Below are positions 1 through 64,000 of a stretch of DNA of 64,000 bases, in pieces. Source of the DNA: Strix aluco (taxonomy: Eukaryota > Chordata > Aves > Strigiformes > Strigidae); NCBI RefSeq assembly GCF_031877795.1, contig NC_133931.1, forward strand, positions 74,003,429 to 74,067,428, in the 5' to 3' direction. The notes under the pieces are model-generated. The model did no database searches. It was not told the origin of the DNA and saw only the letters and a list, made by a program, of their open reading frames with translations. How positions within the stretch are numbered: position 1 is the first letter of the stretch; every line of letters begins with the position of its first letter. The translations under genes and the position numbers were made by a program.

Positions 1-3000
1 CCTATTTTGGAAGTTATTCAACTTTGAAAGAGGTTGAACAAGATATACTTGTCAATTAAAAGTACATTTGCAGAAGACTATACATAGGAAGAATACGTGC
101 ATGTGTAATTCCCCAGAAGGTCTAAACACTAATATTTAAAGAAACTTGTAAGATGAAACGAAACAATAGAGAAGTCTGTGCATCAATATCCCAATTTGGC
201 AGCATAATTGCTATGGTCTATTTGTTGACTCTTCAGGATATTTCAATGATGTTTCATAGTTGCAGTAGGAAAGCTGTTTGATTATGATTTCAGACATTTG
301 CTGACATGGGGGCTGAATATCATCTACAATTCTAGCTCAGCTGGGCTTAAGTCTTTCAGCTTGTTTTCAGAACACTGAATCTGTTGTTGCACTGAATTGG
401 AAAGAGTTTGTATTTTAGCACATGAGAGAAAGAATAGTGATTCCAAGATACGTAAGGGTTTTTTTCCTGCACATCAGTTAAATATCTTAATACCTACCTG
501 TTATCTGTCAGCAAAATATGCACGCAGTAATTTAGGAAGAAATTTGTAATTAATTAGGAGGACCTGTGCTGTATGCTAAATGTGAAAAAGAAGGAACTAC
601 CTCAATGTGCAACATTCTGCTTCTAGTTCTACGGTTCATATCCATCACTTGATAAAAAACACTTGGTAAAAAAGACCAGCTTCTTCAGAGGTTTTATTCT
701 GTAACTGACAGAAGTTTTGTCTCCAAATTGTTAATATATTTAATCTAAAAATTAGAAATTAAAGATAACTACAGCTCTAAGTCCTACTTAAATAATGATC
801 TATTTCCCCTGCTGCCTTGTTCAGCATTGCAACTTTGCCACCCTACCCCAGCTGTCTGCTTTTCCTGCTCCCATACTGAATGCCTACTGGGCTCCCAGTT
901 GGCTGTGGACTGGCTATCCCTCCTTTTGCTTTGTCGTTACTGTAATCTCATTACTGACTTTTTAATTTTTGGTTGTCATTTTCTTTGGTCATTGGGTTGT
1001 GTCAGTATAACAATTTTCACTGATCCTCTTGCCACTTCAGATCAATTTCCTTTGGTTCTTTGTTAGTCCCCTAATGTACAGTTTTGCATTTTTGCTTTAA
1101 GTTGTCTTGGCTGATGTGGTTCTTCCTCACTTTAGGCTATTTTTCTGTTCAATATGTTGGTCACTTTTCTAACTTGATATTTGGAGCAGTCCTCTGACTC
1201 TACTTTTACTCTTCTGCACAGATCCCAGCATCTTTCATCATGTCTTATGTTTCTTGTCTTCTATCTCCATTTGTTCATCACTTTTGTGATATTTAGTCAG
1301 TAACAATGCTCAGGTGTTAGAATTGTTTGACTTTGAAACAGGAATACCACAGCTCAATGACATATCTTTGAATACGTCATTAATGAACTGGCTTAAGTAA
1401 ATTGAAGCAGCCCTGTAGAGCTAAGATGAGTTAGCTGCGAAGACACTTCCTGTTTCACTCTCACATTTTTCACTCAAAAGTATGTTTCCTTTGAGAATGG
1501 TGAGGAGTGCCTAAATTTTAATCCTTTCTTTGCTGGTTGAGTAGTACTGTGCAGAATTGAAAGAGCCAGCATTGATTCTGGGTGTCATCGTTTTTAGCGT
1601 GGTGAAGAGGAGTCTTTGCTCTGCTCTCATGACCTGCCACTTCAATTTGAAATTACACCTTTTAAAAATTCATCTGTCCAGTCTCAATCTGTGGCTAGTT
1701 GAAGCCTCCTTCTATTGGTTTGTTGCTGTTTTGTTGGATATTTGACCACATCCTTCCTTTTGTCTTCTCTGCATTGGTTCACTTTTCTGTCCATTTTTAA
1801 GTCTTTAAGTTTAGAAACTCCCTATTCTAAAACATAAGATGTTAACAGAATAGTGAGCATAACATCAAGAACTAGATGACTCTTTTGAATTTAACATCTG
1901 TGGATTGTATTTAAAGTGTGTTCAGGGAGAGAGAAACTAGCAAGATGCCTTACTTTTCACCTGGGTATTTTTCACATACATGTGGACTTCCTTTCTGAAA
2001 TGGTACAAGAGAGTAGAGCAAATGTTGGGAGGGTAAAGAGGTTCTGCACAGATGCTAGCACCTTACAAATGATGCTAAGACATAGCCAGTCTTGGCCAAA
2101 AAAAAGCCCATTTGTTTGCTCTACTTGGTAGCACAGTAAAAGGGTAAAATAATAAAATGTCATGTCATTTTTTTGTTAAATGCCGTAAAACAAGGTAGCA
2201 TCTAGGTGCCACATGTCCTTTCTCACTAATTGCATTTCATTAGCAAACCCATGAGCAGGTTAATACCTTTGCTAATAGCAATCTCACTCATAACGAATAC
2301 TGAGTCTCAAGACTCTGAAGCTGCAACAACTACTCAAGCCCATACAGTAGTCAGCTGCACCACTGAACAGTGCTTTGCACCTGGAAGATTATCCTGCCAT
2401 GAGCACAGCATCAGTCAGTTCAAAAAATGGGTAACAGAAGATGTTAGATCTGTTTTTAGGCAGCATAACTGTGAAACATGCACCAACCGTGTCCATCAAT
2501 ATAAAAACCCAGTTTGGTTTTATTGTTTCTTTCCAACAAAGCTAGTGTTATGTATCAAATTATTTCTGAGCTCTTTGTTTAATCATCTTCATTAACAAAA
2601 TGACTGAGGCAGGTTTGCTGCATGGGTAGTAAGAATAGAAATTAAATGAATATGAATAGATTTAATTTAAGGATTTACAGAGCAAGTATTTGATCAAATG
2701 GTAAAACTGTAATGTTGAGGTTTGCAGTATATGAGCTGAGCAGAAGCATTAACATGTTCCACCCTCCACTGAAAAGATCTAGGTTCAATGTCTAGGGTGC
2801 AATTACACCATTTAATTGCGATTCTTTGAACTTACTGGGTTCTAAAAGCTCAGAAGACAACTGCAGCATAGAGAAAAGATTCTCATTTGTCTTCCTGCTC
2901 TTTGGAAACATCTGAGGCTGTTTCTGGGCTGCACTTGGAATCCATAGAGAGATACCCAAGGTATGTCCATCCCATCACATGTTCTAGTACACAGAGCCAT

Positions 3001-5199
3001 GCCACCCAGCTACAGCTCTATAGCTGTGTTAGTGTAGCACCAAAGCCAAAATAATAACCCTGGGGGTGTAATTAGCTCAATTGCAGTGTGGTAGAGGTAG
3101 AGTTAGAGAGCTGCTGGCTCTGGAGTTATGCGATTTTTCTCTCCCTTTGCTCTGTGTTCACTGCAATCAATAAACTTGCCCCCTTTCTTTTTTTGCTCAA
3201 AGGGAGACTGGTTTGTTGGCCTGTCACGTTTCCCAAGGAGAGCTCTGTATTTGTACCTGTAGGTGGAGCTCCAAACTCATCTTCTAGTATGACAAGAACT
3301 AATGTTAAAGAACAAGCAAACCGAAGAGGAAAACCTTAAAAGAATACTTCTAAATACAATATCCAAATTGTAAAATTTTACAGAAGAAGATGCTTAAAAT
3401 TTTATAACAGAATGCTTTCAGTTTTCGGAATAATGAGAATGGATACCATTTTTATGGTTAAAAAATCATGTTGTTTGTTTCCTTTAGTTGCTCAATCATC
3501 TAGGTGGAAGCAATTTCTTCCTGTTCAGGCACCTTATTTAGCCTTATAAAATTTTAAATCTTACTCAGGAAAAGGTAATAAAAAGAAGATATTTTTCCTT
3601 CTTTTTAATGTCTGCTCTATCTGCTCTATTATGAATGTTTAATGTATTAAACATGAAGCTATGACTCTCTTCCTGATAAAAGGATGTGTCTTGGATCTGC
3701 TTTTGCCTATGAAACTGATCTGATTTTTTTTTTATTATAGATGTAGCAGCCATCAAAGCCTGGATTGGCCCTTGGCATTATAGTCCATCATTCAGCAGGA
3801 AGTAATTTCACAATCACCACTGTCCCGGCAAGCAGTATGAACTATCTTAGGTTTACTGGAGAGATTTGAATTCTGTCATGAGAAGAACTAATACAACCAT
3901 GCTATAGAATGGTTACTGTTAGTTATTCTTATGATTAGCTTAATTATTTCTTTCTGTGGGGACTGGGAGAGTTGCAATGTTGCTATGCTGAGGGAACCGA
4001 ATTTGGGTCATAACATGGGAGTTTTCAGGTGATTCCTCACCTATGTGTGTTGCAGGTGTTCACTGAATGCTTCCATGGCCTTTTTGTTATTGTTTAATCG
4101 AGGAAATAAGAAATCTTTTTTCCTAATGGGTGTTACTGGAAGAACTGTGATTTTTTTGCCCTGCCTGTTTTCCAGTGACATCATTTTTTCCATTCAAATA
4201 TAAAGACACAAATGCTGCAGTTGAAAGAAATCCCCTCTCCATACTGACTTTATCCGTTCTTCTCCAGAAGAGTAATGGTGAAAAGTTGCTGTTAGTGTGC
4301 TTGGAGGAATGGAGGGGAGTAAATCATCACTGGCACTCATGAAGACAGACCAACAGAACACCCCAGTTAAAGATTTGACAGTGTAGATACTGTGCAGAAG
4401 ATATATTATTGGCTCCTTTAATGTACTGTCAGTCCATTTACATGTTATACTATAAAACAATTTCTTTTGGGACAAATGGATTTTTAAGAACAGGCAGAGG
4501 ATGTATTTTTAAGCAATCAGGTTTCATTTTGCAGTGCCTTTTGTTGATATTGTCCATTGACTGAATTACGCTGTCAAAAAAGTGCATTCTTCTCAGGATC
4601 TGTTTTGTTTAATTTCTTACAGGAATGTCCTTGCAGTGTATGGTACTACATTTATCTGGGTTGAAGACTACTTGTGTGTCTGGAATAAAGATTTGTTGGA
4701 AGAAAAGGAAGCTGTCCACTGGGCTTAGCTATGTGGTAAGAAGGGCTAGCTTGAAAATAATAAACTAAAAATAGAAGAAGTATAGTCAAAGTGGTAACAG
4801 AGAGAGATAGGATAAAAGCCAGAATAGCTGCAAATGAAGGGAGAAGAGGAAAAAGACTTAAAGCTCCACGAGTTCTAGGAAGGAAAGTTTGTCTTTTTTT
4901 GCATTGCCTATTTAGATTAGCAAATAAAGTAGATTTTGTTCTGTGATATGTAATTTAGACAATAAACACTAAGAATACTAAGAGAGCCATTAATACTGAT
5001 AATCTTGGTAGATTTTTTTTTTCTGTTTAAAGTGCTAAGCATTTGAATGATAACTGCTAACTGCTGCCTATGAGCCGTTTTTATTTATCAAAACAATAAG
5101 ATTGTTCAATGTTAGTGAAACAGTTTTCATCAGTTAGGAAAGAGTAAAATGGCTGGAATAATTAAAAAAGCTCAACCAACTATTCCTGTTCTGTCACGC
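1..5199. other. Gene-poor unique sequence, left end
   Basis: I recognise no gene or interspersed repeat here. The sequence is AT-rich with many short chance ORFs. Two items are noted but not called as genes. One is an ATG-started 114-codon plus-strand ORF at 2251-2595 with a hydrophobic N-terminus. The other is an acceptor-like site before 4622 (pyrimidine run ending in ACAG), followed by 34 open codons and then a stop. Homopolymer runs are short. Confidence 0.5.
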
Positions 5200-5686
5200 T
5201 GTTACGGGGGCGCTCAAATAAACAACCAACCACCAAAATTTAAAAATTTATTGTCAACACAATTAACTAGCCCTCTGCAAATTACAGGTTCGAATGTCTG
5301 TGAGAGGAGAACAGAACAACTTCCTGGGGTTTAATGACAACCCAAAATGCAGAACAAAGCCCCACTCCCTAGGGTTTAACAACCCAAAACACTCTATCAC
5401 TCACCTGACAAGTGAGGGCTCTCAACCTCGAGGACCTGCTCAGGGCAGCGTCCCGACCCAAGGGGAGAGTCCTCAACCACAGCACACTGCTCCAGGGGAC
5501 AAACTCAAAATGGCTCCCCAGGGGACTCCACTTACATCCAGGCCAAATCTGACCTGTAGGCAACAGCAGCTCCCATTGGCCAAAAGCCCCAACTACCGTG
5601 AAGCCCTGAGAACAAAGGCAATCAGTAACTGCTGCACTTCAGCAGCCAAGAAGCCCTTTTTTCATTGGGAAGGTGCACCTGCCACA
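5200..5686 (-). mobile_element. Solo LTR, family also present at 57586 (inverted copy)
   Basis: Read on the minus strand this begins TGTGGCAGG and ends GTAACA, so it has LTR-type TG...CA ends. It aligns along its whole length with the plus-strand copy at 57586-58163. A polyadenylation signal AATAAA lies at 5252-5247. A strong splice-donor-like CAG|GTGAGT is shared with the other copy. Inside are two units of a roughly 40-48 bp repeat (TTTGGGTTGT...AAACCC), where the other copy has three. No matching target duplication was found: flanks are CACGC and TATGT. No gag, pol or env sequence is adjacent, so it is a solo LTR. Assignment to a named family would need a repeat library. Confidence 0.75.
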
Positions 5687-8044
5687 TATGTCTTGCCTCT
5701 ATATATGAGCTAAAGGTTTAAAGTTTAATCAAAAACCTCTGTGACAGGGTTCAGCCCCTCTCTTGTGGATTAGGGCTTTTTAATAAACTTTCCCAAGTCC
5801 CTGCATCTGTTCTGAAGTCAGGCAAACAGCTTCAGATTGTTTGCAGAAATTGTAGAGTTGCCTGGAGATTGCAGAGATGACTAACAAAATATATGAGGGA
5901 AGGTTAAGAGCTTGAAATATTGAGAGACTGGAAAGATGATTGAGGACATGACTTTTCAAGCAGAGGAAAGGTGGGTAAGATATTGTCAGATGATACAAAA
6001 AAACCCCACTACCCTTGCTAATATTACAGTTTTATTTACAGATGTTCAAAAGAGTGGAACAACCACAATAGAGCCTATAACTCTGCTAGAAACATGACAA
6101 AGAGCTCTTGCTCTTTAAAGTTTTGAAGGGCACTAAGGTTTCCTGAATGTCAATATTACATAAATTGACAGGATAGTGAACAAAACTTAGAATAAAAAAA
6201 AAAAGAGATGCTTATGAAATTAGTGGCTAGCCTGGTTTTGAGAAAAGGAGGGAAAACTTATAGTAAGTGTAGGAGGGAATGACTTTTCCCAACTCACAAG
6301 TGACAGCTTGATCACATAGCTGAAATGCAGTGTGATATTTGTTTTCATGGGTATGCAGACTTGTTACTGACATGATTTTGACATTAAAGAAAAAAAGTGG
6401 CACCCTGGTGCCACTAATGTTTTTGTGGTGTTGTGATTTTTTTGATACTTGATATATATAAAATGCACAGAAATTTGTATTTCATGTTGAATTGACATAG
6501 GCAAAAACTTTCCATGATGTGTGTCTGCCCAAGGCTGTAATTTTAAGGAAGGTTTTGTCCAAAGCAGTTCTGGTACTAGCATGGAGGCTAGGAGTAATGC
6601 TTGCCATCTCAGCTCTGTTTTATTTTCTTTTCCCTTTCTTATCCTGTTTTTGACTTTAAACAGTTCTCTTGTGCCATGCTCCACTTCAGAAGGAAATAAA
6701 AACCAAGGGTCCTTATACTTCTGTGCAGAAGATGCAACAGGGGAAAAAAGGAAGGGAAAAAGGTTAAAAGGGAAGACCCTTTTACCATCTTTGGACCACA
6801 GGTTAGCTGATTCTGTCTTCACTTTCCCCTGGACTAAAGTTCAGGCTACGAAGCATCATGATTGTTGTCAAAAATGCGCTGCCCTCTAGATACAAGATTC
6901 ACCTAGTCTGTCTGCTACATCAAATTCTTAATTTCGGTCTGTATTTTACATTAAAGATATGGATATTAGGGATTTCTGACCTGTGTTAAAATCCTAGAGA
7001 CTGATTAGGCCTGTTCTAATCTCTTCATGTTTATCTGTAGCTTTTCAGGAGGTCTGGAACAGGCAAATAGATCATGCCAGTGTATTTCATGCTGATAATG
7101 CCTGGAAAAAAATGAATGCTCTGGGTGCAAAGCCATGTCAAATCTGTCTTATGGGACTGATGCTAGACTGTTAAAATGCCAATTTTACTCTTCCCCTGCA
7201 GAATGGATGTTTCTGAGGCACTCTGGGGAATGGGTGTATTAATGTATGGATAACTTGTGGGAAAAGAACAGGAGCTTCAGAACTGCCATAAAATCAAAAA
7301 GGGGAAAAAGAAGAAGAAAAAAAAAAAAAGTGGGGAGATCCTTGAAACTAAACATACAAATCAGATGGGGGAAAAAAAAAAGAGATTTATTAAAAACATA
7401 TCAGAGATTTTCCTGCTCTCAAATAAATGTTCCCTTAGTTTCAGAGTATGTAATAGAGTGGTTATAGGAATCTTCATTCTGAATGTATTTGCCCAAAAGA
7501 AGTTATAAATCCCAAGTTTACACAGTATAGCCAGGTTGTCTTTTTCAATTACTTTTTTTGACCAAATTCAACTAAGTGACATGCTGGTTATATTCCTCAG
7601 ACTTACTGTAAGAGTAAGCTTAAAGTGTGTGATTTTGACTGTATAGTATTGATCATGTTGTAGAAACAGAAACTGAAGGGTTTTTTTCCCCTCTCAGTCT
7701 CTAATTATCGAGTATTATAGTTTGTCAGTACTGCCTCTTGAGAAGGTGAGATTCTGTTATTGGCTTGACATGTTTTGAACTGAACACATAACTGTGGTTA
7801 TTGTTTATGTCCATTTGTGTTGTGGTATAGTTCCATGTATACATTCTTAATGTGCTTGGCCTGTAGTAATGCCATGTTGAATAAAAGTCACAATGGTAAC
7901 AGTAAAACAATCAAGGATCTATTTCAAAGTCCATAGAAGTCACCCAAAAGATTCCCATTCAGCACAGCTGTCACTGCATTATGCAACCACAAAATAAATA
8001 CTTGTTAAAATAATTTCCCTTTAGAAGTCCTTATGCTATGATAT
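5687..8044. other. No recognisable gene
   Basis: This is AT-rich sequence without a recognised repeat or gene. Overlapping ORFs on both strands at 6364-6889 (minus 152 codons, plus 122 codons) shadow each other and have no clear splice sites. An A/G-rich stretch at 7295-7385 produces lysine-rich chance ORFs. Confidence 0.45.
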
Positions 8045-8406
8045 TGTGGTGGTTTAGGCCCCGCTGGGACTCGAGACCATGCTGCTGCTCCGCTCCCCCA
8101 CCCTCCGACCGGACAGGGCAGGGAGCAAAATACAAACCCCGGGGTTGAGATAAGGAAAAATTTAATACAACAGTGTAACAACAACAAACTGAACAACAAC
8201 AATAACAATAACAGTAATAACAATGAACAGAACAAGAGATATACCGTATGGATACAGCAGTGAGGGGATTGACCGAACAAAGGCAGTCCCTGCTCTTTCC
8301 CGCGCTTGGGCGCTGGGACCTGACGTCAGCATGGTATTGAATAACCCGGCTAGAGCTTCCCCCCACTGCTGGGGAAACTTAACCCTATCCTAGCTGAACC
8401 AGGACA
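8045..8406 (-). mobile_element. Solo ERV LTR with 5-bp target duplication GATAT
   Basis: This is a 362-bp LTR on the minus strand. Read 5' to 3' it starts TGTCCTGGTT and ends CCACCACA. The host sequence GATAT is repeated exactly at 8040-8044 and 8407-8411, which marks a retroviral-type integration. It belongs to the same family as the two LTRs at 8474-9274 but is clearly diverged from them: the first 60 bases, the ATTAAA polyadenylation region and the last 20 bases align well, while the middle differs. Several overlapping ORFs of about 90-110 codons here are shadows of the LTR's GTT/ATT-rich core and are not genes. Confidence 0.9.
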
Positions 8407-8468
8407 GATATGAATCTATGATTATGAAAAAAATCCTAGAAAACTTAGTATGTATGCAGTTCCTTTAG

Positions 8469-8473
8469 GTAAG
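8469..8473 (+). repeat. Target-site duplication GTAAG (left)
   Basis: GTAAG lies immediately before the outer TG of the left LTR and is repeated exactly at 9275-9279 after the outer CA of the right LTR. The 5-bp length matches the duplication around the neighbouring solo LTR. Confidence 0.85.
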
Positions 8474-8836
8474 TGTCCTGGTTTAACCAGGATAGGGTTA
8501 AGTTTCCCCAGCAGTGGGGGGGAGCTCTAGCCGGGTTATTCAGATACCATGCCGACGTCACATCCTGGCAGGTCACATTTTTTCCTGGCGCGGAGCGCGG
8601 TGCACTCGTGGTTTTGTACATCGTGCTTCAAACTGCTGTATTTGGTAGCTATTTTGCTCTGTTCATTGCTATCACTATTACTGTTATTGTTATTGCTGTT
8701 GTTTGTTGTGTTGCTATTACATTGTTGTATTAAACCTTTCCTTATTTCAGTCTTGGGGCTTTGTATTTCACTCCCTTTGTGGGGGAGGGGCAGCGGCCGC
8801 GTGGTCTCAGACCCCGGCAGGGGCTAAACCACCACA
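8474..8836 (+). repeat. Left LTR arm of the palindrome
   Basis: This is a complete LTR from TGTCCTGG to CCACCACA. It has an ATTAAA polyadenylation signal at 8729-8734 and a GTTATT-rich core upstream of it. There is no convincing TATA box. ORFs of 73-92 codons across it are mirrored on the opposite strand in the right arm and are not genes. The arm joins the tRNA segment through a short overlap (ACT) at 8837-8839. Confidence 0.92.
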
Positions 8837-8837
8837 A

Positions 8838-8907
8838 CTAGCTCAGTCGGTAGAGCATGAGACTCTTAATCCCAGGGTCGTGGGTTCGAGCCCCACGTTG
8901 GGCGCCA
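8838..8907 (+). tRNA. tRNA-Lys(CTT) copy, positions 7-76, 5' acceptor strand missing
   Basis: These 70 bases match the body of vertebrate tRNA-Lys(CTT) from position 7 to the 3' end. The D arm, anticodon loop with CTT at 8865-8867, variable loop and T arm (GGTTCGAGCCC) are intact. The 3' acceptor strand GTTGGGC, discriminator G and terminal CCA (8905-8907) follow. CCA is not genome-encoded in vertebrates, so this is a copy of a mature tRNA, i.e. a retroviral primer, not a duplicated gene. The first six bases of the acceptor stem are replaced by LTR sequence, so a normal acceptor stem cannot form. One anticodon-stem pair is A-C (8860/8872). A-box and B-box promoter motifs remain, so RNA polymerase III transcription is conceivable. 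It is probably not a working tRNA gene. Confidence 0.92.
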
Positions 8908-8911
8908 AAGT
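8890..8911 (-). promoter_or_regulatory. Primer-binding site (tRNA-Lys1,2 type) of the right LTR
   Basis: Read on the minus strand, the right LTR ends in CA, is followed by the 4-base spacer ACTT, and then by TGGCGCCCAACGTGGGGC. This 18-base sequence is the standard primer-binding site for tRNA-Lys(CTT). In a normal provirus the complementarity stops after about 18 bases; here it continues through the rest of the tRNA. Confidence 0.88.
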
Positions 8912-9274
8912 TGTGGTGGTTTAGCCCCTGCCGGGGTCTGAGACCACGCGGCCGCTGCCCCTCCCCCACAAAGGGAGTGAAATACAAAGCCCCAAGACTG
9001 AAATAAGGAAAGGTTTAATACAACAATGTAATAGCAACACAACAAACAACAGCAATAACAATAACAGTAATAGTGATAGCAATGAACAGAGCAAAATAGC
9101 TACCAAATACAGCAGTGAGAAGCACGATGTACAAAACCACGAGTGCACCGCGCTCCGCGCCAGGAAAAAATGTGACCTGCCAGGATGTGACGTCCACATG
9201 GTATCTGAATAACCCGGCTAGAGCTCCCCCCCACTGCTGGGGAAACTTAACCCTATCCTGGTTAAACCAGGACA
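8912..9274 (-). repeat. Right LTR arm of the palindrome (inverted)
   Basis: This is the reverse complement of 8474-8836 with 359 of 363 positions identical by my alignment. It ends CCAGGACA at 9274, directly followed by the duplication GTAAG. At the second variable pair its bases (CTCACTGCTG) agree with the older solo LTR at 8045-8406, suggesting that the left arm carries the change there. Confidence 0.92.
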
Positions 9275-9279
9275 GTAAG
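9275..9279 (+). repeat. Target-site duplication GTAAG (right)
   Basis: This is an exact copy of 8469-8473 and marks the outer edge of the palindromic element. Confidence 0.85.
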
Positions 9280-11337
9280 TTTATGAACTGGTCTTAAAAA
9301 TTCTATAGCAAGGAGACAGGTTATTCGCTATTCGTCTCTACAGTCTGTAAAATAGTCACAGCTGGAATCCTGTCACAGGGTCTAAACCATATGAAATTCT
9401 GTGTAACTTTTCCATTTGTTGTATGCTTAATACAAGATGACAGTAATTTTTGCTGATATCTTCCTGTTAAAACTTGTAGCCATAGACCATTGTTTTCTAA
9501 TGACAAAAGTAATTAGGCACTAAGACATGTTAATGGTTATGTTATCAGGTAATGATGTCTTCATTAATGCATGGCTCTCATCTCTGAAATAACTTTGTCA
9601 GTAACTGCTGGTGGAAGGAATGTTTAGGGAGGAGGAAATGCTTTGATATATCAACTGTCCAAATTAATTAACTGCATAAAACTCAATCCTGTCTACTTGA
9701 TGATGAGGCTACATCACAGATCTTTAAAGGTCAGGTTTCAATTCCCATGAATTTACACCAGAAACTCTGTCATACCTGTTTCAGTTTTGTATGTGCATGC
9801 ATTTGTTGAATTCAAATGCCATATAGATGATCAGCGAGGGTTTATTTGAATATCTCTGGATTATGGAGACTAACGTGCTAGAAGAAATCTTTGATTGGGT
9901 TCTGAATTGAATTTTGTGTCAGCATCTTGTTTCTGCAGTGGACTGAATCAGACTGTTATATCCTGGGCCCCAGAGACAAGGAGAAGGAATGAAATCTGGT
10001 GATGGATTCCAAATGGTTTGTAACAACAACTTTTTTTAAATAAAAAGTAATTTTCCAGCATTATCATGGAGACTGCAATAAGAACTTTGAGGGATTCAGA
10101 GAAATGACTAATGTTGTCAATGTACCAGTGGCTTTTAGAAAGATGATATTGTTTATGACCTTTATAAATATATGCATGTGTGAGAATGTAGGTGTGTGTT
10201 TCTCCTAAGGAGAACAAATATTTTGCTGAAGCTACTATGGCTAGGAAAGCAACAGTATCCTGTAAATCATAATACAAATAAGCTTGTAAATCATATACTA
10301 TTAATTCTATAGTTGACAGAGGGAAACAAAACAGGGAAATCCTCGTGTAACTAGTTTTGCTGTTCTTTGTTTAGATCAATATTTTGTTTTAGAGCCCTTA
10401 GATAATTTTGTTCCTTTTCCTATTTAACTTTCAGCTCTTGGCCATTTTCCTGCAAACTCCAATTGTACTTTAAACACTAAAAGAGGAGGGAATTTTTGTT
10501 TGCAGTTGCCTACATAGGTATTTACTAAGCTGGAGCTATATGACAGAATTTGCATATCTTTTCTCTGGCTGTAAGAACTTGTTTTCTAAATAAAATAGTC
10601 ACAGCTTGCTATTTATAAATAACTACATTTCTGTTTCTGATGTTTAAACTGAATAGGTTTCCATTGTAAATACATTTTTGATTGCAATGTGAAAAATATG
10701 TACTGTGTCCTAATAAATTTCTACTTTTTGAACATTTCATTGAAGGATGAAGCCAAAGGAATGGCTTAAGGTGAAAGCAACAGTTTTGGTTTTTTTTCCA
10801 GGAAGTTGTGGGGTTTTGTCAATCTGTAGCCTCCCTGCTTTAAGTAAGGAAATTTAGATATTGAAGTATTGTTTCTTTTCACCCTCTATGTCTAAATGCT
10901 TTCCCCCCAAGCTCTGATGAAAACCCAACCTGAAAGCCTAGCATCCAAGGCCAAAAAGTAGAAGCAGCTTGCCAGGAAACAGACGTAGGTGTGAAGCTTT
11001 GTTGTGTATTTTTTTTTACACTAGTAACATCTGTCTTGGCTAGTTTCCTTGTAGTTATATGGAAAATGACTGATTTGTCACTGGTTTTGTTCATGGAAGT
11101 AGATGTTACCACTTCTGTGAATTCTAGACTGCTGTTTTTCTTTCATATTGCTAGTTGAAGTGTACATAACTTTAAAAACTACTATTATCTATAATGTAAA
11201 TCTACTGCTGCTTTTAAAAGATTGGGGTGTTCTAAGACTATCCACCTGTGGATACCTCTAAAAATGTTTATGGATTTGTAAGGAATTATCACTAACTCTT
11301 GAGAATGTGTTAATTCCCTGTTCAGAAATGTTGATTT
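9280..11337. other. No recognisable gene
   Basis: This is AT-rich unique-looking sequence. Minus-strand ORFs at 9948-10277 (109 codons) and 10879-11112 (77 codons) have no splice signals, domains or composition change that I could recognise. Confidence 0.45.
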
Positions 11338-12295
11338 ATAGAATCATAGAATGATTTGGGTTGGAAGGGACCCTAAAGATCATCTAGTTCCAACCCACCT
11401 GCCATGGACAAGGACACCTTCCACTAGATCAGGTTGCTCAAAGCCCCGTCCAACCTGGCCTTGAACACTTCCAGGGAGGGGGCATCCACAACCTCTCTGG
11501 GCAACCTGTTCCAGTGTCTCACCACCCTCACAGGAAAGAATTTCTTCCTTATATCTAACCTAAACTCTGTCAGTTTAAAGCTCTTACCCCTTGTCCTATC
11601 ACTGGAGGCCCTTGCAAAAAGTCCCTCTCTGGCTTTCTTGTAAGCCTCCCTTAGGTACTGAAAGACTGCTGTAAGGTCTCCCCGGAGCCTTCTTTTCTCC
11701 AGGTTGAACAACCTCAACTGTCTCAGCCTATCCTCATAAGGGAGGTGCTCCAGCCATCTGATCATTTTCGTGGCCCTCCTCTGGACCTGCTCAAGCAGGT
11801 CCATGTCATTCTTATACTGGGGTCTCCAGAGCTGAATGCAGTACTCCAGGTGGGGTCTCACAAGAGCAGAGTAGGGGGGGAGAGTCACTTCCCTTGACCT
11901 GCTGGTCACAGTTCTTTTGTTGCAGCCCAGGATACGGTTGGCTTTCTGGGGTGTGAGCCCACATTGCTGGTCATGTTGAGCTTCTCATCTACCAACACCC
12001 CCAAGTCCTTCTCTGCAGGGCTGCTCTCAATCCAGTCATTGCCCAGCCTGTATTTGTGCTTGGGATTGCCCCAACGCATGCACAGGACCTTGCACTTGGC
12101 CTTGCTGAACTCCATGAGGTTTGAACGGGCCCACCTCTCAAGCCTGTCAAGGTCCCTTTGAATCCCTTCCCTCCAGCGTGTTGATTGCACCACACAGCTT
12201 GGTGTCGCTGGCAGACTTGCTGAGAGTGCATGCAATCCCACCGTCCAGGTCGTTGACAAAGATGTTAAACAACACTGGTCCCAATGCTGGTTCTG
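11338..12295 (-). mobile_element. CR1 LINE fragment, 5'-truncated, antisense
   Basis: The left edge is the reverse complement of the CR1 3' tail (short repeats of ATTCTATG) preceded by the typical end GGTCCCTTCCAACCC. Reading leftward on the minus strand, the element begins inside the reverse-transcriptase region and runs through the C-terminal part of ORF2 to the tail. The coding part is broken. The region at 12259-11906 and the 161-codon segment at 11909-11424 are in different frames, and the upstream part also has a frameshift near 12160. The catalytic FADD-type motif is degraded (ASD). This is a dead copy about 960 bp long; full-length CR1 is about 4.5 kb. No target duplication is expected for CR1. 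Confidence 0.95.
11424..11909 (-). pseudogene. CR1 ORF2 C-terminal fragment
   Basis: This is a 161-codon open stretch matching the end of CR1 ORF2. Recognisable motifs in order are [12 protein letters not shown] (about residues 18-29), LLEQVQRRATKMIR (about 38-51), [10 protein letters not shown] (about 70-79), SDRTRGKSF (about 103-111) and HWNRLPREVV (about 131-141). These belong to the thumb/connection region after the polymerase core. The rest of ORF2, including the endonuclease and the catalytic palm, is absent or frameshifted, so the protein has no activity by itself. Confidence 0.9.
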
Positions 12296-15200
12296 AAAAT
12301 GACGAACAGTGTTTTAGTACTGATGATTATTGATTTTGCCATCTGGCTGTAGTAGAACACTCAATTTTCTGAAAAGTGGGGCAAGCTTCTATTGTTTCTC
12401 TTCCATAGCAACATCACCATTTCAATACTTCTCTAATTAAATAAAAAGTATGCCCTCTCAGTTATCCTGTATCTGATGTTGATAAATTAATTGAATGCAT
12501 TGTTTTCTTTCCTGTAGCTTGTACAGGTGGTACTTCCATGGGTAGCCTCTGGGGTCATTTCAGTTCTTCATATGTTGGAGTGTCCCTTGTACTTGACCAG
12601 GTAAACACATGGGAAATGGAGATTTTTGATAGCTTAAATCCTGGGAAGGTAATGAAGGCTGATGGCTACAGCAATGTTATAGTGGATTGGGAGACTTTTT
12701 TTTCCCCGATTTGTTAACTTACCTTTCTCTGAAAAATAATAATGGTACCTAAGCCACTGTGGAGGTAGTGTGACCTGCTGAGGCATTCCATTTTAAGACA
12801 AAATCAAAGTCATTTACACTGGAACTTAGAAACTCCACTTTTACAACTCTCTTTGTGGTTAGTAAGTAGCATGAGGATAAGAATAACTAAAAGTATATTG
12901 TGAAAGTGATTAAGACAGGATATAAGTCATGTCTGTTACTGTGCTGTGGAGGGAGTGAGAGTAGCTGTAAAGATGAGAGTAAAGGAGAAACCCAGTCTGG
13001 AAGAGGAATTATCCCAGGTTCGTACTTCAGTAATTGTTGTAAAGCACTATTCACACTTTGTGGACTTTCTTAAAAAATACGGTTCTATTGGGCAAATGTT
13101 TTATATGAAAATAGCTTGTTTCTGGTTTGTTCACTCTCATAAAGTTAGAATTGTGTAGTCCCTTGAAATAACCGAAGCTGGGGACTGGGTTTAATATCAT
13201 GTGAAACTCACTGAATAAGATGTTTGCACATAGTCTGCTGAGAATTCTTTCACCAGTTTCATGATGCTCTAACCTTATAAAAGAGATTTCTTTATGGCTT
13301 GTTGACTAATTCACAGTTGAGAGAGACTCCTTAAAATACAGTTTCCAGGATCATTAGATCATTTATGGACCATACTTTTGTTCATTGGAATCAGTGGGAA
13401 AAATTATGCTGTTCTGTGCAACATTATCAATCCGTTGGAAAAGGTTTTTGTAATGTAAAATGGCTGTGGTTTAAAATAACAGAGACAATCTGCATTATGT
13501 ATTCAGCACAAAAATTGTTCTCCCTATCCTGGAAAATGATAATTATTAATGAAAATAGAAGAGTAAATGAGAGAAAAGATTTTTGGGAAAATTGGGAGAA
13601 TAACTCAATAACTTTAAAAGTATAATTACATTGAATGATTTACCATCAGTTCCTGATCTCCATAGTGATTTTTTTACACCTTTGTTTTGCATATATGGTG
13701 TTTGACTGGCAAACAAAGAACAGTTCTGTCATTTTTGTCCTTTGAAAGGTTTTACTTTTAGAGAGAAACAAAGCACTCTGTACAATGCTGTCATGTGTGT
13801 GTTATGTGTTTTTTTAAAAAAATCTTCCATATGGCAAAGATCAACTAAGTGTTTCATGAAAGGCTCTCTTTCCTTTAGAAAGCTTGTCACTTATATTTTT
13901 CTTAATCATTCACAGGCTTTTGAGCTCTGCCTTACTGCACCTGTTGCACATGGGTTTAAACATTTGCAGTTCCCTGAAGACAGCCAAATTTATTTTGCCA
14001 AAGTATTATTAGCCAAAATTATTATTAGTGGTATGTACATCTTTTTACTCTTTGTGGCTACGGAAGCCTACAATGGCCCAATTTCTTGTGAAATTTTGCT
14101 GTAAATTCTTCATGTGATGTTTTTGACTAATCTTGTTTGGTTTTAGTTAGAAGAGAAACCAGGAAGAGTGAAGTCCTGCTCCTATTTCAGCCAATGTTTT
14201 TCTGGTATTTAGAGAATTTGTCCCAGAGTTTAGTTTCATAAAGTCTAAGATCTATTTATTTTGTGTTTTGCCCTTTCAATTGTGTAGTTGGTGATTAGAG
14301 CAAATGTGGTGGTGTTTGTGGTCTGTGATTAGATGATCTAAACTTTCTGAATGGAAGGAATGCCAGAGAACAACCATTAAAATTGTAACTGAAGAAAATA
14401 CAGGGTATTGTTTTTTTTCAAGTCAACTCTAAATTTTTAAATAAACTATGAATTTTTTCTCACTTTTTGAAGAAGCAGCAACATATCTAGCAATGCCTTC
14501 AGAGGGATCCAGGCCAAATAGATCCAGGATGTTAAGCAGGCTTCACACTTCATTCTCTGTGGTCAGTTCACACAAAATAACTACAGGATGCATGAGCATC
14601 TTCTCACACTTGATTGTTGAGATAAAGACAGTGTTTCGTCATCCTAAATTTCTTCTGTTCTAAGGCCCTGGTGGAGGTTTGTGTATCACTTCCCTCATAA
14701 ACACCTTTCTGAATAACTTTGGCTAAATCTGCAGGTCTTCATTAAGCTACTATCGTTCATTTCTAAAAGCACAAATCTGGCTGAGCAAGAACAGATAGTA
14801 TACTGTTTTGTATATACAGGGTATTGAGGAAGTACCACTTGTCATAAAAGCTTGTCAATAAGCTTTGTAGAATTAAAAAGGTTTGCACAGATGTTGCGAA
14901 CAAGGGAACAGAAAAGGATAGGAGTGTAGTGAGCCTAAATTGTTACATGGAAATTACTAATTTCTAAAGCAGGAAACTAGTCCACTAGACTGATGGATGC
15001 TCAATGTACCCAGGTCCAACCAGTAGTAAGGCTGAGAATGTATTGCACACACATAAACATATGTATACAGTATGTACATGCATGTAATGTTCTTCCCCTG
15101 TATCTCATAATGTGTCCTGTACCCCTAGGCAGTGACCACCTCAGTTCAAAAGGCAATCCAGAGAGTTGCCTCCCCTTGATTCGTTTTGGGTTTCACATTT

Positions 15201-16754
15201 GGATGCTGGGGCTGGTGACTCTCCTGGGACAGCCCTGGGGCAGGGTGAACACCCTGAACAGGGTGTCCATTTAATTTGGATTCCTTACCGCACTTGTTCC
15301 TCTGTGTATAACTGGACTTGTGGAGATGGACCATTAATAAGCTGATGGCTCCTGTGACAGGCCTGGGAAGAGCTGGGGCAGGGTATTATCTAGGCTCCCT
15401 CACCTGCCATTGACTCTCTGTGCTCCTCTGTGCGTGTATAGATGAGCTTTTTATCACATAACATAACACTAAGGTGTTCAGGAAATATTTTTTTGCCACT
15501 GATCACCAATACTAGTCTAGAACATACTTGACATAAGACTATCAATGACGAATAAGCTATGCAGTCTGCTACTAAATTATTTTCTGCCGTGTTTTGCTGT
15601 GCAAGCAAAAATACTGTGGTATTCTGCTATCAGTATCATGTTGATATGAGCTATTTAGCTATTGTGAAGCTAAAAGTTGGAGACTGGTATGGGCAGTTCA
15701 CACATTGTAATAACTGATGGCATTTTGTTAGCTAACAGAATAAACAAAGCTGACCTTCAGCTCCTCTACTGAAAAGCTTACTTTTCCATAATGGACATAG
15801 TTCCCAGGCTTTTGATAACTAGAAATAATTACGTTGATCTATAGGGAGCTGCAGCACACCTATTATGTGTATAAGGACCCTTGAAACCTGATTTTGCAAA
15901 CTGAGCTCTTGCTGGTTCTTGACTGATGGTTTAAATATGTGTTATAAACTTGTTTCTTTTCTTGGCCTGTGATAAGCTTGAGTGTACTAACTTTAAAGTT
16001 TTAATTCTGTAGAGACCTTGGTATCATTCTCCATCAAGGCAGTGTATGTAGCTAGTAGGCCTGTGAGTGAGAGCTGCCTAGTCTCTTTGGCCAGCTTGTG
16101 TTTATTATCTAATGTTGACCTACTCCATTCACATTTTGATGCCTGTGTTTCTTTTGTCTGTCTTGGCCTGACAGCTTTCTTTAGCTTGAAAGGCTTTTGG
16201 GTGCTGAGGCTGTTATGCATTTGTATAGTAAGATCTCTCCCCAAAAGCTGTGAGTATCTACTTAGATTGTAAATGACTAGTTTAATGTAAACAGTAAAAA
16301 TAATATAAACTAGACAAGTACCTTTTTACAAATACCTTTGTCTTTGAATATGTTTTATGTACATGATCGTTGCATTTTTGTGGTCTTAGTCTGTTTGTTG
16401 CCTGTATTGTTATATGTGCCTTTTTTCTCTACATAAGGAAAGAAACAGAGAGGAGAGGTTCTGTCAATGCACCTTTATCTTTGCAATGGGATAACCAGGC
16501 TGCACCTCTTAGACAAACTCACAATAGTAACATCGTTTCAATTTCTCCCCCCTTTAAGCCAGGCAGTGCTAGTAACAATTGTCCTGTAGAAAAGCAGTAT
16601 AAATCTCAGGCATGCTTAATGGTTTAAAGATGACCTGAAACTCTCCATGTAAACATTTCTGGTTAACTGAAATAGAAAACAAGAGGGATGATAATCCAAG
16701 TGGTTGTGCATGTTCTGTGCATGCGTAGACACACAATCTGTTCTTCGGTCAGCC
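12296..16754. other. Gene-poor sequence with one exon-like segment
   Basis: No complete gene or interspersed repeat was recognised here. The only segment that stands out is 12518-12600, listed separately. Chance ORFs occur on both strands. A slightly GC-richer stretch at 15120-15420 matches nothing that I recognise. Confidence 0.4.
12518..12600 (+). CDS. Candidate internal exon (83 bp), unidentified
   Basis: A strong acceptor (pyrimidine run ending CCTGTAG at 12517) and a donor CAG|GTAAAC at 12601 bracket 83 bases. Two of the three frames are open. The better-looking one reads LVQVVLPWVASGVISV... and ends in phase 2; the other begins after two bases and ends in frame. I do not recognise the peptide. 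Open length this short is common by chance, so the claim rests mainly on the splice signals. It could be a host exon, a decayed exon or coincidence. Confidence 0.2.
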
Positions 16755-16862
16755 CAGTGCGCTCTCCTTCTAAATTAAGGCACATGAATGAAAAGAGAGA
16801 GATGCTAACAGTGCGCTCTCCTTCTAAATTAAGGCACATGAATGAAAAGAGAGAGATGCTAA
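16755..16862 (+). repeat. Exact 54-bp tandem duplication
   Basis: The 54-base unit starting CAGTGCGCTCTCC and ending GATGCTAA is present twice without a mismatch (16755-16808 and 16809-16862). It is followed by CAGAAAA, so the duplication is clean. Perfect identity suggests a recent event. It produces repeated peptides in overlapping chance ORFs on both strands. Confidence 0.97.
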
Positions 16863-16953
16863 CAGAAAAACAAAACCTTTCCTTAAAAACCTGCTTGCAG
16901 GCACCATGACACTGCACAGATCATGTGCTTCTCTTCCTGAGTGCCTAACGTAC
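16863..16953. other. Spacer between tandem repeat and candidate exon
   Basis: This short unannotated stretch continues the reading frame of the candidate exon at 16954-17073 on the minus strand. The exon could therefore end further left than assigned. Confidence 0.4.
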
Positions 16954-17073
16954 TTGCCACTGCTACCGCTGGAGTGGCTGTGTGTATCGCTGGGCCAGGG
17001 TGGATATCACTGCTAGTCCTTACGGCTGAGCCAGCTTCTCTGCCAGGAGATGGCAGGGATTCATACTCAATTC
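16954..17073 (-). CDS. Candidate internal exon (120 bp), unidentified gene
   Basis: On the minus strand an acceptor ATCACAG|GA opens 120 bases that end at CAA|GTACGT. The reading frame is IEYESLPSPGREAGSAV... and continues SSDIHPGPAI...; it is rich in Ser, Pro and Ala without hydrophobic segments, as in a disordered linker. The segment is GC-richer than its surroundings and keeps several CpGs, as conserved exons do. It enters and leaves in phase 1, so it can be skipped without a frameshift. Its entry phase fits the exit phase of the minus-strand candidate at 33472-33707. An alternative donor GCC|GTAAGG lies inside it. I do not recognise the gene. Confidence 0.33.
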
Positions 17074-20000
17074 CTGTGATCAAGATGGATTAGTGTCTGA
17101 GTGAACCTCCAAGGCAAGTTGATAATGTACAGAAAAAGCAAGTTAGTAGCATTAATCAGACTTAACAGGCATGAAATCAAGAGGAGAAACATGACAATCT
17201 TGAGATGAGAAACTGTTGTAGCAGCAGATAAATACTTGCAGCTAATCCTCTAATGGACAACATGACAGGAAGACTACATGATGGCTTTCTCTGTGTACAA
17301 CCTCTGTGCTTATCAAGTTACATGTCTTATGCTTCACAGTTGTACCACATGTAACACTCCAGTGCCTTTGTTAGTCCACCATGTAGGGAGTCACTGGAGA
17401 GTTATCTTTATTTGCAGCCTGACGTTTAAATATTTTTAGATGTTTTTTCAAGCTTTTTCCTGGTTTCCGAATGCTCAAAACTGTTGATTTTAGTATGTAT
17501 GTGCAACTATATAGCTGCATTTACTGGTTCTGCTGACATTTTAGAAAACAATATCTGGTTTTTTTTTTCTTACTGCTTTATACTAAAAGAGATTATTAAC
17601 GCTTCATTAATCAACAGTTCAAAGTGTGATTGCTCCTGAATAGCTCTCAAAATCTGGCTTTTTACTACTTAGTTTCATTAGTGTTTAATTAACAGAGGAG
17701 ATGAAAACTAAAATGTTCAGCCCACTCAAGGATGAGATACTGCTTTTCAGAAGAGGGGTTCAGAACATGGTTTGTGTCTTGCAAGTGAGTTGCAAAAATG
17801 TTGTAAATTTAGACCAACATTTTCTGTATAGACTAGAAATACCACTGCTTTGTGACAAGAGGAAGAGTGGTAAATTTGGGCCGTCACTTTAATTTGGAAT
17901 CTATAACTTTGGATGCAGAAACAATAATAAATGCCTGAGAAAACCATCAGTAGATTTGGAAGCAAGGATTGCCCAGTTAAAATCTTCCCTCCGTGCTCAG
18001 TCTTCTCAGCTAATATTTTACTGCTTTGACTCTCTACTTAGTCTGGCATTGTCTACCTAACATAATGCTATGAAAAAGATGAAAATGCTTGTGGTGCAAA
18101 AGAAGCTTGGGAGAGATGCAGTTTCCTGAGCATCTTGCTTTGTTGGTGCTATTTGTCAGCAAGTAGCTCAAGAGAGCCAGGCTTTGTGCGACAAATGTGC
18201 TAGCCTTAAATAACTGACACCATATTACAGTTCCCTTATTTGTTTTCTCTTTAATCAACATGTCAGAGTTTGATACCTCGTCTGATTTCCTATAATAGAA
18301 TTAAAGGAATTTAGGGAAAAACCAAGGACTTAAGATAAATGTCCTATGGGGGAATCGGCTGTCATGCTCTTAATGATTTAAAAGGATCAGAATTTGATTT
18401 CCTACTTAAGGATGGTTGATTATTTTAGTACCTGATCCAAATTTAGTCAGTAACACTGAAACTGTAAGTTGTTGTTGTGCTTATGCAACTAAGTGACTGG
18501 GCATCATAGGCTTAGATGCTTGAAAAAATATATGGTCTTAATGTTCCATGGAAACAACAACTGTTATGGACTGAGGTGAAATGGAACTCACAACAATAAT
18601 GAAAGAACTGCCAGTGATGGATCTAGGGTATAGACTCAGAACTATATTCACCCATATTTAAAATTTGAGAAGGAAGATCTTTATAAAGAATGTGTGAACA
18701 AGGCGGACATGTGAACTGCTAGAAACAGGTCCTATTTTAGATCTGAGAAGGAAATAGGAGGACAGCTCAGTAAATCACTTTGAATTTTAGATCCTTGAAT
18801 TACCCAAAGAATGAAATCATATTTGAGATCAGCACCTGGCATCTAGCTTGCTTAATGTATTGTATGCTTAATAGCCTCTGAAAGATGAGATCTACCTACA
18901 ATGTATAGTTTAAAACTACCAGAACACAACTAAGATATTTGAGACACTGTTGCTGGAGTTTGTGCATAAGTTGTAAGGTGTCAACCTGTTGTGGAGATAA
19001 TGAGTTGAATATCAGTTTCCTGATTGTTCTTCAGCAAAAAAGAACTTTGAGTTACCCCTGATGCAACACGTGTATGTTTTTCTCCTAATCCTTTTCTTCA
19101 TACAGCATCACCATAATGACTGAAGTCCCTGTAAATTATTAAATATAGTGAAATTGAGGTAAAATTTATACCAAACCAATTACACACTAGTTAGTCACAC
19201 AGTTTATTTTCCCATAAATAGAGTTTTGGTTATCCTGGTTGATTACGTCATTGATATAACACAGTCTTTTTAACATGAATAATGTCTTTAAGTATTAGGG
19301 AACAGAATATTTATTTCACTGTTTTTGTGGTTGCTTGACATTATGTAACTGTTTAGTTTAATGAAGAAAAAATTACTGTATCTAAAAATGCTACCAGACA
19401 TTAGAATATGCATGTGTGTGTCGGATGCATGCAGAGGTCTCTTCCAGCCTCAACCCTTCTGTGATTTTGTGAAAATTCATGAAGAATCCATTAGCTGTTT
19501 ATTCTTGAGAGACTTGCTGCCTCTCTACAAATTCCCCAATCAATATCCCATATGAATGGTGCTATGGATCAGATACTCTTTTTGACCTTTCCGTGTGATT
19601 TTTCTTTTCTGAAATTTTTGATTTAAAGCTGCATAGCTGTTGGAAATGATTGACATGTATAAAGCAACCATATGTCGTGGTTACAGAAGAAACAAGTGTT
19701 TTTAAATTCACTGGAGGTCAGATGATATAACACACTTAGGCTAGCCCTTTCTCACTTTAAATGACTTGAACATATTTTTCTGTACTTAATTGATACTGGG
19801 AGGTTTTATGGGAAATTTAATCAGTCAGGCTTTGCCTGTTTTCAAAAACAACCCTGTGGAACAATATTTATGTGATATTAAACCACTACGAGTTACCAGA
19901 AAGGCTAATTAAAGCAAAATTATTTGCCAGTTTAAAGCTATATTACATTTTTATATTTCATTCATGTCTGAGTAGTTAAATATATGTATAGAGGAACATC

Positions 20001-21675
20001 AAAACAACAACCTATGCATATGTGTATATATTCTTTATATTTGTGCAGTGTATCATGAACCACAATTTGTTGTGTGGATTTTTTGTAAATAAGGAATGAA
20101 GTAAGTGCACCAAACAGGATCACAGGTAATTAAACAGGTACTGGTTGGCTTGTTTATCCACAGTGCCAGAAATAGTTCTGTATCAGCTGATAAAGGATGG
20201 AATATGGTTTGTTATGTGTGTTTGTTTCAACTGAACACTTTAAAATACAAAATTAATTTTAACATAGCTCAGTAGTATTTACGGTCTTATTACAGAATGG
20301 AAGTACATGCTTTGCAAAAGATGACGAGGGCCTAACATAATTTATGGCATTTAATTTATGACTTCAAGTCCTCAGGACTTTTTGGGTTATTTTATGGGAA
20401 GGGATGTTTTTATTGACCTAGAGATGGAGCAACAGGAAGACCAATCTCTGCTCTGTGGACAAGAGTAGAAATGGTGATGGATGGTCTGGCAAGATGCATT
20501 TGGCTTTCTGGGGTAAATATACCTATAACTGCCAAATAATTCCTTTCCTCATTCTGTAGATGTGTCATTCAGTAAACCATATATTCCTGTCAAGCATTTT
20601 CATTTTGCAGCAGACTAAAAGCATGGTGTTTGATGAAGAAAAGTGAGCTTATTCTTAAACATCTTTCCCATCATCAATAACAGAGTTGTAAAAATAATAT
20701 AAGTAAAAAGCTGTCTGTAATTTTTATGTGTGGTGTTGTTTGTTTTTTTGTTTTTTTTTTTTTTAAAAAAAACCACAAAAAAATGTTGTTACAGGAGATT
20801 GCTCAGGTGAAGGTTGGTATGTGTGTGCCTATAAATCCAAAAAACTCCTGAACTCTTCACTGCCCAGAGGAATGCAGTTTTTGATGGAAAACCTGGTAAG
20901 TTTTATATTAAGGATGCAAAGATGGTGAAGTAAAAAAGAAGTCATGGTGACCTACCTGGCAATTATGGGATTTGTCTCTTTTTTCAGAACACATGCTGAT
21001 ATCCTGTTTTGATCCCTTTTCTTGGAAGCATTATAAGTAAGCACTGCATGTAGTAGTCCTTCTTTTATTGAAGTAAAGTCTGTATGAATAATGTATGCTA
21101 ACTTGAAAACAGTATTGATATCACTCTAATGTTATGTATGTTTTTGATGTTTTAAGAATGACACAGCAAATATTTTTCAAATATTCACATTTAAAGTGAG
21201 GAAGTATACTGCAGAAACTATGGAAAATATTTTATTAATCACAGAGCCTCAGATAGGTAGTCTTGAACAGGTTTCTTTATCTAGCTGGAGTCTTTTCAGT
21301 GACAGTGTTTCATGTCATGACTTCAAGAGAGAAGTCCTTTCATGAAACTCGTTAAATTCAACCTGGCTTTAAGCAGGAGAAACTCCAAAGATTAGAGTTG
21401 GTGTTATGCTCCACTTACTCCAGGGATTGACGTCTATTTGCTGACTTTGCCACAGCAGTAGTTTGAGACATTTACAGTAGACAGCCGTGCAGATCAGGAT
21501 CATGTCTGCTAAAATAAACATTTGCATTTTTACCCTAAATCTGTGCCAAGGTGTTATGGAAAAATGTACACCAAAAAATGCTGACTTACAAATTATTAGT
21601 GTCTGTTAAACTGAAATATCCATGAAGTTTTACAGGTTTAATCTCTGGAAAAAATACATTCTCTCTATTTGAAAA
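17074..21675. other. No recognisable gene; one short CR1-tail remnant
   Basis: This is AT-rich sequence. A possible CR1 3' tail of about 40 bases lies at 19433-19472 (GGTCTCTTCCAGCCTCAACC then TCTGTGATTTTGTG). A T/A homopolymer run lies at 20731-20770. Nothing else was recognised. Confidence 0.45.
19433..19472 (+). mobile_element. CR1 3'-end remnant
   Basis: GGTCTCTTCCAGCCTCAACC followed by TTCTGTGATTTTGTG matches the last 40 bases of many avian CR1 copies. Only the tail remains, which is typical of extreme 5' truncation. Confidence 0.6.
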
Positions 21676-22195
21676 TGTGGTGGATTGACCCTGGCCAGTA
21701 GCTAAGCCCTTACCCAGTCACTTGCTCACTCCCCCACAGCAGGATGGGCAAAAGCAAGAAAAACTTGTGGGTCAGGATAAAGACAGTTTAATAAATGAAG
21801 GAAAAAACCAACAAACCAAGTGATGCACAGGCAGTCATTCACCACCTCCTGCCAGCCAACCAACGAATGTCCAACCATTCTCTGAGCAATAGCTTCCTTG
21901 GAAAAAACTAGCCCCTCTAGTTTTATAGCTGAGCATGACATTATATGGTATGGGACATCTCTTTGGTCAATTTGAGTCAGTTATCCTGGCTGTGTCCCCT
22001 CACAAGCTCTTGCTCAACCCCTGCCTAGGTGGCAGAGTGGGGGACTGAGGTGGCCTTGGTGCTGTACAAGCACTGTTAAGCAGCAGCTAAATCACTGGTG
22101 TGTTATCAATATTTTTTTGATCACAAATGTAAAACACAGCTCCATATGGGCTGCTATTCAAGGAAGTTAACTGCATCCTAGCCAGACCAAATATT
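21676..22195 (-). mobile_element. ERV LTR (ERVL-like), antisense, diverged
   Basis: This is about 520 bp. On the minus strand it ends GGTCAATCCACCACA at 21676, the common end of avian ERVL-type LTRs. At the other side it reaches the TCTGGCTAGGATGCAGTTAAC region near the LTR start. A TATA box (TATAAAA at 21927-21921) and an ATTAAA polyadenylation signal (about 21792-21787) are in order. GAAAA at 21671-21675 and 22196-22200 is a plausible 5-bp duplication, although the first two LTR bases are no longer TG. There is no internal sequence, so it is a solo LTR. Confidence 0.8.
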
Positions 22196-23510
22196 GAAAA
22201 CACCGTTGGTTGTGGAAATGAGAAAAACATGTCACTTTTGAAACTCCTGAAATGTCATGAATTTGTCCAGTAGAAGCAATCTTGAAAACTAAAAATTGCT
22301 ACAGAAACTGTCTGTCTTAAAGACAGCAGGACACATATGAAAATGTTCTGGAGTGCCCCCAAAAAGACAGAAGTAGCAACTTTAGTTTTGTGAGATTTTC
22401 ACTTAACTCCAAATAAGGACCTGGCTCTTGGTCGTACTCATGGAGTGACCAGACTGTTTGTGAATAGACTTTTGAGGCTTGGAGGGATGGGCTACAGGTA
22501 TTTGGCAGTTGCTGTGGATCATGCATGTGTATAGATATTGTGGAAGGGCCCCAAGCTTTTGCTGTTAGGTAATTGAACTCACCATAGAAGATGTTTGTGT
22601 TGTAACTGAGACATGGGAAGAAAAGTTGGAAATGAGAGATGGGATCAGTCAAATGTTTGTTTGAAGGTCTTCTCTGAGCCGGTTGTTCATGAAGATGTAG
22701 ATGGAGAGGAGGGAAGAAAACTGATGCTTTTCTTGCAAGGTCACAAGTTCTGTCTTCTTATGGTGGTGGGAGCACCACTGTACTTGGCTTGGACTTCTAC
22801 CAAGCCAAACTGCTTTTCTCTAAAAACATTTTTGCACCACCTCTGCTCCCTTCACAGAACTAACACAGGTGAAAATGTAGCTACAATTACAGCACTATTT
22901 TCTTCCCTTTTTGCTTAGTGCCCTGCTCACTCTTCATATGTAATTCTGCTTTATAAAATAAGCAATATGGAATAATTATGCCAAATATCCAGACTCTATG
23001 GCTAATGATAACAGCAGTGACCTCTGGCACAAAACCATGTAACTATATAAAAGAGAAAAAACTAAAGTGAGGGTAGCTGTCGTCCTGGAACAACTTACCT
23101 TTTTATACAAAAACACAGTAATAAGTCTCATAGTGGCAGGTTTGGCATTGTTTGTGGAACATAAAGAACATCTGGCACCTCAGTATAAAGCAAGGTATGT
23201 CAGCATCAGTTGTCCAAAACAAATCTGCTACTGAATTTTTTATTTTTTTTTTTAATAAGAAAGGGGAGACAGATGTCCTGGGAAAGACCTTAATAGTGTG
23301 TACATTCTTGACACCTTGTCTTGGATGTTATTTTGAATTTCTAAGCAGATACAACTACTCCCTCCTATTGCTATGAGAGTATAGGCTATGGGTCATAATT
23401 GCATTTCACAAAATTTCCTCTGAAACAGCATGCTGGTAATCATTGTGGTGGGAGAGAGGTTACCTTCCATAAAGTTGTGGGTGACTCCAGCACTGGGAAG
23501 GCAGAAAGGG
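22196..23510. other. No recognisable gene
   Basis: Overlapping ORFs at 22317-22652 (minus, 111 codons) and 22613-22918 (plus, 101 codons) show no domain I recognise. A donor-like ATG|GTGAGT on the minus strand near 22578 follows a short acceptor-like site, but the implied exon would be only about 23 bases. Confidence 0.4.
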
Positions 23511-23682
23511 CACAGAAACACAGAGGTCAGGAGAGACCCTTGGAGGTCTCCAATCCAACCTCATTCTCAGAACAGCCCCATCTGGATCTGGTTGCTTGGG
23601 ACCTTGTTCAGTCATGTTTGGATACCCTCAAGGATGGAGACTCTGCAACCTCTTTCGGCACGTGTTTCATGTCTGAGTGTCA
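23511..23682 (-). mobile_element. Old CR1 fragment, 3' part, antisense
   Basis: On the minus strand this is the 3' end of a CR1: the plus strand shows CACAGAGGTCAGGAGAGACC, then TCCAATCCAACC, then CCTCAAGGATGGAGACTCTG and CAACCTCT. It stops abruptly at 23682 where an LTR begins. The same CR1 resumes after the LTR at about 24556. Confidence 0.82.
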
Positions 23683-24555
23683 TGTCCCAATTTCTCAGGA
23701 CGATGACTCAGATTTGCTGATTCCCAGGTCAGGATTAAGGTGAGACAACACCAGGGATTCTATAATTCACAAAACTTTTATTTGTTCACAACAGATATTG
23801 ACATGAAACTTCATCAGTAAGTCTTGCAACCACTGCAACAAGCAGAAAACCTCATAACACACACTGACAAACTGCAAATCTTATAACATACACCGACTAG
23901 AAGCAGATCTTATAACACACTCCCACAAACTGCAAACGTGCCCCAACATATCTTGTCTTGTATGCAGGGATACAGGGATAGAGAATGAGACAGAACATGA
24001 GAAAAAGAGTGAGAGAAGGAGGGAGAGAGAAAGACAAAAAAATAAATATTTCACCAGTCCTGGCTCCAATGTTGGTCCAGCCAGCCTAGGGGTCCAGTTC
24101 TGGTGGGGCGCAGTCACCTGGGGCTTTGACTTGTGTCCTTTTATAACTCCTTGCCCCTCCTCGAGACAGGCACTTGGACTCGTTAGGCTAGTTAGGCATC
24201 ATATGCAGTCTATGCTTCTAGAATTTTCCTTGCTTTGGTGCATGCGTAGTTTGTACCTTCAGAGTTTTCTGGAAATGGGTCAGTGGGCTTGGGGGTCGTT
24301 GATGAGTTACTCTCCTCTCCCTGCAGGTATGACCATTGCCTTTCTTCTTGGCCCATGTGTTGTGAAAACAGCTCCTCTATTGGCTCTTTACAGAGTTGAT
24401 CAAGATAGGGAAGTTCAGCCCCAGAAAAGTACAATCTTACTTCTGTGGGAACCCCTCCTCTCACTGCATCTTCCTGCCATTACCTGCACAGCCCTAGCAT
24501 TTCCATAGAAACTGTCTCCTTTATGTTTGAGACATTAACTATGGTTTCATTGGAC
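23683..24555 (-). mobile_element. ERV LTR inserted in CR1, antisense
   Basis: About 873 bp of non-CR1 sequence interrupts an old CR1. TGTCA occurs on both sides (23678-23682 and 24556-24560), consistent with a 5-bp target duplication. On the minus strand the element has a TATA box (TTATAAAAGG at 24146-24137) upstream of an AATAAA signal (23782-23777), the order expected for an LTR. It ends GGGACA (plus strand starts TGTCCC). The 5' terminus is worn: the expected outer CA on the plus strand reads AC or ACT. An A/G-rich run lies at 24000-24036. No internal retroviral sequence is seen. Confidence 0.72.
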
Positions 24556-24930
24556 TGTCACATTGAGCACCCTTTTGGTGACAGTCTTTTCCTTTTATCT
24601 AGCTGGGGTTTCTCGTGGAGCTGGTGCTGTTCATCCTTCTGCTACAGAGCACCTCTGAAAAGATTCAGGCTTAATCTTGTCTACAACTCCCGGTATGCAG
24701 CTGAAATCAGTAGTCAAGTCCAAACCTGAGCCTTTACTTCATGGTACTGACCAGAGGCAGCTCCCTCAGCCTGCCCTTGTGTGCCATGTGCCCCACCCCC
24801 TCACCATCCCAAAGGCTGGACTGGGCCCACACCCCACCCATCAGTGTCTTTTCCTGGACTGAGAAGACCAAGAGGGGACACAGGAGTTCAGGTGCAGTCA
24901 CCAAAGTGCCAAATAAGAGAGGGAAGCATT
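24556..24930 (-). mobile_element. Continuation of the interrupted CR1, antisense
   Basis: The CR1 picked up here follows on directly from 23682. The plus strand shows TTTTCCTTTTATCTAGCTGG, GAGCACCTCTGAAAAGATTC, ATCTTGTCTACAACTCCCGG, then GTGCCCCACCCCCTCACCAT and GTGCCAAATAAGAGAGGGAA. All of these are landmarks of the antisense CR1 3' third. It is more diverged than the copies at 11338 and 37963 and is therefore older. Coding capacity is lost. Confidence 0.75.
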
Positions 24931-25089
24931 TTTACAATTTTGTTTTGTTTTATTGGTGTTTTTTTAAATTGTTTATTGCCTAATCTTGAAAAGAACTGCA
25001 AATGAAACAGCCAGAAAGGACCTTGATGCTGAAATCCAGCACTTCTTCCTGGCAGAACTGCAGTCTTCTGTTTCTCCAAAGGAATAGCT

Positions 25090-25240
25090 GTCTCTCTAAC
25101 TTCTTGATCTGTTGCTATTCTTTGTGCACTGCTGTGGAGGGTCTGGCTGCTTCTTCAGCCACCCATTGGGAAGTCTTCTTGTCCTCAGACTGAAGAAACT
25201 CTACCTCCAGGCTCCAGGAACCTCAGTGGCCCTCTGATGT
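25090..25240 (-). mobile_element. Possible further CR1 remnant, antisense
   Basis: The plus strand contains GTGCACTGCTGTGGAGGGTC, TGGCTGC and AGGCTCCAGGAACCTCAGTG followed by GCCCTCTGA. This resembles the part of antisense CR1 around the words for the small-residue region before the tail. The match is weak and its relation to the CR1 ending at 24930 is unclear. Confidence 0.35.
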
Positions 25241-25423
25241 ATGACTCCTATTGCCCCAGCACAGCAGCCACAGGGGCTCAGAGCAGATGAGATGGCACCC
25301 CTTCACAAGGGGTTGGGGATGGAAAAGAAGGGGTCACATGACCCGGGGAAACCAACAAAAGAGTTGGCTGCTGCGTGATGTTACAGGTGAGCCTACAGGA
25401 TGGCCATGGAGCTTCTCCTCACC

Positions 25424-25631
25424 CAGCTAATTCTGGGCATGGAGGCTGGACTGATGTTAGGGCACTGGCCAGGCACTCGTGGGAGGTCGTTGCCATGGTC
25501 TCATGGAAGAGACCCTTGGCATGGTGTGGTAGTGCCAGGAAATCCATGCTGGAGGTGGGATCCACTTGTTTTTCTTGGGGTGGATCCACCTCCATGGCCT
25601 CCACAACATCAGCCACATGGGCGCTGGCCAT
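25424..25631 (-). CDS. Candidate first coding exon, possibly Maestro-HEAT-like (MROH) related
   Basis: On the minus strand an ATG at 25631 in good context (G at -3, G at +4) opens about 69 codons: MASAHVADVVEAMEVDPP..., then TTSHECLASALTSVQPPCPE..., running into a donor-like GG|GTGAGG at 25424-25419. Without splicing, the frame stops there. Upstream the same frame stays open to an earlier ATG at 25781. A TATAAATAC box lies at 25839-25831. An overlapping upstream frame (25794-25609) encodes an acidic peptide containing DEEEEIWEEEHDQ and ends four codons after the main ATG. From memory the composition resembles leaders of MROH-type genes that are expanded in birds. That resemblance is not verified; no HEAT-repeat exons follow in the window, so this is either an orphan exon, a retrocopy piece or a pseudogene. 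Confidence 0.3.
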
Positions 25632-25830
25632 CACTCTCATGATGTTGATCGTGTTCCTCCTCCCATATCTCTTCCTCTTCGTCTGTGATTCTGGGAACCA
25701 TTGCACTGGTGTACCATGCAAAGGTGGGCCGCCACTCATCTTGCTGCTCCAGGTCCTCTTCTCTCCAACCATGGTTGGCATTAGAGGTCCTCAAAGCTCA
25801 GTGAATTGTGGGCCAGCTGCTGGGGTCCCT

Positions 25831-25839
25831 GTATTTATA
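25831..25839 (-). promoter_or_regulatory. TATA-like box upstream of the candidate exon
   Basis: TATAAATAC on the minus strand sits about 50 bases before the first ATG (25781) and 200 before the preferred ATG (25631). It is the only TATA-like motif near this GC-richer segment. It may instead belong to an unrecognised LTR. Confidence 0.35.
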
Positions 25840-25859
25840 GGGCCTGAAACAGAAGGCAG

Positions 25860-28774
25860 TGAGGTGGCTTGTGACATTAGGAGGCCACTGTGATGACCCC
25901 TTCCAGCCACTGGAAGAACTGGGTGCCTATGTTTTTAGCACAGCACTGTGACAGTGTGCACAGCCTGCATGTAACAAAGCCCATGCATCAGGGACTGCTG
26001 TACCATCAGAATGCTGCAGTTGAGGGTGGGACATGGTCACCTAAAAGGATACTAGTCACCCCTGTCAGAAACTGTTTTGTGGTGCCAGGCCCTTTTGCAT
26101 AAGGAGACAGCCCTGACCATAGCAGCTACAGAAGCATCCTGGCTGCCAGGTCACTTGCAGTATGACTTTTCCTGGCCCATGCAGTCAGTTACATGACTTT
26201 CCTTCCCATCCTCCATGCCAGTCACCTCCATTCTCCCCTGACATCTCTCTCCACATAGCCCTTGGTTCACTCTTGCTCTACTGTCTAGTTTTAAGGACAA
26301 ACATTCTCACCACTTCCAAGGTCTCTTGCCTAACCAGTTCGGAAACAGAGCTCTCTGGGTGTGTTTGAAGAATTACAAGTAGCTTCTGCATTGGAACCTG
26401 CAGGCAGGCTTCCAGGGTAAAGCTTCTGGCCTTCTAGGACTTTGGGCACACAGAGGATAGGAAGGGATGGGAGAAACACTATTAATTTTCTCTTGGTAGC
26501 TGCTTGAGGTAGAATAAGAACAAAGAATTAGAAAAGTGAGCAATGAGATGAGTTGAAGGAAACATAGAAATATTAAGGTTTGTAATCATTGCTTAATTTG
26601 GAGTTCTTTTCAGGATCAGTTGTTAAAATAGTCAAAAGACTTTTCTCCCTGTTTGACACTGGATGTTTGGCAGCACTCTTATCTCAGGATTAAAGTAGAA
26701 GCTTTTTTCTAGTTTAGTAGATATGGTCTACCATGTCCCTTCCTTTCTTCATTACTTTATGTTCATTCTTGAGAGATATATATGTTTAAAAACTTTTAAG
26801 AAAGCAAAAAGATAAATTATCCCTTAAAACTTACTGCTGTGTTATTTTGGTACATCTCCTGAGAGATCTGGGAGACTTGGTCAACAAAAACAGGTCAAAG
26901 ACACTGTCATTACTGAATAACAAGGAACACATAAAGAAATGGGTACTATTCTTGTTATAAATCATATTCTTGCCTTTATTCTACATGTATTAATTTTAAG
27001 TGGTTTCCCAGTGCTTTAGTTTTCCAGTTTTGTGTGCTGACATGAAATCCTTCCTGTTTTGCATTCTCTTACTTACCTAGAGAAATTTGTATATCCTGGA
27101 ACTTGTGCAGAAAGGGATTTGACCTCAGAAGACAAGTACTCAAATCTTGTTGTCAGGCCATTTCTGTGAATTCTTATTTCCACTTCTGGTTGAGAAAAAA
27201 AAAGAAACTCAGGTGAAAACAAATCCTTTTAATTTAAAAATATGCAATAAACAGGAAAGAGATGTAGTTTTACCGAAGTGTAAATAGTAATATTGCTGAA
27301 GTCCTTTAACTTTTTCAGATGCAACTTCAATGTGAAGTTACAAATGTAGACTAACATACACTTCTGAAAAATCCTTACTTTGTATGTTAATCTTGATCTT
27401 TCAGTGGCTTTTTAAAGTGATAACCTTGTTCCAGTTTTGTTAAATGAAGCTCAAGTACTCTATCACAAAATAAAGCACAGAATAAGTTGAATAGCAAACC
27501 CATTTCATCTTGGTTTATATCTAATATTGGTCTTTTTACATTACAAAATCATGAAACAGTTGAAAGAAAATTCTCCTTTCTGTAGCTTGGAAAGTCTTTA
27601 CTTTTCTAAAATAATGAGGTAAAATCTGCATACTTTCATTTAAACTTGTCTTTTTTTGTCCAGTGAGTTTAAGGAGGTTTTGCATAATTTAGATATTTCT
27701 TCTACTTTCAGATATCTTCAGTTTGCTCTGATGCTTTTTCTATTGGATCCTTTAAAACCTCCTACACAGGCTTATAAAACTCTGAAGATTTATTTAATGC
27801 AGCTATATTAATTTTTCTCAGTTTCTTTTATGGTTACTTCTCTTTCCTCCATTTTTTAAAAAGTAGTCACTGAAACGTCTGTCTTCTCTTCCTAGAAGAA
27901 CCAGCTTTTTTGGTATATTGTTATAAGACAGAACAGGTTTTATGGTAACAGTTTGAGAGAAAACTGTTGGATTTTCTGATAGGTCAGCTCTCCACTGGCT
28001 TTGTTGAATGAGATATTTAGACGTCTCTTTGAAAAAGAATCAGTTTCCATTGTCCCTGAGAATTTGTTTACCAAAATGCCCTTGTGTTTCTTATGTCTAA
28101 GTTTCTGTATGACTTACTGGTTTTTTCCTTATAAGTCTTTGTGTTTGAAGACTGACAATTTAAACAGTTCGAATCATAACGTGTGGACTAGAGAAGACTT
28201 ATTTAGTCATGATGACTTCATGTGAAGAAACTGTTGCATTGAGATTTAACAAGAAGTCCTTTGATGGGATAACTAGACCAAAGAAATACAATCATCAGAA
28301 CCTTAGAGCAAACAGTGAAATGCAGTTCCCTTAACACAGTGATCATGACATATACAGTACAGTATAGAGTGATCAATCCTGTTTACTTGATTCCAAAAGG
28401 TGATACAACTGCAGTGAGCTGTTTCTGCTGCAGACTTACATGTTCTTTAAAGGAAGCTCCAGGGAATCTAATACATATGTTAATACATTGTGCAAGCATA
28501 ACTAAAATTTGGGGAAGGGTCTCTAGGGGCTCCCATGGGGATTTCGGTGGTCTGTGGTGGTCCCTAGTGGTTGTTGAAGAGGTGTCTTTTAGTGTTCTTT
28601 CCATGAGCTCTGAGTCTTTCTTTCATATAAGATCTTGTCTTGGCTCATCATTCTGTAAAGTTTCTCAGCTTCCTTATCTTTGGTTTCCACAGGTGTCTGC
28701 TGGTTTATCTGCCCTCGCCTGGATATACCCATCACAGTTGCAAAAATTATGTCCTTGGGTGTGTTCTTGTCTGA
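25860..28774. other. No recognisable gene
   Basis: 25860-26400 is GC-richer and may be the promoter side of the exon-like segment at 25424-25839. From 26500 onward the sequence is AT-rich with no repeat or gene that I recognise. 28383-28770 has overlapping chance ORFs on both strands. Confidence 0.4.
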
Positions 28775-28779
28775 GGCCC
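28775..28779 (+). repeat. Target-site duplication GGCCC (left)
   Basis: GGCCC precedes the TG of the LTR at 28780 and is repeated at 29575-29579 directly after its CA end. Confidence 0.75.
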
Positions 28780-29574
28780 TGTCACATCCCACTCAGACGA
28801 GGGAGACAAGTGACTCAGCTTTGCAAAGCCCCAACGGAGCGGACAAGAAGTCTCCAAGTCCAAACATTTATTAACTACCCACAATGTACTAATTGAACAC
28901 ATGATAATTGGCTAAGTATATAGCAAGTTGTGACAAGCAATACAATATGCCTTGCATTTCTTAATGGATAAGGGAAAAAAGGGAGATAGAGGGAATGGGG
29001 AAATACAGATCACTAGTCTGGGTTTCTGCGCTGATCCCGCCAGTGAGGGTTCCAGGAGGCACAGGAGGCAGCCGTCTTTTTCTCTTGCTTCCATCTTCTT
29101 CACTTCACTGCACTCTCCAGCCCGCCCCCCCCCCTTGATTTATACACACTTTCCTTGGGTCTGTCCCCTAGGTCAACACACATACATACGTATCCCATGT
29201 ACGGGGAGGGGTAAGGTGTTTCATGGGATGATGTAATTAGCATGATCATGTTAGCCTTCGTTAACATATTGAGGGGTGTTAACTTTAATATGCATTTCAT
29301 GGATAATGAAACAAAGGTCATTCACCCGACAGATGGCCCTTGAAATTTGGCCAGGTGCACCAGAGAAGAGCCGTCCTGTCTCCACAGGGCTCCCTCCTCC
29401 AGCTGCATCTTGTGTTATTCGGGCAGCCTTATCAGCTTCGACCTCCACACTATCCACCCTGTGACTCAGTTTTGTCTTGCAAGTGTTTGAGGCGTTTCTT
29501 CAATCAGCCTCAACTTTTGCTTTCTCAGGCTGCTTTTCTTAGTTTCTCACAGGCCTGGTTTCTCGTCTCTCACA
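28780..29574 (-). mobile_element. Solo ERV LTR with duplication GGCCC, antisense
   Basis: This is a 795-bp element with exact TG...CA ends: the plus strand starts TGTCACATCC and ends GTCTCTCACA. The 5-bp GGCCC flanks both sides. On the minus strand a TATA box (TATAAATCAAGG near 29144-29133) precedes an AATAAA signal at 28872-28867, the standard LTR order. The C-run at 29121-29134 is next to the TATA box. ORFs of 60-140 codons across it are not supported as genes. No internal retroviral DNA flanks it. It is a different family from the LTRs at 5200, 8045 and 21676. Confidence 0.85.
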
Positions 29575-29579
29575 GGCCC

Positions 29580-32500
29580 CTTATAACAATTAACATCAAC
29601 TGCTTTCAGGCATCAGCCAGCAGGCATCAATTGGACTTGCAAAGGTGGTGTTTTGATCCATGTCATCAACACAACTTCTACCATAACAATGATTCTCTCA
29701 TAGTAACTCAGTCTTCAAATAATTCTGTCCTTTGTTCCCCACATCACCTATATAATCTGTTCACAATCTGAGGTCACTGTTTTGCTCTCTCCCCTTTTTA
29801 TTTTGGTTGTCAGTGGGGCTTGGGGTAGGAGTTTTGACCTGAGTGGGGAATGATGCAATAGTCTTTCAGTAGACATTCTCTTGGACTCTTCTCTCAGTGT
29901 TTTGTTTCTCCTCTTGTGCAATTTTTTGTGAGAATTATTAATATCTATCTTGGCCCATCTACTGTGTGTATGCAAAGTAAAGTTTCAGCCTGTGTTTTCA
30001 GGATTAAAAGTAACTATTGCTGTCTGTTTTAAGAAACTCTACTGCCATCTGTCTTAAGAAATCTCTGCCCATCAAAGAGACATTACTGCATGAATTTGCA
30101 AACTGGAGCATGCCAATAACAACATATCAACCAAGTAGTAGTAGTCCCTTAACTTAAGGAGGCTTTGACTTGATTGCTTTTGATGACAGAAAGATAATAG
30201 AAGCTCTGTGTTTTTAAGGAGAAAATTCATTCAGGCTTTCTAAATCCTGAATGTGACATTTGTGTTCTATCTCAATATCTATTTGTAAATTGAGGAGTCA
30301 GTGTTTAACTGGAATGTATAAAAACATTAACATGTCTGTGTTTTGTTGGAATTGCTCTGCTTTTCTGAAGATAAGTAGGAATGCTTAATAGGCCGTGTAC
30401 TGGAACATTTCATCCACTCATACTGCATTTTGTACATTTTGCCCCTCACTGTGTTGTGATGTGAATGGATAATCCTAAACACGATCTCTTTCCCGTTCAT
30501 TTTATTCTTTCTAAAGAGTGTTTTGCTTCAGTGTGAGATCTCCTCTCTCTTATTTCAATCAGATTACATCCTGTCACTTAAATCAAAAGTGACTTCTCCT
30601 TAGTGAGATTTTAATAACATGGTCTGGTTCCAAACAGAACATATTTGAAGAAAATGTTGTAAGCTATGTTCTCCATGAGGCTTGCACACGGCTCCACATC
30701 CATTTTCTCACACAACAGTTATAGCACCAGCTTAGCGGGTGATTAGCAGTAACTTGTATTTTGTTGTAAATTTTTCCACTAGGGGAGTGTTGGTGGCTGA
30801 AAATGATTATATTCCTGTTGGTAAGGAATCTGATGCATGGGTAGTTTTGTCCTATATTTTCTTTCCTTGATAAAGCTTAATTTCAAGCAGATGTTCTATG
30901 CCTTCAGAGTGATACTGTATAATTTTAATCATGCGGTAGATGCTGTGTGGGGTTTTTTGGGTATGATCAACACAGGTGTCGTAGGATGTGTTGCTCTCAA
31001 TATCTGTTGGCAGTGTTTTACTGTTGGTGGTATTTAGCTTGTCCATGCAGAGTGAATCAGCAGGCTTTACAGGGTAAAAAGAGAGCTATTATCACTGCTG
31101 TTGCCGCCTCTGGCAGTTTTGTTAATCCAAACTCTGGCTTCCTTTGACTTTTAGTCCAAGTTCCTGAAAATGAAAGTTTTCAACTTTGTTACAGTGTGGT
31201 GTGTTTTTGTTTCCCAAAACGTATAGTGTGTTTTGGCCTTAGTTTTGTCTGAATCAAAATGAATGCAAACTTCTTTGAGAAAAAAGGGGAACAATTTTCA
31301 AGATCTATGTTTTGGTTCAGGAGGTGAACCAAAATCCAAATTTATTATTTTGCTCTTGGTCATATATGCTGTCAAAATAGTAAGAAAAATCTACTTGCTC
31401 TCTTCCCTTCCTCTACAACATATAGTTTGAGATTTCTATACTTCTTTACTAAGACCAGAAGATTTTCATTGCAAAAGTGATAGCTTCGGTAGGTGGTACA
31501 CTGTAAGAGTGGGAATTGACTTCCATAAAAGGCCACAGGGCTCTGAATTGATATTTTTGGTAAAGAACTATGTCCTGAGAGTTATATTTTCCTCATGTTC
31601 CATTCTCTCTATAAGTGTTCATTGGGTTTGACTTGAATATAGGATGAAGGGTTGGATAATAGTTTTTCCTTCCTGTATGACTCTGACTTCTAGAAACCTT
31701 GTGGGAGGAATTCAACCTGCTGACATATCTTTTGAAAAGTTGAAATGTTTTATATAGACAATGTCAAAAATGAAACATTTGGACTTTTCAGAGTGAAATG
31801 CCCTATTTTGAAAATGTTACTGTAAAATGTGTCAATATTGTCAAATTCCCTCTTTCATTAAGGCTAAATTACTTTGCCAAATTTGACTTGCATATGCAAT
31901 TAGTTTTTCTTTGAGACAGAGCATCTGATTAATTTACTATTCCCTGATGTGTTCTTTGAGCTTTAAAGAAAATGTCTGTCAAATTTTTCTACTTTTTTTC
32001 AATTATATAGCATTTATCATTTCACTTGGTCTCCTTTATTTTCACAATTAAGGACTACTGGCAATCATAGCCTATATTTATGCATATATAATTTTAGCCG
32101 TTACCAATTGTATTATGACTGCAATTAAATTAAAGCATTAACAAATAATGCTAAAAACTATCAGGCTAGACACAGCCTGAGGGGTCTAGGTTGTTTGAAC
32201 ACTTGAAACAATTTCTGCTTCTAAAATCTTTGTGCAACCTTTTCACAGCGCTCATGACTTTGTTGGTTTTAAAATCAAACTTTTACCAGACGCAATTGTT
32301 CAGTAAACTGCCATTTTGATGTCAAAAATAAATGGGAGGTGATATCAGACAGCATTTTCCAATGAAGCTATTTTGGGGGAGTTTGTGGAGTGGTTAGTTA
32401 GTGTATTGATGGTGCTACTGGTGTTGAGGTAATATGATGAGAAGTCTAAAAACTTCTATAACTGCTGATATAATAAAGTCTGATCTCTCTCCTAAGCATT

Positions 32501-33471
32501 CCCATTATATGCAGGTGGAGGTAGTCTGCTATTTTCAATTTGCCTTGAACTGATCACTTAGATGTTTAAATGTTTCCCTCCAAGTAATTCAACTTAATGT
32601 GTTTTTCTTCTTAAAAAAAAAAAAAAAAAAAAAACAACCCATGAACTTGGTTTACCAATATTTTATTTTAATCTACCTGTAGCTTCCCTTTTAACATAAA
32701 AAATTAAATCTGTTAAATAAAACAAATTATGATGAATATGATAAGGTCTGTGCTCTTTTATTTTGAGAAGGACAGAGGTGGCCTCTAAAGACCAATGAAA
32801 TCAAGAGAAGAGAGAAAATTTCCTACTAGAAAAGGCGTATCTCTCATCAGAGAAGGTATATCTATGTAAACAAGTGGTGCAGTGTGAAGAGGGGAGCATT
32901 GGAGTAGTGTAGGTGTAAGGCAAAGCTACCAAAAAAGAGAACCTATTGTGCACTTGTTTAGGTAGGCTCACTCAATGTCCCAGTGACAAACAGGTATCAA
33001 AGGTTAAATGAAGGGACAGAAAAAATTTCTTCTTCAGGATGCTGCATCAAGTCTAGCAGTGATAATTCTAATTGTAGAGAAATTTCAGAAGTCAGAGATA
33101 AATGTGTAAATGCTAATAATACACTGAAGTGCTGTTGGTCTTTGAGAGGTCGGAGCATAATGAAATTGTGCATTGAAGATACTACAATAATAGATAGATG
33201 AAAAATCATTTATAGGTCCTCAGTTTATAGTTTTTGTGCATAATTTTAGGGGAAGATAGGTTTTTTTTTTTTCCTATTGATGTCAGCAGTTGGTATGTAA
33301 GTCAAAATACAGAAGTAATTATTTTGAATCTAATCAGTTGTTTTTCACTTGAATTTTGATGTTCTTCATTCATCTGGGCTACCTGCAAGGTTGCTGGTCA
33401 TTATTTGTCCTTTTCTGCAGGTAAGACCAGATTAAAGAAGCCTTCCTAAATGTCTCTCCTGTAATGATTAC
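29580..33471. other. No recognisable gene
   Basis: This is AT-rich sequence with no gene or repeat that I recognise. It holds a 22-base A run at 32613-32634. Confidence 0.45.
32613..32634 (+). repeat. Poly(A) run
   Basis: Twenty-two consecutive A bases follow TTCTTCTT. There is no recognised SINE or processed pseudogene upstream, so it is listed as a simple repeat. Confidence 0.95.
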
Positions 33472-33707
33472 CTGTTGCATTTTGAACTCTAGCTGCCTCG
33501 CTTATCTCTTTCAGTTTATGACTCGGGCCCACTTGAATGAATGTACAGTTCTCTGGCTCAGTCCTAGTCTGAGAAGTTGCAGCTTCTAGTAATTCAGCCA
33601 GAGCTGATGGATCCCCACAGTACACCAGTCCTTTCTCTGTCACTTGGGGAGCATGTTTTTTGCTTTCTCTGAGCACTGAGCTTGTTTGGTATAAGTTTCT
33701 ATACATG
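33472..33707 (-). CDS. Candidate internal exon (236 bp), unidentified gene
   Basis: On the minus strand, 78 open codons run from an acceptor-like GTCTTCAG|C to a strong donor ACAG|GTAATC. The frame reads MYRNLYQTSSVL..., then APQVTEKGLVYCGDPSALAE..., then FIQVGPSHKLKEISEAARV.... It has balanced, soluble-protein composition, with a Leu/Ala/Glu stretch that could be helical. It exits in phase 1 with a single G. The candidate at 16954-17073 enters with the two bases GA, giving an in-frame Gly codon at the join. The acceptor is weak in pyrimidines, so the 5' edge is less certain than the 3' edge. I do not recognise the protein; a conserved exon in a large-intron gene is the simplest reading. Confidence 0.4.
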
Positions 33708-33839
33708 CTGAAGACAATCTCTGTTCTCTAATGTGAGTGCCTACCACCTGGCATCCTGTACAGATAGTTCATCAATTGCATAGCTTGGGAGCCCTATAAA
33801 ATGACTGCTCCTTTTTCCATGTGACCGGATTTCCTCACA

Positions 33840-34068
33840 AAGGAAACAGCTTATATAAAATGTGCACTTGTGCTATGTTCCACATGCATTTAAGAGGTGC
33901 AAACTGTGTGCTCAAGAATGAGGATGGTGAGTGCATCAGTGCTGTGGTACGGACACAGCCACTATTAGTGTTAGATATACATCTGCCTGCCTCCTTGCAA
34001 ACAGCTTCTCCACTATCAAAGAATTCATGTTCTCCTGTGATGTGAATAATCTCTGCTGAATACTTCAC
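33840..34068 (-). CDS. Candidate exon or exon edge, unidentified
   Basis: The minus strand has a very good acceptor, CTCTCCTTTCCTACAG, ending at 34069. An open frame of about 77 codons follows (VKYSAEIIHITGEHEFFDSG..., then VCKEAGRCISNTNSG...), closing with a stop near 33835. No convincing donor was found before the stop, and the downstream intron to the candidate at 33707 would be short. The plus strand has a competing signal, GATG|GTGAGT at 33927. The reading is ambiguous. Confidence 0.22.
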
Positions 34069-35779
34069 CTGTAGGAAAGGAGAGAGATTAACAGGTCATT
34101 TGTGATGCTTATCTCTGCTGAGCTGTATTGTACAGCAGATTCAGTTCATTTTAACAAATTTTAGGAATTTTTATAGAATTTGAACACTTTCAAAACAATA
34201 GATGTTTGGCTGCTTTGGCTTTTTAGTAAGTTATATACATGTGTGGATAAACTGCCAAAAACATAACTTTGAAAGCATTTTATTTTTAAACCAGAAAATA
34301 ATGAAGTGATTATAAATATTTATTTATTATTGGAAAAGTGTGAGAAATTTTGGTTGTCTTCTTTTCCTTCAGGTTGAAATTGATAATTTAATTGTGAAGT
34401 TTGCCATTCAGTATTTCTTATCTTAGTTGTAAAATTTGCCATTTAGTACTGCTTGCTTTAATTGTAAGAGTATGAAACATTGTAGTACCGATTGTAGAAA
34501 AGACACTTCTAAATTAAGTTGTTAAGTCTTTTTAACATACTCTACATGGCAATACAAAAGACAGCTTGTCAGAACTGGAATGGCAAAATCTGTGTCCAAA
34601 TATTGTGTTACGTATACTGTGTTTACTGCAGTTAATGCTGTACTATGTACTAGAATATATGCTTTAGGTACTTTACTTGAAACAAAAAAAAAAAAACCCA
34701 CTTTAATCTTACTTGTAAATGCTACAGATTCTAAGAATTTGGTAAACTTGACTCAGATCCCCTATATTCATATTTTATTTATGGTGTAAACACAAAGTAG
34801 TCATTAGTCAATTTTTTTTATTATAATTAGTGAAGTCGTGCTTGGCCCTTCATGCCAAACATTTGCCTTTGAGGGAAATGAGGGTATAAAAATGAAGGGA
34901 ATTTGATGTGACATACATCTTTCATTGATTAGCTTGAAAGAAAGTGCTATGGCAAAAGTAATTTGACTTGCATATATGGATTCAGCATGTCTTTTAAGTG
35001 TCATTTCTGTGGTTGCTCTTCATGTAGGATGTAACCTCAGTCACTCTTTCAGTGCAGTTTAAGCAGGTTGCCTGGTATAACTGACTGTGGAGTTAGCTAC
35101 CTAATGCAAAACCAGTGGAAGAAATTTGGATTTCAGTAACCTTGTATTTTGTTTTCAGAACACTAACTTGGCATAGGGCAGAAAGAGGCATGTTTTCATG
35201 TTGCTTGTACAGTTCTGCAGTGGTCAGTGTGTGCAAAATTAATTGCTACAAGTTCAAGAAACTATCATCATGCAGGCCACCTTCCTTGTGAGGAAAGTTT
35301 TTTCTTTTACAGGATGATTTAAGATTTTTTCCTCCTTTTTTTATGGTGGCACTCCTTTTTTCTAACCTCAAACCTCTCTGCTGATGTAAATAACTGTTCC
35401 AGTTAAAAACAACTCCGGCCTCTAAGGTAAGGTAAGCAAGCAAGCAAGCAGACATCTTGTAAATATTAGGGTTTTTGTATGAAATCATCATGGATGCTGC
35501 CAATTTTTTTTGGTTTTGTTTTTCTTTTTCTGTGATAGGAAGGTAAATTACATGTCTATATCAAGTGCCATAGTGTTCAGAAAGACATGCTATTGAAAAG
35601 GAGAACTACTTGCTATTTGACAGAGGTCCCAGTAGATGATAAGAAAGTGTAAGAAAAACCCTCCTAGCTCAGAGTGTCAGTCTGTCAGTCGTCGTACTCC
35701 ATCTCCAATAGTGATGGAGATGCAGGTTAGCCAGGGCTTGTGTGCTTGTACGTGTGCTCTGGTCCTTTGTCCTTGTACT
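34069..35779. other. No recognisable gene; short AAGC microsatellite
   Basis: This is AT-rich sequence. A short AAGC tandem run lies at about 35434-35450. Nothing else was recognised. Confidence 0.45.
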
Positions 35780-36110
35780 TTTCCAGGATCTACAGCTGTA
35801 TTAGTTATGTTAGAGGGTGCATCCTTGCCCAGTCCTTCCAGTACACCCCATGCATGGTGCCTGAATTTGTCTAATCTGTCTTTAAACCTGCTAATATTGT
35901 GTGCCTCCACAGCCTCCTATGGAAGCAAGACCTACAAGTTCTCTGCTTGCTGTCCAGTGAAGCACTTTTACCTGTTTGGGACTATCTCCCACTGGTTTCA
36001 TCAAGTGGCCACCTCATTCTTGTATTGCAGGATTTGCTGAATTGCAGTTTATCTGTTGCTCTTGTGACTTTGTAAACTGTGATCCTACCCTCCCTCAGGT
36101 TTCTCTGATC
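35780..36110 (-). mobile_element. Ancient CR1-like LINE fragment, antisense
   Basis: The plus strand contains in order AATTTGTCTAATCTGTCTTT, AAACCTGCTAATATTG, TGCCTCCACAGCCTCCTATG, CATTCTTGTATTGCAGGATT, and GACTTTGTAAACTGTGATCC followed by TACCCTCCCTCAGG. These are the landmarks of old amniote CR1/L3-type 3' ORF2 sequence read in antisense. High divergence and indels indicate great age. The left edge is uncertain. Confidence 0.68.
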
Positions 36111-36769
36111 CAGACTTAGGGGTCACAGCTTTTTGGGGTTTTTTTCAGTCCCCAAGCTCTGTGTGTGCATCCAGCTTAGCTACCTGTGCTCTGTTTGTGA
36201 ACGTAGCATGTACAGGTGGAGTTCAGCCCTATGGTGTTGGACAGTCTTGAAGTAACAGGGCTGCTGGTACTGAGTTTCAAGTATGATTTCTATTGTGTTA
36301 CTTAAGTCTCCCTCCTGTCAGGTCAGCAAAACAATAATGTTATCTTCCACCTCTGTAGAAGTTTTCATATGAAAATCTGGCAATGTTTATATAAATATTG
36401 AAGAGTTCTACTTTAAAGGAGCTGTATGAGGGTTGCAGTAAGACAGAGAAGCATAATATGTTTCGAAGTGAAAAGTCCTAAAATATACTGTACGTTAAGT
36501 GATATTCTGCACTACTTAATTCTTTTTAAATAAACTATTAAATCTGGTTTTATTACGTTATAGGTTAAAATTGCTTCAATCAAGACATTGTTTTGGGATT
36601 TGAGTTTTTTTTAACTACGATCTTTTGATTATACCCATTAAATCTGCAGAGTAAAAGTGATTAAAATGTTATGTTCTGCATATGTCCCCCAAGTACATGG
36701 AGGTTTTTACCGCTTCTTAAAATAGGAAAGTGGTGACATTATTATGAGGTAGCCTGTATATAACCTATT
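36111..36769. other. No recognisable gene
   Basis: This AT-rich sequence lies between two CR1 fragments. I see no gene, repeat or exon-like segment. Confidence 0.5.
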
Positions 36770-36970
36770 TAATGACAGAAAGTGTGGTGAGACAGTGGAA
36801 TAAGCTGCCCAGGGAGGGGGTGGAGTCACCATCCCTGGATGTGTTGAAGGGTTGTTTAGATGAGATGTTGGGTGATATGGTGTAGGGGAGAACTTTGTAG
36901 AGTAGGGCTGATGGTTGGACTCGATGATCCCAAGGGTCTTTTCCAACCTGAATGATTCTGTGATTCTGTG
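36770..36970 (+). mobile_element. CR1 3'-end fragment
   Basis: About 200 bp of the CR1 3' end: GACAGTGGAATAAGCTGCCC, AGGGAGGGGGTGGAGTCACC, ATCCCTGGATGTGTTGAAGG, then GGTCTTTTCCAACCTGAATG and GATTCTGTGATTCTGTG as the terminal tail repeat. It is severely 5'-truncated. Confidence 0.92.
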
Positions 36971-37962
36971 TAATATAAAATGATAATGAGCAAATGGAAT
37001 TTAAAAGTCAGAGAACACATAAATTCCTGTATTCTAAGTATTGTTAGGATTTCTTAGAAATCCGTATTGTTTCCATTATGAATAGAATATTACCCATATT
37101 GTGTTTATTAAGGTACAATAACTCTAAAATTTCCAGCTAATCATCCAAATATTTTGAGAATTTCTTCTTGAAGCTCGATTAAACGCCTAAAATTCAGGTT
37201 TTGTCCACACTTAAATGTAATCCTCAAATTTAATGGAAGTTACTCTAAGAATATTTTCACTTTAGAATAATAATTTTAATCTAGAATATCTATTCTAGAA
37301 TTATTCTTATTATCCAGTGTCATGACAGTATAAAAGAGGTTATGTGAAAAAGGAACATACTCTCTAAATATACTGTTACTACAAGCTAACCTCTGAGTTC
37401 AGATTTGGGGAGAATAGATTTCTCTCTAACTCCAGAAATGTTCACAATTGATGATGGGGAATATATTGTATTTTTCTTCTTTTTGCACACCAGAGCCAAC
37501 AGGAATAGGGTGATAAGGGAAGGATACAAAGATAACACTGTAGTATTGCAATTCTAAAGAAACATGATAATAAAATAATTTGCTGCTGTTGAAAGACACT
37601 ACCTATGTAAAGTGGACATTTATTTTGTCCAAAAGGCCTAGTAGTGATATCACAGCACACTGCACTATAGAGAAACTTTTTATTATGTAATGTTTTGGAA
37701 GCCTTCAAGTGTGCACTCCCTTTCAAATGTGTATTTAAATTTCTGGTGACAAGCCCATTCTAAGTTGGCTCCATGAACATGTGGAATGGTGCATGCATCT
37801 ACAGTATGAAACTGTTCATGAAGCAGAAAACAAACATCATTTCAAGAAGAAATAGCTGTTTCTTAGGATGCGTTTTTGGTTTCCTGGAATTATATTGCCC
37901 ACAGATGTTGGAGATTTCTTTAGCTCATTTTGTTGTTTGATGACTGCTTATACACTGCAATT
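36971..37962. other. No recognisable gene; short perfect inverted repeat
   Basis: This is AT-rich sequence. A 9-base perfect inverted repeat with a 2-base loop lies at 37280-37299 (TCTAGAATA and its complement). Nothing else is evident. Confidence 0.5.
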
Positions 37963-39488
37963 TTGGGACCAGACGAGATACACCCGAGGGTGCTGAAGGA
38001 GCTGGCTGGGGTGCTTGCCAAGCCACTTTCCATCATTTACCAACAGTCCTGGCTGACCGGGGGAGGTCCTGACAGATTGGAAACTGTCCAATGTGATGCA
38101 TATATATAAGAAGGGTCGGAAGGATGATCCGGGAAATTACAGGATTGTCACCTTGACGTCAGTGCCCGGGAAGCTGATGGAGCAGCTCATCCTGAGTACC
38201 ATCACACAACACGTGCGGGACAAACAGATGATCAGGCCCAGTCAGCATGGGTTTATGAAAGGCAGGTCCTGCTTGACAAACCTGATCTCCTTCTACGACA
38301 GAGTGACCTGCTTATTGGATGAGGGAAAGGTTGTGGATGTTGTCTACCTTGACTTCAGTAAGGCCTTTGACACTGTTTCCCACAGCATTCTCCTGGCGAA
38401 ACTGGCTGCTCACAGCTTGGATGGGCACATGCTTCGTGGGGTAAAAAACTGGCTGGATGGCCGGGCCCAAAGAGTTGTGGTGAACAGAGTTAAATCCAGT
38501 TGGTGGCTGGTCACGAGTGGTGTCCCCCAGGGCTCAGTTTTGGGGCCACTCGTCTTTAACATCTTTATTGATGATCTAGACGAGGGGATCGAGTGCACCC
38601 TCAGTAAGTTTGCAGACAACACCAAGCTGGGTGGGAGTGTTGATCTGCTCGAGGGTAGGGAGGCTCTGCAGAGAGATCTGGACAGGCTGGAGCGATGGGC
38701 TAAGGCCAACTGTAGGAGTTTCAATAAGGTCAAATGCTGGGTTCTGCACTTGGGCCACAACAACCCCCAGCAGCGCTACAGGCCTGGGGAGGAGTGGCTG
38801 GAGAGCTGCCAGTCAGAGAGGGACCTGGGGGTGTTGATTGACAGCCGGCTGAACAGGAGCCAGCAGTGTACCCAGGTGGCCAAGAAGGCCAATGGCATCC
38901 TGGCTTGTATCAGAAATAGCGTCGCCAGCAGGGACAGGGAAGTGATCTTATCCCTGTACTCGGCACTGGTGAGGCCGCACCTTGATTACTGTGTTCAGTT
39001 TTGGGCCCCTCACTCCAAAAAAGACATTGAATTACTCGAGCGTGTCCAGAGAAGGGCAACGAAGCTGGTGAAGGGTCTGGAGCACATGTCGTACGAGGAG
39101 CGGCTGAGGGAACTGGGGGTGTTTAGTCTGGAGAAGAGGAGGCTGAGGGGAGACCTCATCGCCCTCTACAACTACCTGAAAGGAGGTTCCAGAGAGCTGG
39201 GGATGAGTCTCTCTAACGAAGTAATAAGCTATAGGACAAGAGGTAATGGCCTCAAGTTGTGCCAGGGAGGTTTAGACTGGATATTAGGAAGTATTTCTTT
39301 ACAGAATGGGTTGTTAGGCATTGGAATGGGCTGCCCAGGGAGGTGGTGGAGTCCCCATCCCTGGAGGTGTTTAAGAGTAGGGTTGACATAGCGCTTAGGG
39401 ATATGGTGTAGTTGGGAACTGTCAATGTTAGGTTAATGGTTGGACTGGATGATCTTCAAGGTCTTTTCTAACCTAGGTGATTCTGTGA
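37963..39488 (+). mobile_element. CR1 LINE, 5'-truncated, with long ORF2 remnant
   Basis: This is about 1.5 kb of CR1, from the reverse-transcriptase fingers (GATACACCCGAGGGTGCTGA) to the 3' tail (TTCTAACCTAGGTGATTCTG). The endonuclease and ORF1 are missing. Relative to typical CR1 the upstream part is out of frame with the long ORF because of an extra base in the G-run near 38058-38063. A 432-codon ORF remains open after that. It is the youngest-looking CR1 in the window, and its tail closely resembles the fragment at 40764-40900. Confidence 0.96.
38093..39391 (+). pseudogene. CR1 ORF2 reverse-transcriptase fragment, catalytic motif mutated
   Basis: The 432-codon ORF carries the CR1 reverse transcriptase from the finger/palm to near the C-terminus. 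Motifs in order are [12 protein letters not shown] (about residues 6-17), [10 protein letters not shown] (about 49-58), [11 protein letters not shown] (about 85-95), [20 protein letters not shown] (about 143-162), FADNTKLGG (about 173-181), [12 protein letters not shown] (about 288-299), [11 protein letters not shown] (about 313-323) and EKRRLRGDL (about 344-352). The catalytic pair, normally FADD, reads FADN: Asn at about residue 176 (codon AAC at 38618-38620), one G-to-A step from Asp. The last 30 or so residues leave the family frame. N-terminal endonuclease is absent. The product would be inactive. Confidence 0.93.
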
Positions 39489-40763
39489 AGGCAAGGTGTT
39501 TGTCCTTGACTCTTGTTTTGAAAGAGAATAGACTATTTGTTAAGAGGGTGAATGACATTGTATGTAATGGGAGGAAGGCAAGACCCACAACTTGATCTGC
39601 ATGTAGACAGAGTACTAAATTAAAGATAAACAATTGAATCTCAAAGTTTAAAATTGCAACAAGATTCAAGTCACTACAAGCAAACCTCAATGTTAGGTCT
39701 GTTTTTTTCTAATTGTTTTCAGAAAACCTGTAAAGAGAGATAGGATGGAGTATCATGGGTTGGTGTGAAATTCTCTCAGGCTTGATGTGGCTTTGTAGAA
39801 GTTCACCAAAATACACATGCACAGAGCAGTGTTTTCTGTAACAGTTACAGGATGTAGAATGTTGAAAGACTGTAGGACACTCACCAGTTAGCATCAAGCT
39901 ATGCAAGAATGAAGGTCAAAGATATCTGGGGGTCACTGAGTATTTTAGCAGTGACTGAACAGGCACACGACCTTGAGTTAGCATGCTAACACAGCAGAAG
40001 TCAGACAGTCATTTCAGTATTCCATAGGCACATAGCTGTCTTCCATACCACTCTCCCTTGGTAAAAATATAAATAAGGCTAACACATTTAAAAGTTTAAC
40101 ATGGGAGTAATATAATTAACTTTAGGAGAAATAAATTAATTATTTGGGTTACATTGTTGTGTTTATTTTAATTTGCTATAATGTGAAAACAAAACAACCT
40201 AAATAAAACTGAAAGGCATTTACATACTTTGGTCTAGGATTTAAATCACTTTTCAAGGAACGGGGAAGATTTAGGGTTTACAACAGAGAGTTATTAAGAG
40301 GGAGTGTAGAGAGACGTAAGCAGAGAGATAAGGTACTAAGTCAGCCAGAAGAAAGATGTCTGAACTTCTGTTTCTCTCGAAGAGGAGAACTCGGCACAGG
40401 TGGGCACTGAAGTTGCCTGTGCCGAGGCATTTACAGCCCCAAACTAGTTTTTGTGAATATCTCAGTTATGCCTTTGGGAATAGGCAGCTGGTTTATCCCC
40501 TGCCTTGTGAAGCCTGCATGAAAGATGCAGAGGTGTGATGGCCCTGGCTCTATTCCTCTGTCTGGTGTGTGGACCACCAGTTCAAGACACAGGAGTCTAA
40601 GCTTTTCTTGTTTTTTTCCTGTACCCACATACAAAATGAATTGGAAGCCTGTGCTTTCCAGCCCTTTGACTTCAGTCTGAATAAAACACTTGAAAACATA
40701 GCAATAAAATAGTTTGGGGAAGAAGGGAATAGTTTGTCCCTCCTGTTAAAGCTGTGCTGTTTT
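39489..40763. other. No recognisable gene
   Basis: This sequence lies between two CR1 copies. A short ORF at 40356-40538 has no features. No repeat was recognised. Confidence 0.45.
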
Positions 40764-40900
40764 TCCCCATCCCTGGAGGTGTTTAAGAGTCGGGTTGACA
40801 TAGCACTGAGGGATATGATGTAGTTGAGAAGGGTCAGTGTTAGGTTAATGGTTGGACTAGATCTTCAAGGTCTTTTCCAACCTAGATGATTCTGTGATTT
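40764..40900 (+). mobile_element. CR1 3'-end fragment
   Basis: CCCCATCCCTGGAGGTGTTT, GTCAGTGTTAGGTTAATGG, TTGGACTAGATCTTCAAGG, TCTTTTCCAACCTAGATGAT and TCTGTGATTTT mark about 137 bp of CR1 tail. It is closely related to the 3' end of the copy at 37963-39488. Confidence 0.93.
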
Positions 40901-43900
40901 TATTCATACATCTTCTCTGAATACTACTTTGTTCTTGGTAGCTTACTTCTTTTTCCCACTTCTGGAAGATCCTTTGTACATGTGATTTCAGACTCTGGAC
41001 TGCACTAAATACAAATCACTTTCCTGTACTCTGGCTTATGGGAGAATACTTGTTTGTCACAGGCAATGCTAGAAGGAGAATTTGCTACTTAAACATAAGT
41101 AGTAAAGAGCTGACCCTCACCATTTTGCAGGGGAAATCATTTGGTCATGGGGGAGAGGAGGGATGGAGGAGGGCAGAAAGAAGTCAACTGAGTTTTAAGA
41201 TATGTACTGCTTTTAAATTTCTCTACTGGCTCAGTACATTAGTTGGTTTGTCACATCACATTTTCTGAGCTTCTTTGTATTATGTCGCATAATGTGACAA
41301 AGATAACCCTTGTGACAAATCATACAAGCCAGTGTGTCAATGGGAAAGTAAGAAACTGACAGCTTTCTGAACAGTCCCATAAAAGCACTCAAGAGAATTC
41401 TGTAAAAAGTAACTTTTTAGAAATAGAGACCTATGTTTTTTCTTGCTGAAAGCCTTCTCTTCAAACAAACTTCAGAGTACTAATTTAAAAAAATTAAGAA
41501 AAAAGATGACATAGTAGGGGCTCTGGCTGATGCATGGGAAAAGCTTAGACTGGGATGGTGGTTAGAGGATCCAGCCTCAGCTTTCTGTTCTGCCCCCAAT
41601 GCACTGATGTCTGAGCTGCTCATCCTTCACTCCTGACCTACAGTTTTGCAGTCTTAAAGCACAGCACTGGAATTTACACTGACTCATGAGCAGCTTCAGT
41701 ATGAGGAGAGCCAGGTAGTGTTTTGCCCGTCATACTAAAATAAGTAGCTGTTACATGCCCTCATAAAGAGGTGGACTGAATCAGTAGATTCTTTGCACTA
41801 AATAGTAAGGACATGTTTAAGCTCTCTTTTCTGTTGTAAGATGCTGACATTGTGTATTTGTACTCTTATTTGTATTCATTCATGGTTTCCAATTCAAAGA
41901 CCCACTTTTTTCCTCCTTAGTTTTCTATTTAACAAATGGCTTTATAATAGGGAGAAAAAGTGGTTTTAATAAAATGTCTTTGGTTCTTGGATGGCACAAC
42001 ACTGCAACTGTTATAAAAAGAGAAAACTATTAGAGGTGAACTTCCACATTTTGAAAAATTTTTGCTGTATATTGTACCTGTTTTCTATTTTGCCTTATTT
42101 TTTATAGTGAGTGGTGTGGGCTTACACACTAACCAAAGCAACACATACTCTGCTCAGTCTGTTCAAATCTAGTGGCAACATTCTTACTGAAATTGCATGG
42201 ACAGTCACAAATTTAGAAGTTTTTGGGGAACCTTTATCCTGAAATCAAATAGAGGACTTATGGGTAACTGGAACTGGTAGTCATTTATATATGTAATAGG
42301 CTCTGTTCAGTGTTGTCAGTGGCTCTTTCCAAAGAACAATAGGAGAAAAACAACTTCAGTAGAGTTGGTGCTAAAGTTAAGTTGTTATGTACAAATATAG
42401 GACCTAGAACAATTGATACACCATTACTCTCATTGGTTTCTTGTAGTTTTAAAATTCAAAGGAAGCTGAGTGATTGATAAAGCCCTCAGGCTGTTTAAAA
42501 AATATGATCATGTTTCTCTTTGCTACAGTTACTTCTGCCAGTTCATGTTTTCCATGTTTCTGGACAGTTAAAGCAGTAGCATTACTTTAGAGAGCTTTAC
42601 AAGCAATTTGACAAACTCATCTGTGGGTGGCATATCCCCATTTATTGTTTAAAATAAAGAAAAGATATCATAGTAGCTCCATCTGTCAGGGCTGTAACTT
42701 ATGTTCCCTAAAATAAAAATATTACAGTAGTTTGGGAGGTTACTGCAACTGTGAATGCTACCTTAGTGTTCTCCTAGAAGTTATGATTACCAGGGTAGTC
42801 ACCACTTCCATCAATCCTGTTACAAAACAATCATCTCTGGCAGAGGGGTATAATGGACAATCAGAAGGGATATCTTCTTAAACTCTTTCAATTAGATATA
42901 TATACCAGGGTCTGTGTGGAGTTCAGTTTAACCGGGTTAGTACGGATAAGCAAAAGGTTTGTTGATGTTGTACTGTGTTTTACCAAGGCTTGAGAGTATG
43001 AGTAGTGTTAGGATGTTCGTTTTTGTAGAACTTCTGTATGTGAATAATGTTTGCATCCTTATTCTGCATCGGGAGGAGGCAGAAGATGAGAGGGATAGAG
43101 AAGTGGTGCAGGGTTCTTTCTGGAACTCAGTAAGAAAGACCTGACAACAACTGGAGTATAAAATAGCTGTTTCAGTAAGGTAGCATAAAAAGAGGAACAC
43201 AGATAGCAAGTAAATCTTAACATCCATTCAGATGCTGGGAGTCATGGTTTTGTGCAGCATCAGACAGATCCTGGATGGACTTTTCCACAGCATGCTGTAC
43301 AGATCCTGTTGATGGAGAGGTTCTTCCTCCCTCACATACTCTTGTGCCTTTTATTTTGTGTAACAACCAGAATCATACGTCTTCTCCCGAGACGTTGGAT
43401 GTTATCTCTTCATAACATCCACCAGTGTGCAGCACAGGCTGGCAAAGGGCACTCCAGCAGATTCCCTTACAGCAGCTACTCATGCTAGCACACATGTTTC
43501 TCAAGCTAGTTTCTCAGCAGCTACTCGTGCAACGTACAGGGTTTTCCCAAGCTGTAAGGACGAGTAGAGCAGATATGGCCTATTCAAGACCTTGAAGCCT
43601 TCTGCAAAGTTCACAGTAGAATCCTCTAGTGGATGTTGGCTAACAGTTTTCAAAACACTGTTTTTAACTAGGGCTGTGTTGAAGTTGCGTGGGGAGGAGA
43701 GGCTGGAATCCTAGAGAAAAGGAGGAAATTACATTTTTCTTGGATCTTTCATGAGTGGTCACTTGTGAACTTGAAAAGCCATGTCTACTGTAGTGAATGT
43801 TGACATACAAAAACATCTCTGATGGGCACAGCTCAGGGACTATTCTTTGATCAGATAACCGTAAAGAGTCTGAGATGTAGTTCTCTGTTCCCAAATTTAT

Positions 43901-46900
43901 TTTCTGTGATGATAGAATAAATTGCTGATTTTGAAATAGGAAAATAATTTGTTGGATGACTCTTGCTGTTGCCATCAATATTTAAATATTCCTAAGAATT
44001 TTTAAAATAAGCTCCTGGTTTGCACTTATAGGAAACTTTCCTGCACTTACAGGAGACTGTATAGGAGGTCCTGTAGAGTTTGTTACTCTTTGCAGTCTGT
44101 AATCCAAACCCAATCAAATTCTGAATGTGTACAGAGGGGAAATTCAATAAGGTGTTATGTGCAACACAGACAATAAAAGAATTCAATACATTTTGGGGGC
44201 CGAAGGATCATTTAGTGTAATCTCTTGTAGTTCACAGGTTGTTAAACTTCAGTTATCTCTGTTTTGAGCCCAGCAGCTTGACTAAACCACATCCATCAGA
44301 ATAGGATCTGTTATTAACTTCCTTACTTCCATTAGCAGTCCCATATATATCTTCTGTAAGAGGAAGAAATAGTGTCTGAAATCAAAATTTCCCTGCATTC
44401 CTGTGGTTTGGTGTGTCATTTATGTAAAATGGCTTTAGCAGTGTATCATCCTCTCTCCAAAACAACTTAATCTTGGGTTTTGCTTGTTAATATTTATAAA
44501 TTGCTCTCTATAAAAAGATTGCTTACAGTTGATTATGCATTGGTTAAGATAACTTTATTTTTCTTCATGTTACCTGATGTTTAAAAGCACCATAAACCAT
44601 GATATGCTTCTGCAGCTGTAGCAGGAAAGCATGGAAACAACACCTTTCTTTCTCGTGTTCAGTAGGGATGTTTTAGGAGTCGCTTCTATTAGACAAGCTA
44701 CTTCTTGACCCCTTGTGTTTCCCTTTTGCAGTCAAACTGTGTGCAGTTCTGTGGACTTTACTTTCATCTGAATCTTTCATTCTTCCAAGCCAATTCCAAA
44801 ATCTGTGATAGCACCTGGTGTTCAAAATTTATGAAAATTCTGTACTCACTTTCAGCAGTGGTGTTATATTCCCTCAGTGTTGTACAAACATAAACACTCT
44901 TCGATGAAAACCTAGTTAGCCAGGAGTTTTCAAAGTTCAGTGCTGTGCTGTATCAGTGTACGGGTGGGATAGGTATGCAGTACTGTATAGTATTATATAA
45001 TTGTGTAAAGTGTGGAATGTCTATACAATTCTGTGATACGCTATTATAAGTAACACTTTCCTGATCTGATTTTCATTATTTTTTCCTGTGTGGTTTTGTA
45101 GAATCTGTGATACAATTTATTCCTTCCCAAAGTGAGGTTTTGCATATTAATCCCTATTTGTTTTTAATACTCATTGCCTTTCCTACTTCATGACTCTTTT
45201 CATTTTTGTAGTTCTTACATGTATAGCCTTACCACAGCCATGCTCAGTAGTAACATGATATACTGAATACTGTCTCGAATTCACCTTTTTTTTTTTTTTT
45301 TCGCTGGAGTGGGACATTTTCTCTGGCAGTGATGCAGTGACAGAAAAACATTAATGAATAATGCCTTCACGTAAATGAGACCATTTAGTGTATCTGCATA
45401 CTCTGTTTTACTGAACACACAAATATTACAAAATCAGAGTGCTTTTTTGTATTATGTAATTTCATGAAAGCTTCGGGATCATGTGAAGAATATTTGGCAG
45501 AAGAAATAACATGCTGAGCGACATACATAGTCGCCTTGCTTACTTTTCAATAACACTCCATAGCACAAATTCATAGGAACATTTGTTGAAGCGTAAGTAA
45601 AATCTTAATCCAGTTTTGGGGGCTTGAGACAAGGACCAGTTAGTTGAAAAACATCTCAGTAAAGGAAGTATATTTTCACTATTCAAAGTACTTTTATCAG
45701 GTTTTAGCATCTCTGTAACTGTCAGGAAGTGCAAGTGTGAAAATTTAGTGTTTATATACCTCGTACACTGGTTGTGCTCTCTGTGGTACATACTCCTGAT
45801 CTTGAAAATGACCCAAATGAGGTGCTATTTAGATCTCACATATGTATGTTGTTTGAAAGAGTAGTGTACTTCAAATAAGAATGTGCTGTTAAATGTGAAT
45901 TTTATTTAGGAAGTATTTTGTTATTATTTCTTGCTCCCCCTCCCCCTCCCTTGTTTTAATGAGACCCTGGTTGATATTATTTCAGGGATACTTTTGCTGG
46001 CTTTTACTTCTTTAAGGTTATTAAACCTACAGGGTCTGACTGACTTAGCAGTTTATTCCCCATTTGGCTTGGTCTTTCTGCCTTCTGTTTATAATTCTTT
46101 TCTTTCTGACAAGTACATGTGCCTTACTTGCACTTCACCAGTTTGTGCTTTATTTCTCTTTTCACTTTGACAATTGTATTCATGTTGTGAGCTTGCTAGT
46201 TCATTCTCTTTTTAATGATCATGAATAATTTAACATACCCTTTGAGTTTTTCTGCTTTCTCATAACAAAATATGTAAGAAAAAATGTTTTGCTGGATTCA
46301 TTTTGATTTAACACAGTTATACTTAAAGTCAAAATTTAAGAGTTTTCTGTACGTGTTTTTCTCTGTTCACTTTTATACTTGTTTGCCAAAGTGCACAAAA
46401 CTCTGACTTTTAAATGTTGCATGACAGCTGAAGCTGGATGTACCTGATCTCACTTGTGGGATATGTCATGAACATTTTGCACATAAGAAATTCAGTACAG
46501 ACTGTTTTCCATAATATTCAGTTTTCACAAACTGAATATTATTAGTGATTTCAAAGTTTCTGGTAAACATCATTAAATATATTGGGAAACTTCAGTGTCT
46601 ATGGGCATATATGGATCACAAATATCAGAAAAATCACACTGATTATGATTGCTTTTACCGAGTTAAATTCCTTTCATAATCATAGGAAACTATTTCATTT
46701 CTGTGTTTGCAGAGATATCAACAGAAATAACAGGAATGTCACTGTCAGACAGGCATTGTTTCAGTACAGCTTGGTGAAGTTGGACTCCAGAGCTGCTGAA
46801 AAAAATGGCACTGTTTGTGACAAGTTTGAAGATTTTGAAACTTTTCAGTCAGCAATGGAAAAAAAAAAACCAAACTGTGTGTAGTTTCCTGAAATGGGAT

Positions 46901-49489
46901 TATGAGAAATATGGGAATCTGAGCCTTTCTTCCCCCCACCATTTTTTTCCCTTGTGTACTTTGGGCTTGAAAAGCTCTCCCACCATAATTTAAGCCTATT
47001 TTTGGCAAAGTTTGACTGAAGTTTCCAGCACCTATACTGGAGAACTGCTGATTAGGTGTAAGCTTTTACTGGTGTGTAGAAAAACATAAATGATCACTGC
47101 AGCTTCAAAAGCTGGACAGATCCGTGGTGTTTTATCTTTCATCTCTATGACAAAGGGAGCAAGGTGGAGTTCGAGTGATGTTGCAGTGATGGATAACTGT
47201 ACACATGACTGACAGTTATCAGGCTTCTCGTATGTAGTTTTTCCCTCTATAGCTTTATATAATACTTTTGTTTCTAATCTTTTTCTAGCATCATGCCAAA
47301 GACTTTGCAGCTATTTTCTGAAACCATGCATTTTAAGGAATCTGACAGTCTAGGCACAAGAAGGCATATTCCTTGCACATTGCTTCCTTACTCTGCCTGG
47401 TAATGCCTTTATGCATGTAATCATGTTCTCTTCAGGTTATATTTTTTGGATGTATGCCTTTACAGGACATTTCTCTCACATCTTCAAACTACAGATAACA
47501 AGGACAATAAAAGAGCAGGAGAACCATCTGGTATAAAGATTTAAAATGGTCTCAGCAGACACCAGGAAAATTAGAAAAGGGTGGGATTATATAAAGACAA
47601 TACAAATATGTGCCTTGAGGTGTCACATTTTGGAGTTATGAAGTGACATCAAAATTTCAAGCTCTTTAGTTTTTCTCTTCATATTCTTGGATCTTTGCTA
47701 CACTGCAATTTACTTCCCCTGGCATTGCCTTCACAAAAGCCTGAGCATCTGATCTATGTCCTGGGTAACAAAGTCCCGTTGGGAATCTGGCACTAAATAA
47801 AGGCATTGGCCACACTCCCTGAGTCATGTGGCAGGATGTTCAAGTAAAAATATCTTTGTTGGATTTCAAGTACAGAATTTCTTCAGAAAGTTGATAATGC
47901 TTTGGAGTGGAAAAGGGAAAGTTTCCTAAATTTTTCTGTTTTTTTAAAAAAAAAGAAAATAAGAAAAAAGAAAAATCAACCAATTGAATGCTTTGGCTAC
48001 GCTTTATTGCTTTGATTTGGTGGTTTCTTTCTTGTGTCCTTCATTAACTAGAAATTATCATTTATTTGAGATAATCATCCAAGTGAACACGTGAAAGAAA
48101 TTTTTATGTCTGAGACAGGATTGGGATGTTGGGTTTTTTGTAATAAAAGGAGTTTTAATCCCCTCCTTCCCTATCTCAGAAATCTGCAGACCAAGCCTTT
48201 TTATATTTGAACTAGCAACAGGAGAGAAGTGCTGTGTAAAGGTGCCTGATGGTCACATATTGCAATGCATTTCTCAAATCATAAAGCTGTCAGTGAGAAA
48301 GAGATATTTGAGGTAAAATTTAGTAGTAAAAGTGATATTTTTTTAAAGCCACTTTCTTATCAAGTTGCCATTGCTAAATTATTAAAAAGATATGTTGCTG
48401 GAAAATCTAGTGTCTGGTGAAATTTCAAAAAAGTTAAGAAAGCTGGGAATAAAGAATCACCTTTCACTTTGCCTCGAGCTCTGTTTTTTTGTAATGATAG
48501 CTCATTTGGTACTGCAGTGAAAACTGTTCTGGTTATTTAATATAGTTAATATTTACTGAGCATGCTTAGGCATCAGCCAGTTAAATCAAGTGATTTAGAG
48601 TCAACAGCCACTGGTCATTCATTCTTTCCACATCTCTAAATTGATTCAAAATTAGGTCAAGAGAAACTAAGCAGGGAAAGAAGGAATGGGAAGTCTCTGG
48701 ACACTGGGATTTAATTGTACACCAGGAAATCGTTACAACCAAGCCAGCGTGGTAGGCGTTGTTAATCTTCAGGGACATGCAGTGGGAACACTGATTTTAT
48801 CAACAGCATTGGTATTGTGGTGTAATAATGTTGTCATGGTAAAACACACTGCATTTACTTAACTGCCTTATTTTGTAAACATAGGGGTAAAGTTTCAAGA
48901 GACACAGGACTGGAGAAACATAAAGCTGATGGAACATGCCTGGAAAAAGAAGGTTTTTAGAAAAGCATTTCAGGATGAATAGCAACAATTAGAAGTGGGG
49001 AATGTGAGTAAACCTTTAAGTCAATGACTTATGGAAATTAATTTTGTTTCTAGTTTTTTACTGTAGTGAGTTTTGTTTCATGTTAGACGTCCACATGCTC
49101 TTTCTCAACTTTGATGATCCATTGAGATATGTTGACATCTTGTACTTGATCTTTGATCTTTTAGACATTTGAACTGTTTGGTGTTTTACATCAGGAGGTA
49201 CTGGTCCATTATGACCCTGATAACAAAGGCACTTAGGTAAGGTATCATTTAAAAAGATATTTTTTAGAGCTAACACTATAAAAAGAGAATAGCATAGATA
49301 ATCTTATGCCCCTTTAGATAATGGGAGTCCCGAGCAGTGTATAGCATTGAACAGGACTCCAAGCCACACACATGCAGACCTCATCCATAGCAAAGATTCT
49401 CCCCTTTTGGTCATTCAAGCTATTATAAGATTTTCTTACAAGAAAGTCAAACAGAAAGGATGTTTTCATGAGAACTTCTTGCTGCACTG
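40901..49489. other. Gene-poor sequence
   Basis: This is AT-rich sequence with no gene or interspersed repeat that I recognise. A plus-strand ORF at 46582-46884 follows an acceptor-like TTTGCAG at 46713 and is hydrophilic, but it has no donor. A perfect 14-bp hairpin lies at 46511-46542. Confidence 0.45.
46511..46542 (+). repeat. Perfect 14-bp inverted repeat (hairpin)
   Basis: ATAATATTCAGTTT and its exact reverse complement are separated by four bases. It is AT-rich with no T-run after it. It is probably chance or a small palindromic remnant. Confidence 0.9.
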
Positions 49490-50500
49490 TGTGCTGGGTT
49501 TGTGTGTGTGTGGAGGGGGTTTTTGGTAGTAGGGGAGGGGGCTACACAGATGGCCCCTGTGAGAAGCTTCTCAAAGCTCCCCTGGCTCCAAGTGAGACCC
49601 ACCTCTGGCCAAGGCTGAGCCAATTAGCGATGGTGGTTGCACCTCTGGAGTAACATATTTACGAAGGGGAACCTTGGCAAGAGGAGAAGTTGTGGGGGAG
49701 ACACCTCTATGCAAACACTGAGGTCAGTGGAAGAAAGGAGGAGGAGAAGGGAGGTGGACTGGAGCAGAGACTCTCCTGCAGCCCATGGTGAGAGGGCAGG
49801 CTGTGCCCCTGCAGCCTATGGAAGTCCATGGTGGAGCAGATGCCCATGTGCAGCCTGTGGAGGACCCCACGCCAGAGCAGGTGGCCACGCCCACAGAAGA
49901 CTCTATGGGGAAAAACAGCCCCCACTGTTGTAATTCAGTGCTGGGAGGACTGCAACACGTGGGAGGGATCCACACCAGAGCAGCTCGAGAAGGGCTGTGA
50001 CCCATGGAAAGGACTTGTCGGAGAAAGTTCATGGAGGACTGTCTCCCATGAGAGGAGCTCCACCCTGGAGCAGGGGAATAATATGAGAGTCCTCCCCCTG
50101 AGGAGCAAGGAGACTCAGGACTGACCGTAACCTCCCCATTCTCTGCCCCTGCACCACTAGAGGGGAGGAGGTAGAGAAACCAGGAGCAAATCTAAGCCCA
50201 GAAAGAAGGGAAGTTTGGGACAAAGGTGTTTTTAAGATGTGGTAATGCTTTTCACTGTCCTGATCTGTCTGTTAACTAGTAGTGTTGTTAGTGTCTGAAT
50301 TAAATTTACGTTCTTTTTTCTTCCCCTAAGGAATCTGTGTTTAGTCTGTGATCGTAATTCGTGAGTCTTTTTCCCCTATCCTTATCTCAATTCCTGAGCA
50401 TTTTGCTTTATTCTCTCCTTCCCAGCACAGGGTGGAGAAGGGGGGTGTGAGCAGCTGCATGGTGCTCAGTTGCCATCTGGGCAAGGCAAGGCCATGCAGG
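49490..50500 (+). mobile_element. Long ERVL-like LTR, plus strand
   Basis: About 1 kb starting TGTGCTGGGTTTG, the usual start of a class of avian ERVL LTRs. It has a GC-rich U3 with imperfect repeats of GGAGCAG and CAGCCTATGG words, then an ATTAAA signal (50299-50304) and the typical end region TCCTTATCTCAATTCCTGAG...CATTTTGCTT. The 3' end has decayed: the expected CCAGGGTCAACCC end is only vaguely visible around 50470-50500. ORFs of 60-102 codons on both strands reflect the GC-rich U3 and are not genes. No target duplication was found. Confidence 0.78.
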
Positions 50501-53500
50501 TGGTGCAGTCACAAGTACAAAGTAGGAGCTGCCTGCAGCCTCCTCTGTTGCTGGTTGAGGTGAACCTGCAGTCAAGGTATTTGTGCAGCAGAGCACAGGC
50601 CTGAAAGCCAGGATCTATATGCAGCAGAGCAGGATCAGGATCACTACATTTGCATCACAGCTTTATTGTTGTGAGTCAGCCTATTGATTTTTGTGGACTT
50701 GCTATCCATAAGATTGTGGTCCTAGATAGGAGCTTTCCAAGAAAGCAAGGTTAAGGGCAGTAGACTATCAATGTAGACCTCATTGGCCATATCAGTGGAG
50801 CACATCAGCACTCCATGAGCCTTTAAAAAAGATACTGTCTTTCATTAAGAGTCTAAAATAGGAGTCATGAACAAACCAAACAGCTGAGGGATGTTCCTTT
50901 GAAGCTGGACTGGGGAGGTGGGGGAAGGTGGAAAGACCCAGGGTAGCTAAGCCTAATCCTTCCAGAGGACGACTGTGTTGAGAACTCTAAACTAGCTGTA
51001 AAATTACTGACAGAGTGGGAAAGTGACTGGTTGGGATTTCATGTGATGTTTGTTAAGGGAACCTAAGCTACATGGGAAACAACATCCACAGAGCAACTGT
51101 ATGCCAGGTGAGTAAATTTGACAAAAATGTTATGCAGCCAGTATATTTCTACATGCTTCTTTTCAGTCACGTTTCCTTTGAAATATACTTTTTAGTAGTA
51201 TGTAAGCAGCTTTTGTGATATAAATACTATTTATTGTAAAATGTCTGTTAATCAACTTAATATAAGATTTTCAACCATTGTTATTCATGGATATATAAAG
51301 TCAGGCTCTTAGAAGGAATTGATCATGGTTGAGTTTTTCTACCGACATCTTCAGTAAATACTTTTGTTTCTTTGTCAGGGAGACAGACTCTGTAGGATGT
51401 TGCTGGATTTGTTCTTTGTTATATGTAAAAAAAAAAAAAAAAATATTAAAAATTAAGGAATAAATTATGCTAACTTTCTTGTGCACAACAGAAGAAGGGT
51501 TGAAGTGATGCAGGCGTCATCTGTCCAGAAATTTACAGTGTGGAAAGAAAGGGAGGAAGGCTCATAACATCGCCACAACTGGCTGATTCCAGAACTAGTA
51601 TTTTGTAGGCAGGATGGTTATTTTGTTGCTAAAGTCGGAAGGCGACTTCCTTTGAAACTGCTTGCCCTGGGTGTTTACCATGGTTTGTGGAAATGAACTG
51701 TGCTGTGGAGTAACCTTATTTCATGTGTTCATAAACATGGGATATTCACAGCACCTTCATTTTAAACTCCTATCACAGGTTCCCATGTCAGGAACAGGGT
51801 TTGGGCCTTTTGCTGTCAGTGGAGACAGTCTTCTCCAAATGCAGCTGGAAGAATGTAAATCAGCTCCTCCACTGAACTATCAACAGAATTGGGGAAGAGT
51901 CGTCTCTAATTATGATAGGGTGGTGTGGTTTCCTCCAGTGATAATTTTACAGTGGCTGAGCTAAATATTGAAAATTTTATTTATAATTCATAGCAGAAAA
52001 AAAAGAGAAACTTGTGGTTTTATTTACACAGTACGACCTGAAGAAGTCTAGTATTATTTTGGTAATGGTTGCATGATTTGAAATTGGTCCTGGACTTAAA
52101 TTTTTTGTATCTTATTCCAAGGAGTACATCAGAAAATACACATTTCCTGTGATAGGCCTTTTTCATCTAAGATATTATTTATGCTGAGTATTTTTTAATA
52201 TATTCTGTTCTTTAAATAGTTGTATGTAAGGAAAAATAAAAATGAAGTTTCCTCTGGGAAATGCTGCTATTATAAAGGTCTGATTTAGAAGCTGTTTTTT
52301 CTCTGAAATCCCCCTTAGGCAGTATCAGCTGTATTGATATCTGCATCTGGCATGTCTAAATCAGAATCTGGATCAGAACTGAGGCAGGTTATTTTGAAAT
52401 ATTTCAGATCCTGATGCGCAAACAGGTTTATTGTCAATTTTCTCACCAATGTCAACATTATTTTAGTGCTGGAGATCACTTTGTTTATTTTTGTACAAAA
52501 TCTATACTTTCTGCCCCCTACACCTATAAAAATATTAATTTGACAAGCCAAACGTCAATAAGAAAAGAGAGATTTTAAATAAATCTGTTGTTTTTGGCAA
52601 AATATAATTTCTGTATTTGTGCTATGGGAAGCTGAAGGTCTTATTCTATCAGTTTCACTTGAACCCTCTTTGTACCACACAAAATCAACACACTCTGTGT
52701 CAAGCAGCTTGTTCTCAACACTTACCTGAATGCAAAGCAGATGATGGTAAATGGAAGGGCAACACATGTGTGCAGTAAAGCCTGTCTTGGTCTTCTAACA
52801 GCTATTGTTAAGGAAGAGTAGAAAGTCTTGTCAAAAGAAGAGGGACACTGCTGATACAACATGTTGGTGAATGGAGTGTTTGCTTTTGTTTTCAGTCAGA
52901 CAAGTGAAAGTTTAATTAAAGATATTTTCTAGGCACACAGGCTTAATCTGAACTTCTCTGTGATGTGTTTAGCACTTAAAAAAGGTGCTAAAAATGCTTA
53001 AAGACAAACAAAGGTCAAGCTTCTGCCTGTGAATCTGCAGGTTTAGTTCTAAGGCTGTGTCTAGTAGTCTGAATAAAGCTGGCTGTCTTGAAGGTAGACC
53101 TGTGCAGAGTACCTGGTGAGCTGTTTCTGAGCACATGGAAAAAACTACTGGGAAGCTTATTGCTTTGCTTGATGACTATTGTTTGCTATCACTCCTTGGA
53201 AAACTTTTCTTTGTTGATGTTAAATGCTCTGTATGCTGCTTTGTTTGGTGATGCCCCAGCACTCTGGACTCTGGTCTTAAGTATCTAAACTGGTGTCAGG
53301 CATGAAAGACACTGACTTTTGTAATGTTTACTTTTGCCTTACCACTGGGCATGGTGGTGGTGTGCCAGTGTCTGTGTGTGTAGAAGACACATCAGTGCTC
53401 TGAAGATACATTACAGTGGCACAGTTCTAGCCTGATTGCCATAGGATAACTGAAGGTTTGTGAGGATCTGTGCCACTAACACAACTGAAGTTTGGATGTG

Positions 53501-56500
53501 GGTATATAAACATGTATTTTGTGGGCCATGTTGACGTATTGTGAAAGTGTCATGGGATAGCTGATTAAGTATGGAGCTGCAGTCCTGGATAGAAGGCACT
53601 GGGGAAACAGAACAACCAGAAGGGGTGGAATACAGAAGTGGGTATGAGAAGTAAGTTATGAAACAAAGCAAAAGTAAGACTTGTTGGGAAACACAGAGGA
53701 AGAGAAAAAGAAGCAACTCAGAGAACAAGTGGTGCAGAATTCCCAGTAAATTCTTGTTTATGCTAGAGAGATTTTGCTAACTTCTGTGAAATGCAGCACT
53801 AGATTCCAAGGGCTTGTGTTAACCTGTGGCCCGTTAGGTAAAGATAACGCATGAGACCTAGAAAGCACTCTAGCTTGAGAAACAAACAACATATACATTG
53901 TCTTGCCCTTCACTCCATCTAATGTTATGCTATCTGCTTTTGCCAATAGATTTTTATCTCTTTATTCTTGAGTACAAGTTTTTATATTTGTACATAAACA
54001 GATGATATAAAAAGAGCTATATAGATTGGGCTGTGGAAGAAGTAAATCCTGACTATGTGGCCAGACAAGGAAGAATTTTTTATAGTGTTTGATTTTATTG
54101 CAAATACTGGAAGAGAGTAGGAAAAGAAAGGAAAGAGAAGGTGACAGACATGGAAGGTTGAGCTGGCCATATATATTACTTCATGAAAAGGTTTTGCTCG
54201 TGTTCTCATGTCAGACATTGTCTATAACTATGTAAGCACAAAAGTTTCTGATCAAAATATGGTTTTCAAGCTGCTTACAATGTTTTAAATCAAATCACTC
54301 AGATTCAAATTAAATTGAGAAGTTTTGCCATTTTATCTTCAAGGGTAATCCCTTTTCAGCAAGTGTCTGGAGGAGCTCCAGTAGGTATCTGAGTCATCTG
54401 AGCCATCTTCTGCTAACCATCATCCTATTTACCCACTTAATGAGGGGGGAGTATGGAAAATAATCAGTGTACTGGAGCATTGTTTGGTGGGTGTTTTCCC
54501 CAGCTATTTCTCTGTGTAAGAAAAAGGCAGGTAGGGCTCAGTTCGGAAAGGATGCAAAATGCTGCTTTGTCAGCATACCTGGAGGATATTTTGAAGTTCC
54601 AGCTTTTATAATGAAAGGGAACCACTCATGATCCTACCTAAGAGATGGTTTATCACCACTGCTGAGCCCACATGGTTCTGTCTCTGTGGCACTGGATAAA
54701 AGTGTGCCACATTCCCAGTTTAGAGGGCAAGCTTCATCCTTGTTAACGTAAATGGCATTCCTCCCCTTTAGGCAATAAACCTGATAGAACAGCAGTCAGA
54801 CATGAGAGCCAACTTCTGTTGCAAGAGGAGAGGTTCATTACATGTATAGGGAGAAGCTTTCCCAGATGTCTTCAAAACTTCTGAACTCTCTGTATGAGAG
54901 AGGTCAGAAGCTGCTGAACTCACTGTGGCATTCAAACAAAAATAGACAAGATTTCCAGCTAGCTTCAGTAGACCTGTGGTGCGTGTAGGAAGTGGAGATA
55001 TCTCCCTTGTAGTAGAACTTGCTCTCTGTTGCCTATTCTTGATTATAGAAGAAGCACGGGGGTTGGCCTGTGGGCAAATAATCAGGAATGGGGAATTGAT
55101 ATCAACAACACATCAGAAGTGTGTTTTATCTTAATTTTTCAATGTGTTCTTTATGGAATAAGGACAAAATTGTACACAAACATAAAAATAAATAAATCTC
55201 TTGTCAAGGAAGACCAGAAGAGAAGATCCTTCCCTCTACCCTTACAAAGCTGCTGTATATTATACTAGACAGTGTTTATGTTCACAGACAGTACAGACTT
55301 ATCACCAGAGAAATGTCACTAAATAACAAAAATAGTAATCAGTGTACTGCTTGAGCAAGTCCTTTCTCTTTTATTCTGGATTTTTGAAGTGATTTTCATA
55401 TGGGGTAACTCTGTTTTAGTAGTGAAACATTTATGCAGTGCCTCAGACGATAGCTGTAACTAAAAAAACCTGTAGGCTGCTGGAAAAGATTCTTCTGTCT
55501 GTGCAGAGAATAAAGAGCATACTTCAGTAAAATATTCAAGAAGTGACAGATATATTTTGCTATTGTGTTTGGCAAATGCACAAAATAGATCCCTGCAGAG
55601 ATGGAGAATGAGGTGAAGGGAAATCCACAAACTGATTATGCTGAAACCAGTGCTGCAAAGGCATGCTTGGAAGGACAAGGGGTAGGTACTTGAGAAAGTC
55701 TGTGTGCATGCACGCTTGTATGCTAAAACAGTGGAGGCCAAATCTCAAGAGCTTTGGGTGACTGAAATCATATCTACTTTTGATTCTCTCATGATGTCCC
55801 TAACCACATGTGAGAGAGGCCTCACAAGGGTGAAGCTATTCTCAAATGTTCTGAGGTCCAGGCCTGGGCTTCTATGCTACTGTTTGCCATGGTGCTTACC
55901 TTTCTGCACAAATGAGCATGACATATCTGAGAGGTGGAAATAAGTCTTATTCTTGGTATTAAGTGCTGTGCTATTAGCTCACTGGACCGAGCTTGGCTTT
56001 TTTCGTACAGTTTGTCTGGATTCTGTGAATTTAAAATTTGGAATAAATTAAATCCCTTATATTAAACAGATGGTTTTAACAAGACAAAAATATTAAAGAC
56101 ACTCACTCCTCCAGCTTTTTGGTGATTTTGTTTTTTTAAGGCCTAATTGAACAAACATTTATTATATGTAGTGCTTATTTATAATCAACTTCATAATCCA
56201 TATGCTTGAACTTCTCAATCAAAAGCCAGAGCATCTCTCAGAGTCCTTTCCTCCTTCCTCTAGGACACATTAGTAATCATTTTAAAAACTTTTTTTATTA
56301 ATCTGCTAAGGATAAAGTTTTGTTATTAAAGGATTACATGTAATAATGTATCAGTACACCATACTTCCCTGTCTTGACATTCTTAACATTACAAAATTCA
56401 AGGGACAGAGCTTATGCATTATATGCATGCATAAGTGTGACAGTAATTCATTTGGCTCTGAAAATAAATATATTTTCCTTGCATTTCTAAAGTCTGTATT

Positions 56501-57585
56501 TCACTCTGTCTACCACTGCATACACACCTGCTCTCTCCTGTTCTTCCTTTGCATAGCTCACTGTTGTTATTCTCTCATTCCTCATGCCCTTGATGAAAAT
56601 GCAGCCTTTACAATTAAAAAGGGAACTCTTTCTTGTTTCATTAGGATCTCTTTAGTTTTCCCTATTAACTAGTTGAAGGGGACTTTTGTCGTTCAACGAC
56701 TCCATCTTCCTTTCACAAAGGGCTTGCATTCCTCTGAAAGGCTTTTTCCTGTCACAACTGGTTTCTGCAGCCTTTAGCTTCAGAACTGGAGTGAGGCACT
56801 TTGACATCCAGAGTGCCATACTGCTCTTGGCTTCCTGAGACCTCTTTCCTGACACTGCAGTGGACCAGCAGCCCATCTCCCAGAGTACTAGCAGTAAGTT
56901 TGCCTTCATTTGTCCCTTTCTTGACTTGCTCTCTGCTCAGTTCAATATTTTATCATTTGATTAAATGCAGTTATTCATTGTCATGAGTTATATGTTACGT
57001 GAGGTGAAATTCTATGCTTCGAAGAAAGCACAAAGAAAAAGATACCTCAAGTCTTGTACAAATGAAATGTGTCAGACTTGTATATGATGGTCATGAAAAA
57101 AATGTTTATTGAAAAAATTGAACAAATGCTGGTTGACCTAACTGTCAGAAATGGTCTTGTGGTTTTTGTTTTTTTCTCTTTGCTACTAACTCAGAACTGA
57201 TTCAGGCTGATGACATACATGTTGTTATTTGCTGTATGATTTGACAAATAAATGTGTGACTATTTCCAGTGCTAGGTCAGGTCAGCTGTGTAGTCATCAC
57301 AGCAAATCTTGAAAAGCTCCAAGGATGAGGATTCCCTGACCTGTGTGTTTGACATAAGTATATGAACACATATTGCTGAAGGAAGCAGCAGAGAACAAAT
57401 TGCACTGAATAGTAGGGTTGAAATACCTTAATAAACCTGAGGTTTATTGCTGCTACAGTCATTGTTGTTAACAAGTGTCATCTTTGCAATGGCACAGCGC
57501 AACTTTGATTCACAAGCTTTTTCCTGGGGAGAAACAAACTAGGTGATACTTCTTCAGTGTTTTATCTCTGTTGGTTTTAGGATGT
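50501..57585. other. No recognisable gene
   Basis: This is AT-rich sequence with chance ORFs only. An A run lies at 51427-51443. No gene or repeat was recognised. Confidence 0.45.
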
Positions 57586-58163
57586 TGTGGCAGGCACATC
57601 CGCCCAATGAAAATAGGGCTTCTTGGCTGCTGAAGTGTAGCAGCTCCTGATTGCCTTTGCTTTCGGGGCTTCATGGTATTTGGGGCCTTTGGCCAATAGT
57701 AGCCACTATTGACCACAGATCAGATTCGGCCTGGGTATAAATGGAGTCCCCTGGGGAGCCATTTTGAGCTTCTTCCCTGGAGATGTGTGCTGTGGTCCAG
57801 GACTCTCCCCTTGGGTCAGGACTCTGCCCAAGGAAACTCCTTGAGGTGACTTGGGTCGGGACGCCGCCCTGAGCAGGTCCTTGAGGTTGAGAGCTCTCAC
57901 TTGATAGGTGAGTGATAAAGTGTTTTGGGTTGTCTTTAAACCCTAAGGAGTGGTGTTTTGTTCTGTGTTTTGGATTGTCCTTAAACCCTAAGGAGTTGTT
58001 CTTCTGCGTTTTGGGTTGTCGTTAAACCCCAGGAAGTTGTTCCGTTCTCCTCTCACAGACATTCGAATCTGTAATTGAATAGTCACGGAGGGCTAGTTAA
58101 TTGTGTTGACAATAAATTTTTAAATTTTGGTGGTTGTTTGTTTATTTGAGAGCCTTCATAACA
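57586..58163 (+). mobile_element. Solo LTR, inverted relative of 5200-5686
   Basis: This is a 578-bp LTR from TGTGGCAGG to ATAACA. It has a CCAAT-like box (57690), a TATA box TATAAA at 57736-57741, a strong donor TAG|GTGAGT at 57908, and AATAAA at 58111-58116. Three tandem units of about 41-45 bp start at 57920, 57965 and 58006 (TTTTGG.TTGTC.TTAAACCC); the copy at 5200 has two. Flanks GATGT and GACAT do not form a target duplication. The conserved splice donor and preserved TATA box suggest it once drove spliced transcripts. Confidence 0.8.
57736..57741 (+). promoter_or_regulatory. TATA box of the LTR
   Basis: TATAAA lies within GGGTATAAATGG, about 170 bases upstream of the donor GTGAGT and 370 upstream of AATAAA. 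The related LTR at 5200 has a decayed version (TGTAAG). Confidence 0.6.
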
Positions 58164-61100
58164 GACATGCATAATGACTTTCCTTTTTTAACATCCAGCT
58201 TTCTTTTCAGTTAGTAGGTTCCTGATTATAATCCCTTTGTTTGCTTTTATCAGTGTTGCTCAGTCACTAGTTCTTCAAACAGTGTAATCATCCTTGTGGG
58301 TTTGTGCTTCAACCAGTTTATCAGTGTCTGTCTCACTAAACACGATTCCATAGTCACCTAGTGAGCTCTGGGTAATCCTTGTAGTCACCATCTCTGGAGA
58401 AAAAAAAAAAACATCACTGTATCTTGCTCAAATGAAACAGTCTTGGAGGAATCCAGTACCATACCCAACTTCTGCATCTCATCGAAACTGGAGAGGCTAA
58501 ACATTCCTGCTGCTGAAAACAAATGAACAAGCAAAACAGCAGTGCAGCTAAGTCAGACAGCAGGAATTAAAACTGGAAAATTTGGGTGCAATATTGGTAA
58601 CAAAAAGAAGCAAATGTATTCAATCATCATAAACTCATTGTTCTCACTGCACAAATAACATAAAGAGGATTTTTAAAATTTTTATGTTTAGAAGACCTAG
58701 TTGCGGACAAGTACCCATTGCGCTATTGTAACAATATGGTACAGAATAAGGAAGCACTCCCTGATAGCAGCAGAGTTACAAATGTACAGACAGATGCAAA
58801 CCCTGAAACTGATTCCAGCCGCTAATGGGGATTTCAGTGAATATCTAAAGACTTGTGCAGCACAGCAAATACATTGGATGCAGATAGTAAAGAGAGGGAG
58901 TCCAAAGCAAAACTCATAGAATGACAAATCTCATCTTGACTCCAAAAGATAGATTTTGGTGTTTTCTGGTTTTATTTAGAGCTGGCTGGTCAAATGAACA
59001 TGTTTAATGAGTAGCAGAATTAACATCTCTAGGTTTTCTATGGATTTGTCCCCAATGCCCTAGTTCTTCTCCCTTGTCTCCCCTATACCGCCATACCTGA
59101 TATGTTTGGCTGAGGAGAAACAAGCAACATATATGTATAGTAAAACTAACCATGATGTGCTGACTTACTGGTTGGGTGCTGCCATTTGATTACATAAGAA
59201 CCTAAGTTATAATTTATTATTTAGTGATCTACTCAGCCACCTATTTTTTTAATGAAATTTGTAAGAATTTAATTAATATGTTTAAGGCAGCTCCCTTCTG
59301 TCAAACTCAATCAAATGTGACTAATATATTCAAAACTTAGAGGGGAGTGCAGTGAGTCACCATAATGTCAATCTGAATGAGAGAACATCTTACAAAACTT
59401 CTTGGGAACATCAAGGTGAAGTGTGTTCTTGCACACTACAAGTGTAGCATAAGGCGAGGTAATTAGTGGTGCCACATTCTACAAAGGCTTGGTAGCCTCA
59501 CAAAAGTGCACCTGCAGGTACCAAAAGCAAAAGTTGAAATAAAGTAAGAGCAGCAGCTGGTTTCTGAAAGGGAACAAAATTATCTATTTAGTTCATAAAA
59601 GATTGTAAACAGAGACGACTGAGGGCAAATCTGCCATGCAACAAAAGGATTTTTCATACATGCAGGCTTGCATTAATGTTCTGTCACACTCAACAGAGTA
59701 GTTTGGATTTTGATTAATATTTGAATTTTGTGTAGCAATCCTTAGTATGCATTTGCTAGCAATAATGGACGGAAGGAGCTGGAAGCTAGATGAACCAAAT
59801 ATTGCACAGACTTACTGTCATCATCATAAAAAGAAACAGTCAAAGTTTATTCCCACCCAGTCATGTCTTTCTGTAATGTAGAATATTTGTGGTAGTTCCT
59901 TAAATCTGCACACACCCACAGTGTTTTTAGTTGTTGAACACATTGTCTGCAACTGGTTATTTTCTTTTTGTAAACTTAAATGTGTGGTGAAAAACGTGTA
60001 AAACGAGTATAAAGAAAACTTGTATAAGACATACATTTCATGTCAAATAGGAAAAATGCCATCATGATTTTCACTTAAAAATACCTAGTGACATGCTTAG
60101 CCATGGTCTGTGGTCTCATGCAGCATTTAAGTGTGGTGTATCTCTCTAGCTGTTTGTATTTTGAGTAGCCACAAAATACTTGGTATTTCCCACACATTCA
60201 AAAAGTGACTTAATAGAGTGAGACAGATGATCAGACTTTAATGTAAAATGAACAGCAAACAGTGATCGCTATATAAACTTCTCCTTCACTTTGAGGCTAG
60301 GTCATGTAAAGTCTCTTGGGCTTCATGATTAAAATATATGTTCTTGTAGAAGGGGAAATCCAGAGTAACTTCCAGTAAGTAATGGTTCGTGCATTCTTGC
60401 GCAGCTTGATTTCAAGCAAACGGAAAACCCCAATGCTTCCCTCAACCCTCCCCAAATGAAGTGCTTTCCTTTAAGAAGTGATATATAAGTCACCGTTTGT
60501 TTTCACAAGAATTTTGGGTCACACTATTATGTTTATATAACATACAGTTTATTCAAATCATCCCTCATCAGAATAATACTCTGTAGTTCACTGTGAATAT
60601 GAGTGAGTCTTGCCTAAAATAATTTCAGACTCTGGCTTGGTTTTCGTGTCACTTTTTGGACTTCTTTGTTCAATTCTTTTATTTTTCTAAATTTATCTTA
60701 TTCTGATTTCCTTGGCTTAGTTTTTGTTTCTCTGTTTTCTATTGTTATAATTCAAACACTTTGTGCTGTCTTTTTGAAAGCACTGTAATCAATGCAGTAT
60801 AGTATTGAAATAATTCACTATATAATTAACTTCAGGTCTTTCGATACTTCCTTTTTATGTGATGTGCAAAGTTATTTCCTTTATGAATTTCAATAAGTTA
60901 AAACTCTACAGAGCTTAATGAAACTTTAATGAAATGATGTTTTATCGCACTAGTAGTATTTTCTACCATCTTCAGTTTTGAAACAGGTGACAAATCAGTG
61001 AACGTAACTCTTGCATTTCCTAAATATCTTGTGAAATATAAGTGATAAATACAGGCTCTATCCAGCTGAGTTAACGGCTACTGGTTAATAATTGTTCCTT

Positions 61101-63813
61101 GTATAAACACGTGAGCAATATTATTTTTTGATTTTTATTCACGTTCTTTTAAACTGGAACATCTGTTTCACAACCTTTAAAAAAAGCCATAATGCTGGAA
61201 TTAGACTCACCACTTGCTCAGTGTGTTCTTTTGCTGTTGAGCTTTTTTCTTTCTTAATTATCCAGTTCCTTGATTAAAAAAAAAAATCAAACCCAAAGCA
61301 AAACCAAAAACACCCCAGCAGGAAGTGGATTAAGAGATGGCATATCTGAAGCCCCTGTGGGATTTAATTTGGTTTCTGATATGTAATATGTAAGAGACCT
61401 TTCCTTTCTTTCCATAACCCCATAATAACAGAAATGTGCAAGAGTCTCACAAAACAGTGGAGGGAAGGAATGAAATGAAGGCCTCAATAATACAGATTAC
61501 AAAAAGAAAGGTGACTTATATGAATTGACTGATTTGCTGGAGAGTTTCTGAGTGACCTTACTATCATTTTTATATATGTATAAAAAATGTTATTTCTAGC
61601 ATCTTTTTTCTTCTTCATGAAGTGTTTTCTTCAGTGTTTTATCACCATTCAATTAATCCATGTTTTTCATTAAAAAAAATCTGTAAGTTAAAAAAGAAAG
61701 ATAAAGAGGCAAAGTGGTAAAGAACAGGGCAGAAGGAGAATATTTCCAGTTCAAGTCCATAATTTCCAAGGCATTTTTTGAAGTTGGCTGGTAAAACTGT
61801 TCCCCTAGCCCCCACTTTTCTTTTTTTTTTTTTTTTTAAATAAAATGAAATCTTACATTGTCTGTAAATCCAAGCTTCTTCTATACAGCTACATTTGATA
61901 AAACAGGAGGTCCATTCTTTTGACATAGGAGGAGATTAATTTTTTCATTGCCAAAGGAGAGATTCTTGCTTTCAGTTTTAATCCTCCATAATCCCCCCAC
62001 CACCTCCATGCAAAAGTGCACAGAATAATTTAGATATGTTTCCAGGCTCAGAAGGGCTGAAGGTGGATTTGGGATTTAATTTAATTTTTCCTCACAACTT
62101 TGTTCTGAAAGCATGAATGACAATTGAGTTGTGTGAGCCTACTCAGTACTGCACTATGAGGAAAGGCAGTCCTTTGTATAGAAGCTATTAGTTAAAAAGC
62201 TGTAGGCTACACAACTTGGATTTAAGGCTCACAGTTTTTGAACATGATTAGCAATAGCTGAATTTTGATCTATCAAACTGACAGTTGCACCAGTAATTGA
62301 ATGGAAGTAAAGTTAAACCGAAAGCACGTCCAAGGTACATTGAACTCTTCATAAAAACTTGTAGTTCCTCTGGCATAGATATCCTTTCCCTAGCCAAAGT
62401 TAGAAGATAAATAACAGTTTGTCATCCACCCCATCAGATTTTATTTAAAAATTTGATCTTAGATTACTTATTAGGTGTATTTTGGATAGCCACTTGGGAG
62501 TAGAAAGTAGAATAGCTTGGTGACTGTCATGGAAAAGCACACCATCAAGAACAATGAAAGGTAATGATCAGGGGATGCATAAAGGTGAAGTGAGTTTACA
62601 GAGGAGCCATCCAAATATTAAACAGTGTATGTATGGAAAATAAGGATGAGAAGGTAGTTTGGAGTGCACACTTCAAAGGAACTGTTGTAGGAGCTCATGA
62701 GTGAGCACAGAGACAGTGCAACTGGAAGATGGGCTTTAGCACCAGTGTTTTGAATGAGTTGTAAGGGAAAAAGATTAAAGCAGATAAGCAGAATGCAAGG
62801 AATGAGTAATTTACTAAGGATGGGATTAGTCTTGAACTACTTTCTGCCAAGAGGTTGCACATGTAGCTTAGTATGGTTTGCCTGGATTCCCTCAGTGTGC
62901 AAGGTAACTCTATGGAACAATTCATCCCACGTTTTTTAAACACCTCTCTTAAAATAGAGCCAGTTGTCTTTTGAAGGTGTCTGTTTCTTTTTCTTCAAGA
63001 AGAAGGATGCCTTATGTGTGACCTTATGTGTGAACTTCTGAGCCTGTAGGTAGCTGGAGCTGAGAGCTTCTCATCTTAAAGAAAGGTTGAGAACTGGGGA
63101 AGTGCTGAAAAAGCCTGGGGACAGGGAGTGTTGGTGAGATTCCTGACTTTGCCAGAAACCCAAGTTCAGTGGTCCCTAACCCATGCTTACCTGCACATGC
63201 AAGTATCTGTCTTTCTGGCCACAGAAACATCAAGTTTAAACTTTAACTCCAAAGACAGAGCCAATAGTGATGTAACCTGGAGCATGCTGCTTCCTCAGGA
63301 GGCTTCCCCATCTTCTGACAGGATTAGGCATCCTTGCTTCAGTTAGTCTGAAGAGTTTATCTCTGCATTCAAGAACTGGTCTTTATGCATTTTTAAGTAG
63401 CTAAAATCTCACTGCTATTCCTGACAGTTTTTCCAGTGGAAAGAGCGAGCTATTTATTGATTTCTTGCAAATCACCTGACTCTAAGATTCTCTTTCAAAG
63501 CAAATGCCTAGGGGCCATAAAAATCATAAGTAATACACAGAGTTTTTGTGCAATTCAGTGGACTAATTTATATGAATAATGAAAATGGAACTTTACTTAA
63601 AACTTGGAGAAATATGTTTACTATATGTTTAATTAAGTAAGTTTTCCACATACTGCATTTTCTTTACTGTTATTTTAAATGTTTGTCTTGTAGGGAGGAT
63701 TTAATCCCCTGGGCCTTTTTAAGTCTCTAGAGTTTTCTGTTCTGAAGCTTAAAACACTGCATTCTGCATACCTTTTTTACCTTTAAATTGCAGTTGTTCT
63801 TTCATAATTTTAG
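58164..63813. other. No recognisable gene
   Basis: This is AT-rich sequence without a recognised gene or repeat. A T run lies near 61820-61837. Facing ORFs at 58697-58927 overlap on both strands and are shadows of each other. Confidence 0.45.
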
Positions 63814-63951
63814 GGTTTTTTTAATGTCACTATCATGTTGAATAACAGAGGTTTAGACTATGCTGCAGCAAATTTATATTCAACTTGCATAGTTGTATTA
63901 ATGAGAAAACACAGCGAGAAACTTCTCAAAAAATCTGAGAGCTGGAAGGAG
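63814..63951 (+). CDS. Candidate internal exon (138 bp), unidentified
   Basis: The segment is 46 open codons between an acceptor (TTTCATAATTTTAG at 63813) and a perfect donor GAG|GTAAGT at 63952. The frame reads GFFNVTIMLNNRGLDYAAAN..., then VVLMRKHSEKLLKKSES.... A hydrophobic stretch is followed by a basic, probably helical one. It would be in phase 0 at both ends. The peptide is not one I recognise. Open length of 46 codons can arise by chance in a few percent of such intervals, so the donor is the main support. Confidence 0.28.
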
Positions 63952-64000
63952 GTAAGTTTTTCTTATGTTCTGGGAGAAAAATTTCTACTGTAGCACTTCT

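Follow-up and report, generated by a model that had tools for sequence, protein, structure and literature searches.

A palindrome of two LTRs around a primer-tRNA copy in the genome of Strix aluco, and its probable origin in tRNA read-through

Solo LTRs arise via recombination of a provirus, and 2-LTR circles, which are unintegrated, join U5 to U3. The second strand transfer of reverse transcription, and the role of m1A58 of the primer tRNA in stopping the plus strand, are known mainly from work in vitro or in tissue culture with few viruses. Pulsinelli and Temin reportedly found, with spleen necrosis virus vectors, deletion proviruses that came from errors of strand transfer and had tRNA sequence at the junction. 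HIV-1 2-LTR circle junctions with inserted sequence of the tRNA primer are reported (PMC5618025), as are hybrids of HIV cDNA and tRNA(Lys3) copied in vitro (PMC10986323). Here I describe a locus in which two LTRs and a primer tRNA are joined in another manner and lie integrated in a bird genome.

The window (the whole stretch of DNA that was analysed, 64,000 nucleotides, at C1:74003429-74067428) belongs to an assembly of 1,414,655,264 bases in 202 contigs. A palindrome occupies positions 8469-9279. It opens with the left copy of a 5-bp target-site duplication (TSD), GTAAG (8469..8473), next to which lies a left LTR arm of 363 bp on the plus strand (8474..8836), reading TGTCC...CACA with its U3 end outermost. 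The left junction, ACT (8837..8839, plus strand), contains a microhomology of two bases, since CT is common to the spacer ACTT that separates LTR from primer-binding site (PBS) and to nt 7-8 of the tRNA. The tRNA itself, a copy of mature tRNA-Lys(CTT), takes up 8838..8907 of the plus strand and comprises nt 7-76, including the post-transcriptional CCA. Comparison with other copies shows that 18 nt of it, read on the minus strand (8890..8907), match the PBS of the family's ordinary proviruses. Then come, both on the minus strand, the U5-PBS spacer ACTT (8908..8911; AAGT on the plus strand) and the right LTR arm, inverted, again 363 bp with U3 outermost (8912..9274), and last the right copy of GTAAG (9275..9279). 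The core between the arms (8837-8911) is 75 bp of tRNA copy and 4-nt spacer. Read on the minus strand, the right arm runs LTR...CACA-ACTT-TGGCGCCCAACGTGGGGC, then through the complement of tRNA-Lys to nt 7, then into the other LTR.

A sequence-only reading had already placed two 363-bp LTRs, identical at 359 positions, U5-to-U5 around a nearly complete mature tRNA-Lys(CTT), with a single 5-bp GTAAG duplication enclosing the whole, and exact coordinates bear it out on each count. The tRNA was called both by ARAGORN (anticodon CTT) and by Rfam RF00005 (53.2 bits), and "nearly complete" is the right description because the 5' strand of the acceptor, nt 1-6, is missing. Both outer ends are precise U3 (TG) ends, and they lie, as an insertion by integrase would leave them, inside one TSD of the fixed length typical of the family; five bases would match by chance with p of about 0.0013, judging from base composition. 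That reading had also held that the element is neither a provirus, a solo LTR nor two independent insertions, and with inverted arms, U3 at the outer ends and one TSD I come to the same view. A provirus is rejected, as the arms are inverted rather than direct and the 75-bp core consists of tRNA and spacer instead of coding sequence; a solo LTR, as U3 stands at both outer ends; and two separate insertions, as both U3 ends are inside one TSD. A tRNA gene or tRNA-derived SINE is rejected as well, with CCA encoded, nt 1-6 absent and LTRs on both sides.

What is the core? It continues as tRNA beyond the 18-nt PBS, colinear with U5, spacer and PBS, and CCA is present. In the family's proviral copies the likeness to the tRNA stops with the PBS; the core of the window keeps it for about 50 nt longer, which points to the primer, tRNA-Lys(CTT), as the template of this DNA, CCA included. 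The first two bases of the copy at 8838..8907 are ambiguous and could be spacer, so that the tRNA ends at nt 7 or 9. Folding of the core as RNA gave no signal (z -0.03); the acceptor strand is absent from it. The window's copy (8838-8907) has a mismatch of A29 with C41, and other copies have A29-T41 or G29-C41, so there may be two isodecoders that serve as primer. No near-identical tRNA-Lys gene was among the 20 candidates of the genome search with the tRNA core, an absence that is no proof of rarity, and the sole gene-like tRNA-Lys among the places read from that search was L051, at 90%.

The LTRs themselves belong to a family with ordinary proviruses. A search of the genome with the LTR, in which the best 40 of 2368 candidates were scored, listed 42 matches: the two arms, a neighbouring LTR and 39 other copies, these last at 97.5-99.2% identity. 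An exact test gave perfect 5-bp TSDs for 17 of the 39. In 12 the LTR is succeeded by ACTT and a PBS of the Lys type, with the same 18 nt as in the window in 4 of the 12 and small changes in 8, and aggggtggatta, which I read as the PPT side of 3' LTRs, precedes 7 of the 39. Three of the 39 have neither an exact TSD nor the ACTT-PBS nor aggggtggatta. A second genome search, with the junction as query and the best 40 of 503 candidates scored, listed 41 matches, of which 24 lie on contig C40 (49 Mb). The proviruses of this family may therefore be concentrated there; at a guess, C40 could be a sex chromosome.

The neighbouring LTR (8045..8406, minus strand) is more diverged, belongs to a related family and has a 5-bp TSD of its own, GATAT on the plus strand. 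It is a separate insertion, 67 bp from the palindrome and opposite in sense to the left arm. With an LTR so close by, the spot has been hit twice, and one might ask whether the palindrome is itself the outcome of two separate insertions or of an ordinary provirus later rearranged by inversion and deletion. Such a history is extremely improbable: ordinary proviruses match the tRNA over the PBS only, and here the match is 70 nt long with CCA, while a single TSD surrounds both U3 ends. Elsewhere in the window, Pfam found one match in eight open frames, a LINE-type (non-LTR) reverse transcriptase, RVT_1, at 38057-39388 (444 aa, E 1.9e-29). An exact inverted repeat with copies about 53 kb apart lies near 5227 and 58119; outside the palindrome there are 86 pairs of inverted 18-mers, and the first 20 listed lie in these two places.

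I propose that the palindrome descends from an endogenous retrovirus (ERV) primed by tRNA-Lys(CTT), through read-through into the tRNA, joining to a second LTR and insertion by integrase. This is probable as a joint claim, that is, for read-through, joining and insertion taken together; the route of joining is divided between it and two rivals considered below, end joining and snapback, so the probabilities overlap. Much of it can be read directly at the locus. One strand covers U3-R-U5-spacer-PBS and runs on into the primer tRNA, past nt 58, and this tRNA-extended strand is continuous, at the CT/AG microhomology, with another LTR from this family, set in the opposite sense. The event would be a failed second strand transfer, fossilised by integration. 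If so, the two arms would represent two plus-strand strong-stop DNAs, perhaps from two co-packaged genomes. The 3' end of one, extended into the tRNA and unusable in the normal way, would switch to the other strong-stop DNA at its 3' end, a joining step that I infer, and copying to the 5' end defined by the PPT would then give a duplex ending in U3 on both sides, for integrase to insert. The sequence-only reading had likewise seen an aberrant product of reverse transcription that kept its primer and was inserted as one unit. The U3/U3 ends within one TSD, the tRNA that passes the PBS with CCA, and a second palindrome described below all speak for that account.

An alternative view is that only one strand was involved: the tRNA-extended plus strand folds back on its own U5 and copies itself to a hairpin, which is opened or replicated before integration. 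The palindromic form and the closeness of the arms would follow. Both arms carry a rare A at LTR position 246 (found in 1 of the 39 other listed copies), and both have a longer T run (6 of the 39), so the arms are clearly close relatives, a kinship that counts for the proposed origin as well. A hairpin, however, provides one U3 end, and here two U3 ends are integrated within one TSD. The four differences between the arms come as neighbouring pairs, at 8552-8553 and 8630-8631 of the window. In the first pair, LTR position 79 has in the right arm a T that occurs in none of the 39, and at position 80, which also counts against snapback because it is variable among the other listed copies too, the C of the left arm is found in 6 and the G of the right arm in 24. 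At positions 157-158, the TC of the right arm is found in none of the 39 and CC in 2. The pattern thinly suggests that the arms derive from two genomes; all four differences could instead be later mutations. They are too few to date the insertion well, falling as they do in adjacent pairs and being partly common to other copies. I consider snapback decidedly unlikely.

Other loci in the genome also keep copies of the primer tRNA. The search with the tRNA core gave 20 candidates, all scored, at 20 places, of which 17 were read. Fifteen show the 3' end of the tRNA, its CCA intact or decayed, then a short spacer and a U5 or U5-like sequence: the window, L043, L044, L045, L046, L047 (a near-duplicate of L046), L048, L049, L050, L052, L083, L084, L086, L087 and L088. 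The other two have no CCA; L051 is gene-like, and at L085 no LTR was seen. With L053, found by the junction query only, there are at least 16 loci bearing tRNA-Lys, from several ERV groups. The LTR was verified by homology or by an LTR pair at the window, L043, L044, L045, L048, L049, L050 and L053, and the U5 was judged by eye at the remaining 8 of the 16. The U5-like sequence is that of other LTR families at L045, L046, L048, L049, L052, L083, L084, L086, L087 and L088. Judged by eye, the tRNA extends to nt 1 in 10 of the 16 (L048, with its first bases decayed, is the least sure) and ends at nt 7 in the window, at about nt 18 in L053, at nt 22 in L083 and L087, at about nt 41 in L088 and at about nt 45 in L050.

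What comes after the tRNA varies. L078 (4442-7221 in the region of C40:21840325) has two LTRs of 94% identity (4442-4824 and 6853-7221) and the TSD TTACCT; after the 5' LTR come a short spacer, the full complement of tRNA-Lys and then RNase H and integrase domains. By these features L078 is classed as a deletion provirus, of an ERV group other than the window's, its TSD being 6 bp. Its continuation in plus-sense pol is as if taken from minus-strand DNA. At L080 (the L043 locus; 4570-8090), an LTR and the full tRNA-Lys complement run into about 420 bp of inverted leader, a 91% match to ordinary proviral loci such as L071, which ends about 16 nt before the position of the PBS; the 3' LTR is at 7759-8090, and the TSD agrees, by eye, at best in 4 of 5 bases. 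L076, at the L045 locus, combines a full tRNA with a pair of older LTRs (70%). The window and L050 continue into an inverted LTR. If L078 and L080 are counted as further outcomes of the same read-through, they support that explanation of the palindrome. Read in this way, it is the retained primer tRNA that keeps returning, with partners that vary (a deletion provirus, an inverted leader, a palindrome), and not a single replicating structure.

Copying of a tRNA beyond the PBS may also leave its mark on the copy. I take nt 58 of the primer tRNA to be the m1A at which the plus strand normally stops. Substitutions were counted in 15 tRNA copies, leaving out L053 (rearranged) and L047 (a duplicate), against the commonest letter among the copies, which served as baseline because no near-identical tRNA-Lys gene was among the 20 candidates. 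The count gives 17 transversions against 70 transitions. At nt 58 a transversion is present in four of the 15 copies, every one A-to-T (L044, L048, L085 and L087); the next position has 2. Random placement reached four at nt 58 in 1 of 20,000 draws and, on repetition, in 2 of 50,000, the test treating as independent copies that, coming from related ERVs, are not fully so. Without L085, which has no LTR and no CCA, the count is 3 of 14, equalled in 58 of 50,000 draws. It counts against such a mark that the copies in the window and L050 have an unmutated A at nt 58; L078 has AT, not GA, at nt 57-58. m1A is reported to cause both arrest and misincorporation (PMC4787781), and the A-to-T change may well be the mark to be expected from copying m1A58.

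The second palindrome, L050 (C41:72598084), has LTR arms at 1171-1524 and 1953-1603, and its flanks read CTCCA|TGTCC and GGACA|CTCCA, giving the TSD CTCCA. Its core of 78 bp comprises ACTT, the complement of the tRNA as far as about nt 45 and a 42-bp filler of other sequence, followed by the second U5. The filler, on the other strand, contains ATGGGAAGTAAAAATG and could, judged by eye, be the start of gag; compared with the other loci read, it gave short, chance-like matches only. Between the arms, 10 of 351 aligned positions disagree, with 3 gap columns besides, a divergence that makes L050 probably older than the palindrome in the window.

Is there, then, a family of such elements? The sequence-only reading had thought that further copies, if found, would define a class of non-autonomous element, and the genome searches did turn up L050, though, among the places read, no second copy of the window's left junction. 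The pattern AAACCAYCACAN{62,92}TGTGRTGGTTT matches at two loci in the 1.41-Gb genome, the window and L050, and a reversed control pattern at none; a stricter pattern of 60-90 matches the window alone. An exact-end pattern for palindromes with cores of 0-30 bp finds none in the genome (control, none). The count thus covers core lengths of 0-30 and 60-92 bp, and because the patterns demand exact U5 ends of this family, it misses decayed copies and other families. Two palindromes and at least 16 tRNA-bearing loci in one genome would suit a non-autonomous LTR-tRNA-LTR family that propagates itself, and L048 and L049 have about 220 bp in common past the 5' end of the tRNA, so that some tRNA-bearing arrangement may have been copied. 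Yet the palindromes in the window and at L050 have different cores, tRNA end points, LTR subfamilies and TSDs. The left junction of the window recurs at none of the other places read, nor is it spanned by any other of the 41 listed junction matches, and a second LTR match lies in the flank (0.5 or 1.5 kb examined) of none of the 39 close LTR copies listed. A self-propagating family is very improbable, and a class in that sense is not supported. On this evidence, LTR-tRNA-LTR palindromes look like a recurrent accident.

L050 bears on two further explanations. Inverted repeats are a known form of assembly artefact, and a foldback chimaera might be suspected. It is scarcely credible here: a foldback makes neither a TSD nor a tRNA core that is colinear with a PBS at just one of its sides, there are 4 differences between the arms, L050 follows the same logic with a different core, and 1.41 Gb were assembled in 202 contigs. 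The other explanation is that the host joined two LTR-length double-stranded products of reverse transcription before integration, one of them with a tRNA-extended U5, by alternative end joining at the CT microhomology. Duplexes that consist of an LTR alone and have a finished U3 end are not known as ordinary intermediates, and jumps after the tRNA into viral sequence of either sense, as at L080 and L078, suit template switching better. The two-base microhomology at the left junction nevertheless fits end joining, the filler between the arms of L050 is a possible outcome of it, and the tRNA-primer inserts reported at HIV 2-LTR circle junctions (PMC5618025) count in its favour. I consider joining by the host unlikely.

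Returning to read-through followed by strand switching, the two U3/U3 palindromes, each within one TSD, point to natural cases in which integrase inserted DNA that had U3 at both ends. These loci would be natural genomic records of failed second strand transfer, in which the sequence of the primer, the tRNA end point and a likely mark of misincorporation can be read. A broader idea can be advanced tentatively, as more doubtful than the origin proposed for the palindrome: that the m1A58 stop is leaky in this lineage, that several ERV groups often copy the whole primer, that template switching rescues the product and that integrase takes two-U3 substrates in vivo. If that is true, the genome holds a record of repeated failures of the second strand transfer, in the shape of palindromes, deletion proviruses and proviruses with inverted leaders.

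How new is such a structure? Patterns for the LTR, the junction and the tRNA had no matches in collections of viral contigs and genome contigs, which are uninformative for an animal ERV. A literature survey that covered titles, the starts of abstracts and few subscription papers brought up no integrated palindrome of this U5-U5 form around a near-complete tRNA, a weak absence, and the term LTR-tRNA-LTR does not occur in the portions of the literature surveyed. Primer-tRNA sequence at circle junctions is already reported (PMC5618025).

Like a solo LTR, the palindrome offers LTR sequence and a 5-bp TSD but nothing that codes; they differ in that a solo LTR has one U3 and one U5 outer end and the palindrome has U3 at both. 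The HIV cDNA-tRNA(Lys3) hybrids show an enzyme copying DNA and attached tRNA as one strand, but they are products of an assay in vitro, unintegrated and not palindromic. The deletion proviruses reported for spleen necrosis virus vectors combine read-through of the primer by the plus strand with a wrong landing; L078 looks like them, whereas the palindrome in the window has an inverted second LTR that they lack. With the HIV-1 2-LTR circle junctions the palindrome shares a primer tRNA kept beside U5 and joined to another LTR end. The circles, however, join U5 to U3 and are unintegrated; the palindrome joins U5 to U5 around a nearly whole tRNA and lies integrated within a TSD.
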